A stretch of DNA of 41,505 nt from IMG/VR virus record IMGVR_UViG_3300025109_000019, positions 1 through 41,505 of that record; one strand, given 5' to 3'. The DNA comes from a virus. The stretch's first letter is position 1; every line of letters begins with the position of its first letter. Positions 1-41,505 of the stretch are shown in pieces. Position numbers and translations under genes: made by a program. Under the pieces are notes generated by a model, which was not told the DNA's origin, did not search any database, and was given only the letters and a program-made list of their open reading frames with translations.

Positions 1-8
1 CAGTGGTT

Positions 9-37
9 ATTATAACATCCCGTAAAGTTTTTGTCAA
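9..37 (-). promoter_or_regulatory. Sigma70-type promoter, extended -10
   Basis: On the minus strand a TTGACA box (32-37) is followed after 17 bases by TATAAT (9-14), preceded by TGT, so all twelve consensus bases match. It lies just after the stop of the acidic repeat gene and points out of the left edge, so it should drive the next gene outside the window. It belongs to the promoter family described in the findings. Confidence 0.8.
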
Positions 38-38
38 T

Positions 39-644
39 TTATTTTGCCGTGATTTTCTGAAATATTCTCTCGGCTATCTGGGCACTAATGTCCTTTTTGT
101 TTTTCTTTGCATGCAGGCGCGCTGCCACTCGGCGCGCTACTTCTGCAACTAATTCTTCTTCAGCTTCGCCGCCCATTTCCATATCCTCGGGGGGCCCTTC
201 TAGCCCTTCTTCTTCGTCTTCCTCGCCGCCTTCGGCGCCCAAGTCATCATCCATCTCCACCTCGACAGGCTCTTCGCCCATGCCGGCATCTTTAAGTGCG
301 TCTTCAAGCGCAGTTTCCAGCGCGTCCATGAACACATCAACGGAGAGCATTTGCCCTTCGCCTTCGAGGTCTTCCATGCCTTCTTCGTCTTCGAGGTCTT
401 CCATGCCTTCTTCGCCTTCGAGGTCTTCCATGCCTTCTTCGCCCTCTTCGTCGCCGGCATCACCAACATCAAGACCGCCGGCCATGTCGACATCCTCTTC
501 TTCCTCTTCCTCAACGTCTAACTCATCACGTTGGCCGGGGTACATCCCCATTTCTTCCAGGCGCGGTGCGCCAATGCTATCGAGCCGGGCCAGCTTCATA
601 AATTGGCGGATTTCGGCTTCTGTTAAAAGTGTCTTACGGGACAT
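39..644 (-). CDS. Acidic repeat-containing protein, putative virion/prohead protein
   Basis: A 201-residue protein of unknown function. I chose the ATG at 644 because a strong AAGGAG lies about 7 bases upstream; an in-frame ATG 21 codons earlier has no such site. The N-terminus (about residues 1-35) looks helical and moderately charged. The middle is dominated by Asp, Glu, Gly and Met, including three near-identical 9-residue repeats of the form GEEGMEDLE, and the C-terminus (about 165-201) turns basic with KKNKK and a predicted helix. An ACTACTTATAT motif shared with virion genes lies upstream, which suggests late expression. Highly acidic proteins with a basic end occur among phage prohead core or scaffold components, but I see no diagnostic motif, so that role is inference only. 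Confidence 0.75.
   Translation of the reverse strand: MSRKTLLTEAEIRQFMKLARLDSIGAPRLEEMGMYPGQRDELDVEEEEEEDVDMAGGLDVGDAGDEEGEEGMEDLEGEEGMEDLEDEEGMEDLEGEGQMLSVDVFMDALETALEDALKDAGMGEEPVEVEMDDDLGAEGGEEDEEEGLEGPPEDMEMGGEAEEELVAEVARRVAARLHAKKNKKDISAQIAERIFQKITAK
365..445. repeat. 27-bp tandem repeat, three copies
   Basis: Three consecutive 27-base units (365-391, 392-418, 419-445) differ at only a few bases. The unit length is a multiple of three and encodes the 9-residue acidic repeat of the overlapping protein, so the array can expand or contract without breaking the frame. Confidence 0.85.
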
Positions 645-675
645 AGATTCTTTCTCCTTAAATTTAGAATTCCAC

Positions 676-687
676 ATATAAGTAGTA
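676..687 (-). promoter_or_regulatory. Late-gene motif (ACTAYTTAY type)
   Basis: The minus strand reads TACTACTTATAT between the sigma-like gene and the acidic repeat gene, about 30 bases before the start codon. The same core appears upstream of several virion genes in this window. It may be a late promoter -10 element or an RNA processing site; function is inferred from recurrence and position. Confidence 0.4.
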
Positions 688-713
688 TTCACATTTACAA
701 TGTCCAAAAATAA

Positions 714-959
714 CTAAGAAATTAGACGACTGTTTTTCATTTTTTTAAGCGCTATTGTTTCTATCTGTTTGACTCTCGCAAAAGAGATTCCCAAACGATC
801 TCCAATCTGCCTTAAAGTCATACCTCCGTTTTCATAAATTGAAATTAAACAACAATTCTGTTCTTCTTTAAAATCTATAAAATATTTACAATCAATTTGG
901 CTGCAATTTGTTTTACTTTTTCTACACTTTCTGCCGCACTTCAACAAGCCGTCTTTCAT
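714..959 (-). CDS. Small sigma-70 region 4-like DNA-binding protein
   Basis: An 81-residue protein whose second half (about 46-76) reads like sigma-70 region 4.2: MTLRQIGDRLGISFARVKQ followed by IETIALKKM, matching the family pattern of a helix-turn-helix that contacts the -35 box. The N-terminal half carries six cysteines (C8, C12, C19, C24, C36, C37), which suggests a metal-binding segment. There is no region 2, so it cannot be a complete sigma factor; a transcription co-activator or adaptor is more likely. Its ATG overlaps the stop of the upstream gene by ATGA, so the two are probably co-translated. It is followed by the late-motif gap before the acidic gene. The HTH call is strong; the role in phage transcription is inference. 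Confidence 0.75.
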   Translation of the reverse strand: MKDGLLKCGRKCRKSKTNCSQIDCKYFIDFKEEQNCCLISIYENGGMTLRQIGDRLGISFARVKQIETIALKKMKNSRLIS

Positions 960-1282
960 AGGTCGGGGTGTTCCTCGGCTATTAAATCAAATATGTCTTC
1001 TATTTGTTCTTTTGCTAACCCCAAATCATGTAGGTTTTCATTTCCTTGCTCTATAAGCCGACGATTTTTGCTTTTCCGCTGTTTGGAGAGGCCGGCCATT
1101 TCCGTAACAAAATCAAGAATTCTTTCATCTCCTTCAAGATACCCCGTGATAATGTTTCGAAAAAAAGCCGACTGCTTTAGACCATCATGCTTTAAACGAA
1201 GAATAAGCTGAGCGTGGCGATGGTCGGTGTCAGAAAAAACAATTCTCTTTTTGTTTTTACCATAAGAATCTTGCTGGTCCAT
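956..1282 (-). CDS. Hypothetical protein, ribbon-helix-helix-like
   Basis: A 108-residue protein. Residues about 12-50 show a short beta strand (KKRIVFS) followed by two predicted helices (HAQLILRLKHDGLKQ and AFFRNIITGYLEGD), the layout of a ribbon-helix-helix DNA-binding domain. The rest is helical and ends in an acidic tail. The start ATG lies immediately after the stop of the GMP reductase-like gene, and its end overlaps the sigma region 4-like gene by ATGA, so three genes appear to be translated together. The RHH reading rests on pattern only. It could equally be an uncharacterised helical phage protein. Confidence 0.7.
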   Translation of the reverse strand: MDQQDSYGKNKKRIVFSDTDHRHAQLILRLKHDGLKQSAFFRNIITGYLEGDERILDFVTEMAGLSKQRKSKNRRLIEQGNENLHDLGLAKEQIEDIFDLIAEEHPDL

Positions 1283-2308
1283 TTACCACTTCCTCTTGGT
1301 AATGTGAGTTTTGCTTTCGCTAAAGCCGGCTGCTGTTTGTCCCACGAACTCTGCTTTCGCGTGTAGTTCACCTATGTTCCGGGCGCCCGAATAAGAAAGC
1401 CCAGAACGAATGCCCCGTTCGATGTCGTCCATGATTGGCGTAACGGGGCCACGATAAGGCAACGTGGTAGAGACTCCCTCAAAAGAAGAATATTTTCCAC
1501 GCCAACTGATTTGTGCTTCCTTTGAGGCCATCCCTCTATAAAGCTTCCAGCGGTGGCCATCTTTGTCGGTCATGATGTCGCCGGGGGTTTCATCTGTTCC
1601 AGCCAACAATGACCCCACCATAACAGCGTCGGCGCCGGCGGCGAGGGCCTTTACAATGTCACCCGATGTTTTAATGCCCCCATCTGCAATTATTTTTACA
1701 TCTCTGTCGGTTTGTGCACAATCAAAGATTGTCTGCAGCCCGGGTAGACCGTGGCCCGTTTGAATTCTGGTGGAGCAGATAGACCCTCCTCCAATATTAC
1801 ATCTTACGGAGTTAGCTCCCCAATCGGCCAAATCATTTACGCCCTCTAGCGTGGCAACATTTCCGGCCATGATATGAAGATCTTCTCCCAACAAAGAACG
1901 AAGGGCCGCCATGGCCTCTTTCATCGCAATATGGTGGCCATGGGCAACATCTACACAAATAAAATCTACAGCAATTGCATTTAACACGGCGGCTCGATTT
2001 AAATAATCTCCACTAATTCCGATGGCGCCACCCACCGTTAAATTATTGGAGACCTCCTTTGCTTTAGAGATGAAACGTGCTTGTTCTTCGATTGTATTAT
2101 ATCTGTGCACAACGGCGACACCGCCGCAGTCGGACATTTTTGCCGCCATTTTTTGTTCAGATATTGTATCCATAGGGGACGCAATTACTGGAACTTGTAA
2201 ATTTAATCCTTTTCCTAAGTCTGCTGAAATATCTATCTCACTTCGAGAGCGGATGTCAGAATACTTGGGTACCAACAGAACATCGTCATAACAAATTGTC
2301 TGTCTCAT
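1283..2308 (-). CDS. guaC: IMP dehydrogenase/GMP reductase family enzyme, probably GMP reductase
   Basis: A 341-residue TIM-barrel enzyme of purine metabolism. It shows the family's N-terminal YDDVLLVP, the substrate loop GGGSICSTR with the catalytic Cys at 178, IIADGGIK with the phosphate-binding Asp, and YRGMASKEA. There are no CBS domains and the flap after GMASKEA is short, as in GMP reductases (usually about 340-350 residues). Full-length IMP dehydrogenases have about 480 and a long flap with an Arg-Tyr pair. GMP reductase turns GMP into IMP using NADPH; the reverse-type enzyme oxidises IMP to XMP. Either role would steer purine pools during infection. It overlaps the thioredoxin-like gene by four bases. 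Confidence 0.88.
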
Positions 2309-2679
2309 AAGGCCTCCCTTTCAATAAAATTTCGAATATCTTTGACTTTGTACCAAGTTTTATCATTGGGTTCGGGCGGATCTGCTAATAGCCTAAGCTT
2401 CGGCTTCCGGGCTCCAATGTTTGAATGAATAACAAAAATAGTTGGCACTCCATTGAACTTCATTACTTTTTCTATCTCAGGGTAATCATCGACGTTAAAT
2501 GCAAAAAAATGCAAATCGCCATATTTCTCATCATTTGAAATTTCATGATAATAATCACTTAAGCTGTGACACATATGACAACCATTGGAATAAAATTTTA
2601 CTACGCATGTTGAGTCTTCTCGTATATCTCCGCTAAGAATCTTGCTTAGCGAATCTTTCGATAATCTCTGGACTGGCAT
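2305..2679 (-). CDS. Thioredoxin-like protein
   Basis: A 124-residue thioredoxin-fold protein. The strand VVKFYS leads into the redox motif C34-H-M-C37, and the cis-proline region appears as NGVPTIFVI. It probably reduces disulfides; a natural client would be the class II ribonucleotide reductase in the same genome, which needs thiol reduction each turnover. That link is inference. The start at 2679 lies 47 bases inside the upstream gene but has a clear AGGAGG 6 bases before it, so the overlap is real. An N-terminal helix of about 20 residues precedes the first strand. The C-terminal tail carries an unusual Pro-rich loop (LADPPEPNDKTW). Confidence 0.85.
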   Translation of the reverse strand: MPVQRLSKDSLSKILSGDIREDSTCVVKFYSNGCHMCHSLSDYYHEISNDEKYGDLHFFAFNVDDYPEIEKVMKFNGVPTIFVIHSNIGARKPKLRLLADPPEPNDKTWYKVKDIRNFIEREAL

Positions 2680-2911
2680 CTATAGCCTCCTGTGTTTTCT
2701 TAATGCAGTCTGGGCAAAACAACCTTACGGTTTCTTGCTTAACCACGACTGACCATGATTGGATCATGGCCATATCTTTTTTGTCAAATGAATTCTGACA
2801 TGCATCGCAGCGTTCAGGTAGTTTGTTAAACTGGGAAATTTTTTCGGAAAGATTTTTTGAGACTTCCTTCCCCATCTTTTTTTCCATTGCACGCCTTTCT
2901 CTGCGATTCAT
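2633..2911 (-). CDS. Small zinc-ribbon-like protein
   Basis: A 92-residue protein with a basic N-terminus (RRERRAMEKKMGKE), then two cysteine pairs, CDAC at about 35-38 and CPDC at about 67-70, separated by a beta-rich stretch. This is the layout of a zinc ribbon. The acidic helical C-terminus overlaps the start of the thioredoxin-like gene in another frame. Its ATG overlaps the methylase stop by ATGA. I do not recognise the family. A DNA- or RNA-binding role is possible from the basic end and the zinc pairs, but nothing shows it directly. Confidence 0.75.
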   Translation of the reverse strand: MNRRERRAMEKKMGKEVSKNLSEKISQFNKLPERCDACQNSFDKKDMAMIQSWSVVVKQETVRLFCPDCIKKTQEAIDASPEIIERFAKQDS

Positions 2912-3381
2912 CTATTCATTGCTCCAAATATCTGTGATAAGTTTGAGCCATCAAACACCACAACCGCCGAAGGGAACGGGGCACTATTTTCGCTGTCGCC
3001 AAATTTTAAGCGTCCTCTAATAAAATATACTTCGTCAGCTTTCATAACATAATCATGCCAATATTTAGTATCGGGACGAGCTGGAATAAGCATCACAACC
3101 ATTGTGTTATCTTTGCGCGATTCTTCATATGCCTTTTTAATCCACTTATCAATTCCTCGGCCATAAGGAGGATTAACAAATACTTTAAAGCCTTCCCAGC
3201 TTTTAGAAAGCCCATCCTCAGCTTCTGTGAAAAAATTTGCACATTTTGTATTATCAATGGTTGCGCACGGGTCTAAGCTAAAGGGACCAAATCTCCAATT
3301 TAGTTTGTCAAAAAAATCTTGGGGGGTTGACCATTCACCGGTCTTAGATGAGAACATAACTACTTGTGTGTTTTTATTCAT
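2908..3381 (-). CDS. Phage Dam-type DNA N6-adenine methyltransferase
   Basis: A 157-residue protein matching the phage DNA N6-adenine methyltransferase family. It opens with the family's WSTPQDFFDKLN, followed by FSLDPCATIDNTKC. The catalytic N-P-P-Y sits at about 70-73 (VFVNPPYGRG), and RGRLKFG with APFPSAVVVF follows in the C-terminal half. It would transfer a methyl group from S-adenosylmethionine to adenine N6 in DNA. It begins 5 bases after the DUF262-like/HNH nuclease gene, so it could protect phage DNA from that nuclease or from host restriction. The target sequence cannot be read from the protein. Confidence 0.88.
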   Translation of the reverse strand: MNKNTQVVMFSSKTGEWSTPQDFFDKLNWRFGPFSLDPCATIDNTKCANFFTEAEDGLSKSWEGFKVFVNPPYGRGIDKWIKKAYEESRKDNTMVVMLIPARPDTKYWHDYVMKADEVYFIRGRLKFGDSENSAPFPSAVVVFDGSNLSQIFGAMNR

Positions 3382-3385
3382 TATA

Positions 3386-4816
3386 TTATTGCCCCTTCTG
3401 GTGATTAAAATGTGGTTGATTAGATGCGGCGCCTTTCTGGCGGTTATCGTAAACCGTCATCAGTTCTCCATTATCAATTGTCGTACTACCGCCATCTTTA
3501 ACGGATATCATATGATCTGCTTCTAGGTTGCCGGTGTAAAGATCCAAAATGGAAACTTCTTGGCCAGATCTCAGTTTGCGATTTTGCAGATAAAATAGTT
3601 TTATCTTCTGCGCTGTGGTAAACGCATCTTGGCTCGTTCTCCGGCATTCAAGAATGTCATCCTCCAACATATCTTCAAGATCTCTTACTAGCACTTGACG
3701 GAACAAGTTTAAGCTTTTCAAAAGCGCGTGCTTCTGCGTATATACAGCGGTCCAGTAGATGTAGGACTTCTCGCTTCGTTCTTCCTCGGAGATCTTTAAT
3801 GATAGTTGTCTAAACGCCTGATCTGTTTCTAAAAACCATTCCATAAATCGTTCATGATCTGCAACCTTTACTGTTTTTAACTCTGAATCTGAATTAATGT
3901 GTGCGATTAAATCAAAAAGAACGTGCATTACGCCCGACGGGAGCTTGTGGCTCTTAATTAACTTAACCTCTTTCGCAATCGAAGACAGATCTTTCATAAC
4001 AGATGCGACAAGATTCATTGTTTTAGTCGATAACTCAGGGGTTTGATCATAAAACTCATCTAAGTGTTTAGCGTTGGGATCAAGCGTATATGTGGTCGCC
4101 AGCTTGTAAACAAATTGTGCTAAAGACTCCTCATGCTTGCGTTTATCCATGTCTGCGGCGGACAACGCCATTAGGTTTTCGAAAATCAGTCTATTTTGTG
4201 GCTCGTTGGCGATATCTCTGATAAATTTAGCCATGGCAGACCACCTAGCTTGGCGATATTCTTGCTTGTTGAGATGGGTTGACGTATTCTCTCTTCGAAA
4301 AAGGCTACACATCTCAATAATTCCGATTTTGCGGAATGTATAGTATGTCAGTTTTTCCGTGTAAAGCAGATCATCTTGCTCTGTCTCCGACAAATCTTTA
4401 AAATACTTCTTCTTTTTTCCTCGGCCGCGAGTAGCTGGATCTAAATCAGTATAAACCGGGAACTGGTTGTCAAGATACGCATTAAATGTGCTAGAAGTAT
4501 TGTTCCCATCTATACTAACGTATTTGTAACCTTCATCTATTAGTGTTTTAAAATATCTTTCGGATTCTTCATCCTCAATATCGACCGCATAGCGATGGCA
4601 CGACTCTACCTCGGCGGTCATTATCTTATTAAACACCGCCCCGGCAAACACAGACTCCATGTACTGTTCTGACGCCTTCTTTGTCCAGCCGGAGCCACGC
4701 TCCACGCCACCGCGGCGCTGAAAACTATCGTCTAGCTTGGTTTGATTATATTTCTTTCTAATGATGTGTAAAGATTCTTTGGTTTCTTTCACATCGTAAA
4801 TATCGTTTCCTTTCAT
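3386..4816 (-). CDS. DUF262-like (ParB-fold) protein with C-terminal HNH nuclease domain
   Basis: A 476-residue protein. The N-terminal part (about 30-120) resembles DUF262: FQRRGG, WTKKASEQYMESVFAG and a strand ending in SIDGNN in place of the usual DGQQR, then an AYLDNQFPV helix region. The middle is helical. The C-terminus (about 428-465) is an HNH site: ADHMIS with D434-H435, then N449 and DNRQKG with N458. This order is that of GmrSD/BrxU-type modification-dependent enzymes and related nucleases. It may cut host or competitor DNA. The missing Gln-Arg of the DGQQR motif suggests altered or lost NTP use. It overlaps a small upstream gene by ATGA and is followed by a Dam-type methylase. Confidence 0.72.
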   Translation of the reverse strand: MKGNDIYDVKETKESLHIIRKKYNQTKLDDSFQRRGGVERGSGWTKKASEQYMESVFAGAVFNKIMTAEVESCHRYAVDIEDEESERYFKTLIDEGYKYVSIDGNNTSSTFNAYLDNQFPVYTDLDPATRGRGKKKKYFKDLSETEQDDLLYTEKLTYYTFRKIGIIEMCSLFRRENTSTHLNKQEYRQARWSAMAKFIRDIANEPQNRLIFENLMALSAADMDKRKHEESLAQFVYKLATTYTLDPNAKHLDEFYDQTPELSTKTMNLVASVMKDLSSIAKEVKLIKSHKLPSGVMHVLFDLIAHINSDSELKTVKVADHERFMEWFLETDQAFRQLSLKISEEERSEKSYIYWTAVYTQKHALLKSLNLFRQVLVRDLEDMLEDDILECRRTSQDAFTTAQKIKLFYLQNRKLRSGQEVSILDLYTGNLEADHMISVKDGGSTTIDNGELMTVYDNRQKGAASNQPHFNHQKGQ

Positions 4817-5064
4817 GCGTTGGTTCCTCCCGAAATCGTTTCAAAGTTTTCCATTATCTCTTCCATATCATACTTGTGCTTATAAAGACGATATGCCTTT
4901 ACTGCTGCCCGAATCTCGTCCGTGTTGAGCCAGCCATTGGTTCGGAACTCGGAGCGCAGTTCGCGCTTCTGTTCTTGGTACGGTTCAATACAGTCTTCGA
5001 TTGTCTTAAGGGAGCGAATATACTCCTTGACGTATTGTTTCTTCTCTTCATTTGTTGTGGCCAT
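4813..5064 (-). CDS. Small helical protein, GapR/DUF2312-like
   Basis: An 83-residue, almost fully helical protein. Its centre (EQKRELRSEFRTNGWLNTD, then EIRAAVKAYRLYKHKYD) recalls the GapR/DUF2312 family: a coiled helix, a short linker around Gly, then a second helix rich in Arg, Lys and Tyr. Members of that family bind overtwisted DNA. The likeness is from memory of the pattern and could be chance for a charged helical protein. The gene follows a strong sigma70-type promoter at 5089-5117 and an AAGGAGGGC ribosome site. It overlaps the DUF262-like/HNH gene by ATGA, so it is the first gene of that early operon. Confidence 0.65.
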   Translation of the reverse strand: MATTNEEKKQYVKEYIRSLKTIEDCIEPYQEQKRELRSEFRTNGWLNTDEIRAAVKAYRLYKHKYDMEEIMENFETISGGTNA

Positions 5065-5088
5065 TAAGCCCTCCTTTGTTACCTATAA

Positions 5089-5117
5089 AATATAACATCT
5101 TCATTCATTAAAGTCAA
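5089..5117 (-). promoter_or_regulatory. Sigma70-type promoter, extended -10
   Basis: The minus strand has TTGACT (5112-5117), 17 bases, then TATATT (5089-5094) preceded by TGT. It fills the 58-base gap after clpP and should drive the operon from the 83-residue protein through the DUF262-like/HNH nuclease and the methylase. Confidence 0.8.
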
Positions 5118-5122
5118 GCTTT

Positions 5123-5728
5123 TTATTCAAACTTAAAGCTAACCCTTGCTTCAATTTTAAGTTCTGGGATATGTCTATGCGTTGCTAGGTTGTGCTTCTC
5201 GGCCTCCTTAATATCCAGAAACCAATCAGCGTGACTTTTTTCATGGATTATATCAAGAAAATAATTTTTACACTGCCCACAATTTTTAGCCATCATTTGA
5301 TAAACCTTTTTATTGAGCCGCTCTGTTTCCGCGGCGGAGGCCTTTATTTCCTCAACCTTGCCCCAGTTCATAGAACTCACATCGTGAATCATCAGTGTAG
5401 CGTCTGGGTCCATATAGCGATGATTTTCTGCTCCAAAACTAAACAGAATGGCACCACAGGACATGGCTTTTCCCTGAACGATAGTGGCGACTGGAAGCTT
5501 AGAGTGCTTAATATCGGATATCATTGACATTAGGCTATATACTTGGCCACCATAACTATCGATAATCACGGGCACCACTGGCTGGCCTGTGTTTTGTGCT
5601 TTTCTCATGGCCGTAGAAAAATCTCTGGCGGATACCTCGTCGAACTTTCTCACACGAATTATAACTGGCAGATCGTCTACAAGTTTAGGCTCCTTTAGAA
5701 GCGGACTTAAGTATTTTATTACATTCAT
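5123..5728 (-). CDS. clpP: ClpP-like serine protease
   Basis: A 201-residue protein of the ClpP/crotonase fold. The catalytic triad can be placed: Ser90 in GKAMSCGA (ClpP pattern GQAASMGA), His115 in TLMIHD, and Asp168 in SHADWFLDIKEAEKHNLA (ClpP pattern DRFLSAEEA). Strand VPVIIDSYGG matches the ClpP INSPGG region with Ser-Tyr in place of Ser-Pro. Length fits ClpP. It could form a peptidase barrel with host Clp ATPases, or process phage proteins; T4-like phages normally use a different prohead protease, so a capsid role is possible but unproven. Expression seems to come from read-through, since the promoter lies after it. Confidence 0.85.
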   Translation of the reverse strand: MNVIKYLSPLLKEPKLVDDLPVIIRVRKFDEVSARDFSTAMRKAQNTGQPVVPVIIDSYGGQVYSLMSMISDIKHSKLPVATIVQGKAMSCGAILFSFGAENHRYMDPDATLMIHDVSSMNWGKVEEIKASAAETERLNKKVYQMMAKNCGQCKNYFLDIIHEKSHADWFLDIKEAEKHNLATHRHIPELKIEARVSFKFE

Positions 5729-5732
5729 TGTG

Positions 5733-6182
5733 CTACCTGTGAAGTTTAATGATTCTTTTGGGGCTCAGTTCCTGCTCTCTGTTTCTTTGTTCTACGATCT
5801 GTTTAATCTCAGCTTCGTTTTTTAGTCGTGTGTCACTCTTGTCTGAATTGCAGTCGGCACAACTAGTAACTAGGTTGCTCAAATTATCTCTTCCTCCACT
5901 GGAGTGAGGATGGATATGGTCAACATGCAAAACGAGGTCTGGAGTATTCCAGGGCGCTCTTCCACAATAAATACACCGAAATTCATCTCGATGCAATACG
6001 GTCCAGCGGCCGCTACCTCCCTTGTTTGACGCACGACACTCTGGGGAACAAAATCGTTGGTTCAAATTTTTAATGCGGTATTCCCCTCCACATGTTTTAC
6101 AAATTCCATGTAAAGAACCGAAATATTTTAATATTGTCTCGTCTCTCGGTGCATTTCGGCGCGGAATCTTGTTGTCGTCCAT
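5733..6182 (-). CDS. HNH endonuclease with N-terminal zinc pair
   Basis: A 149-residue HNH nuclease. The N-terminal part has CKTC (28-31) and CSPEC (45-49), a zinc-binding pair. The nuclease core follows: CIYC (70-73), HVDHIHPHSSGG with D88-H89, NLSNLVTSC with the middle Asn, and CADCN (108-112). The second set of cysteines matches the structural zinc seen in many HNH enzymes. It sits alone between dnaE and clpP, a common place for free-standing homing endonucleases in T4-like genomes. A role in DNA processing is also possible. RBS AGGATAATAC lies just before the ATG. Confidence 0.88.
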   Translation of the reverse strand: MDDNKIPRRNAPRDETILKYFGSLHGICKTCGGEYRIKNLNQRFCSPECRASNKGGSGRWTVLHRDEFRCIYCGRAPWNTPDLVLHVDHIHPHSSGGRDNLSNLVTSCADCNSDKSDTRLKNEAEIKQIVEQRNREQELSPKRIIKLHR

Positions 6183-6186
6183 TGTA

Positions 6187-9100
6187 TTATCCTAACTGTT
6201 TGAATGTTTTACCAATAGCATATGTGCTAAATCCCCAGTTCGGGTCATATTTTAACGAGGCCATGTACGGCCTGTTAAGGCGGATTCGATCTTTGTGTGG
6301 TTTTACTCCCCAGCACCTAATGCGAGTTAGTTCGTTATTTGAATCGATCACTTCGACGATCCAGTAATCCTTGCCGTTTTTAGTCTTCTTTGGGATTATC
6401 TTACGCGGAATAAACCAACAAATCTGTAGTTCTTGATCGAACTCGGAGATGGGAGGAATATATTTTTCTTGGAGCTTTTGAACCATTTCCGCATCCACCA
6501 CCAAGTTGAGGGGAAACACTCCAGTAAGGTCGGTCTTAAACTGTATAATCTCTTCTTCCGTAAAGTCCCCCTCGGGTCCATATAGCTCTAGGTTCTCCAT
6601 GAACTTCTTCATACTCTTTGGGCGGTCAACCACGCAGGTTGACCAAAAGTGCTTGCGGCCCGTAAACCTATCATCTACGATATTATCCAGCGCTCCGCCG
6701 CGACAAAGGGCGTCTAGAGCCTTTTTATTTAATTTGCTATATGATACCCCCTCTCGGAATAAAAGGTCCTCAGCGTTCATAAACGGGCGATTCTCCAGGA
6801 CTTGTTCAATTGCAGCCATTCCAAGGCCCTTGATCGAAGTTAGTGGTTGAATGAGGGTTTTACCATTATCACTAATCTCCCATACGGTGCCAGACTTATT
6901 CACATCTAGGGGCGCAATCTCAAATCCAAACTTCTTTGCAATGTTGATCGCCCTCTCCTTGCGACTCTCGGGCTCCTTGTCAAGAAATGCTGCCATCCAC
7001 TCGACTGGATAGTAATTCCACAACCATGCGCATTGAAACGAAATAATGCTGTATGATACGGCGTGTGATTTATTGAAGCCATAGCCGGAGAAGTATTCGA
7101 ACTTATCCCACAGTGCCTGTGCCTCATCTCTGCCAATACCATTGTCTCCGCAACCTGTGATAAACTTATCGTGCAACTTGCCCTTTACAGAGCTTTTGCC
7201 TGTTCCTTTCTTTGTCAATACTTTTCGAAGCATGTTGCCTTCATCGAGAGTCAGGCCACCGAGCTTGTGAGCCAGAAGCGCAATCTGCTCCTGAAAGATG
7301 AGGAACCCAAACGTTTCCTGCGTGATTTCCTGCGCGTCATCGTTCAAATATTTAATGTAATGCGGGTTCTCTTTTGCCTCTACGTATTCATCGTGCACAT
7401 TCGCAGCCAATGGCCCGGGCCGATAGATTGAGGTAATAGCAGACACGTCAATGATATTACGCGGCTTTGCTCGGACACAGAACTTCTGTGCACCCTGCTC
7501 TGTAAACTGGAATACTCCAGCCCACTTTCCAGTATGGAAAATGTTCTCATAAACCTCTTGATTGCTCATATCGATTACATCAGGATGCAGGTTTTTATTA
7601 TAATATTCTCTCACCTGTGAAAACGTTGGCTCCTCGATATCATGATGCCGTTTGAGGATGTGATAGATGGCCCCTTCCATCATCTTTAGAGTAGATAAGC
7701 CCAACAAGTCGAATTTAATGAAACCCATTGGTTCAAGGTGTCGAACGTTTTGACCCTCAGCCCATGGTGCCTGACGCACACCTCCAGAATTAATCAGGGG
7801 CATATTCTCGTTCAGGTTTTCGGCGATCACAACACCACCAGCATGCCGAGAGCATGAGCGTACCTGGCCCACCAAGCCCTCAACGTGAGTCTTGACTGCT
7901 GGGTGCCTATTCAGATACGCCTGCAGTGTCGGCGAAAATTCCATCACCTCTTCCCAAGTGGGAGCATAAACTCCAGCCTTGATGCCGTGCTTTCGCTTAG
8001 CTTCCGGGGTGGCTTCGCGGATCATAATAGAAGTAACGGTATTAACTTCCGTAAATTCAATATTGTATAGTTTTGATATATCCTTGATCAAAGACTTAAG
8101 CTGGAGTGTGTTCCAGTTGGAGATCGGGGCTACGCAATCTTCCCCCCACATGTCTACCAGTTTCTCTTTCAACGCCATGCTATCGGATACATCATAATCG
8201 ATATCCGGATAATCTGTAGCGTCTGAGCGTAAGAAGCGAGAGAACAGGAGCCCGTGCCTGATGGGATCAACCTGGGTAATGTTTAGCGCATATGCTACCA
8301 ACGAGCCGGCGGCGGAACCTCGGCCCGGGCCCGACAGCATTGTACTAGTGGCAACATCAACAATGGATTTCATAGTAAGGAAATACTTTGAAAAGCCGCG
8401 ATCATCGATCACGTTTAACTCACGCTTAAGGCGATCCGCATACTCCTTGTTCGTATGTAGGCCCTTGTTCTTTAGACCCTCTAGGGCAAAATTAACGAGT
8501 GCTTGGGTTGCCGTGTAACCTGCGGGCACTACAAATTCGGGAAGGCGCACTGTATTGTCGGGCAGGAACGATTCGATACGCTCGAAAGCGATGCGGTGTG
8601 TTTCCTCAATACTTTTCAAGACTACTGCATCGTCATACTCAAATCCCGCGGACTTAGAGTATTGCTTGTAGCTTTCCCAGATCTGATCACCGTTCTTTGG
8701 ATATAGCTCGTATCCAATTTCCTCAACGCCCGCAGGAAGTTGGGACTCTTCCTCAGCCCATGAGGGTCTGCCCTTCCCAAGCCAGCCTAGGCGCTTGTAA
8801 AGCTCTCTGTCTTTCCATGCGTCAGGATTAGGGTAGTGGCTATCAGCGGTGGTGACCAGCCTAACGCCAAACTCTTGTGCAACTTGAATGATATACTGAT
8901 TCAATTCGTGCTGCTCTTTAATGTTATTCCACTGAATCTCTGCATACCAGCGATCTCCGAAGATCTCTTGCATGCTCGTGGTTGTCTCGCGCATTGCCTT
9001 TAGAACGGCGTCAGGGCCCTCCTCGCGGTTTTCCCAGTAGTTACCCGCATATATTCCACCAAGGCAAGCAGAAGAGGCTATAACTCCCTCATTATACTTC

Positions 9101-9618
9101 TTCAAGAGAGCGTAGTCAATGCGAGGATATCGATAGAAATTCTCTGCCTTATAGGATTCAGATACAAGCTTAAATAGGTTGTTCAATCCAGTCTGATTCT
9201 GAGCCAACAGCACAAGGTGGCGCCGGCGCTTGAGAATCCCTTGAATCCTCTTGCTGTCTCCTTCGTCTTCGACGGTGGCGCCGGACTGCTCATCCTTTTT
9301 AATCGAGCGGACCTTCTTCTTGTCTTCCATCGCCTTATTGTAGGCTTCGTGCCATTCTGAAATAGACGGTGTGAAGTAAGCTTCGCATCCGAAGATCGGC
9401 TTAAACTCTTTGCCTGCTTCTTGCATCTTCTTCGCATGCAAAACCTGATAGGCTAAGCCGTTCATGTTGCCGTGGTCTGTTAGCGCTAGCGCATCACACC
9501 CGTTCTCGTACGCAAAATCCATGTGGGCTTGCGGGTACCCAATTGCATCAAAAATAGAACCTGCCACGCTATGCGCATGCAAGCCAACGAACTTGATCTT
9601 AGAATCCAATCGACTCAT
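6187..9618 (-). CDS. dnaE: DNA polymerase III alpha subunit (DnaE), replicative polymerase
   Basis: A 1143-residue family C polymerase, near the length of bacterial DnaE (about 1160). The PHP domain begins with LHAHS (13-17) and LTDHGN (about 46-51). The palm shows SGPGRGSAAGSL (429-440), the two metal-binding Asp in PDIDYD (471-476) and the third in FIKFDLLGL (D637). The fingers carry YRPGPL and GYGFNKSHAVSYS, and a helix-hairpin-helix-like stretch LTSIKGLGMAAIEQV follows. This is the likely main replicase. A sliding-clamp binding peptide near the C-terminus is not obvious. A sigma70-type promoter and AGGAGGG site lie immediately upstream, and the HNH gene follows after 4 bases. Confidence 0.97.
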   Translation of the reverse strand: MSRLDSKIKFVGLHAHSVAGSIFDAIGYPQAHMDFAYENGCDALALTDHGNMNGLAYQVLHAKKMQEAGKEFKPIFGCEAYFTPSISEWHEAYNKAMEDKKKVRSIKKDEQSGATVEDEGDSKRIQGILKRRRHLVLLAQNQTGLNNLFKLVSESYKAENFYRYPRIDYALLKKYNEGVIASSACLGGIYAGNYWENREEGPDAVLKAMRETTTSMQEIFGDRWYAEIQWNNIKEQHELNQYIIQVAQEFGVRLVTTADSHYPNPDAWKDRELYKRLGWLGKGRPSWAEEESQLPAGVEEIGYELYPKNGDQIWESYKQYSKSAGFEYDDAVVLKSIEETHRIAFERIESFLPDNTVRLPEFVVPAGYTATQALVNFALEGLKNKGLHTNKEYADRLKRELNVIDDRGFSKYFLTMKSIVDVATSTMLSGPGRGSAAGSLVAYALNITQVDPIRHGLLFSRFLRSDATDYPDIDYDVSDSMALKEKLVDMWGEDCVAPISNWNTLQLKSLIKDISKLYNIEFTEVNTVTSIMIREATPEAKRKHGIKAGVYAPTWEEVMEFSPTLQAYLNRHPAVKTHVEGLVGQVRSCSRHAGGVVIAENLNENMPLINSGGVRQAPWAEGQNVRHLEPMGFIKFDLLGLSTLKMMEGAIYHILKRHHDIEEPTFSQVREYYNKNLHPDVIDMSNQEVYENIFHTGKWAGVFQFTEQGAQKFCVRAKPRNIIDVSAITSIYRPGPLAANVHDEYVEAKENPHYIKYLNDDAQEITQETFGFLIFQEQIALLAHKLGGLTLDEGNMLRKVLTKKGTGKSSVKGKLHDKFITGCGDNGIGRDEAQALWDKFEYFSGYGFNKSHAVSYSIISFQCAWLWNYYPVEWMAAFLDKEPESRKERAINIAKKFGFEIAPLDVNKSGTVWEISDNGKTLIQPLTSIKGLGMAAIEQVLENRPFMNAEDLLFREGVSYSKLNKKALDALCRGGALDNIVDDRFTGRKHFWSTCVVDRPKSMKKFMENLELYGPEGDFTEEEIIQFKTDLTGVFPLNLVVDAEMVQKLQEKYIPPISEFDQELQICWFIPRKIIPKKTKNGKDYWIVEVIDSNNELTRIRCWGVKPHKDRIRLNRPYMASLKYDPNWGFSTYAIGKTFKQLG

Positions 9619-9622
9619 TTAC

Positions 9623-10504
9623 TTACCCTCCTGAAGTATATGGTATTTTAACATGCTGGTGAGGCATTGTCAAGTTTTTAGCCGGTGTTTCTATAACATT
9701 ATTTGATGCAAGAAAATCCCTATATCCAGCCCAATTAGAAATATCAAAAAACCATGGCAAATCAACCTTATTGCAGGCCTGTTCACCAACTTCTTCAAAA
9801 ACATCGCTTAATTCGAACTGGCGGGCGGACCAACGCTGCTCTATAGGCAATTTTTGGCTCGGGAAGCGCTGGCCGGGTAAAGGGGGTAAATATTCCCTTG
9901 TTGTCTTTTTGTTCACTGCTCGTCGGCATAATTTAAAATCCTCTCCTGTCATTGTGAATGATAACGGCAAGTTATCTTTTACGGTCTTTCCTTCGTAAGA
10001 AAGAAAGAAATTTTCTTCTTTAATGGATATTGCATTTCGGTGGTATCTGATACTGTGTATGTCATAAATCCCAAGCGGAAATGAAACAAAATATTTCTGT
10101 GGTGTCACCCAGCGTGAAACTTTACTGGCGGTTTTCCAAGCAGAGTACATCCCATATAAAACTGACCACCCATAAGAATCGCGTCGGTCGCGATCTTTCG
10201 GATGGATCGGCACATAATAAATAGGCACCTCTTTTCTTTCTTCTGAGCTAAATCTAGAAATTCGGTTATAATATACCGGGTCGTAGGTCCAATCTCCAAT
10301 TACTTTTCGTATAATAGGTGCGATATCATCATTGGCTACAATCCAAATGGTGTTGCAGCCTGCCATGGCGCACTCAAAGACTGATTTTTGAACTGCGGTG
10401 AACCCGTGTCCGACCGGCATAAGGCAGTCAGGTGTTGGAAGATCAAAATCAGTTTTTAAATTTGCTAGCGGAATAATACCAGCTAAGTGCAATTTATTGC
10501 TCAT
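9623..10504 (-). CDS. Nucleotidyltransferase-like (GT-A fold) protein
   Basis: A 293-residue protein. The first 75 residues resemble the sugar-nucleotidyltransferase or GT-A fold: LAGIIPLA, then LMPVGHGFTAVQKSV with a helix, and GCNTIWIVAND, the usual strand after the first helix. VPIYYVPIHPKDRDRRDSYG followed by WSVLYG could be the second nucleotide-binding loop. The C-terminal half is not recognised. It might activate a sugar for decorating DNA, virion or cell surface. It is translationally coupled (ATGA overlap) to the Rossmann-like gene upstream, suggesting one pathway. The dnaE promoter lies within its last codons. Fold moderately likely; substrate unknown. Confidence 0.6.
   Translation of the reverse strand: MSNKLHLAGIIPLANLKTDFDLPTPDCLMPVGHGFTAVQKSVFECAMAGCNTIWIVANDDIAPIIRKVIGDWTYDPVYYNRISRFSSEERKEVPIYYVPIHPKDRDRRDSYGWSVLYGMYSAWKTASKVSRWVTPQKYFVSFPLGIYDIHSIRYHRNAISIKEENFFLSYEGKTVKDNLPLSFTMTGEDFKLCRRAVNKKTTREYLPPLPGQRFPSQKLPIEQRWSARQFELSDVFEEVGEQACNKVDLPWFFDISNWAGYRDFLASNNVIETPAKNLTMPHQHVKIPYTSGG
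9645..9673 (-). promoter_or_regulatory. Sigma70-type promoter of dnaE, extended -10
   Basis: The minus strand has TTGACA (9668-9673), 17 bases, then TAAAAT (9645-9650) preceded by TGT. It lies inside the 3' end of the nucleotidyltransferase-like gene, about 27 bases before the dnaE ATG, so the leader is very short but includes the AGGAGGG site. Confidence 0.8.
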
Positions 10505-11409
10505 AAGTCTCTTAAAAATCTATGGTAGGCCACACAAGCTTCTGGTAAACTTTCAAGCAAACTTTCTTCGCTATCTTGCGAAAGTAGTATATTGGCGGCT
10601 TTCGATTCGGGTTTATCTGCTGGCTCGCGTGTTTCGCGTCGAATGCTAGTTGTTCTAAATTTGTAATGTTTCGGGTTTCCTGCTGTGGTGTAATCATGGG
10701 CGAATGTCCCTTTCATTCCTCTGCTCTCCATTTCGTGGACGGTCTTAAAACGCGCCATCGTTTGAGAGTAATCAAAATCTAAATATTGTTCTTGGTTTAA
10801 GACTGAGACAGCACAAGCATCTTTAACAGGAGTATTTCCATCAATACGGTCGGAAGAATAAAACCATATCTCGCTGACAAAATCATCGTCTGTGCGAATA
10901 AAGTCGATCTCATGCTTGCCGCCTCTATTAAATGCAATATAATCATAACACATATACTTATGTTCGTCAAGTACTTTTTGCTCTACAAAGCCCGTTGCAT
11001 GGTCATCGCCAAAGTAGGTACACTGGTTAAACTTGAACTCCATTATTTTAGAATATTCGTTGGAGCACACTATGCTCTCCCCATCATACCGAAGACTATG
11101 GCACAAATTCGAGAGCGGCGCCTTACCGTCAAGCGACAATAAAAAAAGCAATCTTTCCCAGAGGAACTCTTTCGTGATGCCGACATTCTTTTCGCCCGCA
11201 AACGTCGTTAAACTTTTTGCAGCTCCAGGAATTTTAAGACAAGACAAGTCCAGCTCTGGCTTTAAATAATCGAACCGAAATGGTCGCTTTTCCTCGGTGA
11301 AAAAGATTGGGTACCCGTTATTGAAAGCATACAAGACTGCTGCAAATGAGCTTCCAATCACTATATTATCATATTCAAGCAACTTAGTTCCCAATGCCGG
11401 TGCGATCAT
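10501..11409 (-). CDS. Hypothetical protein with Rossmann-like N-terminus
   Basis: A 302-residue protein. Residues about 12-40 (YDNIVIGSSFAAVLYAFNN, then PIFFTE) look like a beta-alpha-beta dinucleotide-binding fold with GSSFAA in the glycine-loop position, as in FAD/NAD-dependent enzymes or related phage proteins. The rest is a mixed alpha/beta region without a motif I can name. A good AGGAGGAT ribosome site lies just before the ATG, which overlaps the protease gene by 26 bases. It is coupled by ATGA to the nucleotidyltransferase-like gene. A small-molecule or sugar modification role for the pair is a guess. Confidence 0.6.
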   Translation of the reverse strand: MIAPALGTKLLEYDNIVIGSSFAAVLYAFNNGYPIFFTEEKRPFRFDYLKPELDLSCLKIPGAAKSLTTFAGEKNVGITKEFLWERLLFLLSLDGKAPLSNLCHSLRYDGESIVCSNEYSKIMEFKFNQCTYFGDDHATGFVEQKVLDEHKYMCYDYIAFNRGGKHEIDFIRTDDDFVSEIWFYSSDRIDGNTPVKDACAVSVLNQEQYLDFDYSQTMARFKTVHEMESRGMKGTFAHDYTTAGNPKHYKFRTTSIRRETREPADKPESKAANILLSQDSEESLLESLPEACVAYHRFLRDL

Positions 11410-11917
11410 ATCCTCCTAGTTGCCAAGTCGGGTGCATAATGTGAAATTTTTGTCTATAATGCATCCAGCCTAGGGCGTGGCCCAATTCATGCTCTAAGAC
11501 GCGTTCTTTCCTGGCATATTTTGGAAGAATGTGTATCTTTGCTTTTACTATATCACCTTTTTCTGGATGTGTATATAGTCTCGTCGATGCCATGTGGCTG
11601 TCAGCAAATCCTGTTTCCGGCAACGTTACCAATATCTCACCATAGGCAGGCGTCATACACATAGAAAAAGGATCTTTGGCGATAGTTTCAAAATCATAGC
11701 CGGCGGCTTCCCAATATTTAACTGCATGTGTCATACGATATATCGAAACTTCGGTTGCGCCGCATATTCTAATTTTGGGCTTCATCTTCCACTTGGCCTT
11801 TTGTTGTGGCTTTCCGATGGCAAAAGCTTCAAGAGGTTCGACTTGGTTAACATGTAATATTGGATAATCATATGTTGTTGGTGTAAAACAACTTAATAAA
11901 ATTAGTAGTAAGCTCAT
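11384..11917 (-). CDS. Matrixin-like zinc metalloprotease, possible lipoprotein
   Basis: A 177-residue metzincin. It holds the full zinc site HELGHALGWMH (H143, E144, H147, H153) and a Met-turn HIMHP (M161). It therefore resembles M10-type peptidases. The N-terminus MSLLLILLSC looks like a very short signal with a lipobox-like Cys10, so export to the envelope is possible; the -2 Leu is atypical for lipoproteins. The gene directly follows the endolysin, which suggests a role in lysis or virion release. No clear ribosome site precedes the ATG, so translation may depend on coupling with the endolysin 24 bases upstream. Confidence 0.82.
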   Translation of the reverse strand: MSLLLILLSCFTPTTYDYPILHVNQVEPLEAFAIGKPQQKAKWKMKPKIRICGATEVSIYRMTHAVKYWEAAGYDFETIAKDPFSMCMTPAYGEILVTLPETGFADSHMASTRLYTHPEKGDIVKAKIHILPKYARKERVLEHELGHALGWMHYRQKFHIMHPTWQLGGYDRTGIGN

Positions 11918-11941
11918 GTAATAATTAGAGAATACTTAATT

Positions 11942-12874
11942 TTAGTCGTTCTTAATATCCTCTAAAATATCGATGTTGTATTCAGTTTCGTCTAAAAGGG
12001 TTTTAATATCTAAACCTGCGCAGTCTATTTTTGACTTACTTATGTGGTAGTGGCTAACAAACCCACTGTAATTTCCGTATGCTACTTCTTGCACATACTT
12101 CGTGGAGGTTTTTCCAAATTGACTTACGGGCGTTTCATATGGGATCCCCGTGGCGCCGTGGATGGCCTTCCAAAGCGCCTTTAATGCCCCTATCTGGGCC
12201 GGATAAAATCCTAGAAATGGATCTAGCTTGTGGCCGTGCACCCAAGCGTTCTCCACCAATGGGCGCTCGCCGAAGCCATTCTTTATATACCAATCTTGAT
12301 ACTTTGGATAATATGCGTTTGATATTTCCACCCCTACAGATGGCCGGTTTGTGCGTGAAGATCCGGCATGCCACGCTGAATGCTGCATATCAAGAGTCTG
12401 ATATATCGTGCCGTCATTGTCGATAAGAAAGTGAACCGAAATACCGCGCCGATCTAATACTCTTTGACATGATATGGATGAAAGGCAAACATCCCAATGG
12501 TTGACAAAATAGCGAATCTTGCGCTTAGGGCGCCCTGAATAATCATAATAGTGCCCGGGCTTTGTTTCTAATCCCCCTTTCTCTGACCATAAAACAAACT
12601 TATCCCACTCAATAGGGTGAAATTCTCCATTATAAACAATATAATTTGAGTAATGGCAGTCTGTCGGCTTATAATCATCAATCTCAGCTTGGCGCTCAGT
12701 CCACAGACGCCGAAAAGTCATAGGGCCGCAAAGGCCGTCGCCGGAGAGGCCGCGGGCTTTTTGCCACTTTTTGATGGCCCTTGTAAGCTTGTCATCAAAA
12801 TATTTCTCTCCGAACCAGCTAGGTTCCCACCCAAGTTTCTTGGCAGATGCTTCGTTGTAAAAGTGTTTGTCCAT
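11942..12874 (-). CDS. Endolysin: peptidoglycan-binding domain plus N-acetylmuramoyl-L-alanine amidase
   Basis: A 310-residue lysis enzyme. Residues about 8-60 match the PG_binding_1 repeat (FDDKLTRAIKKWQKARGL, then GDGLCGPMTFRRLW). Residues about 115-290 are an Amidase_2 domain: NHWD with H126, RGISVHFLIDNDGTIYQ, HSAWHAG with W168, SVGVEISN with E183, and H277 seven residues before C285, the same spacing as the zinc ligands H122 and C130 of T7 lysozyme. It would cut between the glycan and the stem peptide. There is no signal peptide, so a holin or other release protein is needed; none is seen here. An AGGAAG site precedes the start. Confidence 0.92.
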   Translation of the reverse strand: MDKHFYNEASAKKLGWEPSWFGEKYFDDKLTRAIKKWQKARGLSGDGLCGPMTFRRLWTERQAEIDDYKPTDCHYSNYIVYNGEFHPIEWDKFVLWSEKGGLETKPGHYYDYSGRPKRKIRYFVNHWDVCLSSISCQRVLDRRGISVHFLIDNDGTIYQTLDMQHSAWHAGSSRTNRPSVGVEISNAYYPKYQDWYIKNGFGERPLVENAWVHGHKLDPFLGFYPAQIGALKALWKAIHGATGIPYETPVSQFGKTSTKYVQEVAYGNYSGFVSHYHISKSKIDCAGLDIKTLLDETEYNIDILEDIKND

Positions 12875-12891
12875 ACATGCTGGCTTCCTGT

Positions 12892-13164
12892 TTATTCAAT
12901 TATTCCCACGACATAATTATCTAAAACGACATTGTAAATAGTTCCACCAATACTTATTTCCTCAATCATAGTGCGATCCACCACCAACTTTGCGGCCGTC
13001 GGAACATCAAAACGAACGTCCTCCGAAGAACCAACAACGGCAACTGTAATAAACCTTTCTTGTTGCGGCTTATAATCCTCTGGGAGCACAATAAGAGACT
13101 CCTCTTTCTCCGCGTCGGGGCGGAGATGTTCAATTAAAATATACCTATTGACTGGCTTAAACAT
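12892..13164 (-). CDS. GroES-like co-chaperonin
   Basis: A 90-residue protein of the co-chaperonin fold. It starts MFKPVNRYILIE, like the conserved GroES opening, then SLIVLPEDYKPQQERFI in place of GGIVLP and the mobile loop region, then beta strands TVAVVGSSEDV, KLVVDR and a C-terminal VLDNYVVGIIE. The likely job is to cap GroEL and help fold phage capsid protein, as T4 gp31 does. The mobile loop would be near residues 18-32; its exact limits cannot be set. The gene overlaps the small Cys protein by 8 bases and precedes the endolysin. Confidence 0.8.
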   Translation of the reverse strand: MFKPVNRYILIEHLRPDAEKEESLIVLPEDYKPQQERFITVAVVGSSEDVRFDVPTAAKLVVDRTMIEEISIGGTIYNVVLDNYVVGIIE

Positions 13165-13384
13165 TTTGTAGTTCCTTCATGATCAGTTTTTCTTGGATAT
13201 GGTAATCGGCTTTACTCAAGAAAATGTCTTCGCGACGGGCGCAGTGCTTACAGTACATTGTCATGTGTACATTTTCACCGTGAGTTGAGCGAATATTGCC
13301 TACCGGAACCCAATAGCACTCGGCGTGGCTGCTTCTACACCTTCTTTTTACTGTGCTATCTTCCATTAAATGATTAAAATTCAC
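13157..13384 (-). CDS. Small Cys-containing protein, possible zinc binding
   Basis: A 75-residue protein beginning at a GTG that overlaps the nrdJ stop codon (GTGA), with AGGAGG 4 bases upstream; the next ATG, 18 bases later, would be too far from that site. Cysteines occur as C..C in RRCRSSHAEC and as a CKHC pair, with several His nearby, the pattern of a small zinc-binding domain. It ends in a basic helix. I do not recognise the family. Coupling to nrdJ might point to a role in nucleotide metabolism, but position is the only hint. Confidence 0.7.
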   Translation of the reverse strand: MNFNHLMEDSTVKRRCRSSHAECYWVPVGNIRSTHGENVHMTMYCKHCARREDIFLSKADYHIQEKLIMKELQNV

Positions 13385-15360
13385 ACTTCCTCCTGTATCG
13401 TGCACGTATCGTTGGTACAAAACTTGGTTCCAGAACCTCCATCTTCATCATCAAATCGTTCAACGGGAACAGTTTTAGAAATTAACTTTTCATATTTCTT
13501 TTTGGTGATTGCCTCATAGGGAGCTTGCTCGTATCCAGTTTCCTCATATCTCAAAAAAGAGACGGCTTTGAGACGCGTCTCGTATAATTCAAGAGCGTTC
13601 TTAATCTGCGATGCCTCTTCTTCTTTAAAAGATACTGTAACAGATACTGAGTTGTCGGCCCAATAATGCTGATACTGGGCTGCAATTTCAAGTTGTTCCC
13701 ACATTGAAATATCTTGTTTTCCTTTCGAAAAATAGGGCTCATGTATAGGAAAGTCCACAACAACAGTGTTGGGAGAGTATTTATCATCTTCAACATTATA
13801 GCCTGCTTTTTGTAGTTTGTCAATTAACTTTGAAGTTTTCGAAAATCTAATTCTTCTAATGTAGTATTCATTTTCTGGAAAATGAATGCCCGGAGTTGAG
13901 CCGTTTAATAGCGATACTGTTCCAGAGGGCTTAATTGATGTCATTCTTACTGACTTGGGAATACATAGCCAGTTTGAATATTCTTCATCCAATTGTTTTA
14001 CATGCTCATATGCCTTGTCACACATTTCATAAACTTCTCGGCGGCCAAACTTATTAAAGGCCTGTACAACGCCTGATTGAGATAGGCCGATTCTACGATT
14101 TTTAAGCATTTTTGCGTTAGTTTCTGGCCAGTGAGTATTAGACAGCGTAATCGTTTTACCATATAAATAGGCAATCTTTAATGTACGAAGATAATCTTCC
14201 AAATCATCATGCTTAGCGGGATAAGTCTCCACCAAGCAACACAACTCCGCATCTTCAAGTTGCTGTTCAACGCAGGGGTTGAATCCGGCCACGTTAATAT
14301 CATCAAACCGCTCGCCATCTTTGAATCGACCACGAGTGCGCGCATTGTTCAGCCAAATATATCCCGGCTCTCCGTTCTTTTGGCTTTGCTTGGCATGCCA
14401 TGTATAATCCATTCCAACTTCCGCATTAAAGGAGTTGTTGGAACCCCACCTATGGTGATATAGCTTTTCCTGATCGTTTTTCATTTCAAGATAACGCGTG
14501 TCATCGGGGCGCCCCATTGCCAGCGCTGCGGACCGGCGTACATTGCCCGAGACAACACATCGGCCAATTAAATTTTCAGTATCTACAATGTCTACCGAAG
14601 AAATTGATTCGCCTATTTTTGAAGAGTAAAGCTCTTTTAAATTTTTATGAAGTTCTTCAAGAGGCGCAGGGCCGCTAGATGTCCCTCCAAATCCTTTGAT
14701 TACGGCACCGAGCGGTCGGATTGCGGAATAATCAAATTTAGGCACTTTTCCTCCGAAGAAGAACCCGTCAAGAAGAGTGTGAACTGAGTTTACCCACCCC
14801 TCACGCGAATCATCAATCACTAGGGTATCATTAGTATATTCGGGTTCTTTAATAGTAACGGTTCCGGCGCCTTCCGTATCAAAACCAACACCAACACCAA
14901 CCATTAGTGCATCCATCATCCATGCAAAAAGGTAGCCTCCCTTCGTGGCAAGATCACGCGTGGATCGAAATGCGCAGTTAAAGAGGCCTGCGGCGGTGCG
15001 TTCTTCGATAAACTTAGTGCCCATCATCCATAGGCCGCGGCCCGGAGGCGTCCATTTCAAATTAAAGAGGCGATCATATGCGTCTTTGGCTGTTTTTTGA
15101 GCCTTGCTGTCGTTCCACTCTAATCCAAGCTGGAAAACGTGTTGTTTTTGCATGTTAAACATCCCTTCCACAACACGCCGGCAGGTTTGCCACCACTCTT
15201 CTGAGCCGGTGGCTTCGGGGTCAAACTCATTAAGACGACGCGAATATGTTCTCTTAAAGGTAACATACCCCAATGGGCCCCATGGCACCTTCTCTATCTT
15301 ATATGGCTCAATAAATGTATCTGATAATCTAAATCTACGTATGTTTTCAATTGTTCTCAT
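13381..15360 (-). CDS. nrdJ: Class II (adenosylcobalamin-dependent) ribonucleoside-triphosphate reductase
   Basis: A 659-residue monomeric class II reductase like that of Lactobacillus leichmannii (739 residues). Active-site residues align by spacing: C129 in NCAFRS, the thiyl C363 with E365 in NPCVEQ, and C374 eleven residues later, matching C408, E410 and C419. SIKPSGTVSLL is also present. The C-terminal redox pair appears as CTNDTC (C648, C653), matching C731 and C736. It turns ribonucleotides into deoxyribonucleotides using coenzyme B12 and needs no oxygen or second subunit. It therefore depends on host cobalamin. It lies in the replication operon 6 bases after the helicase gene and contains a consensus promoter near its 3' end. 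Confidence 0.96.
   Translation of the reverse strand: MRTIENIRRFRLSDTFIEPYKIEKVPWGPLGYVTFKRTYSRRLNEFDPEATGSEEWWQTCRRVVEGMFNMQKQHVFQLGLEWNDSKAQKTAKDAYDRLFNLKWTPPGRGLWMMGTKFIEERTAAGLFNCAFRSTRDLATKGGYLFAWMMDALMVGVGVGFDTEGAGTVTIKEPEYTNDTLVIDDSREGWVNSVHTLLDGFFFGGKVPKFDYSAIRPLGAVIKGFGGTSSGPAPLEELHKNLKELYSSKIGESISSVDIVDTENLIGRCVVSGNVRRSAALAMGRPDDTRYLEMKNDQEKLYHHRWGSNNSFNAEVGMDYTWHAKQSQKNGEPGYIWLNNARTRGRFKDGERFDDINVAGFNPCVEQQLEDAELCCLVETYPAKHDDLEDYLRTLKIAYLYGKTITLSNTHWPETNAKMLKNRRIGLSQSGVVQAFNKFGRREVYEMCDKAYEHVKQLDEEYSNWLCIPKSVRMTSIKPSGTVSLLNGSTPGIHFPENEYYIRRIRFSKTSKLIDKLQKAGYNVEDDKYSPNTVVVDFPIHEPYFSKGKQDISMWEQLEIAAQYQHYWADNSVSVTVSFKEEEASQIKNALELYETRLKAVSFLRYEETGYEQAPYEAITKKKYEKLISKTVPVERFDDEDGGSGTKFCTNDTCTIQEEV
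13795..13823 (-). promoter_or_regulatory. Internal consensus sigma70 promoter within nrdJ
   Basis: The minus strand reads TTGACA (13818-13823), 17 bases, TATAAT (13795-13800), a full twelve-base match inside nrdJ. It points to the small Cys gene, the co-chaperonin and the endolysin. It lacks the TG of an extended -10. It is coding sequence too, so selection for the protein could explain part of it. Confidence 0.5.
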
Positions 15361-15366
15361 TTGTTT

Positions 15367-16737
15367 CTATTTTCCTTTTCTAAATTTTTCATACTTTGTC
15401 TGTAGTAGGCCTTTCTGCATACTCGCACTCAACGCTACAGGATTGAGAGGAACTTGCCCGGTTGACGTGGCGTTTTTTGGCATGATTCTAATTTTTGCAT
15501 TTGATGGATCCATAAATATATCATAAACAATTCCATCAGGACCATTTCTATTTTTAGCAATAAAAATCTTTCCCTGATTATTTTGTTTATCCTCGATTGT
15601 TCTGGAAACAGAGAAAATAAAATCAGCCACGAAGCACTTACTAAACGCCTCAGAGATTTGCTCCATTGTGATAACCTCCGCATTCAAGCCTGAGCGGTTT
15701 GTTTGCGATGCCGTCCACACCGGACACTGAAACTCAGTAGAGATTGCACGGAGGTCTTCGTAAATAGATTCCAATTCAGTTCTCTTTTCTTTCCTTGCGG
15801 TTACTGGCCTCAAAAGGTCGGCATAGTCGACAATGATCATCCCCGGCTTGATGCCTCTCTTTAACAACTTGGTAAGGTGGGATTTAATAGTATTGGTTGT
15901 TGCAGATTTGGTGGGGTATTCTTTGACAATGAGTTTTCCCTCAATGTCTTTTATTTCTTCATAAACTTCTTCTTTGAAATTAATGATATCAGAAAGAGGG
16001 TAACCTGTTAAGCAACTATCGTATCTATTTGCAATAATTGTATCCTGTAGTTCAAGCGTATAATGAATAACAGTCTTTGCCTCCTTCAAGCCTTGGGCGC
16101 CTAGATGCACAAGGCAAAAAGATTTTCCGGCGCCCGTTGGAGCAATAACTACTCCAAGTTCGCTTTTTCCAAGCCCTCCGCCACAAATAGAATCAATCTC
16201 TCGCCAGCCCGTGGTGACGGGCAGTCTGTGCTTTGGGACGAAGCGTGCCTCAAAATCAGCTAAATAATCATAACCGAAATTGTTGTCTGAACCAAGCTTA
16301 AGAGAATCGTTAATTGTTTTTGAAATCTCATCAAAAGAGCATGTCTGAAGCAACCCAACTGATTTGAGCATGGCTTCTTTTAAGTTCTGCTTACGACAAA
16401 AATCAAGAGACTGTTCTTTTATGTATTCTCTATCTTGTAAATCTTTTGTGGTAATCTTGGCAAAGTAATCTCTTACTTGCTTCTGTACGACCCGATCTTC
16501 ATTATCAAGATCGGTTCTTAGAATTGTTATAATCGCTTCTACGGAAGGATGAGTATTGTATTGATCTCGATAGTTTACAATTTTGCTTACAAACACACGA
16601 AGATACTCCAATTCTAAAAAGTTAACATCGAGTACCTCGGTAATCTGATCTGCAAATGGACGATCCTCGTAAATAATCTGTACGAGGCCTTCTTGGAAGG
16701 CTTTGCCATATCGACTAAAATTGTCTTTTTCGATCAA
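15367..16737 (-). CDS. DnaB-type replicative DNA helicase
   Basis: A 456-residue RecA-fold helicase. The C-terminal ATPase domain shows Walker A APTGAGKS (199-206), HYTLEL after the next strand (the DnaB-like H1a position), Walker B MIIVDYADLLRP (300-311), and an Arg/Gln-rich segment near ASQTNRSG (motif H3). The N-terminal 150 residues are helical and would form the collar that binds primase. It should unwind the fork ahead of DnaE. The start is a TTG with GAGGG about 5 bases upstream; a strong promoter lies directly before it. No primase is visible in this window. Confidence 0.93.
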   Translation of the reverse strand: MIEKDNFSRYGKAFQEGLVQIIYEDRPFADQITEVLDVNFLELEYLRVFVSKIVNYRDQYNTHPSVEAIITILRTDLDNEDRVVQKQVRDYFAKITTKDLQDREYIKEQSLDFCRKQNLKEAMLKSVGLLQTCSFDEISKTINDSLKLGSDNNFGYDYLADFEARFVPKHRLPVTTGWREIDSICGGGLGKSELGVVIAPTGAGKSFCLVHLGAQGLKEAKTVIHYTLELQDTIIANRYDSCLTGYPLSDIINFKEEVYEEIKDIEGKLIVKEYPTKSATTNTIKSHLTKLLKRGIKPGMIIVDYADLLRPVTARKEKRTELESIYEDLRAISTEFQCPVWTASQTNRSGLNAEVITMEQISEAFSKCFVADFIFSVSRTIEDKQNNQGKIFIAKNRNGPDGIVYDIFMDPSNAKIRIMPKNATSTGQVPLNPVALSASMQKGLLQTKYEKFRKGK

Positions 16738-16764
16738 ACCGTCCCTCGCTTTGTGCCCATTATA

Positions 16765-16792
16765 AATATAACAAATCGACGCGTAAAGTCAA
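16765..16792 (-). promoter_or_regulatory. Sigma70-type promoter of the helicase-nrdJ operon
   Basis: The minus strand has TTGACT (16787-16792), 16 bases, then TATATT (16765-16770) preceded by TGT. It occupies the 60-base gap between the flap nuclease and helicase genes. Confidence 0.78.
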
Positions 16793-16797
16793 GCATT

Positions 16798-17754
16798 TTA
16801 ACACTCAGAGTTGATTTTATTCAGATGTAGTTCAAGGTCTTTCCAATTCAGTTCTCCAAACCCATCATCGCGCATCTTCTTCATAATCTCTATCTTGTTG
16901 AAATTGCACTCAAAGTTCTCAACAGCATTACAAATAAAGTCTTTTGACTGCGGAGAAAGCATTGGAGAATATAGCTGCATCATCTTATAATTGTGTGCAA
17001 TTATTTTTTGTCCCTCGATGATATTGATATGAAATTTAAGTTTTTTATCGATTTTTTCGCAATAAGATACAATATCATCAATTGTATAATCTTTGTCAGA
17101 CCCAAGAAATCCAAGCCGGCGCTGAATACTCTTAAACCCTACTGACTTAATTCCTGGCAAATTATCTGATGCATCTCCCACCAGTGAGCGCGCTAGCGCC
17201 ATATTGCGTGGATGCACTCCCAACTCTTCCACGATCTTTTTCTTATTATATACAACATCGCTAGTGGGTCGGTATACCACTGTTTCATCATCACAGAGTT
17301 GATAAAAATCCTTGTCATTGGAAACAACTACTTTCTGCCACCCATCATAGTAGTGCATTCGTGTGAGATAGGAGATAACATCGTCAGCTTCTACCTCTGG
17401 TAACATTACTTGCACAATAGGCATCTCGTTAAAATACTCAATGGATCGCGTCTGTTGCCAAATTCTATTCTGCATCTCCTCGTTTTCGGTGAGCGCCTTC
17501 ACGTTACGGTTCAAGCGGATTGGCTTTCGTCCTGCTTTATAATTCTTGTCCATAGATCGGCGCTTGCGAGATCCGTTGGGACCATCCCATACGATCACGA
17601 TCTCATTGGGCTTTGTCATGCGTACAAGCTTCTGCACGATCTTAAGCGATCCCTTAAAGCCTCCGATGGGTTCTCCATTTGAGGAGAGGCTAGGATCTAC
17701 AATATAGGCCCTCAAAAACATATTGAGGGCATCGATAATAAGTACTCTTTTCAT
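16798..17754 (-). CDS. 5'-3' exonuclease / flap nuclease (T4 RNase H-like)
   Basis: A 318-residue FEN/PIN-fold nuclease. It begins KRVLIIDALNMFLR with a metal-binding Asp, followed by VIVWDGPNGSRKRR. The acid cluster VEADDVISYL and VVVSNDKDF supply further metal ligands. The helix-three-turn-helix motif reads SLVGDASDNLPGIKSVG. It should remove RNA primers and 5' flaps from lagging-strand DNA, since the family A polymerase in this genome lacks such a domain. Its ATG overlaps the deaminase stop by ATGA. Confidence 0.93.
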   Translation of the reverse strand: MKRVLIIDALNMFLRAYIVDPSLSSNGEPIGGFKGSLKIVQKLVRMTKPNEIVIVWDGPNGSRKRRSMDKNYKAGRKPIRLNRNVKALTENEEMQNRIWQQTRSIEYFNEMPIVQVMLPEVEADDVISYLTRMHYYDGWQKVVVSNDKDFYQLCDDETVVYRPTSDVVYNKKKIVEELGVHPRNMALARSLVGDASDNLPGIKSVGFKSIQRRLGFLGSDKDYTIDDIVSYCEKIDKKLKFHINIIEGQKIIAHNYKMMQLYSPMLSPQSKDFICNAVENFECNFNKIEIMKKMRDDGFGELNWKDLELHLNKINSEC

Positions 17755-18185
17755 AGTTTATAACTTCCTGCGGTTTTATTATTAATAGTATATACGACGC
17801 GCTTAACTCCCACATGCTTGAGTGCCTCGTGGCACATGGAGCACGGCTTTGATAGCTTGTACTCGCCTTCTCGACCTACGCGGGCCACATATACGGTGGC
17901 GCCATCAGTAATACTCCGGTCCATCCCAAGGATGGCCCCAAGCTCTGCATGCAGCGTAGTGCGGCCGGCGTGATCACGCTGGAACCGGGATCCAAATGCG
18001 CAGTAATTATTCTTATTGAACGAGGCGTTGCGAATGGATCCTTTGACAAGTACTGCACCATGGCGATAATCAGGATAAGTCGACTGATGGGCCATGCGCT
18101 TGGCCAATTCCATATAGCGCCGGACCTTGCCAGAGTATTTGTGAAATTTGTCGGCGCTATAGTCTGATGCGTATTCTCGGGCCAT
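17751..18185 (-). CDS. Cytidine/deoxycytidylate deaminase-like enzyme
   Basis: A 144-residue zinc deaminase with HAE (H79, E81) and PCSMC (C115, C118), the standard zinc and proton-shuttle residues. It resembles dCMP deaminases, which make dUMP for dTTP synthesis, though the substrate cannot be fixed from these motifs. I start it at the ATG at 18185. An AGGAGGG lies 13 bases upstream, slightly far; a TTG three codons earlier is closer to that site and is a possible alternative. The ribosome site lies in the 3' arm of a long hairpin that also contains the gene's promoter, so expression is probably controlled (see findings). Confidence 0.88.
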   Translation of the reverse strand: MAREYASDYSADKFHKYSGKVRRYMELAKRMAHQSTYPDYRHGAVLVKGSIRNASFNKNNYCAFGSRFQRDHAGRTTLHAELGAILGMDRSITDGATVYVARVGREGEYKLSKPCSMCHEALKHVGVKRVVYTINNKTAGSYKL

Positions 18186-18195
18186 GGTAGACAAA

Positions 18196-18243
18196 AGCCC
18201 TCCTACAAGCTTATACCTAAGTATAACGTATTGCAGGAGGGCT
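18196..18243 (-). promoter_or_regulatory. RBS-sequestering hairpin, possible terminator
   Basis: On the minus strand a 13-base arm (18231-18243) pairs with 18196-18208 through one G-U pair. Inside, TTATAC and GTATAA (18221-18226 and 18211-18216) form a second 6-bp stem with a TTAG loop. The 3' arm contains the AGGAGGG ribosome site of the deaminase and is followed by a short T-rich run, so it may also end recA transcripts. Confidence 0.75.
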
Positions 18244-18248
18244 GTCAA
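18220..18248 (-). promoter_or_regulatory. Sigma70-type promoter embedded in hairpin, upstream of deaminase
   Basis: The minus strand has TTGACA (18243-18248), 17 bases, then TATACT (18220-18225). Transcription would begin near 18213, after the first arm of the hairpin, so the resulting mRNA cannot form the outer stem that hides the ribosome site. Confidence 0.8.
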
Positions 18249-18254
18249 GCGATT

Positions 18255-19382
18255 TTATTGAGGATCAGAGTAAAACTGATCAGCGCTTCCCTCTCTTTTA
18301 TCAAACTTTTGTACTACTTCCTCGTCCATCAACTGTATGACGTGGGAACGGAATTCCTCATCAGTTTGTACCAGTTGCGCCCATTTAGAAGGTTGAAACT
18401 TCTTCTCATATCCATCAGGCATTGTTAGCGTATACCAAGCGCCGGCACTCTTCATGTGATCAGAAGATTTGACTGCATCAAACCAAGACTCTTCGTCTCG
18501 AATCCCAATATCGTCAGTGCCCCATAGAATACGGAATGCGCAGGTTCTACCTTGCGTCCCAAAACGTGATTTCTCAAGCTTAACCTTAACCTCTGAGCCA
18601 ATGCGGAATCCTTTATCATCTTCGACAAAAGAAGCCTTCGCCTTTCGACCTGTCAACCAGATTCGCAGCGAATACGAATAATGCATTGCCTTGCCTCCGG
18701 GTGTCATATAGGGGGTGGTCATCGCAATAATGCGAGCGTTAGGGCCACTTGGAATGTTAGTCTTAAGCTGGTTGAGTACCACAAACGTTGCCTGCCTGTC
18801 GGCAATTGGAATGATCAGCTTCGACATACCCTTTGCAAGAATGCGCGCCTTTACCGCCATCGAAGATTGGGGATTAAAATCTCCCTCTACGTCTGACACA
18901 GAAGGCGTAAGAGCCAGAGAGTCCCAGATAAACACCAACTGTTCGTCAGTTGCGCCCAGCAACTCTTCTACTGTCTCTAATACAAACTCTACAGAAGATG
19001 CCTGAACGTACATTAAACGGCCTAGGTCGCATCCTGCTCGCTCCAAAAAGCTTGGGTCGATAGCAGACTCCGAATCGAAGTAAACAATCATCTTGCCCTG
19101 TTTCTGGGCGTTTGCGGCTATCTGTGCAGCCATGTAAGACTTACCTGTACTCTCTAGGCCCGCTAGCTCTGTAACCTTGCCAACGGGGATCCCAGCAACA
19201 TGGCCTTTGCAAATAATAGAATCAAGCCAGCGTGAGCCGGTGGGAATCCACTCCTTTACTTCTGTGGGGTTTTCACCCGTTAAATCATGCGCGACATTTC
19301 GGCCGGCCTTCTTGTTGACCAAGCTCATCAGATCCTGCATGGATACGCGACCCGCTTTTGATTCTTTAGCTTTTCTGGCCAT
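18255..19382 (-). CDS. uvsX: RecA/UvsX-like recombinase
   Basis: A 375-residue strand-exchange protein. Walker A is GLESTGKS (75-82), and the second RecA-type strand YFDSESAID follows with the family's acidic residue. VFIWDSLALTP is Walker B, and FVVLNQLKTNI ends in the L2-like region with TPGGKAMHYSYSLR, as in RecA (GGNALKFYASVR). The N-terminal 50 residues are basic. It should coat single-stranded DNA and drive recombination-dependent replication and repair. I start it at the ATG at 19382, which has AGGAGGAGG just upstream; a longer frame would run into the tRNA gene. Confidence 0.95.
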   Translation of the reverse strand: MARKAKESKAGRVSMQDLMSLVNKKAGRNVAHDLTGENPTEVKEWIPTGSRWLDSIICKGHVAGIPVGKVTELAGLESTGKSYMAAQIAANAQKQGKMIVYFDSESAIDPSFLERAGCDLGRLMYVQASSVEFVLETVEELLGATDEQLVFIWDSLALTPSVSDVEGDFNPQSSMAVKARILAKGMSKLIIPIADRQATFVVLNQLKTNIPSGPNARIIAMTTPYMTPGGKAMHYSYSLRIWLTGRKAKASFVEDDKGFRIGSEVKVKLEKSRFGTQGRTCAFRILWGTDDIGIRDEESWFDAVKSSDHMKSAGAWYTLTMPDGYEKKFQPSKWAQLVQTDEEFRSHVIQLMDEEVVQKFDKREGSADQFYSDPQ

Positions 19383-19409
19383 ATGGCCTCCTCCTGGGTA
19401 TAAATAAAA

Positions 19410-19486
19410 TGGACGCAGGGGGTGGATTTGAACCACCGACCTCCGGGTTATGAGGCCGACGAGCTACCAAACTGCTCTACCCTGAA
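19410..19486 (-). tRNA. tRNA-Met (CAT), initiator-type
   Basis: A 77-base tRNA with encoded CCA. The D stem is GAGC/GCTC, the anticodon loop CTCATAA gives CAT, and the T arm is GGTGG, TTCAAAT, CCACC. It aligns base for base in length with E. coli tRNA-fMet and shares its A11:U24 pair, TAGCTCGTCGG segment and weak acceptor end (1:72 is U-G, 2:71 is U-C). One anticodon-stem pair (31:39) is a C-C mismatch, so only two of the three initiator G-C pairs are present. It lies between the SSB gene and uvsX. Confidence 0.88.
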
Positions 19487-19495
19487 CATAAGTGC

Positions 19496-19523
19496 GGCAC
19501 CCTATTTTCCCGACCGGGGTGCC
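19496..19523 (-). other. Hairpin between SSB gene and tRNA
   Basis: Arms GGCACCC and GGGTGCC (19496-19502 and 19517-19523) form a 7-bp stem with a 14-base loop, ten bases before the tRNA 5' end. No T-run follows, so a tRNA processing signal or a weak pause is more likely than a terminator. Confidence 0.5.
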
Positions 19524-19544
19524 AGCGGTCTTGTGCAAACCTAA

Positions 19545-20318
19545 TTACTTGTTGGCAACCAACTCATCAAACGCTCGGTCCACGGCGCTAGTCTTGTCAG
19601 TATCTTTACTATATCGCGTGGTTTCAGACGAACGTGACTCGGCACTCAAATCGCCGGCTAGTTGCTCATCAAGGATAGCGTCGATCTCTTCGGGAGTTTT
19701 CCTCTCAAAGAGTCCATTAAAGTCGGGAATGCTATCAAGGAGGGCAGGGATAGCCTCTTCATCCTCCAATAATGGTGTAGTATTCCGACGCATTTTTAGG
19801 CTTGTCTGCGGGTAAGCGCCCGGGGCAGTGGGCTTCGTGTATGTTAGTGAAATATCGGTGCCTTCCATGGCATCGGTAATATCACCATAATCTGGGTCTA
19901 GAATATAGCCCAAAAGGTTTTCATAGGCTCGCTTTCCGTAGCCATAGATCTTGACACCCTCATCTTCGCGGCCGCGGACAACCACCGGCGAAAAGAAGCG
20001 TGCGCGCACAAACAATGACTTAGCCAGCTTCTTGCTTTCTTCGTCGTTACTTGCAACCCCTTCCTTCCACAGAGAAGAGGCAAATTCGCAAATTGGGCAG
20101 TCTTCTCCAAAGTTTCTCTTTGGACACAGGATACCTCCCTTATGTTCTCCAACATTGTAGTGGAAATACATTTCCTTTAGCGGATCGCCGTCGTTAGTGG
20201 GTACGATGCGAATTTCCGTATCCCCTTCCTCTGGTCTAAACCAGACGGACTTCTCCGAACCTCCCTCACCACGAAGAGTGGCAAGCTTTTTTCTCATTAG
20301 TTCCATGTTAATTGACAT
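19545..20318 (-). CDS. gp32-like single-stranded DNA-binding protein
   Basis: A 257-residue SSB of the T4 gp32 type. The N-terminus is basic and short, for cooperative binding. The core holds a zinc site with H53 (or H59), C65, C74 and C77 in the same order and near the same spacing as gp32 (H64, C77, C87, C90). SLTYTKP and aromatic residues follow for DNA contact. The C-terminus is acidic and then ends in DRAFDELVANK, a likely partner-binding tail. It protects replication intermediates and loads the recombinase. Two promoters and an inverted repeat lie upstream; AAGGAG precedes the ATG. Confidence 0.93.
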   Translation of the reverse strand: MSINMELMRKKLATLRGEGGSEKSVWFRPEEGDTEIRIVPTNDGDPLKEMYFHYNVGEHKGGILCPKRNFGEDCPICEFASSLWKEGVASNDEESKKLAKSLFVRARFFSPVVVRGREDEGVKIYGYGKRAYENLLGYILDPDYGDITDAMEGTDISLTYTKPTAPGAYPQTSLKMRRNTTPLLEDEEAIPALLDSIPDFNGLFERKTPEEIDAILDEQLAGDLSAESRSSETTRYSKDTDKTSAVDRAFDELVANK

Positions 20319-20350
20319 TTATTGTCTCCTTTTGTTTTTATGGTTAGAGT

Positions 20351-20371
20351 ATATCAAGCGTTCCTTGATAT
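20351..20371 (-). promoter_or_regulatory. Perfect 8-bp inverted repeat at the SSB promoter start site
   Basis: ATATCAAG and CTTGATAT (20351-20358 and 20364-20371) are separated by 5 bases. The repeat begins 2 bases after the -10 box and covers the expected start site (about 20367), where a repressor operator or an mRNA leader hairpin would act. Confidence 0.6.
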
Positions 20372-20373
20372 CT

Positions 20374-20402
20374 AATGTAACACTCTCAACTTATCTTGTC
20401 AA
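20374..20402 (-). promoter_or_regulatory. Sigma70-type promoter of the SSB gene, extended -10
   Basis: The minus strand has TTGACA (20397-20402), 17 bases, then TACATT (20374-20379) preceded by TGT. It overlaps the last codons of the tubulin-like gene. Confidence 0.78.
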
Positions 20403-21244
20403 GAGTTTTTTTGTTGTTGTGTAGCGTTAGTGTGGGCAACGCAAAACCCAAAATCTGAGAGGTGTGTTTCATATATTGCATACGAAATCTTGTGGTATGC
20501 ATTTCGTGGCTTTTCCTTAAGCATGTCTACAATACGTTTGTGCAACCCGACCTCATCTTCTAGTCTTTGTTCATTTATACATAAATAATAACACACATCT
20601 CGGGACATGTCAAGCTCAAAGAACCACTTTTCTTGAAGATTTTTTGGATCCAGCATCCCCAAAGAGCGTATGCGATTAATATCGGACGGCTTGGCAACTT
20701 GGCCAATTTCGGGATCCGTATGGTCAAAGAAATTTAAATAATGAACAGCAGAAAAAATGGCGTTATTTAGCGAATCATAGTAATTTTTAATTGAAATGTT
20801 CTGTATATTTTGTTCTATGCTTTCATTAGAGATTATCGTCACAGAATGCAGCAACCCTGAACGCGCATATTCCTGTAAGACCCCAAACACAAGATTTTCT
20901 AATAATTTTGGGACTCCAGTTAATAGCTCGATATCTGGTTTGATATAAAAGACATCTATCTTTTTATCTTTTATTTGTTCTAAAATGCCAAGAGAATAAT
21001 TCGAACTATAAGAAGACCCAACAATGAATATTTGAACATAATCATTTAAGTCCGAAAAAAACTTTTTTAAGTCGGGAATATTGTTCTCGTATTCTTCGGG
21101 TTTCTCAAAAACTTTAAGCTTATGCTTGTACTTTGTGTTGCGTTCAATTTTACTATTTAACAAATATACGTTATAGTTTTTTTGAGCTTTAAATTTTTCA
21201 GCAATTGCGGATGCGGCAGATCCAATGCCCACTACCGATATCAT
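20399..21244 (-). CDS. Divergent FtsZ/tubulin-superfamily-like protein
   Basis: A 281-residue protein whose layout follows FtsZ. Strand-helix MISVVGIGSAASAIAEKF fits the first FtsZ loop (usually GVGGGGxNAV), and VYLLNS fits the next strand. IFIVGSSYSSN stands at the place of the GGGTGTG signature, which is therefore degenerate. LLHSVTIISNESI fits the VDTLIVIPND strand, NAIFSAVHYLNFF the following helix, and AKPSDINRI the DFADVKTV segment. The last 70 residues fit an FtsZ C-terminal domain with two strands around helix LHKRIVDMLKEK. Loss of the Gly-rich loop argues against normal GTPase activity. It overlaps the polymerase gene by ATGA. Fold call is by eye; filament formation is unproven. Confidence 0.6.
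   Translation of the reverse strand: MISVVGIGSAASAIAEKFKAQKNYNVYLLNSKIERNTKYKHKLKVFEKPEEYENNIPDLKKFFSDLNDYVQIFIVGSSYSSNYSLGILEQIKDKKIDVFYIKPDIELLTGVPKLLENLVFGVLQEYARSGLLHSVTIISNESIEQNIQNISIKNYYDSLNNAIFSAVHYLNFFDHTDPEIGQVAKPSDINRIRSLGMLDPKNLQEKWFFELDMSRDVCYYLCINEQRLEDEVGLHKRIVDMLKEKPRNAYHKISYAIYETHLSDFGFCVAHTNATQQQKNS
20585..20613 (-). promoter_or_regulatory. Sigma70-type promoter inside the tubulin-like gene
   Basis: The minus strand has TTGACA (20608-20613), 17 bases, then TATTAT (20585-20590) preceded by TGT. It lies about 210 bases upstream of the main SSB promoter and points the same way, so the SSB gene may have tandem promoters. Confidence 0.6.
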
Positions 21245-22431
21245 AACCTTAAATCCTCCAAATCATAGTAATTTGTGCCGGCTTCCATATTAACCACAAA
21301 TTTATCAAGAATATTGTTTGAAAATATTTCTTTTATTTCCGGTACTAAGTCTTTTTCATCATTACTCAGATCTATTACTATCTCGTCATGCACAATGTGT
21401 GAAACAAAAGATTTCTTGTCTTCCAAGAATCGATCAATTTCAATCGCCCTAGACATTACCAAGTCTGCGGTGGTGCTTTGTATAATATAATTAAAGGCGC
21501 GCCTTTCATCAACTTTTATCTTGCGGCCGGCTATAGTCTGAACATAACCTCCTTCGTAATATTCTTTTACAACATCCTCGCGATTGTAGTATTTTGAGTC
21601 TAAGTCTTTTGAATCGTGATTATAGAGCCACGAAAATAATAGAGTTTTTGCCTCAGATCTATCAAGAATCGCACGATTTTTGAAAATATTGTCGATGTTC
21701 CACATGTGAATATCATATTGTGGCTGATTTTTGCCGGATAAGGCTAAAAATGTTCGAATTTCTGCTCCATTATAATCTAAAGATAAGAACCAATCATTGC
21801 GCGGTTTTATTAATTTTCTCAGTTGCCTGTTCATTGTTAAGATAGGAAATGAGCCCGGGGCCGTTGCCAAGCGTCCCGTGACAGTCCCAAATAGATTATA
21901 GTCTATATACGGGCTTCCTTTTAGAATTTTATTAGCGGCGCCTCGGTGAACAGATGAGACAAACAATTTTCTACATCCTTCATTGCTAATGTTTAATTTT
22001 TGATGGCGTATTTTATGCACCAATTTCTGAGCTTTATCTAGATGATCATAATTTCCTGGTTTTTCGAAATTCTCAAAAACATGCTTCGTTATTTGATTTT
22101 TTACTTCTAAAAATTCTAACAAAAAATCATGTGGTACCAAGTCAAAGAAACAATGATCACGAAAATCAATTTTTGCTAATTCAAATGATTTTTTATACGC
22201 CGACATCTTTGACTGCAATCGACGCAGCGTTGGCTGCAGTGTGGGAGGGCAGCCTTTCTCTATGGGGCCGCCACCACAATAAAGCCACGCATACTCTATT
22301 GCCTCGTCTACCAAGGAACCTGAATATTTCCACGTTCTAAGGAGGCTTTCTGGCATTTCATCAAAATGCAACTGGCCGTCAGCATAAACACCAATACATT
22401 CATTTTTATCGTCGATTGCTTGAAAATACAT
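21241..22431 (-). CDS. Minimal family A DNA polymerase
   Basis: A 396-residue family A polymerase consisting almost only of palm and fingers. FGTVTGRL (T-G-R-L) is followed by motif A DYNGAEIR (D219, E224, R226). Motif B is RSEAKTLLFSWLYN (R258, K262, F266, Y270), QSTTADL follows, and motif C is HDE (348-350), so all catalytic residues are present. There is no proofreading exonuclease or 5' nuclease domain; the first 95 residues match neither. Pol I has 928 residues and T7 polymerase 704. With DnaE as likely replicase, this may serve repair, primer gap filling or translesion synthesis. No strong ribosome site precedes the ATG. It follows the virion operon by 8 bases. Confidence 0.88.
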   Translation of the reverse strand: MYFQAIDDKNECIGVYADGQLHFDEMPESLLRTWKYSGSLVDEAIEYAWLYCGGGPIEKGCPPTLQPTLRRLQSKMSAYKKSFELAKIDFRDHCFFDLVPHDFLLEFLEVKNQITKHVFENFEKPGNYDHLDKAQKLVHKIRHQKLNISNEGCRKLFVSSVHRGAANKILKGSPYIDYNLFGTVTGRLATAPGSFPILTMNRQLRKLIKPRNDWFLSLDYNGAEIRTFLALSGKNQPQYDIHMWNIDNIFKNRAILDRSEAKTLLFSWLYNHDSKDLDSKYYNREDVVKEYYEGGYVQTIAGRKIKVDERRAFNYIIQSTTADLVMSRAIEIDRFLEDKKSFVSHIVHDEIVIDLSNDEKDLVPEIKEIFSNNILDKFVVNMEAGTNYYDLEDLRL

Positions 22432-22439
22432 TTTTCTAA

Positions 22440-23726
22440 TTAAATATCGTCTAGGGCGCCGTCACCACCAGAAAGCATCTCTTCGATGGGCTCAACATGA
22501 AGTTGAACATCTGGGGCATCATTCGGCAATGGATTGTCTTCCAGTTCTCTAAGTCTATTACTAATATAAGTCAAAGAGCCGATATAGTCAAATGTTTTAT
22601 TCAAAATATTTTCAAAAGAGTTGAGGCCTCGGTTTAAATCAAGTCGAGATATTTCAATACAGTTGTCAATAATATTATCTTGTTGGGGCGCCGAGAAAGA
22701 TGATTCTTCCTCTTTAAAGCGAATTCGACAATAAAGATCTAAAAAATAATAATCGTCATAAATACTAAAAAAATACTCTGAAGTGTACGTGCTTGGAAAA
22801 TTTTCGATTAGCTGAGTGCCATCGGTTTGCACGTGTGAAACCTCATAGTACACATCCTGCTTTAGTCTGTGGTACATTTCATACATAATTTGTTTAAAAA
22901 CTTGAAAATATCCTTTGTGCGCTTTCTCATATCCAATGTGTAGAACACTATCGGTATCTGTTACTCCGTAAAGACCTGCGTATTCCAGCATAGGAGCAGA
23001 ACCAATATCAGCTACAATGCGCCATGGAATATTCTTATCAACCATGAATCCATATTCGGCGCATGCGTTTAGAAAAAATTGCCAGTTTTTGCTATTATAA
23101 AATTTTTCAATTTTCTCTGCGTCGTTCGACGGATCCATATCGGCAATTTCAATCACAAGGCCTGAAACGTTTGCTGGGCAATAATGACTTTTAACGTATG
23201 CCGGTAACGTAAAGGGAATTCTGCGACATGTCTTAAAAATATAGGGAGTTAGCAGCGCGACAAACTTTTCAAAACTAACAAACCTGACACTATCTTCCTC
23301 AAAAAGCTCTTCCACGGCTTCTTTATAAGAAGATAGGTGCTGCTTATATAGGTAGTGAGGATCTTGATATGCCTTGTGGGCCTTTAGATTGGCTAAGTTT
23401 TTATCTGTGGAGTCGATTTCTGCTTTCAATACCTTTTTCTGAAAAGTTTTTGCTAAATCATTAAATGCATCCGAAACAAAATTTAATGCTTTTAGGCCTC
23501 TTTTCGGATCTGAGGCCTGGATGATAGATTTAAGCTCCAAAACATAATCCTTCACGACAATTGGCTCAAACAGTCTGCTTACACGACCATACAGTTGCTT
23601 TTCAGCAAATGTGAAATCTACAAGATTTGAATAAGAGTTCCAGATCGTGTCAAATTTATACAATATCTTTTTATTAAATGTATCACGAGAACCTTCAGAA
23701 TTGCCCTTAACATAAAAATCTGACAC
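22440..23726 (-). CDS. Hypothetical protein, end of virion gene block
   Basis: A 428-residue protein of unknown function. I choose the GTG at 23726, since AAGGAG lies 7 bases upstream and it sits 5 bases after the preceding stop; an ATG 12 codons earlier would overlap that gene by 32 bases and has no good site. The protein is rich in aromatic and charged residues, mostly helical, and has a run of Tyr, Asp and Phe (SIYDDYYFLDLYC) near residue 330. The C-terminus is acidic. Its place after baseplate genes suggests a virion or assembly protein. Confidence 0.75.
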   Translation of the reverse strand: MSDFYVKGNSEGSRDTFNKKILYKFDTIWNSYSNLVDFTFAEKQLYGRVSRLFEPIVVKDYVLELKSIIQASDPKRGLKALNFVSDAFNDLAKTFQKKVLKAEIDSTDKNLANLKAHKAYQDPHYLYKQHLSSYKEAVEELFEEDSVRFVSFEKFVALLTPYIFKTCRRIPFTLPAYVKSHYCPANVSGLVIEIADMDPSNDAEKIEKFYNSKNWQFFLNACAEYGFMVDKNIPWRIVADIGSAPMLEYAGLYGVTDTDSVLHIGYEKAHKGYFQVFKQIMYEMYHRLKQDVYYEVSHVQTDGTQLIENFPSTYTSEYFFSIYDDYYFLDLYCRIRFKEEESSFSAPQQDNIIDNCIEISRLDLNRGLNSFENILNKTFDYIGSLTYISNRLRELEDNPLPNDAPDVQLHVEPIEEMLSGGDGALDDI

Positions 23727-23730
23727 TATG

Positions 23731-26700
23731 TTACTCCTTGTGGTTATCTTCTGGCGCGCCATGAGACTCGGTACTCTTGATCATCAAATCTTGTACAAAC
23801 TTCAGGCCGGCTATTCTGCCCGCTGAAACTGAAGTAGGGGGTTCCTTCTTCGCCGTTTGATTGGATTTTGAATGATCTTCTCCGCCAATTGAACATTTTG
23901 TTACTGATTCTGACTGTTGATCTGGTTTGATAAATTTTGCCTCGTCCAAACCCGCAGGCGGCTTTGATCTCGTTATGCCATTGTGCCACATGGCAGTAAT
24001 CATCGTGCGCGCCTCTCCAATGCCGTATACGTGTTCTGATTTGGTGATCAGATAATACCCTCCAATACCAAAATCAGTTAAATTCTCAATGTCCAGGCGT
24101 TTGGCTACTTCTGGATCCAAATATGGTACCCAGCCCCGGGGATCAACAAAAATAAATGATCCGGGAAACGCGTGCGGGTTTGCATAGCACTCCAAATCAA
24201 CGTGATACACTTCTCTTAATTGCTGCAATCCGTCGAATCCTTCTTGTTCGAATCTCATTTCTTTTACGGACGTTCTGGTATCACGCTTAAGTTGTATTCT
24301 CTTAACAATCCCGCGATCTAAGCCAATGCTATAGTGATGGATTCCATGTTGTAGATCTTCTTCAACATTTCCGTTCATTATACCAAAAGGTGTCGCTCGC
24401 GAAGCATAAAATATTAAATAATTATATTCATCCTCAACCGCACCCCCAATAGGCGTGTTGGTTACGCCACCAGTATTTAATATGGGTTTTTTCTTCGCGG
24501 CGGATCCAACCTCTGTAAACAATCTGGAGATATACTTATTTTTTGGTTTGGCGTTCCTAAGTTCGTTAATTAATTGTGTGAGGGGGTCTGAAGGAAAATC
24601 TGGATCATCCTTGTACGCCGTAAAAACTGCCTCCCTCAACCTAACGCCTTGCTTTGCGGTGGCAGAAAAGCAAGTAGCATCATTGATAAACGAACTGGTC
24701 AATTTAACAATAAATTTCTTTACAAAAGAGGCTAAAGTAAAATCATCAGAACCTCTTTGGATGGTTTCTGAAACGAGCCATTCGTTGAAATATTTGACCG
24801 ATATCGGAAGATCACCAATACTAATTACCACACTTTCACTAGGATTTGAAGGGTTAACCAACTCTAACGGACCAAGGACAATTCTCATCTTTTTAAAACT
24901 ATTGTAGTACTGTCTTCCCAGCACCTGTTCGTTTTGTACCAAATATTTCCGGTAATATCCCGCAAGACCGGCGCCTTTTAGTAAATCGGACTTCTTCGCT
25001 TGTTCAATTAGTGTATCATATTTTGAGAGCCGATTTTCTATGCCCTCCAAAACAACATCCACCAAATCACTTAGAAAAAAGAACGAAACATTGGGGTCAT
25101 TCGGATTAGCAACATATTTATTGACTGGCTTATTCTTTTCTTTTTCTTGCTTGTCGTCTTTACCTGCCTCCTTTTTAACATCTTTTTTGGCAGTATCTTT
25201 TTTCGAAAGGGTTCCTATGTTTAATTTTTGGCCGTTTTTCAATTCATAAAATGGACCTTCTGAGTTAAATTTTTGCAAATCAGAATCTGGAAGACTAATA
25301 AACCTAATTTTTCCCTTTGAGAACAGGCTTGTCATAACCACTTTCATCGACTGTTTGCGGTCTGACTTCACTTGGTTCATTTGCGATTTCTTAAAAGCTG
25401 TGACCGCTTTCGCATCACAAGCCATGTTTAACTGTTGTAATCTTATTTTTCTAGCGATTGCGCTCGAATTGATATTTTTTGTTCCGGAAAAAATCGAAAA
25501 GCCGACCTGATCAAAGTGGGTATCCATATATGCTTGATAATTTATAATGAACTTTATTGTGCCATCATCATCAAACCTAAATTCATGTGTTACTGGTATT
25601 AAATTAACCGTTAATGAGGAGTTGTCAATCGCATTTTGAAACCCCGGAGATACATAGCGGGCCGGCGGGGCCCAACCAATAACGGCCTTTAACCTAAAGT
25701 TCAAAGAATAGGGATCCCCAATATTTTGCCCATATGTGTTGGGATTAATCTTTTGGGCAATTTTTTTATAACTGGTTCCTCCCGTCTTTAGCGCCAAATC
25801 TGCGTATGAGTATGGAAAATTAGACGGGCCACGGATTTTTAAAATTTCATCAAACCCGTTCGCATGTAAAGTAAGTGTTCCTTTGATCATTCTTTTTGCA
25901 GCAAAAGGATCACTTCCCTCATAAGTAACACTAAAGTTTTCGATGCCCACTCCGAATCCTCTTTTATCTCTACTTTTTAAAAGAGATTCTACGCCATCCG
26001 GATCCGAGTGATCTCCCTTGCCGGCATTAGCATTAAAATTATATTCTTGTTCAATCTCATCGCCACTTTTGTCTTCCATTACCTTGAAAAGTCGAATTCT
26101 AGGCTGCAAATTGGAGATTTCAGACGTAGGCATCGTTAAAAGTTCCGTTTGTGAGTCATATATGGCTAGCCGATTTATAAAGGCAAAAGGATCACTGTGG
26201 ACCATAATTGAGGCATTGCCATGGCCACTCAAATACGGCAACGTTTTCACTTCCTTGGATTCTATATTCTCAAGCTTGTATCTAACCAATTGAAATATCT
26301 TTGCCAATAGAAAACACTGCTCTTTAAATTGAATGGAGCGGGCTTTTGGAATTGATTGTATTGTTTTGGCAATATCTTTTTGAGCCTCATCTAAGGCTCC
26401 TTTCACCAACAAATCCCGGGCAAGCTTTTCGGTGTCCCCAAGAGCGTCTACCTCGGCTTTCCATGGGTTATTTGGATTGGTCGCCGGAGGAAGGGCGCCC
26501 TCAGATGCTTTATTCCAAAGTGCGTCAGCTACTGCTTTATCTGCTAGCATTTTTTTATACACTTCTTTAGCGTACGCGCCCATGTTCGCAGGATCCCCAA
26601 TTTTCTTCTTAAGAGCCTCCAGATCTCCTTCCGCAATAAGGTTGTGGCCATCAGCAAAATTCAGCTGCATATCCTGATACCAACCAATCTCGGCGGCCGT

Positions 26701-26895
26701 GGTTGTATAGGATTCAACGCTGCTTGGTCTTGCCATGGTGTTGCCATCGTTATCGTACCACTCTGTCTTATCGTCGTTTTGTAGATAATAATCCATTGCT
26801 TTGGTAAACGCTGCCTGAGCGGCGATTTCGTCAACAGTATCTGCATCCTTGGGGATTGTAAACGACATCCATGCTGGCTGATCTGGATCTGGCAT
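23731..26895 (-). CDS. Large structural protein, candidate baseplate hub
   Basis: A 1054-residue protein. The C-terminal quarter is beta-rich, with PGSFIFVDPRGW, GIGGYYLITKSEHVYG and TMITAMWHNG, a pattern like that of gp27 or gpD-type hub proteins, where such strands end a barrel that mounts the spike. A charged linker of Lys, Asp and Glu lies near residues 560-590. The N-terminal part is mixed. Its position between the LysM baseplate protein and the end of the virion block, plus its size, fit a hub or hub-wedge component; the family was not identified. Start ATG with AGGAG upstream. Confidence 0.7.
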   Translation of the reverse strand: MPDPDQPAWMSFTIPKDADTVDEIAAQAAFTKAMDYYLQNDDKTEWYDNDGNTMARPSSVESYTTTAAEIGWYQDMQLNFADGHNLIAEGDLEALKKKIGDPANMGAYAKEVYKKMLADKAVADALWNKASEGALPPATNPNNPWKAEVDALGDTEKLARDLLVKGALDEAQKDIAKTIQSIPKARSIQFKEQCFLLAKIFQLVRYKLENIESKEVKTLPYLSGHGNASIMVHSDPFAFINRLAIYDSQTELLTMPTSEISNLQPRIRLFKVMEDKSGDEIEQEYNFNANAGKGDHSDPDGVESLLKSRDKRGFGVGIENFSVTYEGSDPFAAKRMIKGTLTLHANGFDEILKIRGPSNFPYSYADLALKTGGTSYKKIAQKINPNTYGQNIGDPYSLNFRLKAVIGWAPPARYVSPGFQNAIDNSSLTVNLIPVTHEFRFDDDGTIKFIINYQAYMDTHFDQVGFSIFSGTKNINSSAIARKIRLQQLNMACDAKAVTAFKKSQMNQVKSDRKQSMKVVMTSLFSKGKIRFISLPDSDLQKFNSEGPFYELKNGQKLNIGTLSKKDTAKKDVKKEAGKDDKQEKEKNKPVNKYVANPNDPNVSFFFLSDLVDVVLEGIENRLSKYDTLIEQAKKSDLLKGAGLAGYYRKYLVQNEQVLGRQYYNSFKKMRIVLGPLELVNPSNPSESVVISIGDLPISVKYFNEWLVSETIQRGSDDFTLASFVKKFIVKLTSSFINDATCFSATAKQGVRLREAVFTAYKDDPDFPSDPLTQLINELRNAKPKNKYISRLFTEVGSAAKKKPILNTGGVTNTPIGGAVEDEYNYLIFYASRATPFGIMNGNVEEDLQHGIHHYSIGLDRGIVKRIQLKRDTRTSVKEMRFEQEGFDGLQQLREVYHVDLECYANPHAFPGSFIFVDPRGWVPYLDPEVAKRLDIENLTDFGIGGYYLITKSEHVYGIGEARTMITAMWHNGITRSKPPAGLDEAKFIKPDQQSESVTKCSIGGEDHSKSNQTAKKEPPTSVSAGRIAGLKFVQDLMIKSTESHGAPEDNHKE

Positions 26896-26896
26896 T

Positions 26897-27232
26897 TTAA
26901 ACTCCTAAGACCTTAAGGGCGGATTCGAGGTCAACGGGTATTTCGATTAAATCGCCCGTTGCCAAGTTGGCCTCGGTGGGGGCCCCGTTATACCACGCAA
27001 TTATCCACCAATATTTTGGATTACCATAATATTGATGGGATAGCTTATAGTATCTGTCTCCATACTTCCAAATATGCGTATTTGTAACTATTAGTGCACG
27101 ATCTACGACGGATGGATTATATAAAGTTGGCGTTTCGTAATGAATCACTTTCTTTAAATTTCTTTTTCTTCTCAAATATGCATAATATTCGCCGGAATTG
27201 GAAAATTTCTTAGTCTTTCTGTATCTGGGCAT
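26897..27232 (-). CDS. gp53-like baseplate wedge protein with LysM-like domain
   Basis: A 111-residue protein whose second half (about 55-105) has the LysM-like pattern of baseplate proteins: KYGDRYYKLSHQYYGNPKY, WWIIAWYNG, then GDLIEIPVD. The N-terminus is basic (RYRKTKKF). T4 gp53 and similar proteins use this domain to hold baseplate wedges together. It starts 3 bases after the neighbouring structural gene and is followed by the hub candidate after 1 base. Confidence 0.85.
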   Translation of the reverse strand: MPRYRKTKKFSNSGEYYAYLRRKRNLKKVIHYETPTLYNPSVVDRALIVTNTHIWKYGDRYYKLSHQYYGNPKYWWIIAWYNGAPTEANLATGDLIEIPVDLESALKVLGV

Positions 27233-27235
27233 TCT

Positions 27236-27649
27236 TTACCCAACCCCTGCTGAGCCGGACCAATTGCGGCCATAATCTGTGCTTGTTTGACTAACGGGAA
27301 TTGATGTGAGGCCGGCAATAACGTCCACATTGTCAGAGCCAGTCAGCCAAATCTCTGAAACCTTGAGATCAAGAGGCCCAACCGTATGACGTGCCGGATC
27401 GGTTCCGGCCTTATCTGGAACTCTAAAATAATTATTCTTATCCGTAAGCCCTCTTAGCGAAAACGCAACTTTAGCCGGCGCAGCCGTGCTATGGTTGATA
27501 ATTTTTATCCAAGATGTTACAGTCGGAAACTGGACCCGAATCGCGCCGTCTGCTCTGCAGTCTAGTCCACCTGTTACGTATGGCTCACCACTAACTTGAT
27601 ATGCGCCCACCGAGTGAAGGCCCGGTCTTAAATTTCTATAATCAGCCAC
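27236..27649 (-). CDS. Small beta-rich virion protein
   Basis: A 137-residue protein starting at GTG with AAAAGGAG upstream. It is rich in Gly, Thr, Val and Ser, with short beta strands (GAIRVQFPTVTSWIKI, PAKVAFSLRGL, KVSEIWLTGSDNVDVIAGL), and has no motif I can name. Such strand-rich small proteins occur in phage baseplates and capsid decoration. Its place in front of the gp53-like gene favours a tail or baseplate role. It is preceded by an ACTATTTAC motif. Confidence 0.72.
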   Translation of the reverse strand: MADYRNLRPGLHSVGAYQVSGEPYVTGGLDCRADGAIRVQFPTVTSWIKIINHSTAAPAKVAFSLRGLTDKNNYFRVPDKAGTDPARHTVGPLDLKVSEIWLTGSDNVDVIAGLTSIPVSQTSTDYGRNWSGSAGVG

Positions 27650-27674
27650 GTTATTCTCCTTTTAAAGCTGTTCA

Positions 27675-27687
27675 TTGTAAATAGTCA
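27675..27687 (-). promoter_or_regulatory. Late-gene motif (ACTATTTAC)
   Basis: The minus strand reads GACTATTTACAAT, about 14 bases before the ribosome site of the 137-residue virion protein, within a 90-base intergenic gap. Confidence 0.4.
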
Positions 27688-27738
27688 TCTTTTTTGTCTA
27701 ATCGCCGGATTCATATTCTGTATATCGAAGAGGCTATA

Positions 27739-28848
27739 TTATTTTACCTTAATGGATGCGACTTCCGTTGAGGTAATACCCCCCTCTTCCATAGATGCAT
27801 ATTCAGAACCAGCAACTGTGGAGGCAATATAGGCGCGCTTTTCAGGGTTTTTTATGGTTCCTACTGCGAGCCTCCTCTGATCTCGTTTAAGGCGCGCCTT
27901 TCCAAACATGCCGGCATAGCGAGCCTTTGCGTTATCGATCATGGCCTGTGCCTGGTCACGTTTAAGTTCCTCATCTCGAATTTTTTCGACTCGCTCCTGC
28001 CAAGTTTTTTCGCCCTCAAATGCTGCCGCCCGTTGAAGCTCCACACCATAAGGAAATTTACCATCCAAGGAGGCGCCACCAACATCCCAACCAACAGTGT
28101 GTTCGTGCACCGGGTTGAACGACAAAGAGACATCAACCATTTTTGGTAAAATGGTCCCAGGAGCAGACTGATCACGGCTCTTTGCGTTACGCATTAATTT
28201 GCCACCTTTTTCGAAAACTCCATAGTCAGTATTTTCTACATTATGATTTATTGTACACGACGTTATAACCCCCAAGAGGCCAGCGTCGGACCCTCCCATG
28301 GCTTTGTAATTTTGATATGTTATTTCTCGATCAACATTCGCCAAATCCTTAGCAGCACTTGCAATACCATCGGTCTTTTGTATCAAGTTCATAACCTTAA
28401 GGCGAATCATGGGTGCTTGGGTTATTAATTGTGCGTCATTGCGGCCGGCAAGATTCTTGTTATAGGTGGGATATAAAAATTGACTTAGAAGCTGGAGCCT
28501 TCCCATGTTTTCGTAAGCTTCTCCTTCGGAAGAAGCAGGTACCTTAAAATTTAAAGTAATTGCTCGTGTGGTGTTTTTAAAAGCATAAATGGGATCGGTC
28601 CTACCAAAAACAGGTACACCAGACCAATCAGAAGTATATGTTTCAACCAAATTTGTAATGAATGCCTTAAAAAACACACTTTCGCCACTAGGAATGTGAT
28701 GAAAAGATATTGCAAACCCAACGTTTGCCAGAGCATCTGTCGCATCAACAAAATTTGAGATATAGCCCGAAGTGCCAACTTTGTTGGCTCTATATTTGCT
28801 ATTCCAGAAAAATCCTGTATCACGCTTGTCGTTACTGTCTGCTGCCAT
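27739..28848 (-). CDS. Baseplate tube-cap-like protein
   Basis: A 369-residue protein. It contains the segment FAISFHHIPSGESVFFKAF, followed by TYTSDWSGVPVFGRTDPIY and AITLNFKVPA, which recalls tube-initiating baseplate proteins (gp48/gp54-type or LysM tail initiators) of contractile phages. The last 80 residues are charged and helical. It follows the tape measure gene by 6 bases, the usual place for the protein that joins tube and baseplate. Family assignment is from pattern and context only. Confidence 0.62.
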   Translation of the reverse strand: MAADSNDKRDTGFFWNSKYRANKVGTSGYISNFVDATDALANVGFAISFHHIPSGESVFFKAFITNLVETYTSDWSGVPVFGRTDPIYAFKNTTRAITLNFKVPASSEGEAYENMGRLQLLSQFLYPTYNKNLAGRNDAQLITQAPMIRLKVMNLIQKTDGIASAAKDLANVDREITYQNYKAMGGSDAGLLGVITSCTINHNVENTDYGVFEKGGKLMRNAKSRDQSAPGTILPKMVDVSLSFNPVHEHTVGWDVGGASLDGKFPYGVELQRAAAFEGEKTWQERVEKIRDEELKRDQAQAMIDNAKARYAGMFGKARLKRDQRRLAVGTIKNPEKRAYIASTVAGSEYASMEEGGITSTEVASIKVK

Positions 28849-28854
28849 TTTAAT

Positions 28855-31599
28855 TTATTCTCCGTTAATTGCTGCCGAAACAACATCTCCCAAAATTGAG
28901 AAAGTCTTCTTAGCCACCACATTGCCGTCCAAAGAGAACGGTATTGTAAACTCTTGGTTGATTGCTTGTGGGGAATTGCCGGTAACCATGTCCGAAAGTG
29001 CATCAAATGCGGCTGCCGAACGGCCGGCGACCGCGCCGGCTAATCCTGTGGCACCGCCTCCGCCGGTCATGGCTGGGGCCTGTATAGTCGGGGGTGATGC
29101 GCCCTCGATTCCCATTAGGCTTTGTGCCCATGCAGGAATTTTATCCTTCCAATAATCTAATGCAATTGTCATTTTTTCTGCTAGCATTGGACCTAGGCTT
29201 GTAAAGGGCCACAACAAGGAATCAACTATATTGGAGCCAATCCCTTCAAATACAGTCGAACGACTGGCAATTCCTAAAAAGCTTTTTACGCTCTTTATCC
29301 CCTCGTCAAACATATATACGAAAGTTTCACCAATAAAACCAAAATCAAGAGCCTCCCAGGCTTCTTCAAAACTCATTCCAAGGCTGTTAGTCATTCTGGA
29401 GATCGATTCCAAGAGGCCCATAGATAGAAAATCAATGGCCTGTGCGGCGCCATAACCTAAGCCTAAAAACCACGATCCAATCCAATCTTTAAAATCGCTT
29501 CCTGCAGTTTGTGCAGACTTCAGAACACCACTAAAACCTTGACGGACCATGTTCACAACAGAACCTATAGCAGCAACGCCAACTCCCCCCAAACGAGTAA
29601 GCGCTTTTCCTGCAATACTCGGAAGTCTGCTGAGGAATGGTCCAATTCTACCCAATCCCGCCATAATTTTCGAGACACCATTGATAAGCGGAGCAGCGAT
29701 ACGGGATCCCAGTTGCGCAAATTTCGGACCGATTCCTTTCAAAACATTCATTAATTTGGGGCCTAGGCTCTTAGCAAAGTTAGTAATACGGGGCCCTAAA
29801 TTCTTAAACCAGTGGCCCATCTTCATTAATCTAACATTAAACTTTTGTAAACGCGAGAGCACATTGTGTTTTGCGAATTTACCTTGCTGCTTGACCCACA
29901 ATTGGCCATTCTGTTTAAGGCCATACGTTGTCTTGCTGAGCGCTTTTGTGCTCTTTGTCCAGCCTGTCAGGCGGCCGATGCCTTTTTTGCCCCACTCCCA
30001 GACTTTTTTAGCCATCCACCAAACAGGTTTTAAGAGAATCGGGAAATTGCCTAATACGCCGGCAATAGCACTAAGAGTCATTAGAAGCCCCTCATTACCA
30101 TCTATCCAGCTTCGCCACATATCGGCGCCGGCACTGACCGCGTCGAGCAGCGCTTTTTGCAGATCTGCGAAGGCGTCGTCGGTGGCTTGCAAGTTTGGTT
30201 CCGCTTTCTGTAGGCGACTGTCTAAGCGCTCAAGAACCCCTCTCAATTTTTCTGCTTGTTCTGTTGCGCCGGCCATACTATCGTCATTTTTGCCAATGTT
30301 GCCAGTTAAATCGCTCATATCGCCGCTCATTGCCCGGGCCAGTGCGGCCGCGTCTCCCAAGCCGGACGCTTCGGCAAAGAACTTACGCTCATGATATCCC
30401 ATATCTTGGAAAGATTTGCCAGATGCATTGATAGCATCTCTGATCATTTCGAAGCGCTTAGCTGGATCGGTTTCGTCCATCAATTCCATTGCATTAACAA
30501 AGTTGCCACCCAATGCAGCATTAAGCTGGCCGGCTTGAGATGCGGCGCCTTCGAAGGTATCAAACTTGTTGGTCATATCCAACAATCTTTTCATCTCGAT
30601 GCCGGTAATCTTGCTCGTGCGCGCCAGATCCTTAAATGCCTTAACCCCATTGTCACCCAGTTTCGCCAATTCGCCGCCCATATTGGCGAAATCGCCGGTT
30701 AATTGACCAACAGGAATTCCCAAATCTTGCGCGGTGGCGCGCATACCCAACATAAGCTCATCGGCATCGTCCATGGAAACACCCATCGATTTTGTTGCCT
30801 CTTGGACGCCTTTTCCGAAGTCTTCGTTACTTACACCTAATCTATTTAGAGTTGCGGCGGTTTCTATCAATTGACCTTGCTGCCGGCCAGAAAGCATTGT
30901 AAAATCAGTGGTGTTGTTCATTAAAGCTTTTGTGCTATCGGCGACTTCATCCAGGGTGGGGCCCAACTCGTTCATCTTCATCGTCTCGTACACATTCATG
31001 GTAGTGCGGCCAAGTTCCGCTGTGGCGCCGGTGGTTCTCATTAGTTCACCGCGCACTTTCTGCATCTCAGATACACGTTCTGCGGTGCCAATAAAAAAAT
31101 TTCCTGCTGCCTTGGCTAGCCCTTGGAGGGCGCCCGCTGCGGATTTGACAATGCCGGCGAGGCCGCCACCCTTCCCAAGACCTTTAATAAGACTTCCCAA
31201 ACCACCACCAACGCTGCTTAAATTACTACCAAAATCAGAGTATATGTCTATACCTGCTGCTGCAGCTTCTGAAGAATCTCTCATCGCCTCCGCAACCTTT
31301 CCCAATTCGGCGGCATGCTTCTTTTCTAGCTTCGTTAGCCGGGCTGTTAGGCGCCCCTCTTCTGTAAGCAGTCTATTATACTCTTTCTTGGCGGCGGCTT
31401 GCGCTGCAGGATTAATAGACGGATCGCTTAAAATAGTAGCCTGTTCTCTTAACTTTGCATTTATTGCTTCAAGTTCGGCAGAGCTTTGTTCGACGCCCCC
31501 AGCAGTTGCACCCGGTCTGGGGCCGACTGGCTTACCCTTAGCTGTTTGCTCAATCTGCTTTTCTAAAAGCTCTTTAATATCGTCTAGTGTTGCGGCCAC
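28855..31599 (-). CDS. Tail tape measure protein
   Basis: A 914-residue protein with long helical and Gly/Ala-rich segments, the usual look of a tape measure. The N-terminus (about 1-110) is a coiled coil. Around residues 150-500 lies a region of the phage tail tape measure type with MRTTGATAELGRTTMNV and repeated helices. Hydrophobic stretches (ALQGLAKAAGNFFIG, LSAIAGVLGNFPILLKP) could enter the membrane during injection. Length sets tail length; at about 1.5 angstrom per residue it suggests a tail near 140 nm, similar to T4, as an estimate. Start is GTG with GAGGAA upstream. Confidence 0.9.
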   Translation of the reverse strand: MAATLDDIKELLEKQIEQTAKGKPVGPRPGATAGGVEQSSAELEAINAKLREQATILSDPSINPAAQAAAKKEYNRLLTEEGRLTARLTKLEKKHAAELGKVAEAMRDSSEAAAAGIDIYSDFGSNLSSVGGGLGSLIKGLGKGGGLAGIVKSAAGALQGLAKAAGNFFIGTAERVSEMQKVRGELMRTTGATAELGRTTMNVYETMKMNELGPTLDEVADSTKALMNNTTDFTMLSGRQQGQLIETAATLNRLGVSNEDFGKGVQEATKSMGVSMDDADELMLGMRATAQDLGIPVGQLTGDFANMGGELAKLGDNGVKAFKDLARTSKITGIEMKRLLDMTNKFDTFEGAASQAGQLNAALGGNFVNAMELMDETDPAKRFEMIRDAINASGKSFQDMGYHERKFFAEASGLGDAAALARAMSGDMSDLTGNIGKNDDSMAGATEQAEKLRGVLERLDSRLQKAEPNLQATDDAFADLQKALLDAVSAGADMWRSWIDGNEGLLMTLSAIAGVLGNFPILLKPVWWMAKKVWEWGKKGIGRLTGWTKSTKALSKTTYGLKQNGQLWVKQQGKFAKHNVLSRLQKFNVRLMKMGHWFKNLGPRITNFAKSLGPKLMNVLKGIGPKFAQLGSRIAAPLINGVSKIMAGLGRIGPFLSRLPSIAGKALTRLGGVGVAAIGSVVNMVRQGFSGVLKSAQTAGSDFKDWIGSWFLGLGYGAAQAIDFLSMGLLESISRMTNSLGMSFEEAWEALDFGFIGETFVYMFDEGIKSVKSFLGIASRSTVFEGIGSNIVDSLLWPFTSLGPMLAEKMTIALDYWKDKIPAWAQSLMGIEGASPPTIQAPAMTGGGGATGLAGAVAGRSAAAFDALSDMVTGNSPQAINQEFTIPFSLDGNVVAKKTFSILGDVVSAAINGE

Positions 31600-31614
31600 A
31601 ATAAAGTTCCTCGC

Positions 31615-31630
31615 TATAGTAAATAGTAAA
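31615..31630 (-). promoter_or_regulatory. Late-gene motif (ACTATTTAC)
   Basis: The minus strand reads TTTTACTATTTACTAT, directly after a hairpin and about 4 bases before the GAGGA site of the tape measure gene. Confidence 0.4.
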
Positions 31631-31658
31631 AGCTCAAAAAACTATTTTTTTGAGCTTT
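31629..31658 (-). terminator. Hairpin over the stop codon before the tape measure gene
   Basis: A 13-bp stem (31629-31641 with 31646-31658) of the type AAGCTCAAAAAA/TTTTTTGAGCTT places the TAG stop of the gp51-like gene in its loop. It is followed by TTTACTATTT. It may act as a weak terminator or translation barrier. Confidence 0.45.
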
Positions 31659-31899
31659 CTTTAGGGGCAAATTGTTGTGGTATTTTAGGTTGATTGTGTG
31701 AATTTAGCAACTGGAAGTTTGAATTTCCTGAAGATCTCGACTTAGAAGAGTTCTCAATAGCTTCTTTTTCCGCCTCTAGTTGCTGAATTAGTCTTTCGGC
31801 AAACCAATTTCTAAGACCAACTGGCAGGCTATATGCTTCCGAGAACGACCATCCGCCCGAATATTTCAAAAAGAAGAACGTTTCATATACGTTCTCCAT
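31642..31899 (-). CDS. gp51-like tail chaperone, second part
   Basis: An 85-residue reading frame with YSGGWSFSEAYSLPVGLRN followed by WFAERLIQQLEAEKE, typical of the short proteins found between gp26-like and tape measure genes in T4-type phages. No clear ribosome site precedes the ATG, and the frame stays open upstream to the end of the gp26-like gene, where a run of seven T could allow a +1 or -2 shift. It may therefore be made mainly as a fusion, like gpGT of lambda. The tail after residue 50 is Ser, Asn and Gln-rich. Confidence 0.7.
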   Translation of the reverse strand: MENVYETFFFLKYSGGWSFSEAYSLPVGLRNWFAERLIQQLEAEKEAIENSSKSRSSGNSNFQLLNSHNQPKIPQQFAPKESSKK

Positions 31900-31903
31900 A
31901 TAC

Positions 31904-32767
31904 TCAGATGTCAGGCCAAAAAAAGTCCGCGGTCAGCGGGACCTCCATTTCTTGTGAATGATCACAAGCAATGCAGTCAAAATGCTGGCTTAAATCTACA
32001 TCAGGGGCCGTCAATCTATAAGCTTTTCTCAAGTAAGCTGAATCCATCGAAGGCAAATTATCTGCAACATAATTTATTGCTTCTTCTGTATCGTTTCCAT
32101 TCACAGCACAAATGATGTTCTTAAGCTGCGATGTAATAATTTTATCGGCCTTATTTGACTTGCGACTTTTTTCAACAGATGCGGATAATCTTTTCTCGTC
32201 ACGACCGGTTAGGACTCTAAATGTTGCTGTTAATTTTGTTTTTGGGAGCAAAACACTATAAGTGCCGTCTCCGTTCGGTGTCGCTTCTGCAGACTGTCCC
32301 GATGTGATCTTCGCATCATTTAAATCAAACGTGTATTGCTGTTGAGCACTACAAGCAGGACAAGCAATGTTTGTGGTATACTCATGGCCATAGCCAGAAA
32401 CTCTTGCTGCAATTATGATCGCGTTGCGATCACCAACAATAAGTGACTCGGGGTCAACTCTCTTGTCTACCATTAGACTATGCAATACTCTTTCTACTGC
32501 AATGCCTTTCTTGAGTAATGATCGGGAAGTTAAAATATCCTCTTCCTTTGCGGTCATTTGTTTAATCTCAATTGTTTCCTGTTCATGAAGGGGATGGTTT
32601 TCAGGATAAAACTTCCCTTTCGACGGCAATTCCACAAATTCTGTAGGAACAACAAAAGAAAAGGGATTCCCTTCATCTTGTGTCGCGGCTGCCGTCACTT
32701 GCGGAATAGGGGCTTGGGCATCTTTTGTTTCGTGCTCCAGACCTGTTCTACTTCTATTACGTGACAA
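31904..32767 (-). CDS. gp26-like tail/baseplate assembly protein with zinc ribbon
   Basis: A 287-residue protein related to T4 gp26. It has the motif FVELPSKGKFYPENHPL, then EIKQMTAKEEDILTSRSLL and VGDRNAIIIAARVSGYG, which mark this family. Two cysteine pairs, CPAC (136-139) and CIAC (265-268), form a zinc ribbon. In many phages such proteins act as tape measure chaperones. The start is TTG with GAGAGGTG upstream. It ends in a T7 run just before the stop (see findings). It follows the tube gene by 23 bases. Confidence 0.82.
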   Translation of the reverse strand: MSRNRSRTGLEHETKDAQAPIPQVTAAATQDEGNPFSFVVPTEFVELPSKGKFYPENHPLHEQETIEIKQMTAKEEDILTSRSLLKKGIAVERVLHSLMVDKRVDPESLIVGDRNAIIIAARVSGYGHEYTTNIACPACSAQQQYTFDLNDAKITSGQSAEATPNGDGTYSVLLPKTKLTATFRVLTGRDEKRLSASVEKSRKSNKADKIITSQLKNIICAVNGNDTEEAINYVADNLPSMDSAYLRKAYRLTAPDVDLSQHFDCIACDHSQEMEVPLTADFFWPDI

Positions 32768-32790
32768 TATACACCTCTCTAATTTTCATA

Positions 32791-33384
32791 TTATACGTTA
32801 AAATATCTCTTGCCTTGATCGACAACTGCGGCACCTGCCATGGCAGTTTCGACGCGGGCCCAATCGTACCTTAGCTTAACGGAAAGCTCTGTCAAGCCAT
32901 CCTCGCCATAAGTTAATTCGCCAAAGCCGAGTTCTGTGACAAACCCGTTCCAAAGAGTCCAAGTTTCGGTTGGGTTGCCGTCAGCATCAATTTGCGTAAT
33001 GATGACTGTGCCCAAAGCACCGGTGGCTTTGGCCTTTGAAATGCTTGTTAGGTTTTCATTTGTAGCGTCGGTGGGAGGGTTATAGCCTGAAGCCTCTACA
33101 ATAGCGGCCAAAGTAGCTGCCACATCTGGATCACCGCCTGGGTCGACAAGCTTCACATCAATCTCGTTCCACTCAACGGATCCGGGGTAATAAAATTTGT
33201 GATTCAAGAAAGCATGATCAGCTGTGGAAATCGTGAATCCCGGCTTCGTGCATGACTTTGCGTACCAAAGCACTGCACCTCCGTTCTGAGAATTAATCCC
33301 TGTAAATTGAACGGTAAATCTAAATTGTCTCTTTGGGTCTTTTAAAGTAATATCTTCCTTAAAAGCTGTTGACCAGAATGGCAT
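32791..33384 (-). CDS. Tail tube protein (gp19-like)
   Basis: A 197-residue protein with the tube-protein layout: DPKRQFRFTVQF, WYAKSCTKPGFTI, then KFYYPGSVEWNEIDVKLVD, and WTLWNGFVTELGFGELTYGEDGLTEL split by a loop. This matches gp19 of T4-like phages, whose rings stack into the inner tail tube. It directly follows the sheath gene, as in T4 (18 then 19). AAGGGAG lies before the ATG. Confidence 0.92.
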   Translation of the reverse strand: MPFWSTAFKEDITLKDPKRQFRFTVQFTGINSQNGGAVLWYAKSCTKPGFTISTADHAFLNHKFYYPGSVEWNEIDVKLVDPGGDPDVAATLAAIVEASGYNPPTDATNENLTSISKAKATGALGTVIITQIDADGNPTETWTLWNGFVTELGFGELTYGEDGLTELSVKLRYDWARVETAMAGAAVVDQGKRYFNV

Positions 33385-33431
33385 TGTTAGTTTCTCCCTT
33401 ATTATAACTTAACTAGTCTATTTAATTAATT

Positions 33432-36400
33432 TTAGTCGTCAAATGACGCCCCAGTTGAAAGGATAACGAAGTCAATCGCAATAAATTCGATTGCTCTCGC
33501 TGGTTTCACTAGGATCTTGGCGTACATAATGTTCCGATCAATGAGATCGGGAGTGGTTGTTGATTCATCGAGAACCAAACGATAATCGGAAATACCGAAT
33601 CTAGTCTTAACATTCGCAAGGAATGGCTCAACAAGTCCCTTAAATCTATCCCACGTAGCTTGTACGTTTTGTTCGAATAGAATTTGAGTAGAAAGAATCG
33701 AAATTTGCTTCTTGAGGTAGATAACCAGTCTTCTCACATTGATTCGATCAAGGGCTGACTGACGCTCTTGGAGCGTCTTCTGTCCAAAGACCACAATTCC
33801 ACTAGAGGGGAATGAGGCAATTGGGTTAATACGTGCGTCGTATAGGGTGTCTCTCTCTTTAGACGTCAATCTCTCGGAAACGCTTGTGACTGGAATCCCA
33901 GCGGCGCCCTCTGTAAGACCACCTCTGTTAAAGCCGGCGGGCGCGAACCAGACGTCTGAGCGTGCTTCGGAGCTTCCCAAAACACCCATCATCGCAACAG
34001 TAGGTGGCACCCAGACCAAGGATCCATCTCCGGAATCTCGGGTTTGAACCCACGGATAGAATGTGGCGCCATAGCTGGAGTCAATTCTTCTGTCTTTCAG
34101 GTTATTTGCAGCCTGAATCGGAGTGGTGCCGCGGCGATCTGCCTTATCGGACTTATATTCTTCGTGAGGAGGAATGTAAATATTCGCCAAATCAATTAGT
34201 GCTAATGCATCGGCACGGTCTGAACACAAGTCGACCATATACCCGGTAAGGTTGTCGTTCGTGAGGCCCGGCACCGATAAAAGGTTCATGTTCACAGCTT
34301 CCGGATCTGCAACTGTTTCTAAGGCTCTCCGAATCGTGTGATAAACATAGTTATTTTCGTCTGTGGATGAGTCCGACAGGGCTTTATTATATATGGGATC
34401 GGGTTTCGTAATATCCCATCCATCAAAGCCGCCCCAGAAAGGCGCTGTAAATCTGTTGTAATCTGCATCAAGTAGCGTCTTATAGGAGCCAGATGCGGAC
34501 ACTGAGTTGCCTGCGGCTCTGGATCCTGATTCATAGAAGTATGATGAACCGCTCTTGCGGACATTATCCAGCGAGAACATATAGCTCCACCCAACAACAC
34601 CGCCATTTCCGGCTTCGGAGCGTGAGGGATCGGAACCAATCGAGGTCAACCACAATCTGTGATTGTCTCCAACGCTTCTATCGCTTCTTGATGAATTGGT
34701 GTCGCGTGCGGTACTAAATCCAAAGTATGCATCTGTTGGATCGGTCAATCCACCAGCAGAGGCAGAAACTCGTAGGATATCTTGTGGGAATTTAAACGAA
34801 GCAGTGGTGTTATTCGAGAGGCCGCCGAGGAGACAGCCATGCCCGTCGCCGCTTATCCCAAAGCTCGCCCAGCTAGCTGTGGCGGCCGGGAGAGCATTGC
34901 CAGGTGCACCCGGATCGTTCGCCTTCCAGTCTATTCTAGGCGCTAAAATGGGAGGACCCTGATACCCAAAGGGCAGCAGCGTAGCGTCAGAGGCGCCGGC
35001 CTCTACATCCGAATTCATTTCGGCATACACATACTTGGACTTGTTGGGATAATCGCCAACCTTTCTTAATCTCTTGTTGCTCTCATCCCATGTGGTGTAT
35101 ACATCCCCAATTTTTCTAGCAATAAAGCTTGGTGAAGATGGATTTAAGTTACAGTTATCAAATCTTTCGACTACCTGCACATTATTGTCTGTATCATACA
35201 AGCTTCTCAAAACTACAGAGAATGTACCGTATTCTGTAGAAGAGTTATTAGACTGTCTAATTCTTTCGATCGAAACTTTTACGTTCTTGTGTAGCCATTC
35301 GCCGTGGCCGCGGCCTTTGAGGCGGAAAAGCTTTTGCTTATTTTCTGCCACGAAGCTGCCGCTTACACCGAGATCCTGACCGATAAACCAGCCGGCCACC
35401 GCTTCGCGAGAAGCCTGGCCTTGCATTTTCGAAGGCGCGTAAGAACCAGAATTGAGTGCAACAATAATCCCAACACTAGAAGAATTATGAAGACCGTTGT
35501 TGCGAACATCTTGTTCAAAAGTTTCTCCAAGCCAATAATCAATTTCCGCCGAAGTGGGATAAAAAGCGGCAGAGGTACCCTTAAGCTGCGGATTTGTGCT
35601 AAACTGATTGCGAATAAAGTCTTGAGAATTATCGTTAAAATTGAACTTAAACGTTTCTGCGCCCTGCGCGGTGCCGCTAATCTGCAGCACATAGTTTCCA
35701 CTAGAATCTTCTGAGGAGATGTAGGCTCCAGCAGAGGCGGTGACGTTGTTTGTGCCCCAAAGGGTCCCACTTAGTTGAATTGTTCCATTTTGTAGATACC
35801 ATATTGCAGCACATGAGCCTGTCCCTAGATTACCAAGAACGTCAATACCGGTACCACCAGTGAATGCACTGGCGTTAACGGTGGTGTTTGAGTCCATACT
35901 CCCGCCGCTGGTGATTGTGGTGTTTCCATCACTGCCACCCATGACCTGTGTAAGATTGACTTTTGCAGTGTCGTCGCTATCTACTGCAGCTGTGATTGTT
36001 CCGTTGTGTCCATCTGAACTGTTTATCAAGCCAACAATGTTTGCTGCGGCTGCGGCGGCGTTGGCTCCAAGGTTATATTCCTGACTCGAGGCCGCTGCAG
36101 TATAATCGTTTTTAGCCGTATAGGTTACAGTAGTGCCGAGAGTATCAATAATCGCTAGCGTTCCGTCGTTTGTTGAGGGCGTTGCGGCAAATGTAAATGT
36201 TGATGTTGCGGCAGGCCCCCCTGAGCCTGATTCGAACAAGAACATCGCATATGCGCCGCCGGCGCTGGTGGCCACAGTGCCTGTAACTTCATTATCGGTC
36301 TTCCAGCCTGCAAGAGCAGCGCTGGTGCCATCATTTGTTGAAATCTGCTGTCCCAAAAGGCGAACGTATGTAAGAGGAGCAGCATTCGACTGTAAGAACG

Positions 36401-36665
36401 CTTTGGCGGCATAGGTGCCGTACATCGGTGATTGATAGTTTCCGTTGCGGTAAATATCGCCGCCGGCCATTCCTGGTGCTGTTTCGCCAAACATCTCGAC
36501 AAAATCGCTGTAGGATTCAATCTTAATTGGCTGCATTGCCATTCCTTTGCGCGAGCGGCCGACAACAACAGGTCCGATGGCATCTGGTTGCGTGGGCAGA
36601 AAGGAGTTGTCAATCTCATTGATAAACACTCCGGGAGATACAAACTTAAAGTTCTTTACTGACAT
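33432..36665 (-). CDS. Tail sheath protein (gp18-like) with large inserted domain
   Basis: A 1077-residue sheath protein, far longer than T4 gp18 (659). It opens VSPGVFINEIDNSF and PVVVGRSRKGM, the usual sheath start. The C-terminal 250 residues (SGIVVFGQKTLQ, RINVRRLVIYLKKQI and a final IAIDFVILSTGASF) form the conserved contractile core. Residues about 130-280 are Ala/Thr/Asn-rich and beta-stranded, with LGTTVTYTA, ANIVGLINSSDGHNG, and GSDGNTTIT. This resembles an accessory domain seen in several marine phage structural proteins. It is likely displayed on the sheath outside. An ACTATTTAT motif lies 50-65 bases upstream. Confidence 0.92.
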   Translation of the reverse strand: MSVKNFKFVSPGVFINEIDNSFLPTQPDAIGPVVVGRSRKGMAMQPIKIESYSDFVEMFGETAPGMAGGDIYRNGNYQSPMYGTYAAKAFLQSNAAPLTYVRLLGQQISTNDGTSAALAGWKTDNEVTGTVATSAGGAYAMFLFESGSGGPAATSTFTFAATPSTNDGTLAIIDTLGTTVTYTAKNDYTAAASSQEYNLGANAAAAAANIVGLINSSDGHNGTITAAVDSDDTAKVNLTQVMGGSDGNTTITSGGSMDSNTTVNASAFTGGTGIDVLGNLGTGSCAAIWYLQNGTIQLSGTLWGTNNVTASAGAYISSEDSSGNYVLQISGTAQGAETFKFNFNDNSQDFIRNQFSTNPQLKGTSAAFYPTSAEIDYWLGETFEQDVRNNGLHNSSSVGIIVALNSGSYAPSKMQGQASREAVAGWFIGQDLGVSGSFVAENKQKLFRLKGRGHGEWLHKNVKVSIERIRQSNNSSTEYGTFSVVLRSLYDTDNNVQVVERFDNCNLNPSSPSFIARKIGDVYTTWDESNKRLRKVGDYPNKSKYVYAEMNSDVEAGASDATLLPFGYQGPPILAPRIDWKANDPGAPGNALPAATASWASFGISGDGHGCLLGGLSNNTTASFKFPQDILRVSASAGGLTDPTDAYFGFSTARDTNSSRSDRSVGDNHRLWLTSIGSDPSRSEAGNGGVVGWSYMFSLDNVRKSGSSYFYESGSRAAGNSVSASGSYKTLLDADYNRFTAPFWGGFDGWDITKPDPIYNKALSDSSTDENNYVYHTIRRALETVADPEAVNMNLLSVPGLTNDNLTGYMVDLCSDRADALALIDLANIYIPPHEEYKSDKADRRGTTPIQAANNLKDRRIDSSYGATFYPWVQTRDSGDGSLVWVPPTVAMMGVLGSSEARSDVWFAPAGFNRGGLTEGAAGIPVTSVSERLTSKERDTLYDARINPIASFPSSGIVVFGQKTLQERQSALDRINVRRLVIYLKKQISILSTQILFEQNVQATWDRFKGLVEPFLANVKTRFGISDYRLVLDESTTTPDLIDRNIMYAKILVKPARAIEFIAIDFVILSTGASFDD

Positions 36666-36711
36666 CGTATTAGGTTCCTCTTTAGTAATGTAGTATTAAT
36701 TGGTGGACAAT

Positions 36712-36730
36712 CATCAATAAATAGTTTATG
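36712..36730 (-). promoter_or_regulatory. Late-gene motif (ACTATTTAT)
   Basis: The minus strand reads CATAAACTATTTATTGATG, the best match to the motif, upstream of the sheath gene. A weaker variant (ATTATTTATTC) lies near 36752-36766. Confidence 0.45.
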
Positions 36731-36781
36731 CAACTTCAAAAGTCTTGAAGAGAATAAATAATTTTAGCTTCAGTTCAGGAA

Positions 36782-37666
36782 CTAATCTTCGATTAAGGCC
36801 GGATCACCCGGAAGTGGCACTGTTTCCCTCGGAAACGTTATTTCAACAGTGTTTTCCTCGATTTTAACAAGAGGGCGCTCATCATTTTCGCCTTCACCGA
36901 TTAAATATCCTAATACTTTTATTGTTATATCAGTAGAAAACATCCTAGCTTCATCTGCTAAGTTCGACATATTGTTGTTGTGTGAAAAATCCTGCTGTAT
37001 GAAGGCTTCGTATAGGTGGCCATTCCTTTTTATCGTAAATGCGTTGATCTGGCCCGTTCTGCTTATAAATGGCGCGAGAAGTTCGTTCATTTGTTGTTGA
37101 TATTCCGTTTTGATCACAATTTTATAATCTATATTAATGTACACTGGGATCGGGACCGATAATGTCTGAATCACAATCTTCTTATTAGTGCGCGGAAAAT
37201 ATTTTTGATGTTCTTTTTCTTTTGGTAGCATTCTCATTGAATCCGCAACTGCAAAATTGCGAGTTTTATCTTCTACAATCCTTTTGGCGATCACCATACG
37301 ACCTGTACGGCCGTCTCCATCTCCTGAATATAGATGTGCCTGAAATGCTCCTTTTCTGGTCGGATCTTTAACGACTCCGACTCTTTCTATGCTGGTCAAG
37401 GGCAATTTAAGAGCCCCCGCTTCATCGCGCAATTCTTTTTTATTTTTTAACTGAAAAGCTCGTTCGGGAGTTTGCCACAATACTGGCACACTAATATACC
37501 CCTCGTTTGTTTTAGTAGAGAGCTTTAAATCTTCTTTCATCCACGAAACAATCGCATAATCAATGTTTTCCAACGTAGATGCCAGCATTCCAATTTCCTG
37601 TAGCCCTATAGCTCCAGTTAACGGTAAATCTGGCAACATCGCGAAATTAAAATTATCAGGTAGCAT
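36782..37666 (-). CDS. Tail completion / sheath terminator protein (gp15-like)
   Basis: A 294-residue protein. The start at 37666 has AAAGGGGC upstream; a longer frame beginning further up would overlap most of the end of the preceding gene. Residues PVLWQTPERAFQ, IERVGVVKDPTRKG and VQTLSVPIPVYINIDYKI followed by VIKTEYQQQMNELLAPF are of the type seen in gp15-like proteins that cap the tail at the neck. Its place directly before the sheath gene is as expected. It ends in an acidic tail. Confidence 0.8.
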   Translation of the reverse strand: MLPDNFNFAMLPDLPLTGAIGLQEIGMLASTLENIDYAIVSWMKEDLKLSTKTNEGYISVPVLWQTPERAFQLKNKKELRDEAGALKLPLTSIERVGVVKDPTRKGAFQAHLYSGDGDGRTGRMVIAKRIVEDKTRNFAVADSMRMLPKEKEHQKYFPRTNKKIVIQTLSVPIPVYINIDYKIVIKTEYQQQMNELLAPFISRTGQINAFTIKRNGHLYEAFIQQDFSHNNNMSNLADEARMFSTDITIKVLGYLIGEGENDERPLVKIEENTVEITFPRETVPLPGDPALIED

Positions 37667-38144
37667 CGAATAGCCCCTTTCTTGCTCTCTTACAGGTGGC
37701 CGCGATCTCAAATTCGTGGCTAGCCTGCCCAAACAATAGTTTTGGCTCACCTGTGTTAACTATCTCATAATAATGATTGTTATATAAAATAAAATCTCCT
37801 TCACGGACAAACAGATCCTGGTCTTCGGTTAATCTTCTTCGATGAAAGTGAACCAAAATTTCCCACTGTCGATCAACGCCAGCGCTTTCTAAATAATCTG
37901 TTGCTTCTGTCTTCCACTCCACCAGCGCATAAACCCTAACTGGCGGCAAATATGTCTTTTCGACCGCTTCCCCATAAAGATCGTGAAAATTGGTTCTTTC
38001 CATATCAATAGAATAATAAAGAACTTGTTGGCCGATGACCTTCTCGATAAGCTCATCATTAACTTGCTTGACAAGATCGCGCTCTTTCTTACCTAAGAAA
38101 AGTGGCGGGGGTGGTTGTTCGGGTCTTTTCCATTCATTTCCCAT
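37656..38144 (-). CDS. Neck protein (gp14-like)
   Basis: A 162-residue protein with VNDELIEKVIGQQVLYYSI, then DLYGEAVEKTYLPP and REGDFILYNNHYYEIV, patterns typical of neck/head-closure proteins of T4-type phages. It is shorter than T4 gp14 (256). It sits between the gp13-like and gp15-like genes. The end overlaps the gp15-like start by 11 bases. The site before the ATG (GTGGGG) is weak. Confidence 0.78.
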   Translation of the reverse strand: MGNEWKRPEQPPPPLFLGKKERDLVKQVNDELIEKVIGQQVLYYSIDMERTNFHDLYGEAVEKTYLPPVRVYALVEWKTEATDYLESAGVDRQWEILVHFHRRRLTEDQDLFVREGDFILYNNHYYEIVNTGEPKLLFGQASHEFEIAATCKRARKGLFDAT

Positions 38145-38148
38145 CTAT

Positions 38149-39420
38149 TTACCCCACAAATATCGGCAACGGTGATTTGCTAAATGTGGTAGCTGCTGCC
38201 TCTGCCTTTTCGCTATCTTTCTTGACCAGTTCGGAATATTCCATCTCTTTGAGCGTTTCCATTAACTTATCTTTAAGTTGCTGCTGTTCTTCCTTTGCTT
38301 GTGATAAAAGCTCGGAATGATTTAAAGTAACGCTTTCACCGGGAATTGGTATTTGAGCAAATTTACCTCTGACCTGACCTAACATCTCTTTACACAAAGC
38401 CAAGCAATATTTTCTAATCCACTGTTTTCCTATTGAATTAATGTTTGCATAGGGTACATTATCATATGGCAGCGTATTCATGTTGTTCACCCCAGTGACA
38501 CCATCTTCATACCCGCTATCATCTGCAATTGAGTCTGTTTCAATATAAAACTTAAACCATATTCGATCTTGTTCGTCAAATCCCCAATAACTCGGGGTAG
38601 GAAATAGTCTAAGCTTATTATTTTTTAATTCATACGCATAATGAGACGTTCTTGTATAAATTGAATCCTCATACATTATAGCCTGCATTTTATTCTGCCA
38701 TGTCGGGATGATCTCAAAAGTGGAGTCATCCGCAAACTGTCCATACGTTGAATAGTTTCCGACAACACCGACACCGCCATAATACCCGTAAAATCGCCAC
38801 ATAGCGCGTGGAGACCTAAAGTATACCTGTGTGACGTATATTCTCTTGCTCCCTACCTTGCCGCTGTATGGCACGGAGCCACCCCCGTCATCTGAGCCGG
38901 AAGAAGATGCTTTCTCGACTATATCTTGAAGGTCATAATCTTGTCCATCAGTGACAGGCCTGAATGAAGCTGAAAAAACCGTGCTCGTTCCTCCAAATCC
39001 AGCCATCGTGGCCAACCCATCGCCAACTTTTTTCGCGTAGGAAGCTTGAAATCTCGGATATCTCAGGCTAGCGCTAGCGGGGCCCGTCTTGAGGTTGCCT
39101 AGGTGATCAAAAGTCCCTGTAGTGTCTCCCAGGGCATCTGAAAGAGCATTCTTACTCTGGTGTAGGTTGACGATATACGAATATTCAAGCACAGCTTCTT
39201 CGTATGCCGCATATACATTCGACGGAGTAAGTTCAATATCAATAACATCGCCACCGAGCTTCTTATAAACATAAGCTACTTGCATAGAGGCGCCACTAAT
39301 AAAATCAGCAGAGGCGGTATAGATACCAAACGGAACAGCACCCGTTACGTCAGACACGCTGCCCGTTTTTGTTAATATTATTGCGCTAACTTGAGATTTT
39401 GGACTAAGATTTGTCGGCAC
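38149..39420 (-). CDS. Neck / head-completion protein (gp13-like)
   Basis: A 423-residue protein. Its C-terminal third (WIRKYCLALCKEMLGQVRG, FAQIPIPGESVTL, LSQAKEEQQQLKDKLMETL) resembles gp13-type neck proteins, which join the portal to the tail. The N-terminal part is beta-rich with a Gly/Ser-rich loop near residue 185. It starts at GTG with AGGAGGGC upstream. The late-gene motif is only 15-20 bases before the start. The next gene follows after 4 bases. Confidence 0.76.
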   Translation of the reverse strand: MPTNLSPKSQVSAIILTKTGSVSDVTGAVPFGIYTASADFISGASMQVAYVYKKLGGDVIDIELTPSNVYAAYEEAVLEYSYIVNLHQSKNALSDALGDTTGTFDHLGNLKTGPASASLRYPRFQASYAKKVGDGLATMAGFGGTSTVFSASFRPVTDGQDYDLQDIVEKASSSGSDDGGGSVPYSGKVGSKRIYVTQVYFRSPRAMWRFYGYYGGVGVVGNYSTYGQFADDSTFEIIPTWQNKMQAIMYEDSIYTRTSHYAYELKNNKLRLFPTPSYWGFDEQDRIWFKFYIETDSIADDSGYEDGVTGVNNMNTLPYDNVPYANINSIGKQWIRKYCLALCKEMLGQVRGKFAQIPIPGESVTLNHSELLSQAKEEQQQLKDKLMETLKEMEYSELVKKDSEKAEAAATTFSKSPLPIFVG

Positions 39421-39436
39421 GCAAGAGCCCTCCTAA

Positions 39437-39450
39437 GAATAAATAGTTTC
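39437..39450 (-). promoter_or_regulatory. Late-gene motif (ACTATTTAT)
   Basis: The minus strand reads GAAACTATTTATTC, immediately followed by TTAGGAGGGC, the ribosome site of the gp13-like gene. The tight spacing leaves room for only a very short leader if this is a -10 box. Confidence 0.4.
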
Positions 39451-39506
39451 AAAAATGCAAAGCTCAACCATATGTTAAGCATCGCTTCAATTAAGCGGCA
39501 AATTCG

Positions 39507-39797
39507 TTATTTTTTCTTAGAAATCGTTGTTTTACGTGTATTTCTTTTTCTTGTGGTTTTTTTGGCGGGTGTGTGTACCGGGGCGGTCGACACCACCTCC
39601 TTTACCACCGCTTCAGAAGTAACCTCATGGGCGATTGCCTCTACCAAGTTCTCTTCAGCAATCTCATGGGCGACTGTCTCTACCAAGTTCTCTTCAGCGA
39701 TCTCTGTAACCGTATTTTCCACGATCACTTCCGCCTCCTGATGGTGGCGGCCGGCCGCGGCTTTCTTTCTCAACATTAATCTTCTACGAGGGTTCAT
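39507..39797 (-). CDS. Small basic protein with 13-residue repeats and Lys/Arg-rich tail
   Basis: A 96-residue protein of unknown function. The start is basic (MNPRRRLMLRKKA), the middle holds two copies of an acidic helical repeat of the type EIAEENLVETVAH, and the C-terminus is a histone H1-like tail with PAKKTTRKRN and KKK. The split charge suggests binding to DNA or to an acidic virion protein. It lies between capsid and neck genes with its own motif and an AAAGGAG site, so it is likely a virion or packaging-associated protein. Confidence 0.72.
   Translation of the reverse strand: MNPRRRLMLRKKAAAGRHHQEAEVIVENTVTEIAEENLVETVAHEIAEENLVEAIAHEVTSEAVVKEVVSTAPVHTPAKKTTRKRNTRKTTISKKK
39624..39701. 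repeat. 39-bp tandem repeat, two copies
   Basis: Two 39-base units (39624-39662 and 39663-39701) differ at about four bases. They encode the 13-residue repeat of the overlapping basic protein. Confidence 0.85.
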
Positions 39798-39812
39798 AGC
39801 AGTTTCTCCTTT

Positions 39813-39830
39813 AAAATAAGTAGTTTTAAA
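39813..39830 (-). promoter_or_regulatory. Late-gene motif (ACTACTTAT)
   Basis: The minus strand reads TTTAAAACTACTTATTTT, directly before the AAAGGAG site of the basic repeat gene and after the terminator of the preceding gene. Confidence 0.4.
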
Positions 39831-39903
39831 ATACCAAAAACGAAAATCTCAAAAACTTACTGGGAAAAAAATTGACAGATCGACCTTCTTCGGTTTTAGC
39901 CTC

Positions 39904-39940
39904 GAAAGAAAAACCCCCCAACCCAAAAGGGAAGGGGGGC
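39904..39940 (-). terminator. Rho-independent terminator
   Basis: On the minus strand CCCCCC, TT, CCC (39929-39939 side) pairs with GGG, TT, GGGGGG across a TTTT loop, followed by TTTTTCTTTC. The stem lies 27 bases after the stop of the 135-residue virion protein. Confidence 0.85.
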
Positions 39941-39966
39941 AAAACATAAGAGATATATTTTAATTA

Positions 39967-40374
39967 TTATGCAGTTTCAACTACAAAGTAAGATAATACT
40001 CCAGCGCAAGTACCACTAGCGGTTAAAGTAAAACCGGCTGTAGTGATTGCGATTGTATCAATCTCAAGGGTTGAAACCCCTGCCGCGGTGAAAGTCGCTG
40101 CGTTTGATAAGATAACTTTTGGTGCTGTACCATATGCCTCGTTAAACGTCACCAAGACTGTATCACCATCAGCCCACGTACTGGCGAAAGTAAGCTCTCC
40201 TGCTACATCTGTTGATGTGGCAGCAATTGCTGTAGTTCCGTCCCCAGCGGTGGTGGTGGTTAAAGTTGGTACTGTACCGTTATGCTTGAGTCTGGTCTTG
40301 CCAATATCCAAATCTCTCTTTAAATTTTCTATTAGAGCTTGCACTCTCGCCAAGCCCACTCTTTTTGTTCCCAT
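39967..40374 (-). CDS. Small beta-rich virion protein, possible head decoration
   Basis: A 135-residue protein. The first 25 residues form a basic helix (KRVGLARVQALIENLKRDL); the rest is Thr, Ala and Gly-rich beta sequence (GELTFASTW, VLVTFNEAYG, PKVILSNAATF, GFTLTASGTC). This plan fits small head-decoration or fibre-like proteins. It is flanked by terminators on both sides and has its own late motif, so it forms a single-gene unit right after the capsid gene, which suits a protein made in high copy. A GGAGGG site precedes the ATG. Confidence 0.76.
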   Translation of the reverse strand: MGTKRVGLARVQALIENLKRDLDIGKTRLKHNGTVPTLTTTTAGDGTTAIAATSTDVAGELTFASTWADGDTVLVTFNEAYGTAPKVILSNAATFTAAGVSTLEIDTIAITTAGFTLTASGTCAGVLSYFVVETA

Positions 40375-40439
40375 AATTTAAAACCCTCCATTTATGTGTT
40401 TATAATTTAGGCGAGACAAAAGATATACTCCTGCCTCAC

Positions 40440-40454
40440 ATATAAATAGTTTTA
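40440..40454 (-). promoter_or_regulatory. Late-gene motif (ACTATTTAT)
   Basis: The minus strand reads TAAAACTATTTATAT, between the capsid terminator and the 135-residue virion gene, about 65 bases before its start. Confidence 0.45.
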
Positions 40455-40460
40455 CACACA

Positions 40461-40493
40461 AGAAGACCCCCACCTCTTTCGAGGCAGGGGCTT
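40461..40493 (-). terminator. Rho-independent terminator after the capsid gene
   Basis: On the minus strand an 11-bp GC-rich stem closes a GAAA loop, with three G-U pairs that would be mismatches on the plus strand, so it favours minus-strand RNA. TCTTCTTG follows. It lies about 55 bases after the capsid stop. Confidence 0.75.
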
Positions 40494-40547
40494 TCTATAT
40501 GACGTTTAGCCGTGCTTTTTACCTAATATATATCAAATGTTTATATA

Positions 40548-41505
40548 TTAAGATGTAGCGCCAGCCTCACCCAAGAGTCCTCTGACGACAACAACGCCGT
40601 ACATATCAGGACGTACCATCTTCTTCGCATAACGAGTCATGACTCCCTTACGGGGCACGAAGTCTTCCGGTCCGAAGATTGTAGGTGTGGTCTGCAGTGG
40701 CACGTATGGTGCGTACACATATCCGCTTTCGAGGAAAGAAGAACCGCGACGACCAACAAGGATTACGTTACGGAGGAAGTAGGGATCAACGATAACGTCG
40801 AACTTCTTACTCAGTGAACCAACCTTGACGGCACCAACGGAACCAGCCTCGTCATCAGCAGTAACTGATGCGCGGAAACCAGCGGTAAACTCAAGGACGT
40901 TGGCAACTTCAGGTCCGCAGACGATGAAGTTAGCTCCGCCTCGTAGAGTCTTACGATGGATTTGTGCAGAAACGTCGTTGATTGTCTCAACGAGAGTCTC
41001 ATACCATTCGCTAACCGTACCGGTGAAGTCGGGAGCCGCAGAGGACGCACCGATTTCAGTACCATTAGTTCTGTGAAGGAACATACCAGGCGAACGAGAC
41101 CAGTAGTAGGTACCGGCAGTTGAACCGTTAACAAGATCCGCAAGGATCTCACGGTCAATCTCAAGAGCAATTTGCTCAGAGAGAATACCAGTTAACTCGA
41201 CCTCGGCATCCAGGTTGTGATAGGCATTAAGATCCTGTCCCAACTCCGGCGTCCACTTGGCCTTGAGCTTCTTGGTCTGCGCGGTAACAGCAATGCTGTC
41301 CACCTTGATGTCGATCTCAGGGATCAACTCACTTCCCTCAAGTCCCCATTCGGTTTGACCGACAACAGAACCAGCGGCGCCGCCGGCGGCAATATCATCG
41401 TTCTGTGGGAAACTCATGGAAAGGCTACCAGTACTGAGAGCTACGGCTGTAACATCCACAGACGTAACCCAGCGCATCTTCAACTCACCGTTCGTACGGT
41501 TGCTA
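40548..41505 (-). CDS. Major capsid protein (gp23-like), N-terminus outside window
   Basis: At least 318 residues; the frame is open to the window edge, so the true start lies outside. IPEIDIKVDSIAVTAQTKKLKAK is split here as IPEIDIKVDSIAV and TQTKK-type residues, followed by WTPELGQDLNAYHNLDAE and LTGILSEQIALEIDREIL. GGANFIVCGPEVA and FGPEDFVPRKGVMTRYAKK with RPDMYG close the protein. These are the signatures of T4 gp23-type HK97-fold capsid proteins. It should form the hexamers of the head after cleavage of an N-terminal propeptide. A terminator follows. Confidence 0.95.
   Translation of the reverse strand, partial: SNRTNGELKMRWVTSVDVTAVALSTGSLSMSFPQNDDIAAGGAAGSVVGQTEWGLEGSELIPEIDIKVDSIAVTAQTKKLKAKWTPELGQDLNAYHNLDAEVELTGILSEQIALEIDREILADLVNGSTAGTYYWSRSPGMFLHRTNGTEIGASSAAPDFTGTVSEWYETLVETINDVSAQIHRKTLRGGANFIVCGPEVANVLEFTAGFRASVTADDEAGSVGAVKVGSLSKKFDVIVDPYFLRNVILVGRRGSSFLESGYVYAPYVPLQTTPTIFGPEDFVPRKGVMTRYAKKMVRPDMYGVVVVRGLLGEAGATS

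Follow-up and report, generated by a model that had tools for sequence, protein, structure and literature searches.

What might a tubulin-like protein do in a T4-like phage when its GTP signature looks altered and its gene directly follows that of a DNA polymerase? This question is raised by a stretch of 41,505 nt of viral DNA (IMG/VR record IMGVR_UViG_3300025109_000019, positions 1 to 41,505; in the following referred to as the window), in which an open reading frame on the minus strand occupies exactly positions 20399-21244 and encodes 281 amino acids. A preliminary description, made from the sequence alone, had read its product as an FtsZ/tubulin-like protein with a degraded GTP signature, likely unable to hydrolyze the nucleotide, and had singled out the segments GIGS, VGSSYSSN, SNES and DINRI, all of which we find in place (residues 6-9, 75-82, 139-142 and 188-192, respectively). 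We refer to this protein as FTZ.

FTZ is a conserved viral protein

Relatives of FTZ are encoded by at least 591 IMG/VR stretches and are frequent among marine viral contigs (one search gave 52 loci). Judged from the median dN/dS of ~0.15, FTZ is under purifying selection, and this value together with the large number of related stretches argues that the gene is not a chance open reading frame. A cellular origin was rejected, since no relative was found among 84,980 bacterial and archaeal genomes. A tail such as TLDKLEQE or TLDMLDQE ends 75 of 139 distinct FTZ members; the copy in the window has no such tail (region 20399-20425).

The predicted fold of FTZ is that of tubulin and FtsZ

The AlphaFold2 model of FTZ, built from 33 aligned members (pLDDT 88, pTM 0.88), shows a tubulin/FtsZ fold across both domains: a strand-helix-strand unit is followed by alternating strands and helices, the long helix H7 and a C-terminal domain composed of strands and one helical pair. 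When this model was compared to the PDB with Foldseek, the top 50 matches were all FtsZ, TubZ or CetZ structures (best E-value 1.3e-12), with TM-scores by query of ~0.62-0.72 for most of them and alignments long enough to span both domains. Structure prediction followed by a Foldseek search was the check that the preliminary description had named beforehand, and it came out in favor of a tubulin-like protein; the FtsZ-like order of elements is likewise borne out by these matches and by the model with its H7 at residues 152-175. The best match by E-value was 4ei7, the TubZ of Bacillus cereus. TubZ, a partition tubulin of plasmids and phages, is an active GTPase that forms the treadmilling filament of a partition system, whereas FTZ is a shorter protein without the catalytic parts. 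In a library of viral structures, two of the first five matches (E 1.6e-12 to 1.6e-5) are annotated as FtsZ or cell division and one as PhuZ, that of Noxifer at rank 4 (E 2.3e-7); beyond these five (rank 6: E 4.6e-4) no tubulin annotation appears.

Sequence searches of Pfam, PHROG and the PDB (phmmer/hmmsearch) gave no link of FTZ to FtsZ. PF00091 had no match in the window at E <= 10 in the genome search and none in the 33 FTZ members with hmmscan, and no PHROG family matched FTZ at E <= 1, so that the PhuZ family PHROG 4733 was not matched either. A profile comparison with FtsZ had also been proposed: hhalign aligned FTZ colinearly with profiles of FtsZ, PhuZ and FtsZ-A (a second phage tubulin, described below), but below significance (P 0.08-0.2 in one comparison and ~0.05-0.13 in another, compared to 0.5-0.7 for the reversed control). 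For this reason it is the fold and not the sequence that carries the tubulin case, and we claim FTZ for the structural superfamily only. The few weak Pfam matches of FTZ are all to Rossmann families (GARS_N, the best, at E 8.8e-4, and F420_oxidored), as might be expected if FTZ were an ordinary Rossmann-type enzyme with an accidental likeness to tubulin. However, we saw no enzymatic catalytic motif in FTZ, and PDB matches that are tubulin-superfamily proteins throughout and span both domains largely refute this reading, which we regard as extremely improbable.

Lost and conserved motifs of FTZ

Motifs were counted in an alignment of the 139 distinct relatives. A T1-like loop at residues 6-18 (GIGSAASAIAEKF; 21191-21229, minus strand) holds G8 and F18 in 139/139 and G6 in 136/139 sequences. 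At the place of the T4 loop, GGGTGTG is replaced by residues 75-83 (VGSSYSSNY; 20996-21022, minus strand), and the T4 signature, searched as GGGTGTG or [SAG]GGTG[SAT]G, is absent in all 139 sequences, which confirms the earlier claim that the canonical phosphate loop is lost. The term 'degraded' holds for this loss but not in the sense of simple decay: the 139 sequences keep a distinct and steady G-x-S-x-[ST]-x-N loop at this place (V-G-S-S-Y-S-S-N and variants, with G76 in 139/139, S/T80 in 138/139 and N82 in 117/139), and guanine positions are retained. Residues 139-140 (SN; 20825-20830, minus strand) lie before helix H6, and N140, present in 139/139 sequences, pairs with the guanine-contact asparagine of FtsZ in hhalign, although not significantly. 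The central helix H7 (residues 152-175; 20720-20791, minus strand), a single helix of 24 residues in the model, carries an aromatic residue at position 156 (Y/F, 137/139) and N160 (139/139). By the order of elements and the non-significant hhalign pairing, N140, Y/F156 and N160 correspond to guanine contacts of FtsZ and tubulin; as these positions are kept, binding of a guanine nucleotide may persist.

The place of the FtsZ T7 loop and helix H8 is taken by 16 residues of coil (residues 176-191; 20672-20719, minus strand), and the model has no helix between H7 and the strand E192-198. Since just these 16 coil residues follow H7, FTZ appears to have neither helix H8 nor the catalytic T7 loop; the T7 motif NxDxx[DE] (NxDxxD) was not found in segment 176-191. 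That FTZ is likely non-hydrolyzing is thus supported by the lost phosphate loop and, beyond what had been claimed before, by a model without H8 and T7. Taken together, the model, the Foldseek matches and the aligned relatives make it very probable that FTZ combines a tubulin/FtsZ-superfamily fold with the state of a pseudo-GTPase, and the pattern of conserved residues indicates that this pseudo-GTPase is maintained and not a decaying gene. PhuZ, TubZ and FtsZ are excluded as its family by the motifs tested.

The usual protofilament contact consists of T7, the base of H8 and S9, as described for the phiKZ tubulin (PMC3678025), and FTZ is without two of these three (T7 and the H8 base). It has nevertheless to be considered that FTZ still forms filaments of its own in a non-canonical way, which would agree with the tubulin fold and the conserved positions of the guanine pocket. 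With T7/H8 and the canonical T4 loop absent, we hold this to be quite improbable.

FTZ is paired with a small family-A DNA polymerase

The gene in front of FTZ (21241-22431, minus strand) encodes a family-A DNA polymerase of 396 aa without a 3'-5' exonuclease domain (PF00476, E 4.6e-18; Klenow-like fold), referred to here as the mini-polymerase. Its catalytic motifs are invariant among 21 members, and lengths range from 389 to 411 aa. Polymerase stop and FTZ start share the four bases ATGA (21241-21244, minus strand), and all full-length pairs listed share this junction. Starting from FTZ, the polymerase is present in 117/121 loci and always on the same strand; starting from the polymerase, FTZ follows at the exact ATGA junction in 68/68 loci with room downstream. 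The coupling to a DNA polymerase noted in the preliminary description therefore stands, and we consider it likely that both proteins form a functional unit. Residues 1-45 of the mini-polymerase are modeled with low confidence and are strongly conserved (Q4, D7, D8, K9, C12, G14, Y16, G19, F23, P27, T33, W34); this N-terminal segment is a candidate partner-binding tail.

Downstream of FTZ follow, in this order, genes for a gp32-like single-strand DNA-binding protein (19545-20318, minus strand; PF08804, E 8.7e-16), a UvsX/RecA-like recombinase (18255-19436, minus strand; PHROG 97, E 8.4e-60), a dCMP deaminase, a 5'-3' exonuclease and a DnaB-like helicase, and where gp32 is present it almost always lies 57-97 nt after FTZ. 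A tRNA-Met gene (19410-19486, minus strand) overlaps the start of the uvsX frame as called, and for this reason the true start is probably an internal ATG (MARKAKES). In addition, the phage encodes a complete DNA polymerase III alpha of the DnaE type, including a PHP domain (6187-9618, minus strand; PF07733, E 1.4e-51; PF02811, E 3.5e-29), which is 71-91% identical in 7/7 related contigs. This is the probable main replicase, so that the mini-polymerase probably does not have that role. FTZ and the mini-polymerase are the fast evolvers of the block, with median amino-acid distances of 0.38 and 0.44 compared to 0.22 for gp32 and 0.18 for uvsX. Coevolution of the two as read from distance matrices is weak and was set aside: the partial r is 0.37 for FTZ and polymerase versus 0.12 for FTZ and gp32, yet 0.59 for polymerase and gp32, and the sequences are related.

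The strict pairing also bears on the idea that FTZ is an inhibitor of the host FtsZ, which would copy the fold, cap host filaments and block division during infection. Division inhibitors are common in phages. Moreover, ARC3 of plant chloroplasts, a non-standard protein with an FtsZ-like domain that exists beside canonical FtsZ, regulates ring assembly through FtsZ2 (PMC4593956), although it is a plant chimera with other domains, does not come from a phage and has no link to a polymerase. For a host-takeover gene, however, such a pairing within a replication block is unusual, and the FTZ sequence has no close likeness to any cellular FtsZ, which leaves this idea improbable.

Elsewhere on the minus strand of the window, a frame at 1283-2308 reads like IMP dehydrogenase/GMP reductase, putatively an enzyme by which the phage takes over one step in supplying guanine nucleotides; further genes encode a ClpP-like protease (5123-5728), a Dam-type methylase (2908-3381) and a sigma-70 region 4 protein (714-959).

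Related phages carry a second, canonical tubulin

In a PF00091 search of seven long related contigs, five had one further gene that scored above the cut-off, while the other two end before that place. This gene, FtsZ-A (~378 aa; L232:5171-6304, plus strand; L234:4797-5933, plus strand; L235 6191-7231, minus strand), lies on the strand of FTZ at a distance of 39-45 kb. Its motifs T1 (GVGGGGNKM), T4 (AGGGGGTGSS) and T7-like (FDSKD) are conserved at 98-100% in 67 sequences, and it matches FtsZ in the PDB (E 8.9e-11); in single-protein hmmscan its PF00091 scores of 33.5 and 32.4 bits are borderline with respect to the cut-off of 33. FtsZ-A is 88-100% identical among the best 80 viral contigs and hardly known from cultured phages, where the closest sequence is the putative FtsZ-like gp138 of Bacillus phage G (24.6% over 51%, E 7e-4). 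The relation of gp138 is to FtsZ-A and not to FTZ; a stretch of phage G matches the FTZ profile weakly and in part (76 residues, E 0.002).

Both tubulins are present in 12/12 contigs that span the two places (two of these, G002 and G003, are near-identical), and in one of the 12, of 195 kb, the distance from FTZ to FtsZ-A fits only with a circular genome. In the reverse direction, every FtsZ-A contig reaching far enough proved to contain FTZ. The window stops short of the FtsZ-A place and a search for overlapping contigs gave only one of 5 kb, so we infer the presence of FtsZ-A in this particular phage from its relatives. FtsZ-A has an acidic N-terminal tail; in L232 and L234 a fused SbcD/SbcC-like protein (1055-1072 aa) shortly precedes it. 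Many proteins near FtsZ-A in L232, L234 and L235 open with a shared leader, ~MKITKxxLKQIIKEEL, which looks like a targeting or packaging tag. A weak hint at a host comes from L332 (PAAD01000063.1): this contig, assigned to the bin of a marine Flavobacteriaceae genome, holds a copy of FtsZ-A (96%).

By terminase, the nearest cultured relatives are Flavobacterium phage immuto (47%) and Microcystis phage Mel-JY01 (45%). Both share the polymerase-gp32-uvsX block with a polymerase of the same kind, and neither has FTZ or a PF00091 match. FTZ and FtsZ-A thus track together, being jointly present in all spanning contigs and jointly absent from these two phages. In the polymerases of immuto, Mel-JY01 and LR756508 (L329:1-1326, L328:1398-2624, L330:1420-2778) the catalytic HDE of motif C is replaced by YDA, and these enzymes may therefore be impaired, unlike those beside FTZ. 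Between polymerase and gp32 the same three sequences encode a protein of 129-151 aa with a conserved HRKK..NT.YTIN.LN stretch (L329:1346-1801, L328:2621-3064, L330:4285-4674), whose overlap with the polymerase stop in Mel-JY01 comprises the same four bases. Its strand-helix-strand-strand order resembles the C-terminal part of FTZ, but profile comparison gives no support for a cut-down FTZ. A 428-aa neighbor in Mel-JY01 was rejected as FTZ-like, as it matches other phage families.

These observations have to be weighed against the main rival explanation, in essence that of the preliminary description, according to which FTZ, with its tubulin fold, belongs solely to the mini-polymerase as a subunit for processivity, stability or primer handling and has no role in filaments, while FtsZ-A serves some other purpose. 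The invariant ATGA coupling and the order polymerase-FTZ-gp32-uvsX agree with it, the loss of T7/H8 would stop canonical polymerization of FTZ, and a polymerase reduced to 389-411 aa and devoid of an exonuclease domain could need a helper. What it leaves unexplained is the joint occurrence of the two tubulins and their joint absence from the nearest cultured relatives; in addition, immuto and Mel-JY01 manage with the same kind of polymerase and no FTZ. We regard a pure polymerase subunit as a serious possibility without being a probable one. Of the earlier phrase 'polymerase partner rather than a moving filament', the partnership is evident in the genes, while the contrast is weakened, as the canonical FtsZ-A of the same phages could make a filament.

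Discussion

Our own reading, offered tentatively and at somewhat less than an even chance, is that FTZ acts as a pseudo-GTPase adaptor that would link the mini-polymerase to a filament of FtsZ-A; the steps beyond the gene pairing are conjecture. We take a tie to such a filament, or its capping, as the simplest account of the two-tubulin pattern. As a replication adaptor, FTZ would bind GTP or GDP without hydrolysis, would dock on the mini-polymerase, perhaps via the N-terminal segment 1-45 of the latter, and would hold or cap the FtsZ-A filament via its remaining tubulin face. Phage replication sites would in this way be held on a phage-made cytoskeleton. Without T7/H8, FTZ would neither trigger hydrolysis in another subunit on that side nor be followed by one, and so would end or mark a filament and not extend it. 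Whether FTZ works together with FtsZ-A at all appears to us evenly balanced. It speaks against an adaptor that FTZ lies ~40 kb from FtsZ-A while it is glued to the polymerase. Median pairwise identity is ~93% for FtsZ-A versus 61% for FTZ, which argues against a tight one-to-one coevolution of both, and as the two have been seen together in a single phage lineage, they may simply be inherited together. A more far-reaching version seems rather unlikely: that the phages combine an active with a permanently inactive subunit, the latter fixed in the DNA-polymerase module and tying replication to the phage filament or capping it, as a division of labor that arose independently of alpha/beta-tubulin.

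Among known systems, PhuZ of the nucleus-forming jumbo phages (PHROG 4733) is likewise a phage-encoded tubulin-superfamily fold found by structure. PhuZ, however, is a filament-forming protein whose T4 motif is intact and which has T7/H8 (PMC10299810, PMC3678025), whereas FTZ lacks both, pairs with a polymerase and escapes PhuZ and FtsZ sequence searches; the PhuZ phages also stand outside this T4-like lineage. The FtsZ-like families of Makarova and Koonin are comparable as divergent FtsZ/tubulin members recognized by remote homology and gene context (PMC2875224), but they are cellular and not from phages, and their context is membrane remodeling, not a neighboring polymerase. In the open-access literature we found no phage with two tubulins or with an inactive tubulin, and a 2023 survey of FtsZ/tubulin evolution does not mention phages or viruses (PMC9871819).

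The phage tubulins known so far, PhuZ and TubZ, each consist of a single active GTPase by which DNA is moved or centered. Here, abundant uncultured marine T4-like phages have an apparently inactive tubulin fixed beside a DNA polymerase, plus a canonical tubulin. If the proposed link is true, this would be a direct case of a cytoskeletal protein connected to a replication enzyme, and FTZ would test what the tubulin fold can do after hydrolysis has been lost. The two-tubulin phages point to a cytoskeleton where none was known in such phages, and they suggest that the copying of viral DNA is tied to a cytoskeleton made by the virus itself.
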